64,000 nt of DNA from Prochlorococcus sp. AG-402-G10 (lineage in GTDB: Bacteria > Cyanobacteriota > Cyanobacteriia > PCC-6307 > Cyanobiaceae): NCBI GenBank assembly GCA_003279445.1, contig QCHT01000001.1:124001-188000 (forward strand). The letters are read 5' to 3'. A model generated the notes under the pieces. The model had not been told where the DNA came from. It did not search any database and saw only the letters and a program-made list of their open reading frames with translations. The translations under genes were made by a program, and so were the position numbers. How positions within the stretch are numbered: position 1 is the stretch's first letter; the number at the start of each line of letters is the position of its first letter. This document shows, piece after piece, positions 1 through 64,000 of the stretch.

Positions 1-569
1 CTTCGAATTTCATCATCTCTTCCTATTACTGGGTCAAGTTTTCCTTCTTTGGCTTCATTGGTTAAATCTCTTCCATACCTTTCAAGAGATTCATATTGCC
101 CTTCAGGATTTTGATCTGTCACCTTTTGTCCTCCTCTAATTTTATTGATAATTTGAGATAGAAGTTCATTATCAATTTTTTCATGCAAAAGAATTCTTTT
201 GATGGCCCCACCTTCTTCCGATAAGGTAAGAAGTAAGTGTTCCACTGAAATGAAATTGTCTTTAAGAGACTTTTTTATTTGATCTGATCTGTTTATTGTA
301 GCTTCTACTTCTCTGCTAATAAATAGTTCAGTTGGCTTTTCTTTCAATCTAGGTTTTGATTTTAATAACTCCTCAATTACATCTCTTATTTTTTTGATTG
401 ACCCATTACTCTTTATTATGATTTTTTCTACTAGCTCACTCTTGTAAAGTAAAGAACTAAAGATATGCTCATTGTCTATATATTGATGGCAATATTTCTT
501 AGCAGTTTCTTGTGCGTAGATGATTGACGACCATGCTTCTTCTGTAAAGTTTTCTTGTTTGAGTTGCAT
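1..569 (-). CDS. clpB: ClpB-family AAA+ disaggregase, N-terminal part (runs off the window)
   Basis: Read on the minus strand from an ATG at 569, about 189 codons stay open to the left edge, so only the N-terminus is present. It starts [16 protein letters not shown], typical of the ClpB N domain (double Clp_N repeat, residues about 1-150), and ends with [20 protein letters not shown], the linker that precedes the first AAA+ module in ClpB/ClpC. ClpB is a cytoplasmic hexameric ATPase that works with DnaK to rescue aggregated proteins. Cyanobacteria often carry two ClpB paralogues; the divergent N domain may mean this is the second, non-heat-shock type, which is inference. No CIRCE-type operator is visible upstream. 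Confidence 0.85.
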
Positions 570-626
570 AATAATATTCTTTTCTTATTTATTAGATTAT
601 GTAGGATTACTTTAGTTCTGATTAGT

Positions 627-658
627 GGGGTTACCGCCTTACTTTTTTCGGTAAGCCC
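627..658 (-). promoter_or_regulatory. GC-rich hairpin in the presumed clpB leader
   Basis: The arms 627-636 (GGGGTTACCG) and 649-658 (CGGTAAGCCC) pair over ten positions with a single mismatch, around a 12-base loop. A shorter competing hairpin (CTTAC/GTAAG) uses part of the loop. It begins 58 bases upstream of the clpB ATG, so it would sit inside the leader if transcription starts near the TATAGT at 693-688. On the plus strand it is followed by a short T-rich tract, so a plus-strand terminator is an alternative reading. Confidence 0.4.
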
Positions 659-847
659 TATTTTGTTCGGTTATTTCTATAAACTGAACTATAATGAAGC
701 CAAATTAAATTAACTGCAGATAATTGAAGCAGATTCAAAGTCTAATTATTAGTGGCCTTACTAATATTATTAAACAGAATCATGGCTATTAAATCGATTT
801 AACATTTTTGATTGAGATATCTTTTATAACCTCAAATAGATAAAATA

Positions 848-880
848 ATCTCCCATGTTAGAAGCCCTAACATGGGAGAT
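848..880 (-). terminator. Intrinsic terminator of petE
   Basis: A perfect 14-base-pair inverted repeat (arms 848-861 and 867-880) encloses a 5-base loop. On the minus strand it follows the petE stop codon by about 55 bases and is followed by a TTATTTTA tract, as expected of a rho-independent terminator. It is the strongest hairpin seen in the window. Confidence 0.85.
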
Positions 881-935
881 ATAATCTGAATGGTAATTAA
901 ACAATCAGATTTTTATAATTCAAGATAATTAAGTT

Positions 936-1295
936 CTAATTAACAACAACCTTTCCTACCATGCCAGCGCCTCTATGGGGTTCACAGTAGTAATCATAGG
1001 TGCCTGCTGCAGAGAAGGTCTCTTCCCATGACTCGCCAGGTGCAAAAGCAAGATCGGGATGACTTAATTCATCATGTCCTTCAAAGACTGCATTGTGAGG
1101 TGCCAATTTGTTATTAACAAACTTGACTGTGTCTCCTGTGGAAATGCTGACTGAGCTGGGCTCAAAAGCAAGCATTCCAGCATCTGTGCCGAGTTTTACC
1201 TCAACTGTTTTAGCTTGTACTGTGCTTACTCCAAAGACAAGGACTAGAAGCAGGGCAAAGCTTGCTGTAACTACTGATCGAAGCATTGAAGCCAT
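936..1295 (-). CDS. petE: Plastocyanin precursor
   Basis: Small blue-copper protein that carries electrons from cytochrome b6f to photosystem I in the thylakoid lumen. The 119-residue precursor has a signal peptide (hydrophobic core about residues 10-24) with likely cleavage after VQA at residue 28. The four copper ligands are visible: H67 (APHNA), C104 (YYCEPH), H107 and M112 (GAGMVG). Length and motifs fit the family well. The start codon lies only 32 bases after the upstream epimerase stop, so petE either shares the hemE-epimerase transcript or has a promoter inside the epimerase gene. A strong terminator follows at 848-880. Confidence 0.97.
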
Positions 1296-1327
1296 TTGTT
1301 TCTTTATTTCTTTAATTATATTACCTT

Positions 1328-2326
1328 CTAAGTCAACTTTTTAACTTTTGGTAGCCCCGATCGATTAAGAATTTCATTTAATGACTTCGCATAACTATTT
1401 CCACCAAAGTCTTCAGGGCTTGTGGCTGGTTCATGTGTGAAATGACGTTGCTTAATACTGAGCCTGTCCCAACTGCTAATTTTGATTGGGAGAATTTTCA
1501 CTAGAGCATCTATTAGCCAGCCCCATAAAGGTATTTGAGGAACCTTTCTCATTCCATTCCATTGCAGTAATGCGTTAATTACTTGGTCTATCGATATATA
1601 AGCTTGGCCGAGTACTAACTTCAGAATTTTCCCATCACTTGGTTTTTGGGAAACTGGATATTGATTTGATATCAGTTTCCCACATATGAATGCAATGTCT
1701 TGAGCATGAATGAAATGAAATCTCGAATAACCTTTAAAAAATCTGGCAAGCCAAAGCCATTTGGAGGCTTCTTGAAGACCTTGAGTTAAATAACTAGCTG
1801 GGAATAGTCCAGATTGGTTGTATCTCCCCCCAAATACTAATGTTGGGAAAACAGCTACTATCTTTGGAGCTAAAAAATGTTTTTCAAGTTCTTGAAGACA
1901 TTTAGCCTTAGTTTGAATATATTCAGTTCCTAAATACTCTGCTTGGGGTAATTTATTCAGCTTTTTATCTAAAATACTTGCAGTTGAAAAGTAAATGAAT
2001 TTTTCCAGATAATCAGGATTTAAATAGGAAAGTAGTTTTTTTACTGCAATTATATTCACTTGTTTTGTCCTTTCTATATCTCCCCAAGCAGTTGCTGTAT
2101 GAATTACATGAGTCACTTGGGCCAAGTCTTCCGAAAAGATTTCTGGTTCTCTTAGGTCACCAATTAATAACTTGATTCTTGGATTATTTGGATTTATAGC
2201 AGTTAACTTTTTAGGCTCTCTTATCCATAGAAGCAAATTAGCGTCAGTGTTTTTTAATAACCAGTCACTGGTGTATTGACCAACACAGCCACTTGCTCCT
2301 GTAACGAGTATTCGAGCTTTTCTCAA
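1328..2326 (-). CDS. NAD(P)-dependent epimerase/dehydratase family protein
   Basis: A 332-residue short-chain dehydrogenase of the extended type. The Rossmann nucleotide-binding motif GASGCVG is at residues 10-16, right after the first beta strand. Weak matches to the catalytic region follow (ATAWGD, then FIYFSTAS and [10 protein letters not shown]), where the usual YxxxK is replaced by YIQTK. The substrate cannot be told from sequence; relatives act on nucleotide sugars, flavonoids or steroids. Its start overlaps the hemE stop by four bases, which suggests translational coupling, and petE follows 32 bases downstream. A role linked to tetrapyrroles is possible from context only. Confidence 0.8.
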
Positions 2327-3378
2327 AGGTTTGATATTAATTCATTTACGTTTTTGCCAGCCTCAAAGAAAACCCTTGCATTTTCTTCTGGAGTTCCTGG
2401 AAGAATTCCATGACCAAGATTTAAGATGTGTTTTCTACCTTTTGCTTTAATCACAGTGTCAACAATTCTATTTTGAATCATTTCGGGGGTTCCAAAAAGT
2501 AGACCTGGATCGACATTGCCTTGAATGCCAATTCCTTCAGGGAGGCGAGAACAACCTTCGGCCATGTCTACTGTCCAATCTAATGAAACTATATCTACAC
2601 CAGTCGAAGCCATTCTTTCTAAAACTCCTGCGCTACCAGAAATGTATAGGATCATTGGAGTGTCAGGATGTGTTTGCTTTACTAACTGAACAACTTTTCT
2701 TTGATATGGGGCTGCAAAATTGTCATAATCAATAGGGCTTAATTGGCCAGCCCAGGAGTCGAACATCTGAACAACCTGAGCTCCTGAGTCAATTTGATAT
2801 CTTAAATATTTTGCAATTGATTCAGCAAAATGATCAAGTAATTTATGTAATAAATCAGGCTGCTGGAAAGCCATTGCTTTTATAACGGCATAATTTTTAC
2901 TGCTTTTCCCTTCAACTACATATGCCGCAAGAGTCCAAGGGGCGCCAACAAAACCTAATACTGCAGCTTCGTTTCTCACACTTTCTCGAAGTCTTCCTAG
3001 GACTTCACCAACGAAAGGAAGACTTTTTTGAGGTTCGAGATTTATTAAATTCTTAATTTGTTCTTTGGTACGAATTGGTTCGTTTATGAGCGGGCCTTTG
3101 CTTTCGACAATGTCGAAGTCAATTCCCATCCCAGGTAGTGGAGTCAAGATATCAGAAAAAAGAATTACTCCGTCAGGTTTAAATTCTCTAAATGGCTGCA
3201 TTGATATTTCATATGAAAGATCAGGGTTCTCTGACCTCTCTCGAAAGCTTGGATGATTATCTCTTAGATCCCTATATACCTTCATATACCTTCCGGCTTG
3301 TCTCATCATCCAAACAGGAGGCCTGCTTACTGATTCACCACGAGCAGCACGGAGTAATAATGGAATAGTTTCAGTCAT
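2323..3378 (-). CDS. hemE: Uroporphyrinogen decarboxylase
   Basis: Converts uroporphyrinogen III to coproporphyrinogen III by removing four carboxyl groups, on the route to heme and chlorophyll in the cytoplasm. The 351-residue length is normal. The N-terminal signature [13 protein letters not shown] (residues 19-31) and the catalytic aspartate in [12 protein letters not shown] (D76) are both present, as is the C-terminal [14 protein letters not shown] motif. It overlaps the downstream epimerase gene by four bases. The 128-base gap upstream, before glgB, is the likely site of its promoter, although no clear -35/-10 pair stands out. Confidence 0.97.
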
Positions 3379-3506
3379 TTTCTATCGGGTTAAGTCAAAA
3401 ATTTACTGGAGAGGGAACTCTAAATGATCAAGAAAGCTCTTTAGAAAGGATTTTCTTTACACCTTTTTGGACTTTCCTTTGAATTTGAAATCTAAGACAT
3501 TTGTAT

Positions 3507-5786
3507 TTAGATTCTTTTAGAGCCTTCATTTTTTTTGTGTTTTAAGACAATGACGCTTAATGGTGGTAATGAAAGCTCAAGAGCATTTTCGTACCCATGA
3601 ATTTCCCATTTATCAGAAATTTTGCCACCTAGGTTTCCTACGTTAGATCCACCATATTTATCAGAATCAGTATTAAATATCTCTTTGTAAAATCCTTCCA
3701 CGGGAACGCCAACTCTGTAATTTGAATGAACTTCTGGTGTGAAGTTTGCTACAACAATTAGCCATTGGCCTGTTTGACTTTCTCTTCTCATAAAACTAAT
3801 AACAGAATTTGAATTATCTTTGCAATCTATCCACTGAAATCCATATTCGTTAAAATCATCTCTCCATAATGCTGGTTGGGATTTATAAAGTGAATTAAGA
3901 TCGTCAATTAGTCTGTTAATCCCTTTGTGAGGCTCATGTTCTAAAAGTTCCCACTGAAGATCATCCCATACATTCCATTCTTGTCTTTGTCCAAACTCCA
4001 TGCCCATAAATATTGTTTTTTTACCTGGATGTGTCCACATATAAGCAAGCAAAGCCCTGGTATTTGCATATTTTTTCCAATCATCTCCTGGCATCTTATG
4101 CAAAAGATGACTCTTGCCATGAACAACTTCGTCATGGCTCAAAGAGAGCATGAAATTCTCAGTGTAGTTATAACAAATTGAAAAGGTAACATTATTCTGG
4201 TGGAACTGTCTAAACCAAGGATCTATTTCAAAATAATCAAGCATATCGTGCATCCAACCCATGTTCCATTTTAGGTTGAACCCAAGTCCGCCTGCATCTG
4301 TTGGTTTAGTCACCCCATTCCAGGTTGTTGATTCTTCTGCAATAGATAGAGCTCCTGGAAAATGTTGAAATAGAACATGATTGGCTTGTTGAAGGAAATT
4401 AACTGCTTCATAATTTTCATTGCCTCCATCTTTGTTAGGAATCCACTCCCCCTCTGGTCTCAAATAGTCTCTGTAAAGCATAGAAGCAACTGCGTCTACT
4501 CTTATCCCATCTAAATGGAACTGCTCGAACCAATAAACAAGATTAGCTACAAGAAAATTCCTCACTTCATTGCGACTGTAATTGAAGATTAATGTGCCCC
4601 ATTCTTTGTGTTCACCTATTCGGGGATCTGAATGCTCATAAAGATGAGAACCATCAAAGAAAGCTAAGCCATGCTCATCTTTAGGAAAATGTCCTGGGAC
4701 CCAATCAAGAATTACCCCTATTCCTTCCTCATGACACCTGTCAATGAAAGCTCGAAATTCATCTGGGTTGCCATATCTACTCGTTGGTGCGTACCAGCCT
4801 GTAACTTGATATCCCCATGAACCATCAAATGGATGCTCTGAGATTGGCATCAATTCTATATGCGTAAAACCTCTGGCTTTTACATAAGGTATTAGCTTTT
4901 CAGTTAATTCAGGGTATGTAAGCAATCTTGTCTCTGGCTTAAGGTCTGCAGCTGGAACAGGTTCCCTTTTGTGACCATCTTTTTCTATAAAAGGATCGTT
5001 TGTAGAAGCATGCATCCAGCTTCCTAGGTGCATTTCATATACAGATATTGGTTTGTTTAATTGATCTGTTTTATCTCTTCTAGTCATCCATTCTGCGTCT
5101 TTCCAGTTGTATTGATCAAGAGCATTAATTATCGAACTTTGTGCAGGTCTTATTTCATGTTGGAAGCCATAGGGGTCTGCCTTTTGGTAACAGTGTCCCT
5201 CCTGAGAACGGACTTCATATTTATACAGGTCACCCTTTTTAAGTTCAGGTATAAATAGTTCCCAAATTCCCCCAAGTCTTTTTTGCATGGGATGGTATCT
5301 CCCATCCCATGCATTCATTTCTCCAATGACGGAAACACTAAGTGCGTGAGGTGCCCAGAGGCAAAACATTACACCGTCAATTCCTTCTATAGTTGTTAGA
5401 TGAGCTCCCATCCTTCGCCAAATATGGTGATGGTTACCCTCAGCAAATAGGTGTCTATCAATTTCCCCCATCCATTCATGTCTAAATGCCCATGGATCAA
5501 ATTGAGTATGATTAATGCCTCCTCTTAAAACGTTTACTTGGTAGTTGCTGCCTGGGTTCTCATCTAGAAGTGTTTCGAAGATCCAAGGGTGGATTTGATT
5601 CGTTAATGATATTTGTTGTTCATTTAATAGCAAAGTAACTTGATCTGCTTCTGGCATCCAAACCCTTACTGCCCATTTATCTTCAAATGGTTGTGGGCCA
5701 AGAAATCCTAGGGGATTATCATTTCGACAATCTGAAAGTCTCTTCCCTTCATCTGCCATCCAGTCCATAACAATACTGGTTGACAT
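3507..5786 (-). CDS. glgB: 1,4-alpha-glucan branching enzyme
   Basis: Introduces alpha-1,6 branches into glycogen, the carbon store built during the day. At 759 residues it has the full bacterial layout: an N-terminal carbohydrate-binding module, then a CBM48 module ([22 protein letters not shown]), a GH13 barrel and a C-terminal all-beta domain. The catalytic nucleophile is D431 ([10 protein letters not shown]), the acid E484 (SIAEEST) and the transition-state His-Asp pair lies in [10 protein letters not shown]. The glycogen synthase gene glgA lies about 28 kb away in this window, so the two are not one operon. hemE follows after 128 bases. Confidence 0.97.
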
Positions 5787-5841
5787 AACTAAATAGCAGA
5801 TAGAAAGTCGAGCTTATCTGATTGAAGGTAGTCTTGGGAAT

Positions 5842-7413
5842 CTATCTTTGAAAAAGTGGACTGATTCTTAAATTCGAGTTGATAAGGTCAAGTGAAATAG
5901 TTGTTATTAAGGAATAAGGACTTGGAGCGGCACAGGGCTTGTCAGTTCTACCTGGGTTTATTGCTATCGCTGGCCAGGATGAACCAGAAATAGAAATTCG
6001 TAATTTTGACCCCTTGGGGAAGAGTGCAAGGAATGGTTGGAGTTTTATGACTCTTTCTTGGATGATTTTACAACTTTTGCCTCTTAATCTAGTCACTCCT
6101 GTTGAAAGTTGATTGACTTCTGAATGGTTTAAATAAAGGATTGATAAGGCAATAAATAGGTCAAAACCTTCTGTATCGGAACTTGCTCTAACATTTAGGA
6201 CAGGTGTGCCTTCTATAAGGTTATCTAGTTCAAATTGATCACTGGTAAATGTTGCTACATCGCCTCTTTGATCGAGTTCAGTTCTAAGTGCTTTTCCTGG
6301 AGAATCACTTAAATGTCCACCAATTGATGGTATGGGTCTCCAAGGGTCATGAACTATATTTAAAAAACCTTTGCCGTCTGGGAAGTTCACAAGCTTTCCA
6401 TCTTTAGAGCTTGCGCAAGCTAATCCAGAACTTGTAAGAGACCAGGAAGTAAAATGGCTTTGATTTCTTATGTCTTCTCTAGATTCCCATTTTTCACTTG
6501 TTATATTCCATAGCTTTTTGTAAGGCATATGTTTATTTAAATTATCTCCTTTTAAGTATCTGTTGAAGAAATCTAGTTGAATTTTGTTTGTCTCGTCCCA
6601 CCATTGAAGATGCGATGCTGGACCAATGCAAAGATATGGCTGCCCTCCCTTTTTTATTGACTTTTGATAAATGTCTATTATCCCTCTTAAATGAGGATCC
6701 CACCAACCTCCAATTAATAGCATAGGTTGCTTTATCCAACTGTCTAATGGTGTATGTACCTCCCATTCTGAAGACAATCTCTCAGAAGCTGTAAGCCATT
6801 TGCTTGCTAATCCACATGGGTCATATTTCTTTAGAATTTGAGGGCCGTCTCTTAGGTACTTCCCATTTTCAAGACTTTCCCTAACTTCATACCACCCTTT
6901 CCAATCCTTTGATCTGCGAAGCTTCTGCGCTGCCAATTGTAGTCCCCATGAGAGGCCAATTTGCCACCAGAAAGCTTCTCCTTCGCAGCTCCAATGAATG
7001 TCTTCATGCAGTCCAGTCATGGCTGGTGCGAGACATTCTGGCGGAGGACTACCTTGTTCACCTAATAGTTGGGTAAGACCTTGATATGAGAATCCATAGG
7101 TACCTAGTAGGCCATTGCATTCAGGCAAAGATCTTACCCACGCGTGTGTTTGTGTTGTATCAGACGCCTCTTGTTGAAACCCCATGAACTCTCCTTGCGA
7201 GTCTCCTTGGCCCCGAACGTCCTGGACTATTACAAGATAACCATTGCTTGCCCACCATGATGGATGTGCGTATGTCACTGTTGAGGCAATTTGTCTTCCA
7301 TATGGTTGTCTCATTAGTAGGGCTGGCCACGGACCTCTGCCTTCTGGTTTCCATAGTCTGGATTTAAGCTTTATCCCATCACTAAGTGTTAATGTTCTTT
7401 CAAAGTAGTCCAC
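5842..7413 (-). CDS. CocE/NonD-family (X-Pro dipeptidyl-peptidase-like) hydrolase
   Basis: A 523-residue alpha/beta hydrolase of the PF02129 (S15) family. It starts with the typical region of the family (SDGIKLKSRLWKPEG), has QDVRGQGDSQGEF at about residues 64-76 and the nucleophile elbow YGFSYQG with S109. The C-terminal half contains the jelly-roll PepX_C-type domain that ends with a SGSSWPAIAINPG motif. Family members cleave esters or proline-containing peptides; the substrate here is unknown. No signal peptide is seen, so a cytoplasmic role is likely. It sits 55 bases upstream of glgB on the same strand, without an obvious functional link. Confidence 0.88.
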   Translation of the reverse strand: MDYFERTLTLSDGIKLKSRLWKPEGRGPWPALLMRQPYGRQIASTVTYAHPSWWASNGYLVIVQDVRGQGDSQGEFMGFQQEASDTTQTHAWVRSLPECNGLLGTYGFSYQGLTQLLGEQGSPPPECLAPAMTGLHEDIHWSCEGEAFWWQIGLSWGLQLAAQKLRRSKDWKGWYEVRESLENGKYLRDGPQILKKYDPCGLASKWLTASERLSSEWEVHTPLDSWIKQPMLLIGGWWDPHLRGIIDIYQKSIKKGGQPYLCIGPASHLQWWDETNKIQLDFFNRYLKGDNLNKHMPYKKLWNITSEKWESREDIRNQSHFTSWSLTSSGLACASSKDGKLVNFPDGKGFLNIVHDPWRPIPSIGGHLSDSPGKALRTELDQRGDVATFTSDQFELDNLIEGTPVLNVRASSDTEGFDLFIALSILYLNHSEVNQLSTGVTRLRGKSCKIIQERVIKLQPFLALFPKGSKLRISISGSSWPAIAINPGRTDKPCAAPSPYSLITTISLDLINSNLRISPLFQR

Positions 7414-7433
7414 TGATTTTTATAGCTCCTTTT

Positions 7434-7703
7434 TTATTTTATTTGTGGACAATACATTGCAATTACATAGATACTAAGAATCTCAGCGTTGAGTGGAGTT
7501 AAATTCTTATTTCGACTAATTTCTTCGATTACTTCTTCCGAGCTTGTTTTTACTCCCTGAGCATTATAGGCTTCGAATTTCTTGCATAAAGCTTTTGCTT
7601 CTTCTGGATTGGCTTTTACATTTTCTAATAGTTTAGATTGTCCATATACCGCTGTAGCAGATGTGATTGAAGAGATTACAATTAATGCTGTTAAAAGCCT
7701 CAT
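7434..7703 (-). CDS. Small exported protein of unknown function
   Basis: An 89-residue product beginning with a clear Sec-type signal sequence (MRLLTALIVISSITSATAVYG, cleavage perhaps after ATA or VYG). The mature part is short, charged and mostly helical in composition, with two cysteines (ALCKKF and MYCPQI) that could pair in the periplasm. I do not recognise the family. It ends 20 bases before the CocE-type hydrolase start on the same strand and may be cotranscribed with it. Confidence 0.7.
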   Translation of the reverse strand: MRLLTALIVISSITSATAVYGQSKLLENVKANPEEAKALCKKFEAYNAQGVKTSSEEVIEEISRNKNLTPLNAEILSIYVIAMYCPQIK

Positions 7704-7764
7704 CTTAGACTAGGTTATTTTTCTCTGATTGAATTTCAGATTAACTCATTTAGTCAAGTATTAC

Positions 7765-8160
7765 TTAAGCTTTTTCCTTGGCCTTATTGATCCATTGAAT
7801 TATCTTCTTAAAACTTGTCTTTGGTGTTTCGGAAGTTCCAAGGATTATTTCTAATCGAGTTACCTTGGTATGTATCGCTTCAGGATAAGAATTTGCTAAT
7901 GCTTTAACTGATGGGATGCCAGAGTGCATTAGTAGGGCTGCTTCATCTTGTTGAAGATCTAAATCACAAATAAAAGTGGCGATGCATCTAAGGCATCGAA
8001 AATTTCTAATGCTTCCACAGCCTTTCCCTACAAGTTCAAATACATCTCTATCTGTAAGAACCTTGATTTGATTCCAGGTATTAATTCCTTTTTTCCTGAG
8101 GAGAGTCTCTTCCTTTTTAAAAGATGCCGTGAGCTTATTGAACTCTTTGATATTGTCCAC
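7765..8160 (-). CDS. DUF4332-like helix-hairpin-helix protein
   Basis: A 131-residue soluble protein. The text has the periodic pattern of DUF4332, a cyanobacterial family with helix-hairpin-helix character: LLRKKGINTWNQIKVL followed later by ALLMHSGIPSVKALANSYPEAI, two repeats of 'element, short loop, element'. Such repeats often bind DNA or protein, but no activity is known. It lies between ycf51 (7 bases upstream) and the small exported protein, all on the minus strand. The family call is from pattern and memory of the family, so moderate. Confidence 0.65.
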   Translation of the reverse strand: MDNIKEFNKLTASFKKEETLLRKKGINTWNQIKVLTDRDVFELVGKGCGSIRNFRCLRCIATFICDLDLQQDEAALLMHSGIPSVKALANSYPEAIHTKVTRLEIILGTSETPKTSFKKIIQWINKAKEKA

Positions 8161-8167
8161 AATTTAG

Positions 8168-8800
8168 TTAAGTGATTTTTAGAAGTTCAGATAATTCTGG
8201 CGAGTCTTCATTTGTCTCATTAGGAAAGATCTCTGGACTTTGGTCTGTTAGTTCCTGTGAACTGACGACATCTTCTTTTTCATTTGCCGCATTAGTGGTC
8301 TCTATTTTATTGACTCTGTTTATTTCAGAGAGCTTTTCTTTTGGCTGAATGGTTGTTGTATTTGTCAAAGAATCTCTAATTGCTTCGCCAAGAATTATTG
8401 GCGTGCTTATCCCGGGACTGCGATCCTGTATTTTTCGAATACGTACAGTGATTTCTGCTCCATTACGCCCGCCTCCTTTTAAGTTCTCTGATAACTGCTG
8501 AAGTGATGGTTCAATCGCTTCTGATGGAAAATCTTCGTTCACCTGAGCTACTACAAGGTTCCCACCATTGTCAAATACGACAGGTGTGTACATTGCACCT
8601 TCAAACGTTCTGGGGGGTGTGTAACTTTCATTGAAAGCCCAACAACTGCCAGAAAGTAACAATGTGAATATAGCTGTTCCTACTAATCTAAATTTGACTC
8701 CCCAATTAAATAAAAAGGCAACTATAGTCATAAATCCGAGGCCTAGTCCTGACCAGGCTAGCCAAATGGTTGCCTCTTGTAAGAGCTGAGAAATTGACAT
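8168..8800 (-). CDS. ycf51: Ycf51-like protein (DUF2518)
   Basis: A 210-residue membrane protein. Two hydrophobic segments lie near the N-terminus (about residues 12-31 and 36-55), with FLFNWGVKFRLVGTAIF between them, the hallmark of the Ycf51/DUF2518 family found in cyanobacteria and some algal plastids. A conserved soluble domain follows (residues about 60-145), then a low-complexity acidic tail of about 65 residues that looks lineage-specific. Function is unknown. It is divergent from the tamB-like gene, sharing the 69-base gap as promoter region. Confidence 0.8.
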   Translation of the reverse strand: MSISQLLQEATIWLAWSGLGLGFMTIVAFLFNWGVKFRLVGTAIFTLLLSGSCWAFNESYTPPRTFEGAMYTPVVFDNGGNLVVAQVNEDFPSEAIEPSLQQLSENLKGGGRNGAEITVRIRKIQDRSPGISTPIILGEAIRDSLTNTTTIQPKEKLSEINRVNKIETTNAANEKEDVVSSQELTDQSPEIFPNETNEDSPELSELLKIT

Positions 8801-8869
8801 TTACTGGTTAAGACTTCATTCACTCCTTATAGTTCGTCTGCTCCCTAAAAGACACAAAGATCTATAGGA

Positions 8870-11800
8870 GTGAAATTTAATCCAAGAAAAATTAAAAGAT
8901 TGGGTCTCATAGGAGCCCTGACATTTCTTGGTGGATATGGCATTTATGTTGCCACTGATAGGTACGTTTCTCAATTCATTGAAAATTCAAGACCTCAACT
9001 TCAAGATCAACTATCAAAGCAATTAGGTCATCCGCTTGTCATTGGGCCTTATAAAGGCCTTAGGGCCTGGGGCCTATCACTTGGTCCTTCTAAGATCCTA
9101 AAAGGTTATGAGGATCCTTCAACTGTTTCAGTCTCTAGTTTAAAAGTTCAATTCGCACCAATTGCTAGTTTCTTAAATTGGAGACCAGTTCTGATTTTCA
9201 GTCCAAAGCAAGCAAGACTTCATTTAGAGCCTAATGTTAACGGTCAATATTGGGTTCTTGGAACAGGGGAAAATAGCGGTTCTAATAATCTTGACCTGAG
9301 GATTAGATTGGATAATTCTTCGGAGGTTTTTCTTGACTCTTCTAAAGAAGCAATAAGGACCAAGGCAAATGCTTCTTTTGTTGTTCCTCAAAAAAGAATT
9401 AGAGGAGCAATATCATTTGTTTTTCCTGATAATGGATCTTTGCATTTCGAAGGTAATGGTTACTGGGATCGTTTGAGCTTCCTTGGTAAGATAAGATTCT
9501 CAGACTTTAACCTTGATAACCTTCAATCATCAACTTTTAGTAGATATAATTATGTTGCTGATGGTCGTGTTAATGCAAAAATTCAACTTGGAGTTCAGAA
9601 ATCAAGATTTATTTGTAAAGGACGACTAAATTTAGACAATTTTTACTTAAGTTCTCAAGATTCATCTAAGTCAACACTTCTTTCAAAAACGACAGCTATA
9701 AATTGTAGAAACAGGTCACTTGAGATCCTGCCTACTCAGTTCAAATATGGGCTGTGGAATGTAGACTTAAATGGTAAAATGCCTATTAGGAGTAGGTCTT
9801 TCTCCAAGCTAAATTTGCTTGCATCGGTTTGGCTAGATAATAATAGTGATTCAGCACTGAATATTGATACGTCTTTACCTCTCCTATTTGAAGAGCAAGG
9901 TTTATCTTTCGGAGACTTGCTTGCTGAACTTAGTTTGAATGATTTTCCTTTGTCTTCTATAGAGCCGATCATTGGTACAGCTATGTCGGGCACTATTAAT
10001 GCAGCAGGTTCGCTTAAGGGATCATTCCCTTCATTGACTACTAATATTTCTGTGGAATTAAACAACCCACAGATAGCTGGCTTGGTTAGGTTGCAGGAAA
10101 AATGGACTGGGAATTTCAATGGATTTCCTGATGGAGGTGGTGAATTAACTATGTCTTCTGATGTTGGAGCAGTACCTGGAAAACTTAAAGCTAGCCTCAG
10201 TAAGAATTGGTCTTTAAATCGACTACTTATAAACAGACTCGGAGGAAGTGTTGCTGTTGAGCAAGTTGATAGTGGGTACTCCTGGAAGGCAAATGATTTT
10301 CGGTTAGATCGTATAGAGGTTGCTTTACCTCCTAAACGGAGCTTCGAGCGTGTCTTTGGAAAGTTAATCGGTCAAGGAACACTTTTGACTGACCCTTTCC
10401 TAGTTGAAGGTCAAATCTCTTATCGATTCCCAAGAATTTTCGGTGTTAATTTAAGAGAAGCTAAATTAAATGGTGCTTATTCCAAGAATAACTATTCATT
10501 GACTGGGGTTATAACCCCACCCGACAAGGGCAAAATATTAGTTACGGCAGAAGGTGTCGTTGGAGGCCCTATAAAAGCTAATGCTCTTGCTAAAGGTATT
10601 AGCCCTAGTTGGTTGGCTGACAGTAGTTTGAAAATATCTGAATTTAATGTGGCGCCTAAAGTTGCTATTGGTACAGCCAGGACACTTGAGGGACTCTCAC
10701 TTATCTCTTTAAAAGACTCACTAGATAACCAATTGGGGAATTGGGATCTTTCTCGTGTATTTGTAGAAACTTACAAAAGGCAAAATACTACTAGGAAGAT
10801 TATTAACCCAACTGAACTAGCAGGATCACTTGATGCAGAAGCTGACTTTGAAGGTTCTAATGTATCGGATCTAAAGGTTGAGGTTAAGGCCTCAGGCAGA
10901 ATATGGATTAAGGGAGATGACATTGATGCTATTGAAATAAAACCTTTCTCAGCTTCATTTAGGTCTTTCTCATTTAAGGAGAGTGGAGAGTTCTCTGTCT
11001 TAAACCTCCCAATCTCTGTGTTGTCGCTATTTTTCTCATCCCCTCCTTCTATTACAGGAATGTTTGGAGTGACTGGAAAATATAATTACAAGAAGAAATT
11101 ACCGGGATTAAGTGCTGAACTTGTTCTAAGCGATGCGAGACTTGCCGAGAAAGAGATTTTATTAAGAAGAGGAAAAATATTTATATCTAGATCATTACTT
11201 GAACTAGATATTTCTCTAAAAGAAGCCACTGCTAAGGAGACTATTGATATTTATGGACAACTACCTTTGACTTTGGGGACACCAATGGATATTAAAGTAG
11301 AGAGTCATGGCGATGGGCTTTCTTTCTTAGATGGTCTTGCTGATGATTTAATTACTTGGAAATCTGGAGACTCGGATCTTAGATTATTTATAAGAGGTAA
11401 TTTAAACAAACCCATAGCGAATGGCTACCTGGTAGTCAGTAAAGGTACCTTTCTTTTTAAAGAGAAGTTGGTTGAGAATTTTGAGAGCAAAATAGTTTTT
11501 GATTTTGACCGACTTTTTGTTGAACAACTCACAGCGAATGTTGGAGAGAATGGAATTGTTAATTCTTATGGGGGACTCCCTTTATTTGCCAGTGATTCAA
11601 TTGAAGATGAGTCTCTTAATATCAATTTACAAAGGATATTTTTCAAGCAGAGAGCCTCCACTTTTAAAGTTACTTCCGATCTTGAAGTGAAAGGAGCCGT
11701 AGTTAAACCCTTGATTGGTGGAGTTATGAGAATTGAGGAAGGAGTAATCTCAACAAAACGCTCGGGCTCTTCTGAAAAAAAATCAGATCAGAATGACAGC

Positions 11801-12853
11801 TCCTTGTCTAAAATTAATCTAGATTCATCAGAGGTTTTTCCTGAACAAGCTTGGGATTATAAAGACCCGCTAATCCTTTTCATTAAGGATAAGAAATCCC
11901 CAGCAAGTAAAATACTTGAAACAGGATTACCCAAAGGTCTTTCTTTTATAACGTTTGATGCTTTTAAACTTAACTTAGGAGAAAATCTCAAACTATCCTC
12001 ACCACCAATTGCAAACTTTGTAGTTAACGGCAGCCTGATGCTTAATGGACCCTTAAGTGATGATCTTGAGCTAACAGGTGTCCTTCGTCTCGAAAAAGGA
12101 AGGGTTAATCTCTTTACAACAACTTTTGATCTTGACAAGAGCCAACCAAATATCGCCTTGTTTGCTCCTTCAATGGGCTTGATCCCTTATTTAGACGTAG
12201 CTCTAATTACTCGTGTCCCAGATGTCATACAGGATCCTAGCCTGTTGTCAGAATCTAATGATTTTGTCTTGAATAGTTCTGGGGTCGCCGGTATTGGAGG
12301 CTCTAGGTTCGTAAAAGTTAAGCTTACAGCTTCTGGACCAGCAGACAGAGTATCGGAGAATTTTCAGTTACGTAGCACACCTCCTTTGCCTAGTAGTCAG
12401 CTTTTAGATTTAATTGGTGGGAACTCATTATCTATGATTATGAGTGGTAGTGAGAAACAAGTTCTAGTGGATATGTTAAATAGATCCTTTCTTTCCCCTG
12501 TTTTAGGTGACTTGACTTCTGGTTTTAATGACAAGATTCAGGTTTCCTTATATCCAGCTTTTGTTTCAGCTAATTATTCTTCTAATGAAGAAAGTGATGG
12601 TAGTGATCAGGATCAGTCGGACAGTTCAGAAGTTGATTCAACTAATTTATATTCAAAGCAAGCTTGGGTTGCAGAACTAGGTCTTGATTTATCAGAAAAA
12701 ATAAATTTGTCAGTTCAAGCAACTCCAAATCGCAAGGACATTCCACCTCAGGGTATCGTCACATATCAACTTAATTCTAATATAGGAATCTTAGGCGCAT
12801 TAGATAAGGAATTTAATTGGCAGGGTGAATTACAGCTGTTTATTAGGTATTAA
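8870..12853 (+). CDS. tamB: TamB-like translocation/assembly protein (DUF490)
   Basis: A 1327-residue protein with an N-terminal membrane anchor (about residues 12-28) followed by more than a thousand residues of beta-rich repeats, and a C-terminal DUF490/TamB domain (SSQLLDLIGGNSLSMIMSG, then LGLDLSEKINLSVQATPNR and the final LQLFIRY). The family bridges inner and outer membranes and has been tied to outer-membrane protein insertion and to lipid transport; the plastid relative is Tic236. The chosen start is GTG at 8870; the AGGA just before it is too close to act as a normal ribosome site. The gene stands alone, divergent from ycf51 and 176 bases before proA. Confidence 0.9.
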   Translation: MKFNPRKIKRLGLIGALTFLGGYGIYVATDRYVSQFIENSRPQLQDQLSKQLGHPLVIGPYKGLRAWGLSLGPSKILKGYEDPSTVSVSSLKVQFAPIASFLNWRPVLIFSPKQARLHLEPNVNGQYWVLGTGENSGSNNLDLRIRLDNSSEVFLDSSKEAIRTKANASFVVPQKRIRGAISFVFPDNGSLHFEGNGYWDRLSFLGKIRFSDFNLDNLQSSTFSRYNYVADGRVNAKIQLGVQKSRFICKGRLNLDNFYLSSQDSSKSTLLSKTTAINCRNRSLEILPTQFKYGLWNVDLNGKMPIRSRSFSKLNLLASVWLDNNSDSALNIDTSLPLLFEEQGLSFGDLLAELSLNDFPLSSIEPIIGTAMSGTINAAGSLKGSFPSLTTNISVELNNPQIAGLVRLQEKWTGNFNGFPDGGGELTMSSDVGAVPGKLKASLSKNWSLNRLLINRLGGSVAVEQVDSGYSWKANDFRLDRIEVALPPKRSFERVFGKLIGQGTLLTDPFLVEGQISYRFPRIFGVNLREAKLNGAYSKNNYSLTGVITPPDKGKILVTAEGVVGGPIKANALAKGISPSWLADSSLKISEFNVAPKVAIGTARTLEGLSLISLKDSLDNQLGNWDLSRVFVETYKRQNTTRKIINPTELAGSLDAEADFEGSNVSDLKVEVKASGRIWIKGDDIDAIEIKPFSASFRSFSFKESGEFSVLNLPISVLSLFFSSPPSITGMFGVTGKYNYKKKLPGLSAELVLSDARLAEKEILLRRGKIFISRSLLELDISLKEATAKETIDIYGQLPLTLGTPMDIKVESHGDGLSFLDGLADDLITWKSGDSDLRLFIRGNLNKPIANGYLVVSKGTFLFKEKLVENFESKIVFDFDRLFVEQLTANVGENGIVNSYGGLPLFASDSIEDESLNINLQRIFFKQRASTFKVTSDLEVKGAVVKPLIGGVMRIEEGVISTKRSGSSEKKSDQNDSSLSKINLDSSEVFPEQAWDYKDPLILFIKDKKSPASKILETGLPKGLSFITFDAFKLNLGENLKLSSPPIANFVVNGSLMLNGPLSDDLELTGVLRLEKGRVNLFTTTFDLDKSQPNIALFAPSMGLIPYLDVALITRVPDVIQDPSLLSESNDFVLNSSGVAGIGGSRFVKVKLTASGPADRVSENFQLRSTPPLPSSQLLDLIGGNSLSMIMSGSEKQVLVDMLNRSFLSPVLGDLTSGFNDKIQVSLYPAFVSANYSSNEESDGSDQDQSDSSEVDSTNLYSKQAWVAELGLDLSEKINLSVQATPNRKDIPPQGIVTYQLNSNIGILGALDKEFNWQGELQLFIRY

Positions 12854-13029
12854 AATTGATTGAACATTTATTATTCTCCGTTGAAAATAGCAAGTGTTTT
12901 TATTGCTATAGCGGATCTGTTGAATACTCGTTAATAACACTTTTTCTATGAATCAGTTTTTTGATTTGCATAGTTTTTATAGTTTGAATACTAATTTTGA
13001 GGCAGGATAGAGTTTAGATTGATTGACAA

Positions 13030-14346
13030 ATGAAAAAAAGCACTTCAGTTCCATACCCCTCTGATGACTTGTTATTGAGTTCTTCTAGAGTTCGTGAAGC
13101 TTCTGTGTCGTTAGGACAATGCTCAAATGAGCAACGACAGAAGGCATTAACTGCTATGGCTGATGCCTTAACTTCACATGCAAAAAGCATCATAGAAGCA
13201 AATCTAGAGGATCTTGCTAGATCTGAATTAGCCGGTCTTAACAAGTCATTGTTAGCAAGATTAAAACTTGATGATGAGAAGTTGACCCTTGCTATCGAGG
13301 GAGTTAGGCAGGTGGCTGCATTGCCTGATCCCATTGGTTTACGTCAATTACATCGTGAATTGGCTGACAACCTTTATTTGCAACGAATTACAGTTCCATT
13401 GGGTGTTCTTGGGGTGATCTTTGAATCAAGACCAGATGCAGTAATTCAGATAGCATCACTCGCTATCCGCTCTGGTAATGGAGCCATCCTAAAAGGTGGC
13501 AGTGAAGCTAAACTTACTAATGAGGCAATTGTTGTAGCTCTAAAAGAAGGATTAAGTACAACAGATGTAAAACCAGAATCGATATCATTGTTGACTACTC
13601 GGGAAGAAAGCTTGAGTCTGCTCCGATTAGATGGAATTGTAGATCTTATTATTCCTCGAGGGAGTAATGAGCTCGTTAGATATATCAAGGACAATACAAG
13701 AATACCAGTCCTAGGTCATGCTGATGGTATTTGTCATCTTTACATAGATTCTGAGGTCGACTTGTTACAAGCATTAGCTATTTCTATAGATTCAAAATGC
13801 CAGTATCCAGCTGCATGCAATTCAGTTGAGACATTGCTTTTGCATAAAGATATAGCTGCTTCCTTTCTTAAAATTGCTATACCAGCCTATCGGAAATTAA
13901 ATGTTGTTCTTTTGGGAGATGATCTATCGCGATCTTATGGAATTTCTAGTAAGGCAGAAGAAGAAGATTGGTCTACAGAATATCTTGACTTGAAACTTTC
14001 AGTGAAAGTTGTCTCTAATCTCGATGAAGCTTTAGCCCATATACGTAGGTATGGATCTAGGCATACTGATGCTATTGCCTCAAAGAATAAGCAGACGGCT
14101 CAGAAGTTTCTTCGGTCAGTAGACAGTTCAGGTGTTTATCACAACTGTTCGACGAGGTTTGCAGATGGATTTCGTTATGGGTTTGGAGCAGAGGTTGGTA
14201 TTAGCACCCAGACCTTGCCTCCAAGAGGTCCTGTTGGTCTTGATGGGTTAGTGACCTATCGATATTATTTAGAAGGTGATGGACATCTTGCAGCTGATTT
14301 TGCTTCTGGGTTAACTGCTTTTTCTCATAAAGACATTTTAAAGTGA
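13030..14346 (+). CDS. proA: Gamma-glutamyl phosphate reductase
   Basis: Reduces gamma-glutamyl phosphate to glutamate semialdehyde with NADPH, the second step of proline synthesis. The 438-residue protein is of normal length. The aldehyde-dehydrogenase fold is evident, with [22 protein letters not shown] near residue 120 and the catalytic cysteine in [13 protein letters not shown]. The C-terminal [21 protein letters not shown] motif is also typical. The stop codon overlaps the GTG start of folB, so the pair is translationally coupled. A weak TATAGT upstream, around 12982, might serve as its -10 box. Confidence 0.97.
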
Positions 14347-14726
14347 CAAAGAAAGATAAGCTTAGCTCTATTCATATTGAGAGCCTTAACCTCTGGTCAC
14401 ATGTAGGGGTATTGGATCATGAACGTTTGTTAGGACAATCTTTCCTTTTAGATTTCACTATTTGGATTGATCTAGAAAGCGCTGCATTGAATGATGACCT
14501 CTCGAAAACGGCTGACTATAGCCTTGCTATTAAAAGCATTCAACAATTATCATTGGAAATTAACTGCTTGACAATTGAACATTTCAGTGAGCGTATTCTG
14601 GAAAAGATTGAAGCCTTATATGGTGATGTCCCTATTCAAATTACATTACAAAAATCTAGCCCACCGATAGATGGCTTTAATGGCAGTGTCTCGATAACAA
14701 GAAGTAGGAATTTACATTTACTATAA
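14343..14726 (+). CDS. folB: Dihydroneopterin aldolase
   Basis: Catalyses cleavage of 7,8-dihydroneopterin to 6-hydroxymethyl-dihydropterin and glycolaldehyde in folate synthesis. At 127 residues it matches the family. The N-terminal [19 protein letters not shown] is the substrate-binding segment, DYSLAIKSI follows, and the [17 protein letters not shown] tail contains the lysine-less form of the usual K-P motif region (LQKSSPPI). Start is GTG, overlapping the proA stop by four bases. The lipase-like gene begins within a few bases after its stop, so proA, folB and the hydrolase probably form one transcript. Confidence 0.93.
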
Positions 14727-14737
14727 CTTCTTTGGGT

Positions 14738-15340
14738 ATGCTAACTAGACCATTAATTTTAGTACATGGATTATGGAATACTCCGAATGTTTTTAGGCGT
14801 CTCGAATCATGCTTAGAACAACCCCCTTCAATGGTGTTTGCACCTTTCTTACCTCATGGTTGTGGCAGAAAAGACATAAGATCATTAGCTAAGAACTTAG
14901 GTAAATATATTGATGCGCGTTTTGGATCTACCGGTTCCATAGATTTGCTAGGGTTTTCTATGGGTGGGTTGATTTCAAGAGTTTGGTTGCAGGAGATGAT
15001 GGGTTATGAAAGAACCATTCGTTTTTTTAGTATTGGTACTCCTCATCAAGGAACATATACGGCACAGCTAGTTCCAGATCATTTATTTGCTGGCATAGCA
15101 GAGATGAAGCATGGTAGTGATTTCCTAAAGTCTTTAAATGTTTCTTCAAATTACCTACAAGGGATTGAATGTAGAAGTTATTTTACTCATTGGGATTTGA
15201 TGGCCTTCCCTGGTTATCGTTCAGTTTTGCCTTTTGGCTCTATCATCCCAATACCAGTTCTTACTCATAAGGGCCTGATTAAGAATTTGAATGCTATCAA
15301 TTTGATTGCAAGTGACATCTTAGGAAGATCGATGGTTTAA
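14738..15340 (+). CDS. Lipase-like alpha/beta hydrolase
   Basis: About 200 residues. The N-terminus has the oxyanion-type stretch PLILVHGLWNTPNVF and the nucleophile elbow LLGFSMGGLISR (GxSxG), both typical of triacylglycerol-lipase-like alpha/beta hydrolases; a histidine near the end (LTHKGLIKN) could complete the triad. The substrate is unknown. An ATG at 14738 is taken as start; a TTG two codons upstream (14732) is equally possible. It runs on from folB with an 11-base gap. Its last 21 bases overlap the 3' end of the convergent oligopeptidase gene. Confidence 0.85.
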   Translation: MLTRPLILVHGLWNTPNVFRRLESCLEQPPSMVFAPFLPHGCGRKDIRSLAKNLGKYIDARFGSTGSIDLLGFSMGGLISRVWLQEMMGYERTIRFFSIGTPHQGTYTAQLVPDHLFAGIAEMKHGSDFLKSLNVSSNYLQGIECRSYFTHWDLMAFPGYRSVLPFGSIIPIPVLTHKGLIKNLNAINLIASDILGRSMV

Positions 15341-17452
15341 TCCAGAGTGTCGTATTAATGCTTCTGTTGTTGCCTGCCTGCCCCTAAATAATTCAAATAT
15401 TTCGGCTGGGTGTTTACTCCCACCTAGACTAAGGATTGTTTCCCTGAAATGATTCCCTATTTCCTTAACTTTTTCTTCATTCTCTAATCCAGCTTCCTCA
15501 AATAAAGAAAAGGCATCTGCACTTAAAACTTCTGCCCACTTATATGAGTAGTAACCGGCAGAATACCCTCCAGCAAAAATATGGCTAAAACTACAGAGAA
15601 ATTTATCTTCTGGAATAGGAGTCATTACACACGTATATTTGGCTATCTCTCTTCGTAATTCATCAGGGCTTACCCCTATCTCCTTATCCCAGATGCTATG
15701 AAGTTTTAGATCAGTTAACGCAAAATGAATTTGTCTAAGTGTGCTAAGACCTGAATTAAATTTTTGATTCTGAAGTAATTTTAAAAAATCATCATCTGGC
15801 AATGATTCATTTGTTATCCAGTGGTTAGCAATATCTTTCATGGTTTGTTTGTCTAAGCACCAATTCTCCATAAATTGACTTGGTAACTCAACGGCGTCCC
15901 ATTCAATATTGTTTATACCAGCAGCTTGAGGATACTCAACAGTAGTAAGCATATGTTGTAGACCATGACCAAATTCGTGGAAGAGTGTTTTGACTTCTTC
16001 AAAGCTCATTAGGCTAGGTGTATCAGCAGTTGGTGGTGTCTGATTGCAAATCAAATATGCTACGGGTAAGACAATCTCACCATTACTTTTGGTGGTTTTT
16101 GTTAAGCATTCGTCCATCCATGCCCCACTTTTCTTGGAAGAAGGTCTTGAATATGGGTCTAGATAGAATGATGCTATGTGAGAACCGTCAGTATCATGAA
16201 CATCGAATAGTTGAACATCTTCATGCCAGACAGGATATTTTTTTTTGCTTGGATTTATAGTTATATCAAACAACCTTTCGCATACTTTAAATAGGCCTGC
16301 TAACACTTGTGGAAGAGGAAACCATTCCCTAAGGGCTTCTTGGTTAAGATCAAATAGACTTTCTCTGAATTTCTCTTCCCAGTAGCTTATATCCCATTGA
16401 GCTAGTTTAAGGTTATTGTTTCCAGTGGTTTTTTTAGCGAAATCTTGTAGTCTCTCTAACTCCTTAGTGGCTGCAATGATTGCTGCTTCTCTAATTTCTT
16501 CAAGTAGTTTTTCAACCTGCTGAACATCTTTCGCCATTTTATTAGCAAGACTTACCTGTGCCCAGTTATCAAAGCCAAGTAACTTCGATTGTTCTTTTTT
16601 AAGTATAAGTATTTCATTGATCACTTTTTCATTGCTTAGATTGCCGCTACTCGCTCGACTTATAAATGCTTTATATAGAGTCTCACGTAAAGAGCGATTC
16701 TTAGCATATGTCATAAAGGGTATATATGTTGGTATGTCTAATCCAAGTAGCCATGGACCATCTTCGTGAGCCCTTTCACTCTCATCTCTTAAGGGTGAGG
16801 AACTAGATTCTTTGGCGGCTTGAGACATAGCTATGAGATTACGTTTTGGGAGCCCCTCAACTTCTTCTACATCAGTAAGAAGAAGTTTCCATTGATTTGT
16901 GGCATCCAATAGGTTATTGCTAAATAAAGTAGATAATTCAGCTAAACGCTCGCTATTCTTATTAAAGTCTTTTTGTTCTTTCCCTTCTAATCCAACTCCT
17001 CTCGTTTTCATTGAGAGCAACTGTGACTGAAGTATTCTCATTTGTGTTTTATCCAAGGTGTCGTTACTTTTCTCTGCAATGGTTGATAAGGATTTAAAGA
17101 GTATGTTGCTTTGACCTAGTCGATTCGAGAAACGAATTATTTGCGACTGTTGAGAAGCATATGCTTTTCGTAATTCAGATGAGTTTGACACCCCATTTAA
17201 ATGAGAGACTGTCCCCCAACTCCAACGAAGCCGCTCTTCGATTTTATTTAAAGGCTTCAAAACTTCATCCCATTTTAGAATCTGCTTGGCTCTTAATTTG
17301 TTCTCTAGGTCAGCCTCTAATTGAGAAAATTCGTTATTTAGTTGATTTAACAAAACCGGAATCGAACTTTCTATTTCCTGGAATGTAATGTTCTTGAAGT
17401 CAGGTAGCCCTTCTCCTGCTAATAAAGGTGATATGCTTGATTGATTTTTCAT
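15320..17452 (-). CDS. prlC: Oligopeptidase A-like M3 metallopeptidase
   Basis: A 710-residue cytoplasmic zinc peptidase of the M3 (thimet oligopeptidase) family. The zinc-binding motif HEFGH is at residues 492-496, preceded by EEVKTLF and followed by GLQHMLT, as in PrlC/OpdA. The long N-terminal helical region is complete. Members degrade short peptides, including cleaved signal peptides. The stop codon lies within the convergent lipase-like gene (21-base overlap). It starts immediately (1 base) after the ndhD stop on the same strand, pointing to cotranscription. Confidence 0.95.
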   Translation of the reverse strand: MKNQSSISPLLAGEGLPDFKNITFQEIESSIPVLLNQLNNEFSQLEADLENKLRAKQILKWDEVLKPLNKIEERLRWSWGTVSHLNGVSNSSELRKAYASQQSQIIRFSNRLGQSNILFKSLSTIAEKSNDTLDKTQMRILQSQLLSMKTRGVGLEGKEQKDFNKNSERLAELSTLFSNNLLDATNQWKLLLTDVEEVEGLPKRNLIAMSQAAKESSSSPLRDESERAHEDGPWLLGLDIPTYIPFMTYAKNRSLRETLYKAFISRASSGNLSNEKVINEILILKKEQSKLLGFDNWAQVSLANKMAKDVQQVEKLLEEIREAAIIAATKELERLQDFAKKTTGNNNLKLAQWDISYWEEKFRESLFDLNQEALREWFPLPQVLAGLFKVCERLFDITINPSKKKYPVWHEDVQLFDVHDTDGSHIASFYLDPYSRPSSKKSGAWMDECLTKTTKSNGEIVLPVAYLICNQTPPTADTPSLMSFEEVKTLFHEFGHGLQHMLTTVEYPQAAGINNIEWDAVELPSQFMENWCLDKQTMKDIANHWITNESLPDDDFLKLLQNQKFNSGLSTLRQIHFALTDLKLHSIWDKEIGVSPDELRREIAKYTCVMTPIPEDKFLCSFSHIFAGGYSAGYYSYKWAEVLSADAFSLFEEAGLENEEKVKEIGNHFRETILSLGGSKHPAEIFELFRGRQATTEALIRHSGLNHRSS

Positions 17453-19024
17453 TTAATTCAAAGGGATTATATGTACAAATGCCATAATTTTATGAACAGC
17501 TAAATTGTTAGCTATTGCATTGCTAGAACTTTCAAATATATCAGTTGCAATTCTAGGCCAAAAGCCTATTAATAAAGTTGGCGTCAAAAGACTTAGTGCT
17601 ATTAAAAGCTCCCTTGAATTCATTTCGTCTACCATTGCCAGTGCTGGTATCCTTGGGCCGAAGAATACTCTTCGACACATGGAAAGTAGGTATATTGGTG
17701 TTAGTACTAGGCCAATTGCAGCGATTAAGATTGAGATAGATCTAAATGACGATGAGAACATGTCTTGACTTGTTATTCCAAGAAAGATTGTTATTTCGCT
17801 AACAAAACCACTCATACCTGGAAGGGCTAGAGATGCGAGTGAACTTGTTAGGAACAGTGCAAAAGTTATAGGAAGAGCTTTTGCAAGTCCACCCATGTTG
17901 GGAATTGATAGCGTGTTCGTTCTTTCATAAAAAGAGCCAGTTACAAAGAACATGGCAGCAGCAATTAACCCATGACTGATCATTTGAAGCATCGCCCCAT
18001 TTAACCCAAGTGTATTTATTGCACCTATCCCAACTAAAACAAATCCCATATGACTTACAGAACTACAGGCAATTCTGCGCTTAACATTATCTTGTGCAAA
18101 GGCATTTAGTGCTCCATAAATGATATTTACAATTCCTATTATTATTAAGGCTGGTGCTAATTGCAGATGAATTTCAGGGAACATTTGGACATTAAATCTT
18201 ATTAGAGCATATCCACCCATTTTTAATAGTATTCCAGCTAGAAGCATTGATACAGGAGCATTAGCCTCTCCATGGGCATCAGGAAGCCAAGTATGAAGTG
18301 GAAAAATAGGTAACTTTACTCCAAAGCCAATTAAGAATCCTAAATAACACAATAAGCCAAAGGTTCCTGAGGGAGATCTTGTTGCTAATTCTGTAAGATT
18401 CAATGAGAAATTATTCCCTGATAAAGCTAAAGCAAGTCCACTTATAAGTATTAAAAGAGATGCTAGTGCTGTATAAAGTATGAATTTAGTTGCAGCGTAT
18501 AATCTCCTTTTTCCTCCCCATATTGCAATTAATAGGTATACAGGTACAAGTTCTAATTCCCATGCAAGGAAGAAAAGTAGGAAATCTTGCGAGAGAAATA
18601 CTAAACATTGAGCTGAAGCCTGAATTAGTAAGAGAGAAAAATATAGCTTTGGTTTATTAGTAATTTTCCAACTTGCTGCAGCAGCTAGAAGAGTTATTAA
18701 TCCACTTAATGCAACTAGAGGAGCAGATATACCGTCAATTCCAAGTGACCATTCAAGGCCAATAGCTGGAAGCCAATCAACTCGTTCTATTAACTGAAGG
18801 CCAGTTTCTTTGTTGTCAAAGAGTTTACTCAGAACGAGTAAAATTATTAAAAAATCCGCTGAAAGAAAAATTATTGCACAGTTACGGAAATCAACTAATT
18901 TATTTTCAGATTCATTTGGAAGAAACTGAAGAACCAGAGCGCCAATAGCTGGAAGAAGAATTATTAACGAAAGCCAAGGAAAGTTTTCGATGGACGCAGA
19001 TTGAGTAAGGAGAATTGCGTCCAT
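17453..19024 (-). CDS. ndhD: NAD(P)H dehydrogenase (NDH-1) subunit 4
   Basis: Proton-pumping membrane subunit of the thylakoid NDH-1 complex, used in cyclic electron flow and respiration. The 523-residue product is almost entirely hydrophobic with about 14 transmembrane segments. Family signatures include [20 protein letters not shown] and [20 protein letters not shown], with the conserved glutamate and lysine residues of antiporter-like subunits. Cyanobacteria have several NdhD paralogues (respiratory versus CO2-uptake); the context here, away from ndhF and chp genes, suggests the NdhD1/2 type but this is inference. It abuts prlC. Confidence 0.96.
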
Positions 19025-19086
19025 AATCTAGAAGAGAATGAAAATAAACTTTATCAGCTCTTGTGCAGTTTTGTAAGTAGAATTAC

Positions 19087-20031
19087 TTACTGCTTATCAG
19101 GGGACCAGGACGACCCCATTGTTTGAAGGCTTAGTAAGGGAGCTCGACTTGCGACACCTTCGCTTTCCCAAGCTCTAACCATAGCCTGGCTAATGGCCTT
19201 CCCCTTGTCTTCTTTGCATAAGGCAAGAATACTTGGCCCTGCGCCACTTATAGCGCACCCAAATGCGCCTGCTTCAATAGCAGCTTGGCAGACAGTAGTC
19301 CCACCTTTTATTAATTTCCATCTGTAAGGTTCATGCAGTCGATCATGCATTCCATCTGTGATTAGGTCTGATCTTCCTGTTCTGAGACCATGAAGCAACA
19401 GGGTTAGAGCTCCAAGATTCATTACTGCATCTGATACAGGTACTGTCTTGGGCATTACACGTCTTGCTTCGCTAGTGCTCAACCTTAAGGAAGGAATAGC
19501 AACTACAGCTTTTATCGATTTGTCCCAATCACATTTGACAACTCTCCACCTTTGGGAAGCTGCTTTTGCGGTAAAACATAAACCTCCAAGTAGAGAAGGA
19601 ACAACATTGTCTGGGTGCCCTTCTATATCAATTGCAAGTTCTAGAAGTTTTTCTTTGCTCAAGGGATCATTTAGGAGCGCATTTGCTCCTACCAAACCTG
19701 CAACAATTGCTGTTGCACTGCTGCCTAAGCCTCGAGCAGGAGGAACGGCTAGTTTTACTCTTGCTTCTAATGCAAAGGGTTCTATTGCGGCTGTTTGCCA
19801 TACTCTTTGCGCAGCTCGGTAAAACAGATTTTCTGGCCCGCCTCTTAAATGATTTCCTTCTGTACTTTCCATAATTAATTCAAATCTTTCGCTAGCCCCT
19901 TCTATTCTCATGATCGAAAAGTGGTTTTTCAATCCTAAGGCTGCTCCTAGACAATCAAAACCAGGTCCTAGGTTTGCGGTGGTCGAGGGAACTTCCACTA
20001 AAACTTTCTTGCCTATGGGCGGCTGCGTCAT
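19087..20031 (-). CDS. thrB: Homoserine kinase
   Basis: Phosphorylates homoserine on the way to threonine. It is a 314-residue GHMP-family kinase: the N-terminal PSTTANLGPGFDCLGAAL and the ATP-binding loop PPARGLGSSATAIVAGL (about residues 90-106) are both clear, and the C-terminal GAFGCAISGAGPSILAL motif is intact. The glucokinase gene is 13 bases upstream on the same strand and ndhD follows after 62 bases, so all may share a transcript. Confidence 0.97.
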   Translation of the reverse strand: MTQPPIGKKVLVEVPSTTANLGPGFDCLGAALGLKNHFSIMRIEGASERFELIMESTEGNHLRGGPENLFYRAAQRVWQTAAIEPFALEARVKLAVPPARGLGSSATAIVAGLVGANALLNDPLSKEKLLELAIDIEGHPDNVVPSLLGGLCFTAKAASQRWRVVKCDWDKSIKAVVAIPSLRLSTSEARRVMPKTVPVSDAVMNLGALTLLLHGLRTGRSDLITDGMHDRLHEPYRWKLIKGGTTVCQAAIEAGAFGCAISGAGPSILALCKEDKGKAISQAMVRAWESEGVASRAPLLSLQTMGSSWSPDKQ

Positions 20032-20044
20032 TATTTTTACTTAT

Positions 20045-21085
20045 TTAAAGAAGTGTGGAATTGGAATCGACCATTAAATGTGCTTTGCAAGCAGCTCCAA
20101 ATAATCCTGATTCTGGATCAACAAAGACCATTATTGGTAATTTTTCAAGATAATCGGAGAAACGCCCTTTGTTTTTGAATGCACAGAGGAATATTTCTGA
20201 ACGGAAATTTGCCAAATGTTTCACTGCTGTGCCTCCCCCAATCCATAAGCCAGCAGAACAAAGATCATGAAGTGCTAAATCACCAGCGGCGGATCCATAT
20301 GCACTAAGCCAAGTTCTTATTACTTGTTTCATTAAATGATCACCTGCTTTTGCAGCATCGCATATTATCTGTGACTCATTGTTTTGTAAGTTTATATTTA
20401 AATTTCTTGAATTGATATATTCGATTAAATTTTTGTGTTCAGAATCTTCTTTTGAGAGTCGCCAGTTGGCTATATTTACAAGACCTTTGCCGCTAATGAC
20501 CCTTTCAATTGATACTCTTTTTAAATTCATATTATTCTTTAACCATTGAGATAGTTCCCATTCACTTTGAGTTCTTGGCGCAAATTCTTGATGTCCACCT
20601 TCACTCGCAAGGGCCTTTATTTCATCTTTGGAAATTATACCCTTAGCCATCCCAAGACCAGTTCCAGCTCCAATTATAGCTACAACGTTATTTTGATTAG
20701 CTTGCTTTCCTTTAGGTGATTGAATTACTTTAAACTGATGTTTCTCAAGGAAAGGAATTGCATAAATAAGGCATGAGAAATCATTTGTAATTGATAGATT
20801 GCTAATTTTTGTACTTCTTACAAGGTTGCTTTGAGTTAATTCCCATTTAAGATTAGTTAATTTTACTTTTCCATTGACAATATTTCCTGCTACTCCAATG
20901 CATGCTCGTTTAGGATAGTCGATGTTAGAAGGTAATTTTATAAAGAAATCATCTAGGATTAAATCAAAACTTTCCCAGTCAGATGATAAGTAACGTACTT
21001 TGTGTAATTGTCGAATTCTCCCATCAAAAGTATAAACACCAAGAAGTGTTTTTGTTCCTCCAATATCAACAGCTAAGAGATTCAT
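20045..21085 (-). CDS. glk: Glucokinase
   Basis: ATP-dependent phosphorylation of glucose to glucose 6-phosphate. The 346-residue protein has the ROK/glucokinase ATP-binding start LLAVDIGGTKTLLGVY, the sugar-binding region ACIGVAGNIVNG, and the second phosphate loop AIIGAGTGLGMAKG, followed by SEGGHQEFAPRTQSEWEL, typical of the bacterial Glk (PF02685) family rather than the ROK repressors. GlgB, GlgA and this enzyme together fit storage and re-use of glycogen glucose. It lies 55 bases after thrS on the same strand and 13 bases before thrB. Confidence 0.93.
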   Translation of the reverse strand: MNLLAVDIGGTKTLLGVYTFDGRIRQLHKVRYLSSDWESFDLILDDFFIKLPSNIDYPKRACIGVAGNIVNGKVKLTNLKWELTQSNLVRSTKISNLSITNDFSCLIYAIPFLEKHQFKVIQSPKGKQANQNNVVAIIGAGTGLGMAKGIISKDEIKALASEGGHQEFAPRTQSEWELSQWLKNNMNLKRVSIERVISGKGLVNIANWRLSKEDSEHKNLIEYINSRNLNINLQNNESQIICDAAKAGDHLMKQVIRTWLSAYGSAAGDLALHDLCSAGLWIGGGTAVKHLANFRSEIFLCAFKNKGRFSDYLEKLPIMVFVDPESGLFGAACKAHLMVDSNSTLL

Positions 21086-21140
21086 TGTTACTTATTTATA
21101 AATAGTTCAATCAAGTAAGTTTTTATAGATTGAAATCATT

Positions 21141-23063
21141 TTATGTAAACCTTTTCATAGCCTTTTGACTAATTGATGCTTTAAGTACTTCTTCAAATTC
21201 ATCTAGTGTCATTATTCCAAGATCCTTACTATTCATTGTCCTTACCGAAACCTTTTTAGATGCTTGTTCTTTGTCTCCAATTATTAATAGATAGGGAATA
21301 CGTTGTAGAGTATGTTCTCTAATCTTAAATCCTATCTTCTCATTTCTTGTATCTGAAATTGACCTAAATCCTTTTGCAATTAATGAACTTGAAAGATTAA
21401 TACAGGCTTCTGAATTCCTATCGGTTATTCCTATTATTACTACTTGAATAGGTGCTAGCCAGGGAGGTAGTTTCCCTTCATACTCTTCAATTAAAATACC
21501 TATAAATCTTTCAAATGAGCCAAGTATTGCTCTATGAAGCATTACAGGTTCCTTCCTTTGGCTTTTATCATCTATATAGCTAGCGCCAAGCCTTCCTGGC
21601 ATTGAGAAATCAACCTGAATAGTTCCACATTGCCAGACTCTTTCTAGGCAGTCTTTTAAGGAAAATTCAATCTTTGGACCATAAAAAGCTCCTTCTCCAG
21701 GAAGGAAATCCCAATCTAAACTCTTTAAGTTCAATGCGTCTTCTAGAGCTTTCTCAGACTTGTCCCATATATCATCACTTCCTACGCGTTTCTCTGGCCT
21801 TGTTGATAATTTTATTATGATTGAATTAAAGCCAAATGATTTGTAAACCTCAAAAATAAGATCAATAAATATTGAAACTTCCTCTTGGATTTGTTCCTCA
21901 GTACAAAATATATGAGCATCATCTTGAACAAAGTTTCTAACTCTCATTAGACCATGTAGTGCACCAGAAGGTTCGTTTCTATGGCATGAACCAAATTCAG
22001 AAAGTCTTATGGGTAAGTCTCTATAGCTTTTTAATCCTTGATTAAAGACTTGTACATGACATGGACAATTCATGGGTTTGATTGCATATTCTCTATTTTC
22101 TGAGGTTGTAGTAAACATGTCTTCCTTAAACTTTTCCCAATGTCCTGATTTCTCCCAAAGAGATCTGTCAACTGCTTGTGGAGTTTTTATCTCTTGATAG
22201 TCATTTACTAAAAGTATTCCTCGAATATATTGTTCAAGAACTTGATAAATTGACCATCCTTTTGGATGCCAGAAAATCATACCTGGTGCTTCTTCTTGGG
22301 TATGAAATAGATCTAGTTTTTTGCCTATTTTCCTGTGATCTCTTTTCTCAGCTTCTTCTAATTTGGTTATATATTTTTTCAGTTCTTTAGTATTATTCCA
22401 AGCTGTTCCATATATTCTCTGCAGCATTTCATTCTCTGAATTCCCTCTCCAATAGGCACCCGAAACTTTCATAAGTGAAAATGCTCTTAGATGCTTTGTA
22501 TTTGGAACATGAGGACCTTTACACATATCAACATACTCTTGGTGCCTATATAATTTTATTGTTTCATTTTCTGGTATCTCATCTATTATCTGTAATTTAT
22601 ACGTCTCTTCTCTTTCTTCAAAGGTTTTTCGTGCAATTTCCTTTGAGACAACTTCAACTCTTACTTCATAATTTTGTTTAATAAGCTCTTTGATTCTAGT
22701 TTCAATTTTACTTAAATCATCAGGCAAAAAACTTTTTTCATAGGCTATATCATAATAGAAACCATTCTCTATTACGGGACCAATTGCCATCTTTGCAGTT
22801 GGATATAATTGTTTAACAGCATGTCCAACTAGATGAGCAAATGAATGGCGAATAATATGAATGCCTTCGTTATCTTTAGCTGTAATGATTTTTATATCTG
22901 CATCAAAATCAATTGGTAGAGCTGTGTCTATTAAATTGCCATTCACTTCACCTGCAATGGCAGCATCTGCCAAGCCTGGACCTATGGAAGCAGCTATCTC
23001 TGCAACTGTTACTTGATTTTTGAAGCATTTCTGACTTCCATCTGGGAGTGTAATTATTGGCAT
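21141..23063 (-). CDS. thrS: Threonine--tRNA ligase
   Basis: Charges tRNA-Thr. The 640-residue protein has the full bacterial order: an N-terminal TGS domain (residues 1-60), the editing domain with HxxxH ([15 protein letters not shown]), the class II catalytic core with [20 protein letters not shown], and a C-terminal anticodon-binding domain beginning [12 protein letters not shown]. Zinc-binding residues of the active site (C in MNCPCH, and H in [10 protein letters not shown]) are present. Start ATG at 23063 shares its last base with the trpS stop, so trpS and thrS are coupled. Confidence 0.98.
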
Positions 23064-24085
23064 CAGAAATCTGTACTCTCTAGAAACCCAAGAGCTTGTT
23101 TTACTCGTTTTAATGTGTGTCTTGAAAGTTCTTTTGCATTTTCAGTTCCCTCTTTTAATATTTTATTTAACTCTGAGCTGTCTTGAATAAGCGCATTATA
23201 TTTTTGCTGAATGGGCTGAAGAGAAGCAATAAGAGCTTCAGTTAGCTGTGGTTTAAATTTTCCCCAGCCTATATCTGAAAATTCTTTGGCAACTATTTCT
23301 CTTGATTGGTTGCTAATCATTGAGTAAATCTCTAAAAGGTTATCTGCTTCTGGTCTATCTGGATTTCCAAATTCTAGACCAAAGTGTTGATCTGTTTTGG
23401 CTTTTTTGATTTTCTTTTTGATTTTCTCTGGATTGTCTAAGAGCCCAATCCTGCTATTTTCGTTTGGATCACTTTTGCTCATTTTATTTGTACCATCACA
23501 AAGGCTCATGATTTTTGCCCCTTCCTTCATGATTAATGGCCTAGGTACTTTAAGGATTTGATTTTCTTTATCTTTACTAAATCGAGAATTAATTCTTTGT
23601 TGAGCAATATCTCTAGCTAGTTCTAGATGTTGTTTCTGGTCTTCTCCTACGGGGACAAGATCTGCATCGTATAAAAGGATATCTGCTGCCATTAATACTG
23701 GGTAGTCAAGTAGGCCTAGAGATACATTGTCTCCTTGTTTTAGTGCTTTCTCTCTAAATTGGATCATCCTTTCCATCCAATTTAGAGGTGTTACGCAATT
23801 CAATAACCAACAAAGTTCACTATGAGCAGGAACATGACTTTGAACGAATATTGAACTCTTTTTAGGATCCATTCCGCATGCAAGGTATAAAGCAGCTGTT
23901 GATAATGTGTCGGACCTGAGCTTCTCTGGGTCATGGGGAACGGTAATCGCGTGGAGATCCACTACACATACATAGGTGTCATATTCATGTTGTAGCTCTA
24001 CCCAGTTACGTATGGCGCCTAGCCAATTACCTATATGAAGATCGCCTGTGGGTTGTACACCAGATAAGATTCTTTTCTTGTTCAC
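23063..24085 (-). CDS. trpS: Tryptophan--tRNA ligase
   Basis: Charges tRNA-Trp. The 340-residue class I synthetase contains the HIGH-type motif in [11 protein letters not shown] (residues about 14-24) and the KMSKS loop in [10 protein letters not shown] repetitive lysine-rich segment ([10 protein letters not shown]) follows the KMSKS loop. Length is normal for the bacterial form. It is read first in the trpS-thrS pair, with a one-base overlap, and lies 51 bases after the RGG-rich unknown gene. Confidence 0.98.
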
Positions 24086-24136
24086 TGATTCAGGAAGGTG
24101 AAATGATTTGATTTCTTTTTATTAATTAAAAATCAT

Positions 24137-24655
24137 TCAATTAGATTCGTTTGTTGGATTATCTTGTTTCTCTTCCTTATTAGTTATATTCTCAACGGTA
24201 TTTGCATCATTGGCTTCATCAGTACTTATAACTTCATTATGTTCTTTCTCTATGTTCTCTTCTGGTTGAATATTTTCTGGCTTGGCAGGCCTAGCAAACG
24301 GATCAGGCTTAATATTTGCTTTGTTGATTTTATCTGATCTTTTGTTCCTAGATTCGTGCTTATCTCTATCAGTATTTGAATGAGGATTTTGTGTTTTGTA
24401 TTCAGAGATTAATAAGTCAAGTTTTCCTTCCTCCAGCATTTGACCTAATGTTCGAACAGCGAATCCTAAGACTGCAACAGTTGATCTAAGGTTAAAGGCT
24501 TCTTGAATGGCTCGTGATGCTCTCATTTCATTATCGCTAAGCCGTATACGAAAACCCCCTCCTTCGCGATTGCCGGGACCTCTGCCTCCCCTGGAACCTC
24601 CTCTGACTCCACTGAAGTTCTTGCCTTTTTGTGGATCTCCATAGGATTCACTCAT
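24137..24655 (-). CDS. RGG-rich conserved protein of unknown function
   Basis: About 172 residues. The N-terminus is rich in glycine and arginine (RGG twice, then RGPGNREGGGF, residues about 20-38), like an RNA-binding RGG box. A compact conserved helical core follows (SDNEMRASRAIQEAFNLRST, then VAVLGFAVRTLGQMLEEGKLDLLISEY, about residues 40-90). The last 80 residues are low-complexity, rich in Asn, Glu and Lys. I do not know a function; the layout suggests a nucleic-acid-associated protein. ATG 24655 is chosen; a GTG two codons upstream (24661) is possible. A terminator-like hairpin lies 120 bases upstream at 24775-24807. Confidence 0.8.
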   Translation of the reverse strand: MSESYGDPQKGKNFSGVRGGSRGGRGPGNREGGGFRIRLSDNEMRASRAIQEAFNLRSTVAVLGFAVRTLGQMLEEGKLDLLISEYKTQNPHSNTDRDKHESRNKRSDKINKANIKPDPFARPAKPENIQPEENIEKEHNEVISTDEANDANTVENITNKEEKQDNPTNESN

Positions 24656-24774
24656 GACCACTAAACATACATCAGATTTTAATTTTGGCGCATGATTGGC
24701 ATTATTGAGGAGGTTTATTGGAAGACGTTGATCACATTCACACTTCTTTGTTTTTTATTTTATTCATTTAATTG

Positions 24775-24807
24775 AAAAAAGCGAATTTATCTTTATGTGA
24801 ATTTCGC
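24775..24807 (-). promoter_or_regulatory. Terminator-like hairpin in the leader of the RGG-rich gene
   Basis: On the minus strand, an arm at 24807-24800 (GCGAAATT) can pair with 24787-24781 (AATTCGC) over seven pairs with one bulged A around a 12-base loop, and is followed directly by six Ts (24780-24775). No gene on this strand lies upstream; the neighbour is the divergent DUF697 gene. It could therefore be an attenuator for the downstream RGG-rich gene or stop an antisense transcript. Confidence 0.4.
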
Positions 24808-24898
24808 CCTGAAATCCAAGGCTTCCAATAGATTTAAGGTGATTTGATTTGCTTTAATAATTTAGGTAGGTAATGTAAAAAGAGGACAAACGGAAATT

Positions 24899-26263
24899 AT
24901 GAAGAATCTAATTCCTTCTATCTCAATTCCTAATTTACCGGCGGGTAAGATGGGTGTTGTGCTTGGTTCATTAATTGCAGGTCAGTGGGTTTTCAGTGAT
25001 CTTGTTCATGTTCCATCAGGTGGCATTGCCGTCATGGCTGCTGGAGCAGGTTTATGGTTCTTATCAAAGCCAGCAGTTGGATCGTTTGTTCCTCCTTCAA
25101 CAGTTAAAGGTTGGGTTAAGAGGTGTAAGGATGTCCTTGCTCAGTTTGAGTCCTTAGAAGATCCCAGTGATCATCTTCTAAAAGCTTCCTCTAGAAGTTT
25201 GGAGCTTCAAGAAGTACTCTCTCGGAAGACCCCTCAGTCGCTTGCTCTCATTAGTACAATTGGCGTTGATTTGCCAGAAGTAGGCTTATTTGAAGAATCA
25301 ATAGTTAATTCGCATTCTTTGGACCTTGTATGCTCCTCTACTTTGCCCATTAAAAATAAATCATGGGAATTACCTGAAAAGTTTTTTCAAAAAGATCTCA
25401 TTATTTACTATTTACCCTTGCCCTTGAGAGCAGTCGATTTACTTTGGCTAAAAGCAATTCCAGAAGATTTAGGTTCATGGATTATGGTCTCTTCGAATGA
25501 TTCAGTTGATTGGTCTAATGAGTTGAATGCACTAAATTCTCAACTGCCAGAAAGATGGAAAAATCGAATATTAATAAGTGAGGGATCGCATTCTGTTCAG
25601 CAAATGAAAAATGTTTTATCACCAGTTAGGCGTTGCTTAGAACAATCTAAGAGAAATATTGATCAAACTCGTCAGAGGTTACTTTCTCGACTGCATACTT
25701 CTTGGCAATCTGATTTAGAAGGCCTTAGAAGAGAGAAATTTAAAGCTATTCAAAATCGTTCACAATGGTTAGTTGCAGGAGCTGTTTTCGCGTCCCCTGT
25801 TCCTTCTACTGATTTATTGTCTTTGGCAGTTGTAAATGGTCTTATGATTCAGGAGATGGGAAATATTTGGTCTTGTGATATTAAACCTGACTTGTTAAAC
25901 AAAGTCGCTCGTCAACTAGCGATAGCAGCCCTTGCTCAAGGTGTTGTTGAGTGGAGTGGACAAACTTTGCTTGGAGTTGCGAAGCTTCACGGAGGAACAT
26001 GGCTAGCAGCAGGAGCAATGCAAGCTATTAGTGCAGCTTATTTAACAAGGGTTGTGGGCAGATCCATGGCAGATTGGATGGCGTTAAATAATGGTGTTTC
26101 TGAACCTGACTTGGAATTGCTAAAACTGCAAGCACCAGAATTAATATCTAGAGCAGCAGAAAAAGAAAAGGTTGATTGGGCAAACTTCCTTAAGCAGTCT
26201 AAAAATTGGATGAATGAACAGATTGAACAAAAAACTAACACCCCTAAACCTCAATTAAGTTAA
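24899..26263 (+). CDS. DUF697 membrane protein with degenerate GTPase-like N-domain
   Basis: A 454-residue protein. The C-terminal part (about residues 285-400) is a YcjF-type DUF697 region with several hydrophobic helices: SQWLVAGAVFASPVPSTDLLSLAVVNG, a TDLL-VVNG pattern shared with the GTPase encoded at 55330-56889. The N-terminal region has a GTPase-like arrangement of strands (LALISTIGVDLPEVG, DLIIYYLPLPLRAVDLL, WIMVSSND) but no Walker A lysine or NKxD. It is therefore a probable non-binding relative. Function is unknown. The gene is divergent from the RGG-rich gene, 53 bases before the manganese transporter genes. Confidence 0.8.
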   Translation: MKNLIPSISIPNLPAGKMGVVLGSLIAGQWVFSDLVHVPSGGIAVMAAGAGLWFLSKPAVGSFVPPSTVKGWVKRCKDVLAQFESLEDPSDHLLKASSRSLELQEVLSRKTPQSLALISTIGVDLPEVGLFEESIVNSHSLDLVCSSTLPIKNKSWELPEKFFQKDLIIYYLPLPLRAVDLLWLKAIPEDLGSWIMVSSNDSVDWSNELNALNSQLPERWKNRILISEGSHSVQQMKNVLSPVRRCLEQSKRNIDQTRQRLLSRLHTSWQSDLEGLRREKFKAIQNRSQWLVAGAVFASPVPSTDLLSLAVVNGLMIQEMGNIWSCDIKPDLLNKVARQLAIAALAQGVVEWSGQTLLGVAKLHGGTWLAAGAMQAISAAYLTRVVGRSMADWMALNNGVSEPDLELLKLQAPELISRAAEKEKVDWANFLKQSKNWMNEQIEQKTNTPKPQLS

Positions 26264-26283
26264 AAATAAACTTGGACAAGATT

Positions 26284-26289
26284 TATAAT
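26284..26289 (+). promoter_or_regulatory. Candidate -10 box of the metal ABC transporter operon
   Basis: A perfect TATAAT lies 27 bases upstream of the lipoprotein ATG, in the 53-base gap after the DUF697 gene. No convincing -35 is present at the expected distance, as is common in Prochlorococcus. It implies a leader of about 20 bases. Confidence 0.45.
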
Positions 26290-26316
26290 TTAGATTCTTA
26301 AATTTCTGTTAACTAA

Positions 26317-27255
26317 ATGAGAAGACTTACATTTATTAGATATACATTTTTACTGCTAATTTCTTTAAGCTTAATTTCATGTAAATCATTATTAGAAAAG
26401 AAAACTCGTGAAGATCTTTCTTCTAAACCTATAGTTTTAACTACTTTTACAGTACTGGCAGATATTGCAAGAAATATTTCTGGAGATCGTTTAATTGTGC
26501 AATCTATTACTAAGCCAGGGGCAGAAATACATGGATACAAGCCTACTCCAAGTGACTTAGTAAGAGCTTCATACGCTGATCTCATTCTTGAGAATGGACT
26601 TGGTTTGGAATTATGGGCTAAAAAATTCACATCAGCAGCTGGAGATGTACCAAGATATGTTTTAACAGATGGAATGAAACCTTTGCTTATTGAAGGAGAT
26701 GTTTATAACGGTAAACCAAATCCTCATGCTTGGATGTCACCTAAAAGAGCTCTTTATTACGTCGATAACATAGCAAAAGCTTTTATTTCTATAGATCCCA
26801 TAGGGAAAGAAATATATTTAGACAATGCAAGACGTTATAAAAACGAATTAACTCAATTAGATTCTGAGCTTAAGCAGGCTTTGAGTCAGATACCAAAAAA
26901 TGAACGTATTCTAGTTAGTTGCGAGGGGGCTTTGAGCTATTTGGCGGATGACTATGGATTTATTGAGGCCTACCTCTGGCCAGTAAATGCTGAGAGCCAA
27001 GTTACGCCTCGACGAATGGAAAAACTTATTAGAATTGTTTCTACGAATAATGTCCCTGTTGTTTTTTGTGAATCTACAGTTAGTGAAAAGCCTCAATTGG
27101 AGGTGGCTAGGATAACTAAGAGTACTTTTGGTGGTAAGTTTTTTGTTGACTCTCTTTCAGATAAGGATGGACCTGCTTCAACTTTTTTGGACCTACAAAG
27201 ACACAACGTCAAATTAATTCTTAAGGGCTTTTCTATTTTTGAACAAACAAAATAA
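26317..27255 (+). CDS. mntC: Manganese-type ABC transporter substrate-binding lipoprotein
   Basis: Captures divalent metal in the periplasm for the permease encoded downstream. The 312-residue cluster 9 (TroA/MntC) protein has a lipoprotein signal peptide with lipobox LISC (C22). The four metal ligands can be placed: H72 (EIHGYKP), H137 (NPHAWMSP), E203 (SCEGALSYLADDYG) and D278 (FVDSLSD). Glutamate at the third position is typical of Mn/Fe binders, whereas zinc binders (ZnuA) usually have His there and a His-rich loop, which is absent. Its stop codon overlaps the ATPase start (TAATG). Confidence 0.92.
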   Translation: MRRLTFIRYTFLLLISLSLISCKSLLEKKTREDLSSKPIVLTTFTVLADIARNISGDRLIVQSITKPGAEIHGYKPTPSDLVRASYADLILENGLGLELWAKKFTSAAGDVPRYVLTDGMKPLLIEGDVYNGKPNPHAWMSPKRALYYVDNIAKAFISIDPIGKEIYLDNARRYKNELTQLDSELKQALSQIPKNERILVSCEGALSYLADDYGFIEAYLWPVNAESQVTPRRMEKLIRIVSTNNVPVVFCESTVSEKPQLEVARITKSTFGGKFFVDSLSDKDGPASTFLDLQRHNVKLILKGFSIFEQTK

Positions 27256-28040
27256 TGGACTTATACCGAAATAATGGAGAACCAGATTTTCTGAGAATAG
27301 AAGCGGAAGAGCTTTGTGTAGATTACAACGGAACAGTTGCTTTGTATGACGCAAGCTTAAAGCTCAAGTCTGGTTGTATATGTGGCCTTGTAGGAATGAA
27401 TGGAGCTGGGAAAACAACTTTTTTTAAGGCTTTAATGGGATTCGTTCGTCCTTCAAGGGGCAAGATTCTTATTAACGGCCGATCAGTTCCCGAGTCCCAG
27501 AGAGACCAAGCAGTTGCTTATGTTCCACAGAATGAAGGAATTGATTGCTCCTTTCCTGTAAGTGTTTGGGATGTTGTGATGATGGGACGCTATGGATCAA
27601 TGAATTTCCTGAGGGTTCCTAGAGAATCAGATAAGAGAGCCGTTGTAGATGCTCTGGAAAGAGTTGAATTGCTTGATTTGAGGAAAAGGCCAATTGGAGC
27701 TTTATCTGGTGGGCAAAGAAAGAGGGCATTTCTGGCACGTGCTATTGCTCAGAGAGCCTCCGTCTTATTACTTGATGAACCTTTTTCTGGTGTTGACATT
27801 AGGACTGAAAAACTAATGTCAGAATTGTTCTTACAGTTGCGTCAGGATGGCAGATCAATACTCATCTCAACTCATGATCTTAGCCATGTTCGAGATTTTT
27901 GCGATGTTGTCGTTCTAATTAATAAGACTGTTCTTGCTTATGGAAATACGTCAGAGGTATTTACTTCTGAAAACCTTTCTATGACTTTCGGAGGTATGAC
28001 TCCAGACCCTATCTCTGGGTCAATTTCTTCAGAAGATTAA
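27255..28040 (+). CDS. mntA: Manganese-type ABC transporter ATP-binding protein
   Basis: ATPase that powers the metal importer. The 261-residue protein shows Walker A GMNGAGKTT (residues 47-55), the Q-loop Gln at 92, the signature LSGGQRKR (about 150-157), Walker B LLLDEP (171-176) and the switch histidine in STHDLSH. It overlaps the lipoprotein stop by one base and is followed one base later by the permease gene, so the three genes are one operon. Zinc import cannot be excluded from this subunit alone. Confidence 0.93.
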   Translation: MDLYRNNGEPDFLRIEAEELCVDYNGTVALYDASLKLKSGCICGLVGMNGAGKTTFFKALMGFVRPSRGKILINGRSVPESQRDQAVAYVPQNEGIDCSFPVSVWDVVMMGRYGSMNFLRVPRESDKRAVVDALERVELLDLRKRPIGALSGGQRKRAFLARAIAQRASVLLLDEPFSGVDIRTEKLMSELFLQLRQDGRSILISTHDLSHVRDFCDVVVLINKTVLAYGNTSEVFTSENLSMTFGGMTPDPISGSISSED

Positions 28041-28041
28041 T

Positions 28042-28911
28042 ATGTCAAGTTCGTTTATATCTTTTGACCCATTTTCATTCTTAATAGATCCTTTGTCTCA
28101 TGATTTTATGAGAAGAGCCTTGATGATAAGTTCCTGTGTTGGAGCCGTTTGTGGATTGCTTTCATGTTATATGACACTTAAAGGCTGGGCTTTAATGGGA
28201 GATGCTGTTTCACATGCAGTTATGCCTGGGGTTGTTGTTGCTTATGCCTTAGGACTTCCCTTTTCTTTAGGAGCATTTGTTTTTGGAGTTGGTTCTGTTG
28301 CATTAATTGGTTATGTAAAGCAGAAATCTAGAGTTAAGGAAGATACTGTAATTGGATTAGTCTTTACAGGCTTTTTTGCACTTGGTTTAGTTCTTGTATC
28401 AAAGATTAAAAGTAATATTGATTTGATGCATATACTTTTTGGAAGTCCTTTAGGAATATCAGACTCTGATGTCAAACAGACATTGTTAATTTGTTTAATA
28501 GTAGTAGCAGTATTGATTACTTTTAGAAGAGATTTTATGTTGTATTGCTTTGATCCTACTCACGCAAGATCTATTGGCATAAATACCGGAGTGCTTCATT
28601 ACTTACTGCTTTCCATTTTATCATTAGCCGCTGTGGCCGGCCTCCAGACTGTTGGCATCATATTAGTAGTAGCTATGTTGATTACCCCTGGAGCAACAGC
28701 TTACCTTCTTACTGATAGGTTTGATCGAATGACTATCCTTGCTGTTATTAGCAGTGTTATATCTAGTTTATTAGGAGTCTATATAAGTTACTGGTCAGAT
28801 ATAGAAACAGGAGGATCAATTGTTTTAGTTCAAACCACTTTATTTTTACTTGCTTTTCTTTTTGCACCAAGATATGGAATATTAAAAATTAACAATTCAT
28901 CTAATAACTAA
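28042..28911 (+). CDS. mntB: Manganese-type ABC transporter permease
   Basis: Membrane channel of the importer, 289 residues with about eight or nine hydrophobic segments. The ABC-3 family signature ALMGDAVSHAVMPGVVVAYALG and the motif GLQTVGIILVVAMLITPGATAYLL are present, as in MntB/ZnuB. The gene lies one base after the ATPase gene. Two bases later comes the DUF4336 gene, which probably reads through from the same transcript. Confidence 0.94.
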   Translation: MSSSFISFDPFSFLIDPLSHDFMRRALMISSCVGAVCGLLSCYMTLKGWALMGDAVSHAVMPGVVVAYALGLPFSLGAFVFGVGSVALIGYVKQKSRVKEDTVIGLVFTGFFALGLVLVSKIKSNIDLMHILFGSPLGISDSDVKQTLLICLIVVAVLITFRRDFMLYCFDPTHARSIGINTGVLHYLLLSILSLAAVAGLQTVGIILVVAMLITPGATAYLLTDRFDRMTILAVISSVISSLLGVYISYWSDIETGGSIVLVQTTLFLLAFLFAPRYGILKINNSSNN

Positions 28912-28913
28912 CT

Positions 28914-30110
28914 ATGTCATTTGGTGTAAAACAACATTTTTTAAAGGGCAACAATAATTGGTTTTGGTGGCCTTTATTTCCTCTTTATCCTTATGGTTCA
29001 AGAAACACAACTTTCTCTGAATTAGTACCTGATCTTGTTTGGAGCTTTGAGCAGTTGCAAGGTCTTTACTATGTGGCTGTTCCTATAAGGATGACGGTAG
29101 TTAAGGTTCCAAAAGGATTGATGATTATTAATCCTTTGCCTCCTACAAAAGACTTACTTGACCAGCTTAGAATTCTTGAAAATGACCACGGACCTGTTCG
29201 TACAATTGTCCTTCCAACTGCATCTGGTTTAGAACACAAGATATCAATGCCAGCAATGGCAAGGACATTTCGAAAGGCGATTCTTTGGGTTTGTCCTGGA
29301 CAATGGAGTTTCCCCCTTACTTTGCCTTTGTCTTGGCTTGGGTTCCCTTCAAGTCGAACACGTATTCTTTTTGCAGATGGACTCCCTCATCGAACTGCTT
29401 GCAAATGGATTTCGTTGGGACCTATTGATATAGGCCTTGGGAGGTTTCAGGAAGTTGCTTGTTTCCATAAACCTTCCCGTGCATTGCTCGTGACAGATGC
29501 CTTGGTCGGTATTAGTTCTAAGCCTCCTGAACTATTCGATTTAGACCCAACGCCACTTTTATTTCACGCAAGAGATGAAGGTAACCAACCCTTGAAAGAT
29601 TCACCTGAATTAAGGAACAAAGGTTGGAAAAGACTCGTATTATTTGCCTCTTTTTTGAAGCCATCTCAATTAGAGATTCCCTCAATCAATACAGTTTTGA
29701 AAAATTCATTTAAGCCTGGGCTTCGTAATTTGAAATCTCATTTCGGGATTTACCCTTTTCAATGGCAGAAGGGATGGGGTTTATCAGTCGATCAGATTAT
29801 GGGTAGTACGAAACCCCTTCTTCAAGTAGCCCCAGTTATAGAAAGGCTTGTTTTCCCAAGGGCAAAAAATGTCTTTCTACGATGGCTTGATGAAATTAAG
29901 GAGCTAGAAGGCATGAAGCTTCTAGTGCCTGCCCATTTTTCAGCACCAATTATTTTTACAAAAAGGGAATGTGTTTCGTTGAGACAAAAAATCAACTTCT
30001 CTAGATGGGGCTCTTACCAAGATGAGCCTTCTTTCTTGAGATCCCTTGATCAGTCTCTTTTAAAATTGGGTGTTGTTCCTAATGACCCTTTGAACAAATT
30101 TAAAGATTAA
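28914..30110 (+). CDS. DUF4336 family protein
   Basis: A 398-residue protein of the cyanobacterial and plant DUF4336 family, whose fold resembles metallo-beta-lactamases but lacks the usual HxHxDH. Typical stretches are VAVPIRMTVVKVPKGLMIINPLPPT near residue 55, RTIVLPTASGLEHKI and ACFHKPSRALLVTDALVG. The function is unknown. It directly follows the metal permease gene by two bases, so it may be coexpressed with manganese import. Its end overlaps the convergent DUF760 gene by 11 bases. Confidence 0.85.
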   Translation: MSFGVKQHFLKGNNNWFWWPLFPLYPYGSRNTTFSELVPDLVWSFEQLQGLYYVAVPIRMTVVKVPKGLMIINPLPPTKDLLDQLRILENDHGPVRTIVLPTASGLEHKISMPAMARTFRKAILWVCPGQWSFPLTLPLSWLGFPSSRTRILFADGLPHRTACKWISLGPIDIGLGRFQEVACFHKPSRALLVTDALVGISSKPPELFDLDPTPLLFHARDEGNQPLKDSPELRNKGWKRLVLFASFLKPSQLEIPSINTVLKNSFKPGLRNLKSHFGIYPFQWQKGWGLSVDQIMGSTKPLLQVAPVIERLVFPRAKNVFLRWLDEIKELEGMKLLVPAHFSAPIIFTKRECVSLRQKINFSRWGSYQDEPSFLRSLDQSLLKLGVVPNDPLNKFKD

Positions 30111-30450
30111 GCTCGTCTGGTTTTATAGACATCTCTTCATCTGTTAATAATGACTCTTCGAGTTCTTTCCTTTGCTCCATTTGCCTTAAAAAATATCCTG
30201 TCATCATTGCTGAGGCTAAAAGATTTGCAAAGTGATCTCTTGATGACGTTATCTTTACTTCGAATTGTTCTCCAGGGAGCATGCCAAGGAGACCTTGAAC
30301 ATTGTGCCTAATTATGTCTTGTATATCCGTGCTTGCAGATTTAGCTACTCGTTGAAGAACATCAGGTGATTGTTCTTGTAAATATTGAATAAGGTCATTA
30401 CCTTCCCCACTATCATGGTTATCAGTAGCTAGAAACTCTGGGTTAAACAT
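30100..30450 (-). CDS. DUF760 family protein
   Basis: A 116-residue soluble protein found across cyanobacteria and plastid-bearing plants. The family core LIQYLQEQSPDVLQRVAKSAS and the following GLLGMLPGEQFEVKITSSRDHFANLLASAMMTGYFLRQMEQR are clear. Relatives in plants include ClpC/Clp-substrate-type chloroplast proteins, but a role here is not established. It is convergent with the DUF4336 gene (11-base overlap) and 55 bases downstream of lepB on the same strand. Confidence 0.88.
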   Translation of the reverse strand: MFNPEFLATDNHDSGEGNDLIQYLQEQSPDVLQRVAKSASTDIQDIIRHNVQGLLGMLPGEQFEVKITSSRDHFANLLASAMMTGYFLRQMEQRKELEESLLTDEEMSIKPDELNL

Positions 30451-30505
30451 CCAAATGAGACCAACATTTATATAAACCTTATCGCAATACGGGCTAATAG
30501 GTTAA

Positions 30506-31084
30506 TCAACTTGAGGCGGGGAACCGTATAGGACCTAAATTATTCAATGGCCAATACCTAAAAGTTGCTGTCCCAACAAGGTTTTGCTCCGATAGAGGTC
30601 CCCAGAAATGTGAATCTAAACTGTTATTTCGATTGTCACCTAGTACCCAAAGTGAATTAGAAGGAACAATAATTTGCTCCATATCATATTTTATTTTCTC
30701 AACAACCCATGGTTCATCTATTAAATTGCCATTTCTAATAAGATGACCATTCTTAACTTCTATTTTATCACCTGGAATACCGATTACTCTTTTTATTAAA
30801 GCTTGGTTAGATTCATAGCCTGAGTCAATTAGAATTTGTGGAGGCAAGAAAACAACTATAGTTCCTCGATTGGGGTGTTTTTGAAGGAATTTATTTAACT
30901 TTGGACTTAATTTCTCAATTAAAAGTCTATCTTTAACTTGCAATGTAGGTAACATTGAACCAGAAGGAATCCATCTAGGCTCTATCACTTGCCATCGAAG
31001 TAATAATGCAAAAAGAATCCAGATTAAAAGCCCTTTCCACCCTGAGTTCTTTTTTTTAATTTCTTTTTGACTAGAAGATGACAT
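30506..31084 (-). CDS. lepB: Signal peptidase I
   Basis: Cleaves Sec signal peptides at the membrane. The 192-residue protein has one N-terminal transmembrane segment (about residues 16-33), then box B with the catalytic serine S43 (IPSGSMLPTL) and the catalytic lysine K98 (ALIKRVIGIPGD). The C-terminal box E (VLGDNRNNSLDSHFWG) is intact. Plastocyanin and the AMIN-amidase of this window are among its likely substrates. It is divergent from menD, sharing the gap of about 85 bases. Confidence 0.96.
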   Translation of the reverse strand: MSSSSQKEIKKKNSGWKGLLIWILFALLLRWQVIEPRWIPSGSMLPTLQVKDRLLIEKLSPKLNKFLQKHPNRGTIVVFLPPQILIDSGYESNQALIKRVIGIPGDKIEVKNGHLIRNGNLIDEPWVVEKIKYDMEQIIVPSNSLWVLGDNRNNSLDSHFWGPLSEQNLVGTATFRYWPLNNLGPIRFPASS

Positions 31085-31168
31085 TTAATAATTTGCTGAA
31101 AGTCCCAAAAGATTCTTATCTCTGAGAAGATTACATTAGTTACTTTTTGAACACTGTCACTATCCCAC

Positions 31169-32920
31169 ATTAATCTTTCTCTTTGCATTCATCTGTTAAG
31201 AGCATTCCAAAACAAAGGCTTAGAGCATCTAGTCCTTTGTCCTGGGAGTCGATCATCTCCACTTGCTTTGGCAGCTGGTGGCCTTGAGGAAGAATCTGGA
31301 TTGAATTTATACAACGCTATTGATGAACGTTCCGCAGCGTTTCTGGCTTTAGGTATAGCTACAGGTACTGGAAAACCTCCAATTGTCATAACTACCTCTG
31401 GGACTGCTGTGGGAAATCTTTTACCTGCAGCAGTTGAAGCTGATAGGTCTTGTCAGCCAATTATTTTCGTCACTGCTGATAGACCTTATAGATTAAAGGA
31501 ATGCGGAGCTAATCAAACAGTTAACCAAGAAGAATTTTTAAGACCAGTATGCAGAGGTGTTTTTGAAGGCCCATCTGAGGGTATTCATTTACTTTCTGTT
31601 AACGAGGTTATGTCTCTCGTCGGCAAAGTCTGGAATAAGAGCTTTTTTATTCCTGGTCCTGTACATTTTAATATTCCAATCGAGGAGCCTTTGTTCCCCA
31701 CACATTCAGGACAAAAGAAAGTTTGGAATAATATAGATACTCAGGTTTTGAAAGATAACAATTTTAAAAAAAATCTTATTGAGTTGTCTAAAGAGAATGA
31801 TGTTGTTTCATTTCCTGATTTAGATCCATTTAGTTTTGGGATAATCCACGTAGGTCCTTGGAGAGGGAAGCCTAGTGAATTAGAGAAATTTAGAAACTCT
31901 CTTCTTGCCTTTCATTCTTTATCTAATTGGCCAATATTTGCCGATCCATTGTCTGGATTATCATCAGATCAGCCAGGATTAGTCAATCATTGGGAATTAC
32001 TAATATCATCCCAAAAACTAGAATTTGGAAATGATTTGCAGGTTTTAAGGTTAGGTCCTATTTCTTCTAGTAGAGCTTTAGAAGAATTCTTAACAAAATT
32101 CTCAACAAATCAAGTTTTAATAACAGAAGGCGAGCATCGTCCTTTAGATCCACTTCGCATAGCCAAACAATATTCCTATGGCTTCTCGTCTTGGGTAGAA
32201 AATTTCTTGGATAAGCACCCTAATATAACTGAATTAGATAATAGCATCAGTGCTCAAATGTTATCTAATCTATCTCTTAAGAGCCAACAAGTTGATGTTC
32301 TATTCGATGATAAACTTGCTTTTAAAGATAAGCTTAATCAACCATTAATAATTAAGTTTTTAGATAACTTAGTACCTACAGATTTACCTATAATGGTATC
32401 ATCAAGCTCTTTAATTAGAGACTTGCTTACTTACTCTGACACAGCGTTGTTGTCGAGACGGATCTTTAGTTTTAGAGGTGCTTCTGGTATTGATGGAAAT
32501 ATTTCTTTGGCAATAGGTCTTTCAAGTGTTCTCGGCACTATGATTTTTCTTTGTGGAGACCTTGCATTTATTTACGATAGTAATGCATTATTACTTTCTC
32601 AATATTTAAGACACCCATTAATACTTTTGCTGATAGATAATAATGGTGGTGGGATCTTTAGAAATCTAAATCTTGATAAATTGTATAAAGGAACATTAGA
32701 GGACCTATTCATAATGCCCCAGAAAATAAATATTGAAGAATTAGCTTCAGCTTACGGTGTCGCATATAAGGAAATAAAATCCCTTGATGATTTGGGAGAT
32801 GCTATTGAGTGGGGGCTTCGGATAATTGGTCTAGTAGTGATTAGAGTTCGTACTGATTCAGAAGAGGATACTTTCCTAAGAAAAAATATTGCTGAATCTC
32901 TACAGGAATATATTAATTAA
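31169..32920 (+). CDS. menD: 2-succinyl-5-enolpyruvyl-6-hydroxy-3-cyclohexene-1-carboxylate synthase
   Basis: Thiamine-diphosphate enzyme that joins isochorismate and 2-oxoglutarate in phylloquinone synthesis. A TTG at 31268 would drop the conserved VLCPGSRSSPLALA segment, which is encoded in frame from about 31229, so the true start is upstream. The frame is open back to a TGA at 31148 and contains no ATG, GTG or TTG before 31268. ATT at 31169 is proposed, giving 583 residues (INLSLCIHLLRAFQ...); ATT 31187 or CTG 31193 are alternatives. The ThDP motif GDLAFIYDSNALLL near residue 460-470 and NNGGGIFRNL follow. menB lies 32 bases downstream. Confidence 0.88.
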   Translation: MNLSLCIHLLRAFQNKGLEHLVLCPGSRSSPLALAAGGLEEESGLNLYNAIDERSAAFLALGIATGTGKPPIVITTSGTAVGNLLPAAVEADRSCQPIIFVTADRPYRLKECGANQTVNQEEFLRPVCRGVFEGPSEGIHLLSVNEVMSLVGKVWNKSFFIPGPVHFNIPIEEPLFPTHSGQKKVWNNIDTQVLKDNNFKKNLIELSKENDVVSFPDLDPFSFGIIHVGPWRGKPSELEKFRNSLLAFHSLSNWPIFADPLSGLSSDQPGLVNHWELLISSQKLEFGNDLQVLRLGPISSSRALEEFLTKFSTNQVLITEGEHRPLDPLRIAKQYSYGFSSWVENFLDKHPNITELDNSISAQMLSNLSLKSQQVDVLFDDKLAFKDKLNQPLIIKFLDNLVPTDLPIMVSSSSLIRDLLTYSDTALLSRRIFSFRGASGIDGNISLAIGLSSVLGTMIFLCGDLAFIYDSNALLLSQYLRHPLILLLIDNNGGGIFRNLNLDKLYKGTLEDLFIMPQKINIEELASAYGVAYKEIKSLDDLGDAIEWGLRIIGLVVIRVRTDSEEDTFLRKNIAESLQEYIN

Positions 32921-32952
32921 TGGTATAAAGCATGTTTAAATAATTTAAAAGC

Positions 32953-33843
32953 ATGAAGAATAAATTGGGACCTACAAATTCATCAAGAAGAGTTTTGCCA
33001 GGGAATATCGGAGCTTCCTGGCAAGCTTGGGGCGAATATGAGGATATTTTGTTGGATAGGTCTGAAGAAGGTATAGCTAGATTGGCAATTAATCGTCCTG
33101 ATAAGAGAAACGCATTTAGGCCACAAACGGTTAATGAATTATGTGATGCTTTTGTAAGAATTCGCGATGATAAGAACATTGGGGTGATTTTGTTTACCGG
33201 AGTTTCCCCTGCTAGTGATGGAGGTTTCTCTTTTTGCGCTGGCGGTGATCAAAGTGTTAGAGGTGACGGTGGTTACTTAGATGAAGATGGTTTGCCTAGG
33301 TTAAATGTTCTTGATTTGCAGAGACTTATCAGAACTATTCCCAAGGTCGTAATTGCGCTTGTCTCTGGTTATGCGATTGGTGGTGGTCAGGTACTTCATC
33401 TCTTATGTGACTTAAGTCTTGCTGCAGAAAATGCTGTGTTTGGTCAAACAGGACCAAAGGTAGGGAGTTTCGATGCTGGTTTTGGCTCAGGTTACTTAGC
33501 AAAAGTAGTAGGCCAGAGAAAGGCACGTGAAATATGGTTTTTATGCAGGCAGTATGGGGCTAAGGAGGCACTTCAAATGGGACTTGTGAATGCAATTACA
33601 TCCATTGAAGATTTAGAGACGGAAGGTGTTAATTGGGCAAAAGAAATTCTTCAACATAGTCCTACTGCTATACGTTGCTTGAAGTCTTCATTTAATGCTG
33701 AGTCTGATGGACTTTCAGGTATTCAGGAGCTTGCAGGAAATGCAACGCATCTTTTTTATAAGACAAACGAAGCTCAAGAGGGTAAGGATGCATTTTTACA
33801 AAAAAGGAAGCCTAACTTTTCAAAATTCGATTGGTTGCCATGA
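32953..33843 (+). CDS. menB: 1,4-dihydroxy-2-naphthoyl-CoA synthase
   Basis: Ring-closing crotonase-fold enzyme of phylloquinone synthesis, the next-but-one step after MenD. The 296-residue protein has the MenB signatures [27 protein letters not shown] and the oxyanion-hole region [19 protein letters not shown], then [20 protein letters not shown] with the conserved aspartate. It follows menD by 32 bases on the same strand, the expected operon. glgA begins 49 bases later. Confidence 0.97.
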
Positions 33844-33892
33844 ACCATTAGGATTCCTTAATTATTAGTATTTAAATTAAAAAGTGACAGGA

Positions 33893-35350
33893 ATGCGCGT
33901 TCTTTTCGCGGCTGCTGAATGCGCACCGATGATTAAGGTCGGTGGAATGGGTGATGTTCTAGGCTCTTTGCCGCCAGCATTAGCAAAGCTTGGCCACGAT
34001 GTTCGTTTAATTCTTCCAGGGTACGGCAAACTCTGGTCGATTCTTAATATTCCAAAAGAACCCATTTTCAAAGCCCAAACAATGGGCTCAGAATTCTCTG
34101 TTTATGAAACAAGGCATCCTGTTAATAATCTTCCTCTTTATTTAGTTGGGCACCCAGTATTTGATCCTGAGAGAATCTATGGAGGAGAAGATGAAGATTG
34201 GCGTTTTACTTTTTTTGCAAGTGCAACTGCGGAATTCGCATGGAATTCATGGAAGCCTCAGGTTCTTCATTGCCATGATTGGCATACAGGAATGATTCCT
34301 GTATGGATGCATCAAGATCCAGAAATAAGTACTGTTTTTACAATTCACAACCTTAAATATCAAGGACCATGGCGCTGGAAACTAGAACGAATGACCTGGT
34401 GCCCTTGGTATATGAGTGGTGACCACACAATGGCTACAGCTATGCTTTATGCAGATAGAGTTAATGCTGTCTCTCCTACTTATGCGAAGGAGATACGCAC
34501 TTCTGAATATGGAGAAAGCTTAGAAGGTCTTTTAAATTATATTTCTGGGAAATTGCGTGGGATACTCAATGGTATTGATTTAGAAGATTGGGACCCCTCA
34601 ACTGATTCATTAATTCCTTCCAATTTCAATAGTGAAGATATTTCAGGTCGCTCAAAAAATAAAGAGGTTCTTCAGAATCAAATGGGTCTCGAAGTCAGCT
34701 CAGAGAAATACTTGCTTGGTATGGTAGGAAGATTAGTTGATCAGAAAGGAGTAGATTTACTTCTTCAAGTTTCTAGAAGACTACTTTCCTATACCGATTC
34801 TCAAATAGTTGTTTTAGGTACAGGTGATCAGGCCCTAGAGTCAGCTCTTTGGCAACTTGCTATCGATTATCCAGGAAGGTTCGCCGTATATCTTACCTAT
34901 GACGACTCTCTCTCTCGTCTTATTTATGCGGGTAGCGATGCTTTCTTAATGCCTAGTCTCTTTGAGCCATGCGGCATTAGCCAATTATTGGCAATGCGAT
35001 ATGGCTCAATACCTATTGTTAGGAATGTTGGTGGACTTGTGGATACAGTTCAACCGCATGACCCGTTGCAAGAAACTGGAACAGGATTTTGTTTTGACCG
35101 ATTCGAACCAATTGATTTTTATACTGCGTTAGTTAGATCATGGGAGGCATTCCGTCATAAGTCCACTTGGAGTGATCTTCAAAAACGTGCCATGTCTAAA
35201 TCATATAGTTGGACAAAGTCAGCAAAGGAATATGAAAGAATGTATTTGGAAGTTAGTGGAACAAAAGAACCTTCACCTGATGTAAATGAAGTTGAGAAAT
35301 TTTCTGTAGGGCAAGATGCTGATCCATCATTAAGAACAAAAAAGAATTGA
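33893..35350 (+). CDS. glgA: Glycogen synthase (ADP-glucose)
   Basis: Extends glycogen from ADP-glucose. A GT5 glycosyltransferase of about 485 residues. It begins [22 protein letters not shown], whose KVGG loop binds ADP-glucose, has HNLKYQG in the middle, and the C-terminal Rossmann part with [17 protein letters not shown], a conserved nucleotide-sugar site. The ATG at 33893 is taken as start because homologues begin right at MR-LFAA; a GTG three codons upstream (33884) is possible. A charged, Asp/Glu/Lys-rich C-terminal extension of about 30 residues is not part of the core enzyme. It follows menB and precedes murF by 51 bases. Confidence 0.96.
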
Positions 35351-35401
35351 AATTATCCTCTCAATTTTTATTCTCTGGAAAATATAGTCAATTTAATTAA
35401 T

Positions 35402-36784
35402 ATGCCTATTACATTAAGACAATTAAGTTCTATTTGGGGCCAACCTTACAATAGCAATCATTCTAATCTAAATGTACCTATCGGTACAATTACTACGGAT
35501 AGCAGAAAGTTGACGAAGGGATCCTTCTTTGTTCCATTATTAGGTGAAAACCATGATGGACATTTTTATATAAACGAGGCTTATAAAAGAGGAGCTCAAG
35601 CAACAATTGTTTCTGAAAAATGTACCTTGCCAATTCCTGACAATTTAACTTATTGGCGAGTTAAAGATACACTTATGGCTTTTCAAGAGTTAGCTTTACT
35701 CCATCGAAGATCTCTCGTTAGTCCTGTTATTGCAATAACAGGTTCGGTTGGTAAGACGACCACAAGAGAATTAGTTCATTCTGCTTTACGTTCATTGGGA
35801 CCAATATTGTCTACCTCAGGGAATAACAATAATGATGTTGGGGTTCCACTTACTTTATTAAGAGCAGACTCTGATCATGTTGCAATTGTTATTGAGATGG
35901 GAATGCGTGGACTCGGAGAAATTGAAAGGTTGTCAAAATGTGCTTCTCCCGATATAGCAATTATTACAAATATCGGGAGCTCTCATATGTCTCGCCTAGG
36001 AACTCGAGAGAAGATAGCTCAAGCGAAATCTGAGATCATATCTTCCTTGAATCCAGATGGTGTACTCATTATTCCAGCTGGTGACTCGGTACTTGAGAAT
36101 GCTGTTGGAGTACGCTGGAAAGGTCGAATAATTCGAGTAGACCTTCATGTTAATACCGACGAGAGACAAGTAAATAAAGATAAGAACACTGACTTTCTTG
36201 GTTCGTTAAATCTGAATGACTGGTCTATTAGTTTTCAGGACTACAAATTCAAACTACCCCTTGAAGGGGTACATAATGCTAGGAATTATATGTTAAGTTT
36301 GGCAGTTGCCTCTGAAATGAAGGTTCCTTTTGAGAGTATTGGTGACTTTCCCTTGGAATTGCCAGCGGGACGCGGCCAAATGTTCAAAATAGGTGGAATT
36401 AATGTGATGGATCAGACTTATAATTCATCACCTGAATCTGTTATGGCAGCAGTTGATTTGCTTGCTACAAAGCCAGGAAGAAGATTTGCAGTGCTTGGGA
36501 ATATGCTTGAGTTAGGAGTAAAAAGTGTTGACCTTCATAGAGAAGTTGTTGACTATGCCGTTAAGAAAGGTCTTGATGGACTGGTGATTTTTGTAAAAGG
36601 CCCTGAGGCTGAAGCGATGCAAGGTGCTGCTAACTCTCTAAAGTATGTTGAGGTTGTCTCTTCCCCTGAGGAAGCCTTTTTTATTTTGAGGAATTGGCTA
36701 AGGTCTGGAGATTTCCTTTTGCTTAAAGCAAGTAGACAAGTTGCTTTGGAAAGATTATTACCTTTGTTGAAGGATCATTATTAG
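35402..36784 (+). CDS. murF: UDP-N-acetylmuramoyl-tripeptide--D-alanyl-D-alanine ligase
   Basis: Adds D-Ala-D-Ala to the peptidoglycan precursor in the cytoplasm. The 460-residue Mur ligase has its N-terminal substrate domain (TDSRKLTKGSFFVPLLGENHDG), the ATP loop AITGSVGKTTTREL at about residues 113-126, and the ligase motif VIEMGMRGLGEI. Its length is normal. It is the last plus-strand gene before the convergent glmU gene, whose stop codon lies only five bases away. Confidence 0.96.
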   Translation: MPITLRQLSSIWGQPYNSNHSNLNVPIGTITTDSRKLTKGSFFVPLLGENHDGHFYINEAYKRGAQATIVSEKCTLPIPDNLTYWRVKDTLMAFQELALLHRRSLVSPVIAITGSVGKTTTRELVHSALRSLGPILSTSGNNNNDVGVPLTLLRADSDHVAIVIEMGMRGLGEIERLSKCASPDIAIITNIGSSHMSRLGTREKIAQAKSEIISSLNPDGVLIIPAGDSVLENAVGVRWKGRIIRVDLHVNTDERQVNKDKNTDFLGSLNLNDWSISFQDYKFKLPLEGVHNARNYMLSLAVASEMKVPFESIGDFPLELPAGRGQMFKIGGINVMDQTYNSSPESVMAAVDLLATKPGRRFAVLGNMLELGVKSVDLHREVVDYAVKKGLDGLVIFVKGPEAEAMQGAANSLKYVEVVSSPEEAFFILRNWLRSGDFLLLKASRQVALERLLPLLKDHY

Positions 36785-36785
36785 A

Positions 36786-36813
36786 TCCTCTAATCTTCAG
36801 AGGACCATTTTTT
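36786..36813 (+). terminator. Weak candidate terminator of murF
   Basis: Just after the murF stop, arms 36786-36791 (TCCTCT) and 36799-36804 (AGAGGA) form a six-pair stem with a seven-base loop, followed by CCA and a run of seven Ts at 36807-36813. It lies inside the 3' end of glmU. The stem is short, so confidence is limited. Confidence 0.4.
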
Positions 36814-38139
36814 CTTCGTGACTTGATTCGACCTTTCAATTGCTAACGAATCATTAGGAATATCCTGAGTTATTGTTGATCCTGCACCGATTGTTACCCT
36901 ATCGCCTACATTTAGTGGCGCTACCAAGACCGAATTTGCCCCTGTTTTGCTATTTTTACCAATTATAGTTTGATGCTTATTAGAGCCATCAAAATTAGCC
37001 GTGATTGTTCCTGCTCCAATATTTACTGCCTTGCCAATTTCACAGTCACCTATATAACTTAAGTGGTTTACTTTGGTGCTTTCATCTAAATTGCTCTTTT
37101 TGATTTCTACGAAATTGCCTATCTTACAATCATTCTTTAATTTGGTACCAGGACGAAGGTGTGAGAAGGGTCCTATCTGCACATTCTCATGAATTATTGA
37201 GTCTTTAACTACAGAATATAGGATGGAAACATTAGCTTTTAACTCAGTATTCTCAATAAGGCTACTAGGACCAAGATGACAATTGTCACCAATTATATTT
37301 TCACCGCGTAGATGTGTTGCTGGTTCTATTGTCACATCTTTTCCGAAACGAGTCTTATTGCTAATTGTGGATGTATTCGGGCTTATGAATTTTACTCCTT
37401 GCTTCATCCAATAAGTACGTAACCGTTCTTGAAGTAGATCCTCACATTTTGATAGCTGTTGTTTGTCATTAACTCCATTTACCTCAGTGGAATCACTTAC
37501 TTCTATTTGTATTGCTGTACAAAGGTTTTGAATTGAGTCAGTTAAATAAACCTCATTTTGAGCATTATTGCTAGAAAGCTTTTGTAAAACATCTTTTAGT
37601 CTTTTCCACTTGAAGCAGTAGACGCCTGCATTTGTTAGATCATTCTTTTTCTCTTCTTCAGTACAATCCCGATCCTCAATAATTCTGTCTACGTTCCCTT
37701 CATTATCACTAAATACCCTTCCGTAGCCATCAGGTGCTGGCAGTCTAGCTGTTAATATTGAGACGTCTGCTTTCCGTGAGCGGTGGCTAGAAAGAAGTTC
37801 TAATATCGTGCTTGAACTTAGCAAAGGAACGTCTCCATTTAGAACAAGTAAATCTCCATCAAAGTCTTTCAATATAGGGATAAGCTGTTGCACCGCATGA
37901 CCTGTCCCATTTTGAGGTTCTTGTGTTACAAATTCAATATCTTTCCTATAGCTAATACTTTCTTTAATCTGTTTAGATTGGTGGCCGACAATGACTAAAG
38001 ATCTGTCAGGTCTAAGACCTCGACAACTATTGATAACCATTTCTAATAGCGTTGTTCCAGCAATCTTTTGTAGAACTTTTGGGATGTCACTATGCATCCT
38101 TGTGCCTTTCCCAGCAGCTAATATTGCGATTGCAAGCAT
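36790..38139 (-). CDS. glmU: Bifunctional GlmU: N-acetylglucosamine-1-phosphate uridyltransferase/acetyltransferase
   Basis: Makes UDP-N-acetylglucosamine for peptidoglycan and lipopolysaccharide. The 449-residue protein has an N-terminal pyrophosphorylase domain beginning [21 protein letters not shown] (residues about 3-23), with [12 protein letters not shown], and a C-terminal left-handed beta-helix of hexapeptide repeats from about residue 250 to 430 (for example [27 protein letters not shown]). Both halves look intact. It is convergent with murF and is 38 bases downstream of the MnmD-like gene on the same strand. Confidence 0.97.
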
Positions 38140-38177
38140 TTACGATATTTGTTCTATAGGAAATCTACAGCTTCTTA

Positions 38178-39119
38178 TCAAGATTTTCTACGGATCCATC
38201 GTTTCTTCCATGAGTTTGTACTTGAAAAATTACTATTCTTTTGCTCACAATTTCTTCTTTCAATTATCTCTAAACTCGAGGAATTTCCTGTTGGATCTCT
38301 ATAAGGTACTGCTGCGACAGTCATCAGATGATCCTCTTCCATTTCACTTAAGGAATTCCATAAGAGTGTGGTTGTGGGTTTGTTTTGAGGATTTGGACTC
38401 TTAATAGCTACCGTCCCATTGCTCCAATCGCTTTCTGATGATTTTGTAGTTAAGAGTGATTGTAAAGTAAGTCCAGATCTTCTTAAGCTTGCTCGAATAG
38501 CAGCCGCTCTGGAATATGTGATCAATTTTCCACCGTTAGATAGTTTCTTTGACAGATCTTGTAGAAACTCCTCACTCCAAAGTTCTGGAGATTTCTGAGG
38601 TGAAAATGCGTCATGAAAAATTAGATCATATTTTATTTCCTTAGGGATTTTAGTTATCTCTAGCCGTGCATCCCCCCAAAGCATTTTACCTTGTCCAAAG
38701 TTGCTTTCCCAGTGATTTTTATGATTAATACATTCTAGAAAATTTAGTGTTTTGTTTTTCCAAATAGATCTAAATTTTGTACTGGATAATGCTATGCCTA
38801 GGGGGCGCTTGTCTTGTTCTATTCCCCACCAATTAAGAGATAATCGTGTATCAAGTATGGCATCCATTAGGCATGCTGAGTTGTAGCCCATTCCGACGCA
38901 TAGATCTAGAACAAAAATTTCTTTTTTTTTCTTCAAAAGATTGATCTCAGATGGTTCTATAAATTTCTCGATAGCTTCCTTCTTAGCCCCATTAGAATTG
39001 TGAAAGCCCTCTTTCAAATCTGTATTTACTAGTGATATGCTTCCGTCACTCGTTTCATATATTCTCAAATTGTTGGATGGATATTTAGTTTGAGATAGCT
39101 TATTTGAGAAGTCTTTCAA
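38178..39119 (-). CDS. MnmD-like tRNA methyltransferase (DUF752)
   Basis: A SAM-dependent methyltransferase of the MnmC N-terminal (DUF752) family, probably making mnm5 from nm5 on wobble uridine in tRNA. The SAM loop [17 protein letters not shown] and the motif [18 protein letters not shown] are typical. The FAD-dependent MnmC2 domain is missing, so it is a stand-alone MnmD type. The frame runs up to 39182, inside aroA, but homology-like sequence starts near [16 protein letters not shown] 39119 (20-base overlap with aroA) is chosen; TTG 39068 avoids overlap. It ends with a basic, low-complexity C-terminus. Confidence 0.8.
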
Positions 39120-40428
39120 GGTCAGTCCAGAATTCGGGGTAGGAAACTGAAGCAGAATTGCTCCTAGCCATAGTTGAATCACCTTTAGCCATAAGAGAGG
39201 CTACTGCAAGACTCATGGCTACACGGTGATCGGATTCACTATCCATATCTGCTCCGACAAGTCCTTTTCCTCCATAGATTGTAAGACCATCTGAGTGCTC
39301 TTCAATGTCTGCACGCATTTTTCCTAATTGCCTTGCCATGACAGCAAGTCGATCAGTTTCTTTTACTCGTAATTCACTAGCACCTTTTATTTGGCTTGTG
39401 CCATTACAAAAACATGCTGCTACTGTGAGGATAGGAACCTCATCAACAAGCCGAGGCATTATTTCATTGTCTAGACAGAAAGGTTTTAGTTGTTTTGATG
39501 AAACAACTCTTATATCCCCTACGGGCTCCCCAGCAATCTCTCTTTTATTAAACAATTCAATATTAGCTTCCATTTGTTTTAATACATCTAGTATCCCTGT
39601 CCTTGTTGGATTCAATCCAATGTTTTCTATAGTTATATCTGATCCCGGAATTATTGAACCTGCGATTAACCAGAATGCAGCTGAGCTTATGTCACCTGGA
39701 ACAACTATTTGAGTGGCTCTTAATTTAGGCCCTGGGCGAAGCGTTATATGCCGACCTAATTCGCCTGTTATTTCTATATTGGCTCCAAAGGCTTTTAGCA
39801 TTCTTTCTGTATGGTCTCTTGAGTTTGCTGGTTCTATAACAGTTGTCGATCCTTCTGCTGTAAGAGCTGCAAGTAGTATTGCTGATTTGATTTGTGCACT
39901 TGCTACAGGTGTGCCAATCACAGCTCCATGGAGCTGTGATCCAATGACAGATAGTGGTGCAAAATCACCATTGGAACGTCCATTAACTTTTGCACCCATC
40001 ATTTTCAGAGGGTGACCAACTCTTTTCATTGGTCTGTTATTTAAGGATTCGTCGCCAGTTAAAACAAAATGTCTACCTTGCTTACCAACTAATAACCCAA
40101 GTATTAATCTCATAGTTGTACCTGAATTTCCACAGTTGAGTACATCATTTGGCTCTTTTAGACCATCTAGACCAACTCCATGAACTTTCACTATTTTCCC
40201 ATCATTTAGAAATTCTATTTTTACTCCCATTGCGTTTAAACATTTACTAGTACTAATTGGGTCTTCTGCAGGGAGAAGACCTTCTATAGTCGTTTCACCT
40301 TCTGCAATTGCGCCAAATAAAAGGGAACGGTGTGAGATGGATTTATCACCAGGTACTTTTACACTACCTACAAGTTTGCCCCCTGATTTGATTTCTCTTA
40401 GGGAAACTGTATTTTCTATTAAGCTCAA
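39100..40428 (-). CDS. aroA: 3-phosphoshikimate 1-carboxyvinyltransferase (EPSP synthase)
   Basis: Sixth step of the shikimate pathway, joining shikimate 3-phosphate and phosphoenolpyruvate. The 442-residue protein has both class signatures: [18 protein letters not shown] near the start and, further on, [17 protein letters not shown], with the [18 protein letters not shown] motif later. The glyphosate-site region reads [11 protein letters not shown], with the common Gly context. Start is TTG at 40428 (M-S-L-I-E-N). A palindrome, 40442-40459, lies 14 bases upstream. The MnmD-like gene follows, probably with a small overlap. Confidence 0.96.
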
Positions 40429-40441
40429 GGAGATTATCTTT

Positions 40442-40459
40442 TAAACTCACTTGAGTTTA
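40442..40459. promoter_or_regulatory. Palindrome upstream of aroA
   Basis: Arms 40442-40449 (TAAACTCA) and 40452-40459 (TGAGTTTA) form a perfect inverted repeat with a CT spacer. It sits 14 bases upstream of the aroA start, in the 70-base gap after the UbiD-family gene. The size and symmetry suit a dimeric regulator or a short hairpin, but no known operator is recognised. Confidence 0.35.
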
Positions 40460-40498
40460 TTATTTTAAGTTTAGTAATGACACTTATTTGAGATCCAT

Positions 40499-42064
40499 TT
40501 ATGAATTTGTGATGTGATTTAGCTTGATCACTTCATTCAAAACATATCCAAACAATGAAGGATCAGCTTCCTTCTCTTCTAGGTCAGATAGTCCAAGTTC
40601 ACTCCAATTATCATCTATGCTCTTTTTAAGACTATCTGAATGATTTAAAGGTTCACCCCATTCATGATTTTTTTCAGGACCAATTTTTGTTGTTGCATCT
40701 ATTGATAGCCTTCCTCCCAATCCAATATTTACACTTGCAAAATCAAGGCTATCAAATGGTGTGTTTTCCATTATCAAGAGATCTCTTTGTGGATCTACTA
40801 AGCTAGATATTGCCCATATAACTTGACGAGGATCTCGTACATTTATTGTAGAATCAACTACGACTACAAATTTTGTATAGGTAAATTGTGGTAAAGCACT
40901 CCAAAAAGCGATTGCAGCTCTTTTTGCATGACCTGGATAACTTTTTTTAATTGAAATGATTGCTAATTTATAACTTAATGCTTCCATCGGGAGGAAAAAG
41001 TCGACGATCTCTGTTATTTGACTTCTTAGAATTGGCGTATATATTCTATTTAATGCAATAGCAAGCATAGCCTCTTCTTTAGGAGGTCTTCCACTAAAGG
41101 TAGTTAGAAAGACTGGATCCTTTCTGTGAGTAATGCAATTGAAACGTATTAATGGTGAAGCCTCTACTCCACCATAAAAACCCATATGATCCCCGAATGG
41201 ACCGTCATTCATTTCCTCTCCCGGAGTAATTGTTCCTTCAAGAACAAATTCACTATGACTTGGGACTTCTATATCTATTGTTTTGCATTTACTTAGGCGG
41301 ACACCTTGTCCAGAATATAGACCTGCGAACAGCCATTCACTTAAAGCAACGGGTATTGGAGTTGCAGCTGCCATGAGAATCAGTGGATGTACACCAACAG
41401 CAATTGCTATCTCTAACTTTTTCCCCATAGCGGCGGCTTTCCTCAAGTGCCTAGCCCCACCTCTCACGCTTAGCCAATGAACTGTCATTGTTTGTTTCGA
41501 TTGTTGTTGAAGTCTGTACACTCCAACATTTGGTGTGTGTGTTTCTGGATCTTTTGTGATCACAAGTCCGAAGGTAATTATTTTTCCTGCATCACCTGGC
41601 CATGGGCGTATTAACGGCAGTTTGTCTAGGTCGACCTCGTCCCCTTTTAAAACTTTATGAAGACATGGTGGGGTAAGATCTCTATCTGGAATTGCTCTAA
41701 GAAGATCCCAAATTAGACCACCATATTTAATTGTTTCTTTTATATTTTTAGGTGGTTCAGGATTTTGAAGCTTTGATAACTTCTCCCCAAGCTCCTCTAG
41801 TTGATTAACTGAATCAAGACCCATACTCCAAGCTATTCTTTCAACGGTCCCTAAAAGGTTGACTGCAACAGGTACAGTTGAGCCAACAACATTTTCAAAT
41901 AACAGCGCTGGGCCTCCCATCCCAAGAACTCGATCGCTAATAGCCGCAAGTTCTAGGTCAGGATCGACAGCTTTTTTTATTCTTTTCAGTTGCCCTTTCC
42001 TCTCTAGAAGAGAAAGAAAGGCTCTCATGTCATTAGACCCGTTTGCTGATTGAAAGAGATTCAT
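40499..42064 (-). CDS. ubiD: UbiD-family decarboxylase
   Basis: A 521-residue prenylated-FMN-dependent decarboxylase. Family features are RGGARHLRKAAAMGKKLEIAIAVGVHPLILMAAATPIP near the middle and the E-R-like catalytic site region TPGEEMNDGPFGDHMGFYGG. In cyanobacteria this gene is a candidate for the 4-hydroxy-3-solanesyl-benzoate decarboxylation of plastoquinone synthesis, in keeping with sds in this window. ATG 42064 is used because homologues begin near MNLFQ; a GTG at 42076 gives four extra residues. aroA starts 70 bases downstream. Confidence 0.94.
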   Translation of the reverse strand: MNLFQSANGSNDMRAFLSLLERKGQLKRIKKAVDPDLELAAISDRVLGMGGPALLFENVVGSTVPVAVNLLGTVERIAWSMGLDSVNQLEELGEKLSKLQNPEPPKNIKETIKYGGLIWDLLRAIPDRDLTPPCLHKVLKGDEVDLDKLPLIRPWPGDAGKIITFGLVITKDPETHTPNVGVYRLQQQSKQTMTVHWLSVRGGARHLRKAAAMGKKLEIAIAVGVHPLILMAAATPIPVALSEWLFAGLYSGQGVRLSKCKTIDIEVPSHSEFVLEGTITPGEEMNDGPFGDHMGFYGGVEASPLIRFNCITHRKDPVFLTTFSGRPPKEEAMLAIALNRIYTPILRSQITEIVDFFLPMEALSYKLAIISIKKSYPGHAKRAAIAFWSALPQFTYTKFVVVVDSTINVRDPRQVIWAISSLVDPQRDLLIMENTPFDSLDFASVNIGLGGRLSIDATTKIGPEKNHEWGEPLNHSDSLKKSIDDNWSELGLSDLEEKEADPSLFGYVLNEVIKLNHITNS

Positions 42065-42127
42065 TATTTTCTTCACACTGAGATGAGTGGTTTAGTTACC
42101 CTTACTTAGATTGTCATAAATTTGGTA

Positions 42128-42859
42128 ATGAAGCTTTCCTATTTTCATGTAGCAGGGGATGTTCCATATGATATTAAATCTCAAACTGCTGTTGTTATAG
42201 ATGTTCTTAGGGCTACAACAACAATTGCTTGTGCTTTAAACAATGGGGCAGAAGCTGTTCAAACATTTGCAGATCTATCTAAGCTAAGGGAAAAATCTTC
42301 TGATTGGTCATTATCTCCAAAGCTCTTGTTGGGCGAACGCGGAGGGAAGATGATTGATGGCTTCGACTTGGGGAACTCTCCGGTTGCGGTAACTTCTGAT
42401 CTCGTGAAGGGAAAGCGTTTATTTATGAGCACTACGAATGGAACGCGAGCACTCAATAAAGTAAGTGGGGCTAAGGTTGTTTATACAATGGCTTTGATTA
42501 ATAGAAGGGCTGTTGCTGAAAGGTTGCTTTTGAAACAACCGAAAGATATTTTAATTTTAGGTAGTGGATGGGAAGGTTCATATTCATTAGAGGATTCACT
42601 TGCAGCGGGCTCACTTGCTGCATTCTTGCTGGAATCATCTGGCAACACTTGTAAAATAATGAATGATGAACTTTTTGCTGCTATTGCTCTTTGGTCTTCA
42701 TGGAAAAACGATATTGAACAATGTTTACGAAAGGCAACTCATGGTCAGCGGCTTGAGAGACTTGGGAATCATGATGATGATTTCCTTTGTTGTTCACAAC
42801 TCGATAGTATAAGTATTATTCCAACCCAAAGAGAACAAGGAGTGCTTTTTTCTCTTTGA
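42128..42859 (+). CDS. comB: 2-phosphosulfolactate phosphatase family protein
   Basis: About 243 residues of the ComB family. Motifs include [41 protein letters not shown] and [16 protein letters not shown], all conserved in ComB. In methanogens ComB hydrolyses 2-phosphosulfolactate for coenzyme M synthesis; cyanobacteria make no coenzyme M, so the physiological substrate here is unknown (perhaps sulfolactate metabolism). ATG 42128 is chosen, with TTG 42122 just upstream as alternative. It is divergent from ubiD and precedes the nitrilase gene by 30 bases. Confidence 0.9.
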
Positions 42860-42889
42860 CAATTTAATTCCTACCTTAGGTTTAAGGCT

Positions 42890-43711
42890 TTGTCGGATTT
42901 CTTGGCTGCGGCAGTTCAATTAACAAGTACCTCTAATGTTGAGGCGAATTTTTCTTTAGCTGAAGAACAAATAGAACTTGCTTCTCGTAGAGGAGCTGAA
43001 CTTATTGGACTGCCAGAGAATTTTGCTTTTATTGGTGATGATCAAGAGCGACTTAAAATATCTAGTTCTCTTGCTGAGAAATGCAGCCAATTTCTTATAA
43101 CGATGGCAAGGCGTTATCAGGTTGTACTTTTAGGCGGTGGATTTCCAGTTCCGGCTGGAGATGGAATGCGTACTCTCAATAGAGCAGAACTTGTTAGTCG
43201 AGACGGGCAATTATTAGGAAGATACGATAAAATTCATCTTTTTGATGTCGATTTACCAGATGGGAATAAATATAGAGAGTCCGAAACTATAGTTTCGGGA
43301 AATAAATTACCTTCTGTTATTAACATCCCAGGATTATGTAAGGTTGGTTTATCCATATGTTACGACGTACGCTTCCCTGAGCTTTATAGGCATCTTGTTG
43401 ACCAAGGTGCAGAATTGTTATTTATTCCGGCAGCTTTTACTGCTTTTACAGGTAAAGATCACTGGCAAATTTTACTTCAATCGAGGGCAATTGAAAATAC
43501 CGCTTATGTAGTTGCTCCAGCTCAAACTGGACTCCATTACCGTCGTCGACAAAGTCATGGTCATGCAATGATTATTGATCCTTGGGGTACTGTTCTTGCG
43601 GATGCTGGAGTGCAACAGGGAGCTGCTATAGCTCCAGTTGTTACTTCTAGGGTTCAAAGTATTAGAAATCAAATGCCTTCTTTAAAACATAGGAAGGCTA
43701 GTTTATTTTAA
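42890..43711 (+). CDS. Carbon-nitrogen hydrolase (nitrilase superfamily, Nit1 type)
   Basis: A 273-residue amidase of the nitrilase superfamily, probably a deaminated-glutathione or omega-amidase type. The catalytic triad is E43 (LPENFAFIGDD), K114 (RYDKIHLFDVDLP) and C157 (SICYDVRFPELYRHL), followed by the conserved FIPAAFTAFTGKDHWQILLQSRAIENTAY. Start is TTG at 42890; no ATG is near. It is 30 bases after comB and four bases before the amidase gene, a likely operon with murI and sds. Confidence 0.92.
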   Translation: MSDFLAAAVQLTSTSNVEANFSLAEEQIELASRRGAELIGLPENFAFIGDDQERLKISSSLAEKCSQFLITMARRYQVVLLGGGFPVPAGDGMRTLNRAELVSRDGQLLGRYDKIHLFDVDLPDGNKYRESETIVSGNKLPSVINIPGLCKVGLSICYDVRFPELYRHLVDQGAELLFIPAAFTAFTGKDHWQILLQSRAIENTAYVVAPAQTGLHYRRRQSHGHAMIIDPWGTVLADAGVQQGAAIAPVVTSRVQSIRNQMPSLKHRKASLF

Positions 43712-43715
43712 ATTT

Positions 43716-44816
43716 ATGAGATATAGAATTACGGGATTAATATTCAGTGCAATTTTCTATACCTTTTTACTTTCTTTCCTTAATGTTTTTAAAACTAATG
43801 CAGCAAGTGCATTAGCAGCTTGGCAAGTTACGTCAGATGGGACTTTGAAGTTTCGTACAACACCTTATGCAGATTTAGAAGCTTATTATCAGTCTGGTTA
43901 TGGTCAAAAGGGAGATCGCATTTGGATTGATTTTCCTGGTGAATTAACTCAACCTAGGAAGCTTGTTGGGAATGGGCCAATACAAGAAATAAGACTCGGA
44001 AAACCTTATAAAGGTAATACAAGATTAGTGGTTGAATTTAATCCACAGGTTTCTTTAAACCCTTCAAAATTGAGATTATTAGGAACTTCACCAAATTTAT
44101 GGGAATTGCGTTTTGATGGCATTAATCTCAATGGTTTAAAAAACATTGGAGAAGGCTCATTAATTAAACCAGCTAAGCAAATAACCTCAAATAGGTCATC
44201 ATTACAATCATTAACTAGGCCCTTAAAAGACTTCCAATTTGCCTCTTTGCCCACTGTCCAGAGAGGTAGATTTCATATAGTTATAGATCCTGGTCATGGA
44301 GGCCCTGATTCTGGAGCAGTCGGAATTAATGGCTTAAAAGAAACAGACGTTGTTCTTGATATTTCCAGAACTGTGGCTCGTTATCTAGGAGATAAGGGGG
44401 TAAAGGTATTGATGACTAGAGCTAGTGAAATCGATGTTGGTTTAAATCAAAGGGTATTAATGGCTAATAGATCTAATGCTGATGCTTTTGTAAGTATTCA
44501 CGCAAATGCTACTCGTGGATTCAGGAGAGATGTAAGTGGTATAGAAAGTTATTTTTTTACAGGTTTCTATGGGAAAAAATTGGCTTCAAAAATTCAGGAT
44601 GAGCTTCTTCACGTGACTCCAGGGAGCCCTAATAGAGGAGTTCGACAGAGTAGGTTTTTTGTGATTCGCAACACTAATATGCCAGCAGCATTAATAGAAG
44701 TTGGCTTTGTTACTGGAAGGTTTGATGCAAAATTACTTGCACAAAAAAGTCACAGGAGAAAAGTTGCTTTTGCAATATCTAAAGGAATATTAAATTACCT
44801 TAAGGAGTCCTATTGA
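43716..44816 (+). CDS. amiC: N-acetylmuramoyl-L-alanine amidase with AMIN domain
   Basis: Exported zinc amidase that splits septal peptidoglycan. Of 366 residues, the first 30 or so are a signal sequence (hydrophobic FLLSFLNVF then KTNAASA). An AMIN targeting domain follows (about residues 45-140), then the amidase_3 catalytic part starting IVIDPGHGGPDSGAVG (zinc-binding H, E), with the second zinc His in FVSIHANATRG and the catalytic Glu in ALIEVGFVTG. Its TGA overlaps the TTG start of murI by four bases, linking it to wall synthesis. Confidence 0.95.
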   Translation: MRYRITGLIFSAIFYTFLLSFLNVFKTNAASALAAWQVTSDGTLKFRTTPYADLEAYYQSGYGQKGDRIWIDFPGELTQPRKLVGNGPIQEIRLGKPYKGNTRLVVEFNPQVSLNPSKLRLLGTSPNLWELRFDGINLNGLKNIGEGSLIKPAKQITSNRSSLQSLTRPLKDFQFASLPTVQRGRFHIVIDPGHGGPDSGAVGINGLKETDVVLDISRTVARYLGDKGVKVLMTRASEIDVGLNQRVLMANRSNADAFVSIHANATRGFRRDVSGIESYFFTGFYGKKLASKIQDELLHVTPGSPNRGVRQSRFFVIRNTNMPAALIEVGFVTGRFDAKLLAQKSHRRKVAFAISKGILNYLKESY

Positions 44817-45622
44817 ACTATCGATTAGGTTTATTTGATAGTGGTATTGGTGGTACTACTGTGCTTAAAAGTATTAAGGAAAGGCATTCAGAATTTAAGG
44901 CAATTTATTTAGCTGACACAGCAAGAATGCCATATGGTTCACGAAGCCCAGTTGAAATTAGAGACATTGCACAAGAGATTATTTACTGGTTCAATGTTCA
45001 ACAAATTGATGCCATTATTGTGGCATGCAATACCACTAACTCTCTCGCACTTGATGTGATTAAGAAGCACTCCATTTTTCCTATTTTTGATCTTGTTAAT
45101 TCCACTGTTGAGTTAATTAAAGCTTCTGATTCAAGATTGGGTGTTTTGGCTACTTCGTCTACTGTTTCTTCAAAGGCTTACACCAAGAGTATTCATACTT
45201 TTTATCCAAATATTTACGTAATAGAAGAGGGTTGCCCAGAACTAGTCCCTATGATTGAAGAAGGCGATTTAAGTTCAACTGAATGTATCGATGTAATTAC
45301 AAAGCACTTAGAACCACTTTTAGCTGCTGACGTTGAAGCAATTGTTCTAGGTTGCAGTCATTACCCCATTCTAAAACCAATGCTTACAAAATTATTGCCT
45401 TCACATATTCGTTTAATTGACCCATCAATTGGCTTAGCTAAGAAATTGGATAATTTTTTAAAAACTCCTCATTTGTCTTTAGAAACCTCAAAGAAGAAGA
45501 TAGAGATCCACTTTTGTGTTACGTCTGATCCATTCGGCTTCTCTACTAAAATGCAAAGTTTATTGGGAACTAAACCAGAGGTTGAGGTTATTTCACTACG
45601 TTCACCATCCTGCGTCTCCTAG
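44813..45622 (+). CDS. murI: Glutamate racemase
   Basis: Supplies D-glutamate for peptidoglycan. A 269-residue enzyme with the FDSGIGGTTVL start, and both catalytic cysteines in VACNTTNSLALD (first) and VLGCSHYPILKP (second). TTG 44813 overlaps the amidase stop. The C-terminal tail after about residue 235 is short and variable. The solanesyl-diphosphate synthase gene begins 22 bases beyond its stop. Confidence 0.96.
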   Translation: MNYRLGLFDSGIGGTTVLKSIKERHSEFKAIYLADTARMPYGSRSPVEIRDIAQEIIYWFNVQQIDAIIVACNTTNSLALDVIKKHSIFPIFDLVNSTVELIKASDSRLGVLATSSTVSSKAYTKSIHTFYPNIYVIEEGCPELVPMIEEGDLSSTECIDVITKHLEPLLAADVEAIVLGCSHYPILKPMLTKLLPSHIRLIDPSIGLAKKLDNFLKTPHLSLETSKKKIEIHFCVTSDPFGFSTKMQSLLGTKPEVEVISLRSPSCVS

Positions 45623-45644
45623 TATCAATGAAGCAAGGTTTCCT

Positions 45645-46616
45645 ATGTACACAGTAACTGACTTGCTACAACCGGTTGATGCAGATCTTGAAAATCTGCT
45701 AAAAGATCTTCGTGTCCTTATAGGAGCTGGACACCCTATTTTACAGGCGGCAGCCGAACATCTTTTTAGTGCTGGAGGCAAACGTATAAGACCCGCAATA
45801 GTCCTTCTTTTGTCCAAAGCTTTATCACCTAATGGAGAAATTTCCCCTCGGCATAGAAGGTTAGCTGAAATTACGGAAATGATTCATACAGCTTCTCTTG
45901 TTCATGATGATGTTGTAGATGAAGCCTCGACGCGTCGAGGAGTTGAAACAGTCCACAGTCGTTTTGACCATAAAGTTGCTGTTTTGGCTGGTGATTTCCT
46001 TTTTGCTCAAGCAAGTTGGCATCTTGCAAATCTAAATAATCTGGATGTTGTAAAACTTCTTAGTAGAGTAATAATGGATTTGGCTGAAGGAGAAGTCAAG
46101 CAAGGTTTATGTAAATATGACTCAAAACAAACTTTTGAAACTTATCTCGAAAAAAGTTATTGTAAAACCGCATCTTTAATTGCAAATAGCGCACAGGCTG
46201 TTGGTGTTCTAAGTGATTCATCTAGTGATGAATTACAATGTTTATATAATTTTGGGAAACAACTTGGCCTCGCTTTTCAAGTTGTGGATGATGTCCTTGA
46301 CTTTACTGGTAATGATAAGCAGTTGGGCAAGCCTGCAGCAAATGATTTAGCTAGTGGTTATTTAACAGCTCCTGCTCTCTATGCTCTTGAAGAGGACTCA
46401 ACCCTTTCTGAGTTGATTAAAAGAGAATTTAGCTTTAAAGGAGATCTTGCTAAGGCGCTAGATCTTGTTCGTAGTTCAAATGCCATTAACCGTGCAAGGA
46501 AATTAGCTGAAGATTTTGCTCAGAGTTCATATGAGTCTATTAAATGGTTGCCAGACTCTCCCTCAAAGGATTCACTAATGGCTCTTCCTGAATATGTACT
46601 TCGAAGGCTTTATTGA
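45645..46616 (+). CDS. sds: Solanesyl diphosphate synthase
   Basis: Builds the C45 prenyl chain of plastoquinone-9. The two aspartate-rich motifs are clear: FARM in HDDVVDEASTRRG and SARM in VDDVLDFTGND, with GGKRIRPAIVLLLSKAL before the first. The frame extends up to 45516, but those extra 43 residues would overlap murI and resemble no enzyme N-terminus. The ATG at 45645 (YTVTDLLQPVDADL) is therefore the start, giving 323 residues. It may be the last gene of the comB-to-sds run, since a 300-base gap follows. Confidence 0.95.
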   Translation: MYTVTDLLQPVDADLENLLKDLRVLIGAGHPILQAAAEHLFSAGGKRIRPAIVLLLSKALSPNGEISPRHRRLAEITEMIHTASLVHDDVVDEASTRRGVETVHSRFDHKVAVLAGDFLFAQASWHLANLNNLDVVKLLSRVIMDLAEGEVKQGLCKYDSKQTFETYLEKSYCKTASLIANSAQAVGVLSDSSSDELQCLYNFGKQLGLAFQVVDDVLDFTGNDKQLGKPAANDLASGYLTAPALYALEEDSTLSELIKREFSFKGDLAKALDLVRSSNAINRARKLAEDFAQSSYESIKWLPDSPSKDSLMALPEYVLRRLY

Positions 46617-46916
46617 CTAATTTGTTTATTATTATATTTTCTTTATAGTATTTAATTCTTCAGCTAACTTCCTCTCTACTTATTACCTTTTATCATCTTT
46701 AAAGTATTTTATGAATTTGTTTTGCTTATAATTTCTTTATTGAAAATATTAGTTAAATTTTATAATTCTAATGATTTGACTTAACTTTTTATTTGGATCT
46801 CAGGCAATTATTAAGGGATTTGGCTCAGAAATGAGAAATCTCTTTTAAAAAACCATTTCACTTTCCTTTTTATTTTCTCAGATGTAGCTTGAATAATATG
46901 AGAGAGAATTGTTCTT
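46617..46916. other. Intergenic region between sds and acs
   Basis: These 300 bases between two plus-strand genes are very AT-rich, with pyrimidine-rich runs in the first half. I found no reading frame with a credible start, no tRNA and no strong hairpin. A TAATAT-like box near 46894 may be part of the acs promoter, but there is nothing firm. Confidence 0.5.
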
Positions 46917-48893
46917 ATGTGTCCTGACCCATCATCGCAGATTGAGACAGTCCTGCAGGAAGAAAGAGTTTTTAAACCTTCTTCTTCAATAGTTGATACT
47001 TCGAATATTAAAGGTTTAGAACACTATCAGCAGATGGTAGAAGCTGCAAGATTAAATCCGGAAAGTTTTTGGGGAGAAGCCGCTTTAAAGGAATTGCATT
47101 GGTTTAAACCTTTCCATACCGTTTTGGATTGGTCCAATCCCCCATTTGCTAAATGGTTTGATGGTGGCAAGACAAATGTTTCTTATAACTGTTTAGATCG
47201 TCATGTAAAGCAAGGGCTTGGCAATAAGCTCGCTATCATCTGGGAGGGAGAGCCAGGAGAAGTTAGAAAAATAACTTATAAGGAACTTTTTGAAGAGGTA
47301 TGTCGTGTAGCTAATGGTTTGAAGGAACTTGGAATTGGAAAGGGTGACTTGGTTGCGCTTTATATGCCAATGGTTCCAGAAGCTGCTATGGCTATGCTTG
47401 CCTGTGCTCGTATTGGTGCTCCTCACTCTGTGGTTTTTGGCGGATTCTCATCAGAAGCCTTGCGGGATCGATTAAATGATGGAGAGGCAAAAGCTGTTAT
47501 TACTGCTGATGGTGGTTTTAGAAAGGACAAGATTATTTCTCTAAAGAACGCTGTTGACTCTGCCTTGGAAAATCATAGTTGCCCTAGTGTCAAGTCTGTT
47601 TTAGTTGTTCGACGTACTTGTGAAGAGGTGGCTTTTCTTTCTGGGAGAGATTATTGGTGGCATGAATTAATACCCAACCAGTCAATAGATTGCCCTCCGG
47701 AGCAAATGGACAGTGAAGATCGTCTTTTTGTTCTTTATACATCTGGTTCAACAGGCAAACCAAAAGGTGTTGTACACACAACCTCAGGCTATAACCTATG
47801 GGCCCACTTGACGTTTAAATGGATCTTCGATGTTAAAGAAGACGATGTCTATTGGTGTACTGCAGATGTTGGCTGGATAACTGGTCATAGCTATATAGTT
47901 TACGGCCCTTTATCTAACGGTACTACAACTGTTATGTATGAAGGAGTGCCTCGACCATCTAATCCAGGAGCATTTTGGGATTTAATTCAAAAACACAAGA
48001 TAAATATTTTTTATACAGCGCCAACAGCAATAAGAGCCTTCATGAAATCTGGGAGGTCAATTCCTGATCAGTATGATTTAAGTAGTTTGCGATTATTAGG
48101 CACAGTTGGAGAACCGATAAATCCTGAGGCGTGGATCTGGTATAGAGAAGTTATAGGTGCAGAAAAATGTCCCATTGTTGATACATGGTGGCAGACAGAA
48201 ACTGGTGGTGTAATGATTAGTCCTTTGCCAGGGGCTATTCCTACTAAACCTGGATCAGCTACTTTACCTTTGCCTGGAATTGAGGCAGATGTTGTTACTG
48301 GCGACGGAAAGACTGTTCAAGCCAATAAAGGCGGCTATTTGATAATTAAGAGGCCCTGGCCTGGGATGATGAGAACGGTGCATGGAAATCCTCAACGTTT
48401 TCGTGAAAGTTATTGGGAATATTTAAATCCTATCAATGGGGAATTAGTTTATTTTGCTGGGGATGGAGCAAGACGTGATGAGGATGGTTATTTCTGGATA
48501 ATGGGAAGAGTTGATGATGTAATAAATGTTTCTGGTCACCGTCTTGGAACAATGGAAATAGAGTCAGCCTTAGTAAGTCATAGTTCTGTTGCTGAGGCCG
48601 CAGTGGTTGGAATCCCAGATGATGTGAAGGGTGAGTCAGTTGTCGCTTTTGTTAGTTTAGAAACTGGAAGAAACAGCAATGATGAGCTTATATCAATGTT
48701 AAAAAAACATGTCTCTCAAGAAATTGGTGCGATTGCAAGACCGGATGAGATACGTTTCACTAATGCTTTGCCTAAAACTAGAAGTGGCAAAATTATGCGT
48801 AGATTACTAAGGGCTTTAGCTTCTGGAGAAGAGGTTAAAGGAGATACCAGTACTTTAGAAGATAGAAATGTTTTAGATGAATTAAGAAAATAG
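46917..48893 (+). CDS. acs: Acetyl-CoA synthetase (AMP-forming)
   Basis: Converts acetate to acetyl-CoA through acetyl-AMP. A 658-residue protein of the family's usual length. It has the P-loop [16 protein letters not shown], the WWQTETGG substrate-pocket motif, and the C-terminal lysine in [16 protein letters not shown], which in other bacteria is the site of inactivating acetylation. No deacetylase or acetyltransferase gene is visible in this window. It stands alone, 300 bases after sds and convergent with the methyltransferase gene. Confidence 0.96.
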
Positions 48894-48990
48894 AACATAT
48901 ATTTTCAATTTATAATTACTCATAAGTTGCCATATTTAATGTTAATAAATCTACTCTTACGATAAATAATAATTTAAGGTAATTCGTGAA

Positions 48991-50052
48991 TTATGCTTTT
49001 ATGGCTGACCATACTTTTGTCATGAAAAATGAATCACTATTTATACATTTAAAACCATTCATGGATAGCCTTAGATCAATATCATCTTTAATATAATTTT
49101 TATAATATGGCTCATGAAATATTCTATGGAAATTCTCTAATACAGAAGAGAATTCTGGGGAATCACTAAGTTGAATTGAGTCTGCAAGAATTAATACACC
49201 ATTAGGTTGTAGAAGGCGATAGCATTCCTTTATAACATTATCCCTTGCTTTCCCTGGCAATTCATGGAATAGAAATACACATGTAATTGCTTGGAATGAT
49301 TGATCTAGGATAGGTACTCTTTCTGCATTTCCTTTAATTAATTGCACTAATTCATTCTCACCATTGTTTAAATATTTGCTTGCTTGTTTTAAATACGAGG
49401 CGGATAAATCTAATCCAGTAAGTTCAGATGTTGGGAAGGCAGATCTTATTTGCTGAAGAGTTCTACCTGTACCTGTTGCTAGGTCTAGGATTTTTAAACT
49501 TGAATCATTTGATTCTGGGAAATATTTATTGATTTCAGTTTTCAATGGAGCTATCACTCTCCTTCTCATTGCATCTGCTGTTCCATTAAAAAGAATCTCT
49601 ACCTGAATATCATAAATTGATGCTGAATAATCACTTAGATATCCATCTGTTTGATGATGGAAGTTTTGCAAATAATAATCTGGATAGATCTCTTTATTAA
49701 TTGAATGAGGAAGGTCCTGGATATTCCTGTCCTTTCTTCTACTCCAAGTTGATGGCATATCTAGCCAGACTAATGGATATTTTAAAAACCATTCTATCCA
49801 AGGTGCTTCAAAAAGAAGATTTTTTGGATATAAACCTCGTTCCGCATCATACCAATCTATTTCTTCAAGATCTTTAATTGATTTTCTTAGATCAAGAAGT
49901 AGTTCCTTTGTTATATGAGATGTATCCGGAATAGCTTCAGGTACAAGAAATCCCATTAATTTCGTACTTATTTCCTTATGCGCGATTCCAAGAAGACCTT
50001 TGCCTTGCTGCAAGGTTTGATATGCAATTTTTGCGAGGCTTGGCTCGGACAT
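48991..50052 (-). CDS. SAM-dependent methyltransferase (cyanobacterial type)
   Basis: A 353-residue protein with a class I methyltransferase core: SAM loop KILDLATGTGRTLQQI (residues 187-202), LTGLDLSASYL and then AITCVFLFHELPG. An N-terminal domain of about 130 residues is unlike standard family members and precedes the conserved YYLQNFHHQTDGYLSDYSA segment that is shared by cyanobacterial and plant relatives. The substrate is unknown; an aromatic or lipid quinone type is conceivable. The gene is convergent with acs. Confidence 0.85.
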   Translation of the reverse strand: MSEPSLAKIAYQTLQQGKGLLGIAHKEISTKLMGFLVPEAIPDTSHITKELLLDLRKSIKDLEEIDWYDAERGLYPKNLLFEAPWIEWFLKYPLVWLDMPSTWSRRKDRNIQDLPHSINKEIYPDYYLQNFHHQTDGYLSDYSASIYDIQVEILFNGTADAMRRRVIAPLKTEINKYFPESNDSSLKILDLATGTGRTLQQIRSAFPTSELTGLDLSASYLKQASKYLNNGENELVQLIKGNAERVPILDQSFQAITCVFLFHELPGKARDNVIKECYRLLQPNGVLILADSIQLSDSPEFSSVLENFHRIFHEPYYKNYIKDDIDLRLSMNGFKCINSDSFFMTKVWSAIKA

Positions 50053-50462
50053 GGGTGTTTTTAGATAAATCTATTTCAGCAGATTTTTTGCCTTTCCGTG
50101 AGTTTATGTTCAATTTCTGTTGCCAAGAGAATTAATTTTGGGAGAAAAACTCATTTTAATCAATATTCACTTTATTATTTTTAGATTTTATAAGAAGGCG
50201 AATTATGAACTAGCTACAATTACTTTTATTCGTGAAATAATAATCTCACTTTAATCTCCATTATTTAATGAATATATAATAATTAAACTTTCTTAATTTA
50301 AGCCAGAGGTGAAATTATGCTTGTAATTCCTTCCTTTCCATTTTGTTTAGTTAGATCAATGGTAATAAATTTCAAAAAAATAAGGAATACCCAAAATATA
50401 GTCTATGAAGCATTCCTTTTTCTAAAACTAATTGAATCTTAGTTCTTTTTGATTGGCATACC
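50053..50462. other. Intergenic region between the methyltransferase and glnA
   Basis: A 410-base AT-rich gap, both neighbours on the minus strand. The only structure is a possible plus-strand 41-codon frame (50317-50442). I did not find a glnA terminator with a stem and T-tract, nor a tRNA. Confidence 0.45.
50317..50442 (+). CDS. Possible small protein of 41 residues
   Basis: An ATG at 50317 opens a 41-residue frame ending at TAG 50440-50442, on the opposite strand to glnA and convergent with it. It is preceded by AGAGGTG five bases before the ATG, a better ribosome-binding match than most genes here have. The peptide starts MLVIPSFPFCLVR and has a basic centre and a hydrophobic end. I recognise no family, so it may be spurious. 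Confidence 0.3.
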   Translation: MLVIPSFPFCLVRSMVINFKKIRNTQNIVYEAFLFLKLIES

Positions 50463-51884
50463 CTATGCGTCGTAGTACATGAAGAACTCATGAGGGTGAG
50501 GTCTCTGCCTTAATTGCTGGACTTCCTCATATTTCATCTCAATGAAATTGTCAATAAAGTCTGTGTCGAATACTCCTCCCTCTGTTAAGTAATCATTGTC
50601 ATCTTTTAATGCCTCTAAAGCATCGTTTAATGAAGATGGCACAGTTGCTATCTTTGCAAGTTCTTCCGCAGGAAGTTCAAATAAATCTCTATCTTCACCA
50701 TCACCTGGGTCGATTTGATTTTTTATTCCATCTATTCCCGCCATAAGCATTGCACTAAAGGCTAAATATGGATTTGCCAATGCATCTCCTGGTCTGAATT
50801 CCAATCTTTTTGCTTTTGGACTTGGCCCAGTGAGAGGGATCCTGATTGCCGCAGACCGATTGCCTTGTGAATAGACAAGATTCACTGGAGCTTCGAAACC
50901 TGGGACAAGACGTTTGTAACTGTTAGTGCCTGGATTTGTAAAGGCTAGAAATGAAGGCGCATGCTTAAGAATACCCCCTATATACCATCTTGCTGTTTGG
51001 GAGAGGTTTGCGTAAGTACCTTCACCAAAGAAAAGAGGCTTACCAGCTTGCCATAGGCTTTGGTGAACATGCATGCCTGTGCCATTGTCATTCCAGACAG
51101 GTTTTGGCATAAAGGTCGCAGTTTTACCATATTTTTTAGCAATATTCCTTACGACATATTTATATGTCATGACATTGTCAGCTGCTTCGATAAGAGAAGC
51201 GAATTTCATACCTAACTCATGTTGTCCAGGGCCAGCAACTTCATGATGATGTTTCTCGATTGGTATTCCAAGTTCTCCCATGAGTAGCAGCATCTCAGAT
51301 CGCATGTCTTGAGCTGTATCATTTGGAGAAACAGGGAAATAACCTTCTTTGTATTGAATTTTGTAACCTAGGTTCCCACCCTCTTCTGCTCTTGCGGTGT
51401 TCCAAGGGGCTTCGATACTATCAACGCTGTAAAAAGAAGTACCTTCCTTTGAGTCGTATCTTACATCGTCAAAAATAAAGAACTCAGGCTCAGGTCCAAA
51501 AAAAGCAGCATCTGCTAGTCCAGTAGTTGAAAGATAGGATAATGCTTTTTGGGCTAATGCTCTTGGGCATCGTGAGTAAGGATCTCCACTTCTAGGCTCT
51601 TGTATTGAGCAAATCATACTTAGAGTCTTATGCCGGTAAAAGGGATCTATCCATGAAGTGTTCGCATCTGGGACCATTGACATGTCGGATTCATTTATCG
51701 CTTTCCATCCTCTGATTGAAGATCCGTCAAACGCCAATCCCTCTTTGAATGCACTTTCATCAATCATGTCTGAAGTAACAGTTAAATGCTGCCATTTTCC
51801 ATGGATGTCAGTGAATTTGAGATCAATGAGTTCAATCCCCTCGTCTTTGATCTGCCTTAGTACGTCTTGAGCTGATTTTCCCAT
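50463..51884 (-). CDS. glnA: Glutamine synthetase type I
   Basis: Central ammonium-assimilating enzyme. The 473-residue protein has all GSI signatures: [18 protein letters not shown], the ATP region [16 protein letters not shown], and [12 protein letters not shown]. Where the enterobacterial enzyme has the adenylylated tyrosine (NLYDLP), this one reads DLFELP with F402, so adenylylation at that site is not possible, in keeping with cyanobacteria, which use inactivating factors instead. An NtcA-type promoter sits at 51912-51953. Confidence 0.98.
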
Positions 51885-51911
51885 GGACTATTTTTTGATA
51901 TGTATATACCA

Positions 51912-51953
51912 AAATTAATTACGAAGTGCTTCAGGTTATGTATCAATAAGTAC
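51912..51953 (-). promoter_or_regulatory. NtcA-activated promoter of glnA
   Basis: On the minus strand the sequence reads GTA-N8-TAC (51953-51940), 22 bases, then TAATTT (51917-51912). This is the full cyanobacterial NtcA class II layout GTAN8TAC-N22-TAN3T, with no deviation in the conserved positions. The predicted start would lie about 20 bases upstream of the glnA ATG. NtcA with 2-oxoglutarate would activate glnA during nitrogen shortage. Confidence 0.88.
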
Positions 51954-52144
51954 TTTTTTACACTCTGCTTAGAATCTCATTTGTTTTATTGGCCTATTAG
52001 ATTTCTTGCCTATAAAAAACCAGTATTTCATGTTCTCACCATTGCAATACCTAAAATTAATTTCACGACAATACCATTAGGTGTTTAGGCTCAAGGTTAA
52101 GCAATCATTTCTATCCGGTCTTGGCACCAACCGCTTACTCTGCA

Positions 52145-53284
52145 ATGTTAAAAAATTCTGGCACGTCAGTACCCTCTCTCTCAGTGCCAGAGAGACTTTT
52201 GCTAGGACCTGGGCCTTCTAATTCTCACCCTTTGGTCCTGGAAGCATTGTCTTGCCAACCAGTGGGCCATTTAGATCCTTTTTATATTGATTTAATGGCT
52301 GAGGTTCAGGGATTATTACGAGATGTTTGGCAGACTTCTAATCGCCTAACACTTCCAATGAGTGGGACTGGTAGTGCTGCCATGGAAGCAACAATTGCAA
52401 ATATCATTGAACCTGGAGAAATTTTCCTTGTAGGAATTAACGGCTATTTTGGGAACCGTTTGGCTGATATGGCTTCTAGATATCAAGCAAAAGTTAGAAC
52501 AATTGAGAAACCCTGGGGAGAAGCATTTTCTCTTGATGATATTGAATCTGCTTTGATTAAATACAAACCTTCTGTTTTTGCCTTAGTTCATGCCGAAACT
52601 TCAACAGGAGTTTGTCAACCAATGCAGCAAATAGGTGATTTGTGCCGACGATATGATTGCCTCTTGATTCTAGATACAGTAACTTCACTTGGAAGTATCC
52701 CTTTATTCCTGGATGAATGGAAGGTAGATCTTGCCTATAGTTGTAGTCAAAAGGGACTTAGTTGTCCTCCAGGACTTGGTCCTTTTACAATGAATAAAAG
52801 AGCAGAAGAAAAACTTAATAATAGAAAAGGTAAAGTCCCGAATTGGTATTTAGATCTTTCTTTGTTAAATCAGTATTGGGGTAGTGATCGTGTTTATCAT
52901 CACACAGCACCAGTGAATATGAATTTTGGTATTCGCGAGGCTCTCAGATTAATTGTTGAAGAAGGCTTGGAAAATTCATGGGATCGCCATAGAACAAATG
53001 CTGAAGCCTTATGGAATGGATTACAAAGTATGGGCTTGGAGCTTCATGTTAAAGAGGAACTTCGGCTCCCAACACTTACTACTGTAAAGATTCCCAATGG
53101 TATTCATGGTAAATCATTTACTCAGCATTTACTGAATAATTTTGGTGTAGAAATAGGAGGAGGTTTAGGTGAGTTAGCAGGCAAAGTCTGGAGAATTGGT
53201 CTTATGGGATATAATTCAAAGAGAAAAAATGTTGATAAGATCTTAGATCTTTTTGAGTCTGAATTACCTAAATTTAAAGGCTAA
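52145..53284 (+). CDS. Serine-pyruvate/alanine-glyoxylate aminotransferase
   Basis: Class V PLP aminotransferase of about 379 residues, which interconverts glyoxylate and glycine with serine or alanine as donor, useful in photorespiratory 2-phosphoglycolate salvage. Conserved parts are LLLGPGPSNSHPLVLEAL, the MSGTGSAAMEAT phosphate site, and the PLP lysine in AYSCSQKGLSCPPGLGPF. The ATG at 52145 is chosen; a TTG at 52121 adds eight residues. It is divergent from glnA, so both share the regulatory gap of about 260 bases. It is convergent with tadA. Confidence 0.92.
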   Translation: MLKNSGTSVPSLSVPERLLLGPGPSNSHPLVLEALSCQPVGHLDPFYIDLMAEVQGLLRDVWQTSNRLTLPMSGTGSAAMEATIANIIEPGEIFLVGINGYFGNRLADMASRYQAKVRTIEKPWGEAFSLDDIESALIKYKPSVFALVHAETSTGVCQPMQQIGDLCRRYDCLLILDTVTSLGSIPLFLDEWKVDLAYSCSQKGLSCPPGLGPFTMNKRAEEKLNNRKGKVPNWYLDLSLLNQYWGSDRVYHHTAPVNMNFGIREALRLIVEEGLENSWDRHRTNAEALWNGLQSMGLELHVKEELRLPTLTTVKIPNGIHGKSFTQHLLNNFGVEIGGGLGELAGKVWRIGLMGYNSKRKNVDKILDLFESELPKFKG

Positions 53285-53287
53285 TAT

Positions 53288-53776
53288 TTACTTGGATCTA
53301 TGAATTTTAAACCATTCTTTTAGTTCATATTTGAGTTGATCTTCCAAAATTCCTCTTTCAATAGTCATTTTATGATGAGCACTTTTATGTGAGGTTAAAT
53401 CTATGGATCCGCCCATTCCACCTCTTTTCTTATCTTCTGTTCCATATATAACCTTCCCCATTCTTGCTTGAATAAGTGCACCAGAACACATTTGGCATGG
53501 TTCAAGAGTCACTATCAAGGTGCATTCATTGAATCTCCAATCTCTTTTTATCCAAGCAGCTTGACGAAGAGCAATTAGTTCTGCGTGTCCTAAAGGGTTG
53601 CAATCTCTATTTCTAGTATTTCTTCCATGACCAATACATTGCCCCTTTTCGTTTAGGATTATTGCTGAAACTGGAACTTCCCCATCATCACCAGCATTTC
53701 TCGCTCTTTTAAGAAGAATGAACATCCATCGAAGGGTTTGTGTATCGTTGAGTTGTATTGGTTTAGCAAATTGCAT
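53288..53776 (-). CDS. tadA: tRNA-specific adenosine deaminase
   Basis: Deaminates the wobble adenosine of tRNA-Arg(ACG) to inosine. The 162-residue protein carries the zinc-deaminase motifs HAELIAL (H ligand and catalytic E) and PCQMCSGA (two cysteine ligands), with the family's conserved sequence ARMGKVIYGTEDKKRGG after it. Slightly longer at the N-terminus than E. coli TadA. It is convergent with the aminotransferase gene (three-base gap). Confidence 0.95.
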   Translation of the reverse strand: MQFAKPIQLNDTQTLRWMFILLKRARNAGDDGEVPVSAIILNEKGQCIGHGRNTRNRDCNPLGHAELIALRQAAWIKRDWRFNECTLIVTLEPCQMCSGALIQARMGKVIYGTEDKKRGGMGGSIDLTSHKSAHHKMTIERGILEDQLKYELKEWFKIHRSK

Positions 53777-53865
53777 AGGTGTAAAAACAAACCTTTAAAT
53801 ACGAACTTACTGAATTTTATTTCTCAACAATTCTTTTTGGTATAAATACCTGATAGGAAATTCCA

Positions 53866-55233
53866 TTGGACTTTTTTGCATCACCAAATCATTCTGATCC
53901 AAAATTTAAATCTTTTTTAGAAGATGCTTGTGGCAGTCTTTGTAGTTGGATATCCACGACGCATGAGAAGGGACCCCTGCCTTCATTATTTGATTTACCG
54001 GATGTTCAACCCTGCTTAGAAGGATTGCCTCCTGAACAACTATTGGAGGATATTCAGAAGTTGATGTCAGGTTCATATCATTCATCTCATCCAGGTGCTC
54101 TTGCACATTTAGACCCTCCTCCCCTTACTGGTTCAATTATTGGGGAGTTGATATGTGCAGGCCTTAATAATAATTTATTGGCTGAGGAACTTTCTCCAAG
54201 TATCACAAAATTAGAGCGTAGCCTTTGTAAATGGATTTCAGAAGAATTGGGAATGCCGAGTACTTCTGGGGGAGTAGCTGCATGTGGTGGAAGTCTAGCT
54301 AATTTAATGGCTTTGTTGGTTGCAAGATCTAACAGCAACTCTCTCTATAACTCAGATGCTGTTGTTCTTGTAAGTGAAGAAGCTCATGTCTCAATTGCCA
54401 GGGCAGTTTCGGTCATGGGTCTGCCTCCAGATTCTCTATGTAAGATTTCGACTGATAATGATGGCAGAATTGATATCACATCTCTAAAGAAAAGGTTTTC
54501 AGAAATAAAAACCCTTGGTAAAACCTGCATAGCTGTTGTTGCAACTGCAGGTACAACTATTAGAGGAGCAATCGATCCATTAACTGAAATCTCACATTTT
54601 TGTAGGGTTGAGAACCTGTGGCTACATGTAGATGCTGCTATTGGTGGAGTATTTGCTTTGTCGACTTCAACAAAAAAACTTGTATCAGATCTATCTAAGG
54701 CGAATTCAGTTACTGTTAATCCTCAGAAGCTTTTGGGAATCACGAAAACATCGTCGTTATTGCTTGTATCAAACTTTGATGATCTATTTAAATGTTTCTC
54801 AACTGGTTTCCCTTATATTGAACCTTCTTCAGGCTTACAAGTTCAAGGTGGAGAAATTGGATTGCAAGGAACTAGAGCTGCAGAGATAATTAAATTGTGG
54901 ATTGGGTTAAGGCAACTTGGTCAGAATGGAATTCAATTACTTCTTGAACAAGCTATCTTTCGTAGAAGGTATCTAGCTGAGAAGCTAGACAGTCGAAAAC
55001 TTAAGGTAATTACTGGACCCTTGCACTTGTTAGCTGTTACTCCCCTTGATGCTACTTCTCTTGAAGCTGATGAATGGTCAGTTAGGACTAAATCTCGATT
55101 GTTAGAGAGTAATTTCTTGCTATCAAGACCTAAATATCAGAATCGCTATTATTTGAAGGCAGTCATGGGTAACCCTCATACACAAACTTCACATATAGAT
55201 GAATTGGCAGAAACCTTGAATCAATCTGTTTAA
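53866..55233 (+). CDS. PLP-dependent group II decarboxylase family protein
   Basis: A 455-residue protein of the glutamate/tyrosine/diaminobutyrate decarboxylase family. It has the N-terminal LAHLDPPPLTGSIIGELICAGLNNN region, the cofactor-binding VDAAIGGVFALS, and a PLP lysine in VNPQKLLGITKTSSLLL. Instead of the usual His-Lys before it, this protein has Gln-Lys. The substrate is not clear; aspartate, cysteine sulfinate or diaminobutyrate are possible. Start is TTG 53866. The small membrane protein gene begins five bases after its stop. Confidence 0.85.
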   Translation: MDFFASPNHSDPKFKSFLEDACGSLCSWISTTHEKGPLPSLFDLPDVQPCLEGLPPEQLLEDIQKLMSGSYHSSHPGALAHLDPPPLTGSIIGELICAGLNNNLLAEELSPSITKLERSLCKWISEELGMPSTSGGVAACGGSLANLMALLVARSNSNSLYNSDAVVLVSEEAHVSIARAVSVMGLPPDSLCKISTDNDGRIDITSLKKRFSEIKTLGKTCIAVVATAGTTIRGAIDPLTEISHFCRVENLWLHVDAAIGGVFALSTSTKKLVSDLSKANSVTVNPQKLLGITKTSSLLLVSNFDDLFKCFSTGFPYIEPSSGLQVQGGEIGLQGTRAAEIIKLWIGLRQLGQNGIQLLLEQAIFRRRYLAEKLDSRKLKVITGPLHLLAVTPLDATSLEADEWSVRTKSRLLESNFLLSRPKYQNRYYLKAVMGNPHTQTSHIDELAETLNQSV

Positions 55234-55238
55234 TTACA

Positions 55239-55415
55239 ATGAACAATGAAAATAAACGGGGGAAATTTGTAGCCGTAGTTACTGGGATCTTCTCAATTAT
55301 CATAGGCATACTTTATTTAACTCTAATAACTATTCTTGATGCTCGTGGCCCAATGCTTCCTCCACCTCCCGAGGCCTTAGGCTTGGTGGCAACTCTTTGT
55401 AGTTGTCTTCTCTAA
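55239..55415 (+). CDS. Small membrane protein of 58 residues
   Basis: Short frame from ATG 55239 to TAA 55413-55415, begun five bases after the decarboxylase stop. The protein has a charged N-terminus (NNENKRGK), one membrane segment (about residues 10-32, GIFSIIIGILYLTLI), then ILDARGPMLPPPPEALG, a proline-rich stretch that I recall from small cyanobacterial membrane proteins. The tail GLVATLCSCLL is odd. The last 86 bases overlap the 3' end of the convergent GTPase gene. Function is unknown. Confidence 0.75.
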   Translation: MNNENKRGKFVAVVTGIFSIIIGILYLTLITILDARGPMLPPPPEALGLVATLCSCLL

Positions 55416-56889
55416 TAGGCTTAACTACTCTATTCATTGCAAGCTTTATAAATTGCCTTAAGCTTTTTTCTCGGCTGTTGATATTATAGTGCCTTTGAAC
55501 AACTTCTTGTATCCCTCCATCGCCCCAATCCTGATCCTGTTCAAAATAAGTTATCAAACTTTCCCCAGCAACTTTTGTAAGCCAACCTGCTGTAATGCTT
55601 TGGATTGACTTCCCTATTAGATATGTAGGCAGGTGCAAACTAAGCGAGTTGCTAATTATTGAAACCGCTCCTTTTACTATTCCTAATCCAGCAATGGTTT
55701 GACCTAGTGACATTGCAAGAAACTTGGCTCGGCTCTTTGTTAGATTAACTCCAAATATTTTAGATATATCCATCACCATTCTGCCATTAACTACAGCAGT
55801 CCCAAGAAGGTCTACTCCAGGTAATGGAGTCATAAATACAACGCTGCTGCTAATCCATATGTACCTTTCTACACATCTATTGGCTTTCATAAGTCTCTGC
55901 TTTGATAAAAGCCTTCTACCTGATTCTCCTAAGTTCCTACATTGAAGTAGAATATTATCTGCAATTAGCTCTTCACCTTCTTCGTGAAGAACGATAGCTA
56001 TGCGTGTTATTAACTGCTTAATTTCCGGTTTGGGTTGCAAGGGTCTACTGCCGAGAACAGGTATTGTCTGAGGCGAAGCAGAAATTGTGATGATATTTTT
56101 CTTATCAACTAATCCCATACAATGATTTTGTATTAAATTAACTAAGTTGTCTTCCTCAGATTCTGAGCGAAGGTCACACTTGTTAATAGCAACAAAGAGC
56201 TTCTTGCCTACTTTTGATAGACTTGTTATTAACTTCATTTCATAAGACCTTAGATCACTATCTACTACAAAAATTATTAGATCAGCCCGACTTGCTTTTA
56301 GAAGAGCCTCCCTTTCTCTTATACGACCATCTACACCTCCTTCTAGAATTCCAGGGGTGTCTACAAGATTTAGTCCTCTAGCAAGAGACTTTAAACGTAG
56401 TCGGTATGAATTTGTACTTTTGGTTGAGCCCATGCTCGGGCCAATTTCTCCTACTATTCTATTAAGAAGGGATCTTATGATAGAAGTCTTACCAGTAGAT
56501 CCTGTTCCCAAGAAAACAACGACTAAATCGCCTCTTAAAAGCTCTTTTTCAATTAACTCCTTTTCGTATTTAAAAGCTTCTGATGCAATATTATTTTGAA
56601 TAAGGCTAGTTAACTGATCTATACTTTTTAAACTTTGTCTTGCAGCCTCACTACGATCCTTAGGTGCTGAGACGGTATCTTTTTCATTAATTAGATAATA
56701 GCTTAATCTTCGTATGATTCTTTTGACTTTGTTAAGTAGGCTTTTATTAAAAAGTAGAGAAAGGGTTACTAGAGAAAAAAATATTATTTTTATATTTATT
56801 AATTTTATTATAGCTCCAGCTAATGCAGCTATAGTAACCACTATTGGAAGTAGTAGTAAAAAAATAAAGCGCTTATTTCTATTGATCAT
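55330..56889 (-). CDS. DUF697-containing GTPase, membrane-associated
   Basis: A 519-residue protein. Two N-terminal hydrophobic segments (about residues 8-48) are followed by a GTPase domain with G1 FLGTGSTGKTSIIRSLL, G3 LVDTPGILEGG, and G4 INKCD, then a YcjF-type DUF697 hydrophobic region (TPLPGVDLLGTAVVNGRMVMD, about residues 355-450). Related proteins are thought to work in membrane or envelope processes. It shares its DUF697 region with the 24899-26263 gene. Its 3' end overlaps the 58-residue gene by 86 bases. lspA lies 53 bases upstream. Confidence 0.88.
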   Translation of the reverse strand: MINRNKRFIFLLLLPIVVTIAALAGAIIKLINIKIIFFSLVTLSLLFNKSLLNKVKRIIRRLSYYLINEKDTVSAPKDRSEAARQSLKSIDQLTSLIQNNIASEAFKYEKELIEKELLRGDLVVVFLGTGSTGKTSIIRSLLNRIVGEIGPSMGSTKSTNSYRLRLKSLARGLNLVDTPGILEGGVDGRIREREALLKASRADLIIFVVDSDLRSYEMKLITSLSKVGKKLFVAINKCDLRSESEEDNLVNLIQNHCMGLVDKKNIITISASPQTIPVLGSRPLQPKPEIKQLITRIAIVLHEEGEELIADNILLQCRNLGESGRRLLSKQRLMKANRCVERYIWISSSVVFMTPLPGVDLLGTAVVNGRMVMDISKIFGVNLTKSRAKFLAMSLGQTIAGLGIVKGAVSIISNSLSLHLPTYLIGKSIQSITAGWLTKVAGESLITYFEQDQDWGDGGIQEVVQRHYNINSREKSLRQFIKLAMNRVVKPIREDNYKELPPSLRPREVEEALGHEHQE

Positions 56890-56942
56890 TTTATAGATAA
56901 TAGTTCCGATAAATCATCATTATTCCTGTAAGATTGCATTTC

Positions 56943-57392
56943 TTAAATCCTCTTTCTAGTGAGAATATCAAGTAGAAGGTAAATTAAAGCAATATTAATT
57001 GAGATATCAGCAAAATTAAAGATTGGAAAATTGACAGGTATTAATTGTATGAAATCTACTACATAACCTAGTCTCCATCGATCTAATCCGTTGCCAAGAG
57101 TTCCACCTAAAAGGCATCCTATACCCAAAGCATTATAGTAATTAAAGAAAGATCTACTGCAAATCAAGATTATTAAAACTAATGCGACGGTTAGACTAAT
57201 GATCGAAAGTAAGAAGGGGAAACTGCTAAATATACTAAATGCAGCTCCCTTATTCTTCACTAAATTAAGTCTAATTAGGCCAGGTATAATAGGAATTTGA
57301 CTTGCAGGAGTTATTGTAATTGCAATAAACTTAGTTAATTGATCAAATGAGCAAATCAAAATGGATAGAAAGATAATTGTGTTAGACTTCAT
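56943..57392 (-). CDS. lspA: Lipoprotein signal peptidase
   Basis: Cleaves lipoprotein signal peptides after lipid attachment. The 149-residue membrane protein has four hydrophobic segments and the catalytic region: GNGLDRWRLGYVVDFIQL and FNFADISINIAL, supplying the two aspartates of the active site. The mntC-like lipoprotein of this window would be a substrate. It starts nine bases after the bioY stop on the same strand, so the two are cotranscribed. Confidence 0.95.
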   Translation of the reverse strand: MKSNTIIFLSILICSFDQLTKFIAITITPASQIPIIPGLIRLNLVKNKGAAFSIFSSFPFLLSIISLTVALVLIILICSRSFFNYYNALGIGCLLGGTLGNGLDRWRLGYVVDFIQLIPVNFPIFNFADISINIALIYLLLDILTRKRI

Positions 57393-57401
57393 TGATTTAC
57401 T

Positions 57402-57983
57402 TCATTCTAGAATTAATACTTTTCTCAATGATTTAGTTAGCAATACAATGGGAATGCATAAGAGTACGTGGAAAGGAAGGTTAGAGATGCTATATATATA
57501 TAATAGCTCCAGAAGTGTGTCACCCCATCTTGATGTCAATACTCCTGCAAATATGTTTATTATTCCTACCGCATGAATTATTGTCAATCCAGAAATAGAT
57601 GTAATAAATAATCTAAGTATTGAATTATTTCTTCTTAACTGAGCCATTCGCCCGGTTACCCAAACGGCTGGTATGAAACCAGCTAAATATCCAAAGGCCG
57701 GAGTAGCAATATATCCAAGACTTCCCCCTCCTTGGAATACAGGTAGATAAAACAGACCAATTGTTAGGTAAGCAATAGCTGCGATCATCCCTGCTTTAGG
57801 TCCGCAGAATAATCCAGTGAATATTAATGCCGGCACTTGCCATGAAATAGGTAAATCAACAACTTCTAGAGATAAATTACTTTTAATGATAAAAGTTGCT
57901 GATGGAATCATTCCACCTACAAGGATTATTAGTAGACTTGCGAGTGCTGAACTTAAAAGAGTAAAGGTTCGCAAGGGAATCAA
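57402..57983 (-). CDS. bioY: BioY-family biotin transporter, substrate-specific component
   Basis: Membrane S-component of an ECF-type vitamin importer, 193 residues with about six transmembrane segments. Signature text is GPKAGMIAAIAYLTIGLFYLPVFQGG followed by GYIATPAFGYLAGF, as in BioY. Biotin is thus the likely ligand. The ATPase encoded at 61718-62329 is of ECF type and could be its partner, though a T component is not in this window. lspA follows by nine bases. No BirA-type operator is recognised upstream. Confidence 0.93.
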   Translation of the reverse strand: MIPLRTFTLLSSALASLLIILVGGMIPSATFIIKSNLSLEVVDLPISWQVPALIFTGLFCGPKAGMIAAIAYLTIGLFYLPVFQGGGSLGYIATPAFGYLAGFIPAVWVTGRMAQLRRNNSILRLFITSISGLTIIHAVGIINIFAGVLTSRWGDTLLELLYIYSISNLPFHVLLCIPIVLLTKSLRKVLILE

Positions 57984-58119
57984 ACTTAGATATACATTAA
58001 TGATAAATGTCAGCTCTTTATTGGGAAGTGTTTGAATTGCTTAGTAAGCTTATTGTGAATGAGTGCAAGAACTCAATCCGAAAATAGCCCTTAACCCCTT
58101 TTTACTGAGAGAAAGCTTT

Positions 58120-58347
58120 ATGACAGTCATTTTGGGCGAAAGGGTCCTTTTGAAAGTATCTCAACCATATTTAAAAACCAGCGATCCAATGCCGATGCTT
58201 CGTCCTCCTGATCTGGTTTCCCTAGATGAGGTTGGAGTGGTCGTAGCTTTATTACCAAAGGATATGGCAGAGGTTAAATTTCGAAGAGGCAATTTTTTGA
58301 TATCAATAGAACATTTGAAATTAGAAGAATCTAAGTTACCTGATTGA
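58120..58347 (+). CDS. sipA: SipA-like DUF3148 protein
   Basis: A 75-residue SH3-like protein. The conserved segment [19 protein letters not shown] is a hallmark of the DUF3148 family, whose member SipA in Synechococcus binds the histidine kinase NblS and affects photoprotection and stress responses. The longer frame starts at 58063, but the ATG at 58120 ([12 protein letters not shown]) matches the family start and has a GAGAGAAAG upstream. It precedes prfC by one base. Confidence 0.88.
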
Positions 58348-58348
58348 A

Positions 58349-60025
58349 ATGAAATCTCTCACATCTGGACATCTGCCATCAAAAGCATCTTTATCCATTA
58401 ATGGCGGAGAATTTCAGAAGGAATTAAAAGAAGCTGTAAATAGAAGGCGAAATTTTGCAATTATTTCCCATCCAGATGCCGGTAAGACAACTCTGACAGA
58501 AAAGCTTCTTCTATATGGAGGAGCAATTCAACAAGCTGGTGCTGTTAAGGCTCGAGGAGAACAACGGAAGGTTACCTCTGATTGGATGGAATTGGAAAAA
58601 CAAAGAGGTATTTCAATTACATCAACAGTTTTACAGTTTGATTACAATGACATTACGATAAATTTATTAGATACCCCTGGTCACCAGGATTTTTCAGAAG
58701 ATACATATCGAACACTAGCTGCTGCAGATAATGCAGTTATGCTAGAAGACGCTGCAAAAGGATTAGAACCTCAAACAAGAAAGCTGTTTGAAGTTTGTCG
58801 ACTAAGGAATATTCCTATTTTTACATTCATCAACAAGATGGATCGACCTGGTCTAGAGCCACTCACTCTTTTGGATGAGATCGAATCCGAACTCAAGCTT
58901 GCAACCATTGCGTTGAATTGGCCTATCGGGAGTGGTGATCTCTTTCGTGGTGTTATTGAACGCCAAACAAGAGATGTTGTGTTATTTTCCCGAGCTGAGA
59001 GAGGAAAACAGTCAATTGAGAGACGTTTGAAGCTTGAGGATCCTGAGTTATCTAACTTAGTTGAAAAAGATCTTTTAGATAAAGCAATAGAAGAATTAGA
59101 TCTTCTTGAGGAGGCAGGTGCACCAATGGATATTGAACTCATTAGAGCGGGCGAACTTACACCTGTTTTCTTTGGTTCGGCTATGACAAACTTTGGTGTT
59201 AAGCCTTTCTTAGACAGTTTTCTTGACATAGCTCAAGGTCCCGTTTCTCGTATAGCTCACGACGGTCCTGTTGATCCTCTTAGAGATACATTCACAGGAT
59301 TTGTTTTCAAATTACAGGCCAATATGGATCCTCGTCATAGAGACCGTGTCGCTTTTGTTCGAGTTTGTAGTGGACGATTTGAAAAGGATATGATTGTTTG
59401 TCATGCTCGGACTGGTAAGAATATTCGTTTATCTAGACCCCAAAAGATATTTGCAAAAGACAGGGAAGTTGTAGAAGATGCATATCCAGGAGATGTGATT
59501 GGATTAAACAATCCAGGCATGTTTTCCATTGGCGATACCTTATATACAGGGCAATACACAGAGTACGAGGGCATACCATGCTTTAGCCCAGAGATTTTTT
59601 GTTGGTTGAGAAACCCTAATCCATCTGCTTTTAAAAATTTTAAAAAGGGAGTCAATGAATTAAGAGAAGAGGGAGCTGTCCAAATTCTTTATGATATAGA
59701 CCAGAGCAAAAGAGATCCAATACTTGCTGCCGTTGGTCAGTTACAACTTGAGGTTGTTCAACATCGGCTGGAGAATGAATACTCTGTTGAAACTAGGGTA
59801 GAGGCCATGGGCTTTCAAGTCGCAAGATGGGTGAGTGGTGGATGGAACTCTCTTGATGAGATTGGGAGAATATTTAATTGTAAAACAGTCCAAGACTCTT
59901 GGCAGAGGCCTGTTCTTCTTTTCAAGAATAAATGGAATCTAAATCAATTAGAGCAAGATCATCCAGGTCTAGAGTTAAGTTCAGTTGCTCCTGTCGTGAG
60001 CGGAGTTAACCCTATAACTCTTTAA
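58349..60025 (+). CDS. prfC: Peptide chain release factor 3
   Basis: Translational GTPase that recycles RF1/RF2 after termination. The 558-residue protein has an intact G domain: HPDAGKTTL (G1), the switch region [23 protein letters not shown] (G3) and NKMDRPG (G4), followed by beta-barrel domains. An unusually short family-specific N-terminal extension of about 25 residues precedes the G domain. It is directly downstream of the SipA-like gene. Confidence 0.96.
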
Positions 60026-60088
60026 TATCATTTCCTTTACCAATCCCTGTGCTCGCAATTACGCTCCTTGATAACAATGGTTTAAACT

Positions 60089-60772
60089 GTGGCTAATACA
60101 CGATCAAGTGATCAGCAAGACCCTAGTGATCCTTATTCACTTTTAGGAGTTGACCGCAATTCAACTTTTGAGGATATTCAGAAAGCTAGAGACAACAAAT
60201 TAATTGAGGCAGGAGATGATCTCCTGTTAAAGGCCAAAATTGAATCCTCATATGATTCGTTACTTATGGATAGCCTTAAAGCGAGGCAATTGGGGAGAAT
60301 GAGTAACGAAGCTGTTAATGCATCCCAAAAAGAAAAGAATGGTGGAAATGTAACTCTTCCTGTTTTAAAAAATTCACTATTGACCAAAATTAGGAGCCTT
60401 GCTTCAACATCTTCTTCAGATACTCAAGATAATTCCTTTATCAGTCTTCCTGATGGAGAGGGCTTAACAATACGACTCTCACTAGGTATATTTGTTATTG
60501 TCCTACTTTTAGTAGCTTCGGATTCGTATATTCAGATCATCCTTTCAGTTTCTACAATTGGATTGTTTATTAGCCAATTGAAACGAGGAAGGAAAGCAAT
60601 TTCATCCCTGGGATGGAGTGTTGTTTTTCTATCAACTGGTTATATCCTCGGGGGTCTTATAGTAAGTAATATAGAACTTGCTAACAATCATTCATTACTA
60701 TTATCCCTCGATAAAATAGAGGCTCTTCCAGTTCTCATTTTGTTGTGGATAGGAGCAATTCTTTTAGGCTAG
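60089..60772 (+). CDS. CPP1-like J-domain-like membrane protein (DUF3353)
   Basis: A 227-residue protein. The N-terminal J-like region DPYSLLGVDRNSTFEDIQKARDNKL has no HPD motif, so it is not a true J protein; this matches the CPP1/DUF3353 family whose plant member supports protochlorophyllide oxidoreductase. Residues about 130-227 hold three or four hydrophobic helices. Start is GTG 60089. It is 63 bases after prfC and convergent with hslO. Confidence 0.82.
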   Translation: MANTRSSDQQDPSDPYSLLGVDRNSTFEDIQKARDNKLIEAGDDLLLKAKIESSYDSLLMDSLKARQLGRMSNEAVNASQKEKNGGNVTLPVLKNSLLTKIRSLASTSSSDTQDNSFISLPDGEGLTIRLSLGIFVIVLLLVASDSYIQIILSVSTIGLFISQLKRGRKAISSLGWSVVFLSTGYILGGLIVSNIELANNHSLLLSLDKIEALPVLILLWIGAILLG

Positions 60773-60784
60773 GTATTTTAATAA

Positions 60785-61690
60785 TCAAAATTCATTGATT
60801 AGTTGCTTTAATTCAGATTCTCCAATTATATATATATTATTGCAAAACTTGCATGTTAGTTTAGATTCTTTTTCGTTGTGAAGAATATCTTGGAGTTCCT
60901 TTTTTCCTAATAGCCTTAATGCAGAGACACTACGAGATCTACTACACTTACACTTAAAAGAAATGTTTTGATAATTCCCTACAGGATGTAAGACTTCAGA
61001 ACCTAAGGATGGGAATAAAAGCTCAAATATATTTGAAAGATTATCTTTGCAAGAATAAAGATGTTCACTAAATTGTGAAACATTTGAACATTGTTGCTCC
61101 AATTCATCTATAAGAGAATTGTCTGAGTTTGCTTTTGGTAGAATCTGGGCTATTAAGGCTCCAGAAGAGATTAATTTGCCCTTTTCTATTTTTTCGCCTA
61201 CAAAGACAGCTGATTTTGTTTGTTCTGAATTAAGTAAATAAGATGCAATATCCTCTCCTACACCACCTCCTTCCAATTCAACAGTACTTGAAAAAGGCTG
61301 CCCTCTACCTGTATCTCTAGTTACATGTAAATAGCCTCTACCTGTAGCAGTGCTGAAATCAAAGTAGGGATGAGCAGTAGATGTATTTTTTAATTCGAGT
61401 TCTAGTTCTGGATTCCCAACATATCCTCTTACTGTTCCATCTCTGCCAGCATCTACAAAAAGTCCTTTTAATGGCCCATCTGATTGAAATTTGATCGTAA
61501 CCCGTCCTTGTTGAACTTTCATCGAACTTGCAAGTAGCAATCCGGCTCCCATGGCTCTGCCAAGGATTACAGTAGTTAAATATGAAAGTGAATGCCGACT
61601 TCTTGCTTCGTTAACAGTTTCGGTCGTACTAACAGCTACAAGACTTATTCCTCCATCAGCAGCTGTTGCTCTTACCAGATTATCCTTCAT
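60785..61690 (-). CDS. hslO: Redox-regulated chaperone Hsp33
   Basis: Holdase activated by oxidative stress. The 301-residue protein has the N-terminal substrate region and the C-terminal zinc centre with four cysteines, CKC and CKFC (SFKCKCSRSRS and LTCKFCNNI), spaced as in Hsp33. The ABC ATPase gene follows directly upstream on the minus strand (27-base gap). A protective function under photosynthetic oxygen load is likely. Confidence 0.95.
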   Translation of the reverse strand: MKDNLVRATAADGGISLVAVSTTETVNEARSRHSLSYLTTVILGRAMGAGLLLASSMKVQQGRVTIKFQSDGPLKGLFVDAGRDGTVRGYVGNPELELELKNTSTAHPYFDFSTATGRGYLHVTRDTGRGQPFSSTVELEGGGVGEDIASYLLNSEQTKSAVFVGEKIEKGKLISSGALIAQILPKANSDNSLIDELEQQCSNVSQFSEHLYSCKDNLSNIFELLFPSLGSEVLHPVGNYQNISFKCKCSRSRSVSALRLLGKKELQDILHNEKESKLTCKFCNNIYIIGESELKQLINEF

Positions 61691-61717
61691 GAGATCAAAT
61701 AAATAAATATCTTCAAG

Positions 61718-62329
61718 CTATTTAGCCTCTAATTGATAATTGGTGATATTCCAGGAAGAAAATATTTCCGGTTCGTGAGTAACTATGATCATATAATTTT
61801 CTTTTGATAGATGTTTGATCAATTTGAGAATTTCATCTCTAATTGACCAGTCTAAACCTGCTGTAGGCTCATCAAGTAATAGTATTTTAGGCCTTCTTAT
61901 CAATTGTATAGCTATGGCTAATCGTCTTTGCTGGCCTCCACTAAGCCTTTCTGGAAATTCGGATATATCAATTAAACCTAACCCTACCTTTGTTAACACT
62001 TCTGACTGAAGCTCACTTGGTAGCCTTCGTTGCCCTAGACGAAGTTCATGAGCTACGGTCATACCTATGAAATGACGTTCGGGAAATTGAAATACCACCC
62101 CACACATTTCTCTCCTTTGTCTTTTTGTTACTATTTGGTCCTCGTATAAGATTGTTCCTTTGTTTTGAGAAACCAATCCACTGATGACTTCTACGAGGCT
62201 TGTTTTACCAGTTCCGCTTGCTCCTGAAATTATTAATGGTTGATCTCTTTTGACATCTAATGAGATGCACTTCAATATTGGTTTCTCAGATGTTGAGGGA
62301 TGATAATAAATGTTTCTCAACTTAAGCAT
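61718..62329 (-). CDS. ECF-type ABC transporter ATP-binding protein
   Basis: A 203-residue ATPase, shorter than typical 240-280 for EcfA. It has Walker A SGASGTGKTS, the ECF-type Q-loop GVVFQFPERHFIGMTV, signature LSGGQQRRLAIA, Walker B KILLLDEP and TAGLDW D-loop, and the switch H in VTHEPE. These features resemble EcfA/CbiO importer ATPases. A vitamin (for example biotin through BioY) or metal substrate is possible. No permease gene flanks it. Confidence 0.85.
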   Translation of the reverse strand: MLKLRNIYYHPSTSEKPILKCISLDVKRDQPLIISGASGTGKTSLVEVISGLVSQNKGTILYEDQIVTKRQRREMCGVVFQFPERHFIGMTVAHELRLGQRRLPSELQSEVLTKVGLGLIDISEFPERLSGGQQRRLAIAIQLIRRPKILLLDEPTAGLDWSIRDEILKLIKHLSKENYMIIVTHEPEIFSSWNITNYQLEAK

Positions 62330-62399
62330 TATGGATGGTTATATATTCCTATAAACTTATGATAAGTTTAAAGCTATTACTTAGAACTTACATGCTAGG

Positions 62400-62405
62400 T
62401 ATAAT
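62400..62405 (+). promoter_or_regulatory. Candidate -10 box before the DUF3531 gene
   Basis: A perfect TATAAT lies 42 bases upstream of the DUF3531 ATG, in the 118-base divergent gap with the ECF ATPase gene. The matching -35 (TTACTT at 62377-62382, 17-base spacer) is weak. Confidence 0.45.
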
Positions 62406-62447
62406 TTAAGTTTATTTTTATAAGACTACAAATAATCACATACTAAT

Positions 62448-62897
62448 ATGGAAATACGCTTTAGAGAAATAGATCCGTTTAACTGCTGGATATGGATACG
62501 GTTTGAGGATATTCCCAGCCAAGGTGAAAAGAATTATATTGACGGAGTTTTTGACAGTTGGTACGTAATCGGACGACTAGGAGGGTTCAATTCTGGAAAC
62601 CTGCAAGCACACCAGGCAGGCTCAGACTTAAGTTGGATGAGCTATAGCAGTGATGAAGAATCCTCTAATTTACCTGCATTAATGCACAATTTAGGACAAT
62701 TAGAATATAAAGATGAATGGGCCCGATGTTGGGTTGATTTGGGTACCTCAGATGCTATTGCTCTAGATGTGTTGGTCAATACTTTATGTCAAATAAATGG
62801 AGACATTGTTCGCCTGAAAGAACTATGTATAGGTGGTGTTAATGAGGATTGGGATGTTGTAGATCACCCAGATTCAATATTTGAAGCAACTGACTAG
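62448..62897 (+). CDS. DUF3531 family protein
   Basis: A 149-residue soluble protein of a cyanobacteria- and plastid-restricted family. Family text is MEIRFREIDPFNCWIWIRFE, WYVIGRLGGFNSGNLQA and the end YKDEWARCWVDLGTSDAIALD. No function is known, although its position three bases upstream of rsmE suggests a link with ribosome maturation, which is inference only. Confidence 0.88.
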   Translation: MEIRFREIDPFNCWIWIRFEDIPSQGEKNYIDGVFDSWYVIGRLGGFNSGNLQAHQAGSDLSWMSYSSDEESSNLPALMHNLGQLEYKDEWARCWVDLGTSDAIALDVLVNTLCQINGDIVRLKELCIGGVNEDWDVVDHPDSIFEATD

Positions 62898-62900
62898 TGT

Positions 62901-63668
62901 ATGACTGAGTTGAAACGTCTCTTGGTCAATCATGATCGAATTAGGGAATCTTTTGAAAAGGGAAATTATTTAGAACTTACTGTTAAAGAGAATCACTACC
63001 TTTCAAGGGTTCTTCGACTTAAAAGAGGAGCTCAATTTAATGTAATTGATGGTATGGGAAACCTTTGGACTGCTGATTTCATTCAAAAAAATATCGTTAG
63101 ATTATGTGCTGACCTAGGCTCACCATCAGAAAGTTGCGCTAAACCATACCCAGAAATATGCTTAGCTGTAGCTGTCCCTAAAATCGGCTTTGACGATGTT
63201 TTGAGAATGTCATGTGAAATTGGGATAGATACGTTGTTGCCAATCAATACGGAGCGTTCGCTGTATAACGAAGTCTCTTCTCAACGATTTGCTAGATGGC
63301 AAGCAATTCTGAATGAAGCTGTTGAACAATCGGAGCGACTGTGGAAGCCAAAACTTATGGATATGAGTTCTTTCTCTGATTGGACCAATACTGTAAGTGA
63401 TAACTCTTTGTTTACTATTGGTACTACTCGATTAGATCATGCTATCTATTTAGAAAAGCTATTATTAAATTTAGATGAAGCAAAGGATGAAATTTGGGTA
63501 GCAATAGGACCTGAAGGTGGTTGGACTGATAATGAACTTGATGTAGCTAAGAAAAAAAATTGCACATATGTTGAATTTGGAGAATCTATTCTTAGAACCT
63601 CAACAGCAGCAATATCAGCTTGTCAACTTTTATGCTCCTGGCGTAGATCAAGTTCCTATGTTTCATGA
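62901..63668 (+). CDS. rsmE: 16S rRNA (uracil-1498-N3) methyltransferase
   Basis: SPOUT-family enzyme that methylates U1498 in the 30S decoding region. The 255-residue protein has an N-terminal PUA-like part (HYLSRVLRLKRGAQFNVIDG) and the C-terminal knot with AIGPEGGWTDNELD and LRTSTAAISACQLL, the SAM-binding segments. Its stop is followed after 55 bases by the DUF92 gene, with DUF3531 three bases upstream. Confidence 0.95.
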   Translation: MTELKRLLVNHDRIRESFEKGNYLELTVKENHYLSRVLRLKRGAQFNVIDGMGNLWTADFIQKNIVRLCADLGSPSESCAKPYPEICLAVAVPKIGFDDVLRMSCEIGIDTLLPINTERSLYNEVSSQRFARWQAILNEAVEQSERLWKPKLMDMSSFSDWTNTVSDNSLFTIGTTRLDHAIYLEKLLLNLDEAKDEIWVAIGPEGGWTDNELDVAKKKNCTYVEFGESILRTSTAAISACQLLCSWRRSSSYVS

Positions 63669-63723
63669 TTTCCGTAAATTACATTCTAAAGTAGATTGTC
63701 TTTGAATTATAAATTATATTCTT

Positions 63724-64000
63724 TTGACTCTTCTTCTTCACTCTGGTTGGTTCTGGGCGTTCTTTATTAATTTTATTATTATCTTAATTGCTCATCGCCT
63801 TCCATTTCTAACTAAAGAGGGTTGGTTTCATGCAGGAATTCTAGGCACAATACTCATGGGATGTATTGGCTGGAATGCTTGGCTGGCGGTTGCGTTTTAT
63901 ATGTTATTTGGTACAGCTGTTACAAAACTAGGTTTTTCGTTCAAGATGTCTAAGGGTATTGCAGAAGGAAGGGGAGGTAGACGAGGACCGGAGAATGTCT
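63724..64000 (+). CDS. DUF92 family membrane protein, possible phytyl-phosphate kinase (partial)
   Basis: Partial: the frame runs past the right edge. About 92 residues are read from a TTG at 63724, with a first membrane segment (WFWAFFINFIIIILIAHRLP), then LTKEGWFHAGILGTILMGCIGW and AEGRGGRRGPENV, characteristic of the DUF92/TIGR00297 family. Plant VTE6 and its Synechocystis relative phosphorylate phytyl phosphate for tocopherol and phylloquinone salvage; this is likely here too. The frame is open back only to a TGA at 63703-63705 with no ATG or GTG, so TTG is the best start. Confidence 0.75.
   Translation, partial: MTLLLHSGWFWAFFINFIIILIAHRLPFLTKEGWFHAGILGTILMGCIGWNAWLAVAFYMLFGTAVTKLGFSFKMSKGIAEGRGGRRGPENV

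Follow-up and report, generated by a model that had tools for sequence, protein, structure and literature searches.

A candidate class II NtcA promoter of glnA in an SS120-group Prochlorococcus and the operator register used in a published SS120 binding assay

The glnA upstream region compared with described NtcA promoters

Class II NtcA promoters of cyanobacteria, among which glnA is named, contain a GTAN8TAC operator near position -41.5 together with a TAN3T box (PMC3898017). In vitro, binding of NtcA to the glnA operator has been shown for both Prochlorococcus MED4 and MIT9313 (PMC5767323), and glnA is upregulated in nitrogen-deprived MED4 (PMC5607370). The locus described here lies within a stretch of 64,000 nucleotides (the window), taken from a Prochlorococcus genome of 1.62 Mb in 37 contigs that is 89.7% complete. 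The gene concerned is the same as in the MED4 and MIT9313 studies: glnA, encoding a type I glutamine synthetase of 473 amino acids, occupies positions 50463-51884 of the minus strand and is identified by the NCBIfam profile TIGR00653, which it matches at 648.7 bits (cut-off 429.15).

Read along the minus strand, the candidate operator GTACTTATTGATAC (51953-51940, centre 51946.5) is followed by exactly 22 bases, the -10 element TAATTT (51917-51912) and the glnA ATG at 51884; from the last T of the -10 element, at 51912, it is 28 positions to the A of this codon. An initial annotation had described this order, namely GTA-N8-TAC, exactly 22 bases, TAN3T and 28 bases to the glnA ATG, and it is borne out both by the sequence itself and by a genome-wide pattern search, which places the 42-base site (window 51912-51953) at G000:C1:175912-175953 on the minus strand. 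The canonical class II features, a GTAN8TAC operator and a TAN3T box about 22 bases downstream, are thus present at glnA as they are in the promoters of PMC3898017. The centring at -41.5 is a prediction in the present case: when the geometry given in PMC3898017 is applied to the operator centre, the predicted transcription start falls at 51905 on the minus strand, which would leave a glnA leader of about 21 bases, near the roughly 20 bases that the initial annotation had expected. Adjoining the operator on its upstream side, at 51954-51963 of the same strand, are an A-tract and a GT located 10 bases before the operator start, the GT possibly marking a second register that overlaps the operator.

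The closest counterparts differ from the window to varying degrees. SS120 (loci L098 and L153, genome G001) is identical to the window in GTACTTATTGATAC, the N22 spacing and the TAATTT box and differs in the sequence of the spacer and leader. The left half of the MED4 operator is GTT in the published oligonucleotide (PMC5767323), in contrast to GTA in the window, and the MIT9313 operator is GTACCTGTTGCTAC, unlike that of the window. Among the loci that we collected, two with MED4-like operators (L035 and L037) and one from strain MIT 0701 with an MIT9313-like operator (L038) have the same divergent neighbor as the window; the TAN3T box is at N22 in L035 and L037, as in the window, and at N23 in L038.

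Conservation of the operator and the NtcA regulator

Fourteen genomes of the same genus were searched, and a glnA match was obtained in 12 (none in G004 or G010). All 12, including the genome of the window, contain GTACT-NN-TTGATAC followed by N22 and TAN3T. In an alignment of these 12 genomes, which have a mean pairwise identity of 0.69 over the aligned stretch, 12 of the 14 operator columns and five of the six -10 box columns are invariant. Elsewhere invariant columns are fewer: the spacer has 5 among 22, the leader 3 among 27 and the mid-intergenic stretch (51964-52035) only 4 among 72, and the operator is therefore conserved well above its surroundings (12/14 vs 4/72).

Sites at glnA loci outside the genus were tabulated for 44 (L009-L052) of 80 loci, L053-L088 being titled as other bacteria. 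One locus (L009) was removed as a duplicate of L093, reducing the Prochlorococcus-type set from 33 to 32; two members of this set (L013 and L015) are titled Synechococcaceae. One locus titled as an actinomycete (L051) and three from distant cyanobacteria (L047, L049 and L052) were kept outside the Prochlorococcus counts. The site tables demand GT-N10-AC with TAN3T at N19-25, so the GT and AC are preset by the pattern and the informative properties are those left free, which are the third and twelfth operator letters and the spacing within N19-25. Among the 32 loci, many of which are closely related to each other and therefore do not constitute 32 independent cases, the spacing is N22 in 31 and N23 in one, the left half is GTA in 5, GTT in 24 and GTG in 3, and the right half is TAC in every one. 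Erosion of the operator across this set (L010-L039, L045 and L048) is accordingly asymmetric, with GTT or GTG replacing the left half in 27 of the 32 loci. The seven other picocyanobacterial loci likewise all have TAC as the right half, with N21, N22 and N23 spacings in one, four and two loci, respectively.

A matrix built from 39 outside-genus glnA promoters (27 distinct 14-mers, chosen with TAN3T at N21-23) ranks 51940-51953 first of 127,972 window positions. A search of 61 family genomes with 91 bases of DNA recovered the genus members G000 and G001 and none of the 59 others, the search being too stringent for other genera.

The regulator is intact in the window genome: ntcA, at G000:C15:15816-16388, scores 355.9 bits against a cut-off of 244.95 for TIGR03697, and the best PDB matches of its product are NtcA structures. 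Full-length-type NtcA matches were found in 12 of the 14 genus genomes; the weak matches that were alone obtained from G005 (71% complete) and G008 (70% complete) may reflect missing sequence. The recognition-helix stretch IAEAIGSTRVTITRLLGDLRNLG is identical in 12 genus NtcA proteins, which were picked by the string EAIGSTRVT, so that identity over that part is given.

Taken together, the geometry, the conservation in 12/12 genomes, the intact ntcA gene and the published binding and induction in relatives lead us to conclude with high confidence that this SS120-group Prochlorococcus has a class II NtcA-activated promoter on glnA, as the initial annotation had claimed. Control of glnA through NtcA is ordinary, well-conserved, textbook biology, in which PipX acts with NtcA in activation. 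Under nitrogen scarcity, a dimer of NtcA loaded with 2-oxoglutarate and accompanied by PipX would occupy GTACTTATTGATAC, with its centre at -41.5, and would recruit RNA polymerase to the TAATTT box, with glnA transcription beginning about 21 bases 5' of the ATG. For the window genome we infer operator occupancy, start site, activation and effector dependence by analogy with these relatives.

The divergent aminotransferase gene

The gene divergent to glnA (52145-53284, plus strand) encodes a class V aminotransferase, probably an alanine/serine-glyoxylate aminotransferase; its start was taken at the ATG at 52145 of an ORF that opens at a TTG at 52121. The product matches Pfam PF00266 and has 1vjo, an alanine--glyoxylate aminotransferase, as its best PDB match (E 4.9e-165); no NCBIfam equivalog scored above its cut-off. 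An aminotransferase homologue is divergent to glnA in 52 of the 56 loci tested, freshwater picocyanobacteria included (L009 and L093 count as one locus).

The symmetry of the operator and the age of this divergent arrangement raise the question, also put forward by the initial annotation, of whether the site affects the aminotransferase as well, such that a single NtcA operator at 51940-51953 would activate glnA and either activate or repress its neighbor. We consider such a dual role quite improbable. A TAN3T sequence at N20-24 from the operator on the aminotransferase side is present in none of the 12 genus genomes, and the site is thus not a bidirectional class II promoter by that measure; a TAN3T at N16 on that side occurs in 4 of the 12. 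The two genes are separated by 811-1023 bases in seven freshwater or other picocyanobacterial loci. Moreover, the unconserved stretch at 51964-52035 lies between the operator and a separate conserved block, CATTGCAATACCTAAAAT...TTTAGGCTC (52036-52105, plus strand), which is 5' of the aminotransferase gene and about 100 bases from the NtcA operator and in which 40 of 70 columns are invariant in the 12 genomes, as opposed to 4 of 72 in the intervening stretch.

The block was partly recognizable by alignment in six of 12 chosen outgroup loci (L010, L012, L020, L028, L036 and L038) and not recognizable in the other six (L011, L024, L031, L035, L039 and L048). The sequence CATTGCAATACC within it occurs at 21 places in the genome, two exact and 19 with one mismatch, compared with five for a reversed-pattern control. 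An Rfam search of 50000-54000 with E values up to 1 returned no match in the block, and none of three folds computed for the conserved intergenic block stood out (z = -0.81, 0.30 and 0.13). The single Rfam match in 50000-54000, to a snoRNA model, lies within the aminotransferase gene in antisense orientation; it was sub-threshold (19.9 bits vs a gathering score of 40) and was rejected as an RNA element. From its position and conservation, the block at 52036-52105 is probably the promoter or leader of the aminotransferase gene. The gene is most likely driven from this promoter region of its own, and the glnA and aminotransferase promoters look independent.

An overlapping upstream register and the SS120 binding oligonucleotide

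Table 1 of PMC5767323 lists the glnA DNAs that were used for ITC, SPR and EMSA. The SS120 oligonucleotide, CCAATAGTCACAAAAAGTACTTATTG, is identical over 26 bases to locus L098 of genome G001, and in a literature text search its string appeared in PMC5767323 only. It reaches no further than the tenth letter of the 14-base operator GTACTTATTGATAC, where the natural sequence continues ATAC; that is, it is offset 10 bp upstream and is without the ATAC half of the conserved operator. The MED4 and MIT9313 oligonucleotides, in contrast, contain the complete conserved operator. The mutated SS120 oligonucleotide differs at positions 7-20 only, which are exactly GTCACAAAAAGTAC, and a register 10 bp upstream of the conserved operator was therefore taken as the site in that work. 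The TACGGT located at N23 from the upstream register in L098 may be the reason for this choice.

Among the proteins compared in PMC5767323, SS120 NtcA was the weakest binder by ITC, with a Kd of 6.7 µM as against 10 µM for the mutated DNA, a 1.5-fold difference; the corresponding values were 0.97 µM (mutant 2.1 µM) for MIT9313 and 4.8 µM (mutant 9.5 µM) for MED4. In EMSA, SS120 NtcA shifted the SS120 oligonucleotide in a 2-oxoglutarate-dependent manner and the mutated oligonucleotide remained unshifted (PMC5767323). If the operator is defined by conservation, the DNA used lacks the last 4 of its 14 bases, and this probably confounds the SS120 binding values that were published. The idea that NtcA responsiveness has been progressively lost in SS120 and MED4 thus rests, for its SS120 part, partly on an incomplete operator. 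The MED4 part was obtained with a full operator and is untouched by this critique; since the MED4 values are unaffected by the oligonucleotide problem, the wider claim of PMC5767323 may well stand. The promoter itself is expected biology, and the value of the present comparison lies in this corrective to the SS120 assay. The operator string, on either strand, had no match in the literature searched; the SS120 site may already be printed in Su 2005 or Tolonen 2006.

The published EMSA result nevertheless requires that the upstream register, GTGTAAAAAAGTAC in the window and GTCACAAAAAGTAC in SS120, be considered as the true operator. Its GT, 10 bases upstream of the conserved operator, is kept in 10 of the 12 genus genomes and is the top dinucleotide across offsets -33 to -7; AA at offset -34 is present in all 12. 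A TAN3T lies at N23 from this register in 3 of the 12 genomes, among them L098 with its TACGGT, making it a formally possible promoter in SS120. However, the window genome and eight others of the 12 have no TAN3T at N19-25 from the upstream register, and the downstream register has its box at N22 in all 12. The left end of the upstream register contains no invariant column among four in the aligned genomes, the outgroup matrix scores it at -4.81 in SS120 and -10.39 in the window as opposed to 15.11 for the downstream register, and the ITC values for wild-type and mutant DNA are separated by the 1.5-fold difference noted above. On this evidence we regard it as very doubtful that the upstream register is the true operator, and the downstream register, GTACTTATTGATAC, is retained as the candidate activating site.

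Where the upstream GT is present, two overlapping GT-N10-AC registers share the GTAC. In the SS120-type genus the region could accordingly be read as a double overlapping operator, GT-N8-GTAC-N6-GATAC, in which the palindromic GTAC would have two roles: it would supply the left half-site of the activating operator (centre -41.5), and it would complete, on the right, a weaker site lying one helical turn upstream. A dimer of NtcA bound at this upstream site would then compete with the activating dimer and damp the 2-oxoglutarate response of glnA; the upstream dimer would be unproductive or, in SS120, would fire from the alternative TACGGT box. We think such an arrangement unlikely. Shared ancestry may explain the GT in 10 of the 12 genomes, and outside the genus a GT at the -10 offset is found in 9 of the 32 Prochlorococcus-type loci, there without the GTAC half.

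Frequency of the pattern and the meaning of a perfect match

The window contains 14 copies of GTAN8TAC, coding and non-coding sequence pooled, against a shuffle mean of 7.25, and 14 occurrences were reached in 3 of 100 shuffles. The full pattern with N22 is present once in the window; the shuffle mean is 0.36, and at least one match was found in 28 of the 100 shuffles. With the spacing relaxed to N20-24, the whole genome contains 40 matches, eight of them with exactly N22, compared with 96 matches to a reversed-pattern control that differs in base-step make-up and was counted as proof neither way. Only one of the eight exact-N22 matches, that of glnA, has its start within 150 bases of a following ATG-initiated ORF of at least 60 codons, the ORFs in this placement test being mechanical calls. 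With 40 matches in the genome and an N22 match in 28 of 100 shuffles, the consensus match alone is not significant, and consensus counts were dropped as evidence for function, since such matches often arise by chance. The significance of the site derives instead from its position before glnA and its conservation in all 12 genomes. These same frequencies are what would recommend reading the site as a functionless chance match to a loose consensus, a reading of negligible probability that is contradicted by the conservation of the site in 12/12 genomes against an unconserved background and by its location in front of a gene well known as a target of NtcA.

The proposal of the initial annotation that a perfect copy marks glnA as a strong NtcA target is not supported. 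A perfect site is no rarity in this genome, and GTT or GTG is the prevailing left half outside the genus (27/32 loci); MED4 has GTT as its left half, yet its glnA responds. The SS120 literature, which concerns a strain whose loci L098 and L153 carry the same 14-mer as the window, is mixed. After 8 hr of azaserine treatment, SS120 glutamine synthetase protein was at 65% of the control and activity was about 25% higher, a difference that was not significant, and glnA expression in SS120 is said to correlate with the level of glutamine synthetase protein (PMC5451487). After 24 hr of azaserine, activity was up and protein down (PMC5767323). A rise of glnA in nitrogen-starved SS120 is credited to Lopez-Lozano 2009 by PMC4923085. 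In nitrogen-starved MED4, glutamine synthetase protein stayed roughly constant despite a strong transcript response (PMC6316151). Given the fall in SS120 glutamine synthetase protein and its steady level in MED4, strong induction of glnA is not assured.

A further NtcA-like site, GTAAGTAATTCTAC-N23-TAN3T, is present in the window at 19048-19090 on the minus strand and starts 66 bases 5' of a 492-codon ORF that begins MDAILLTQ.
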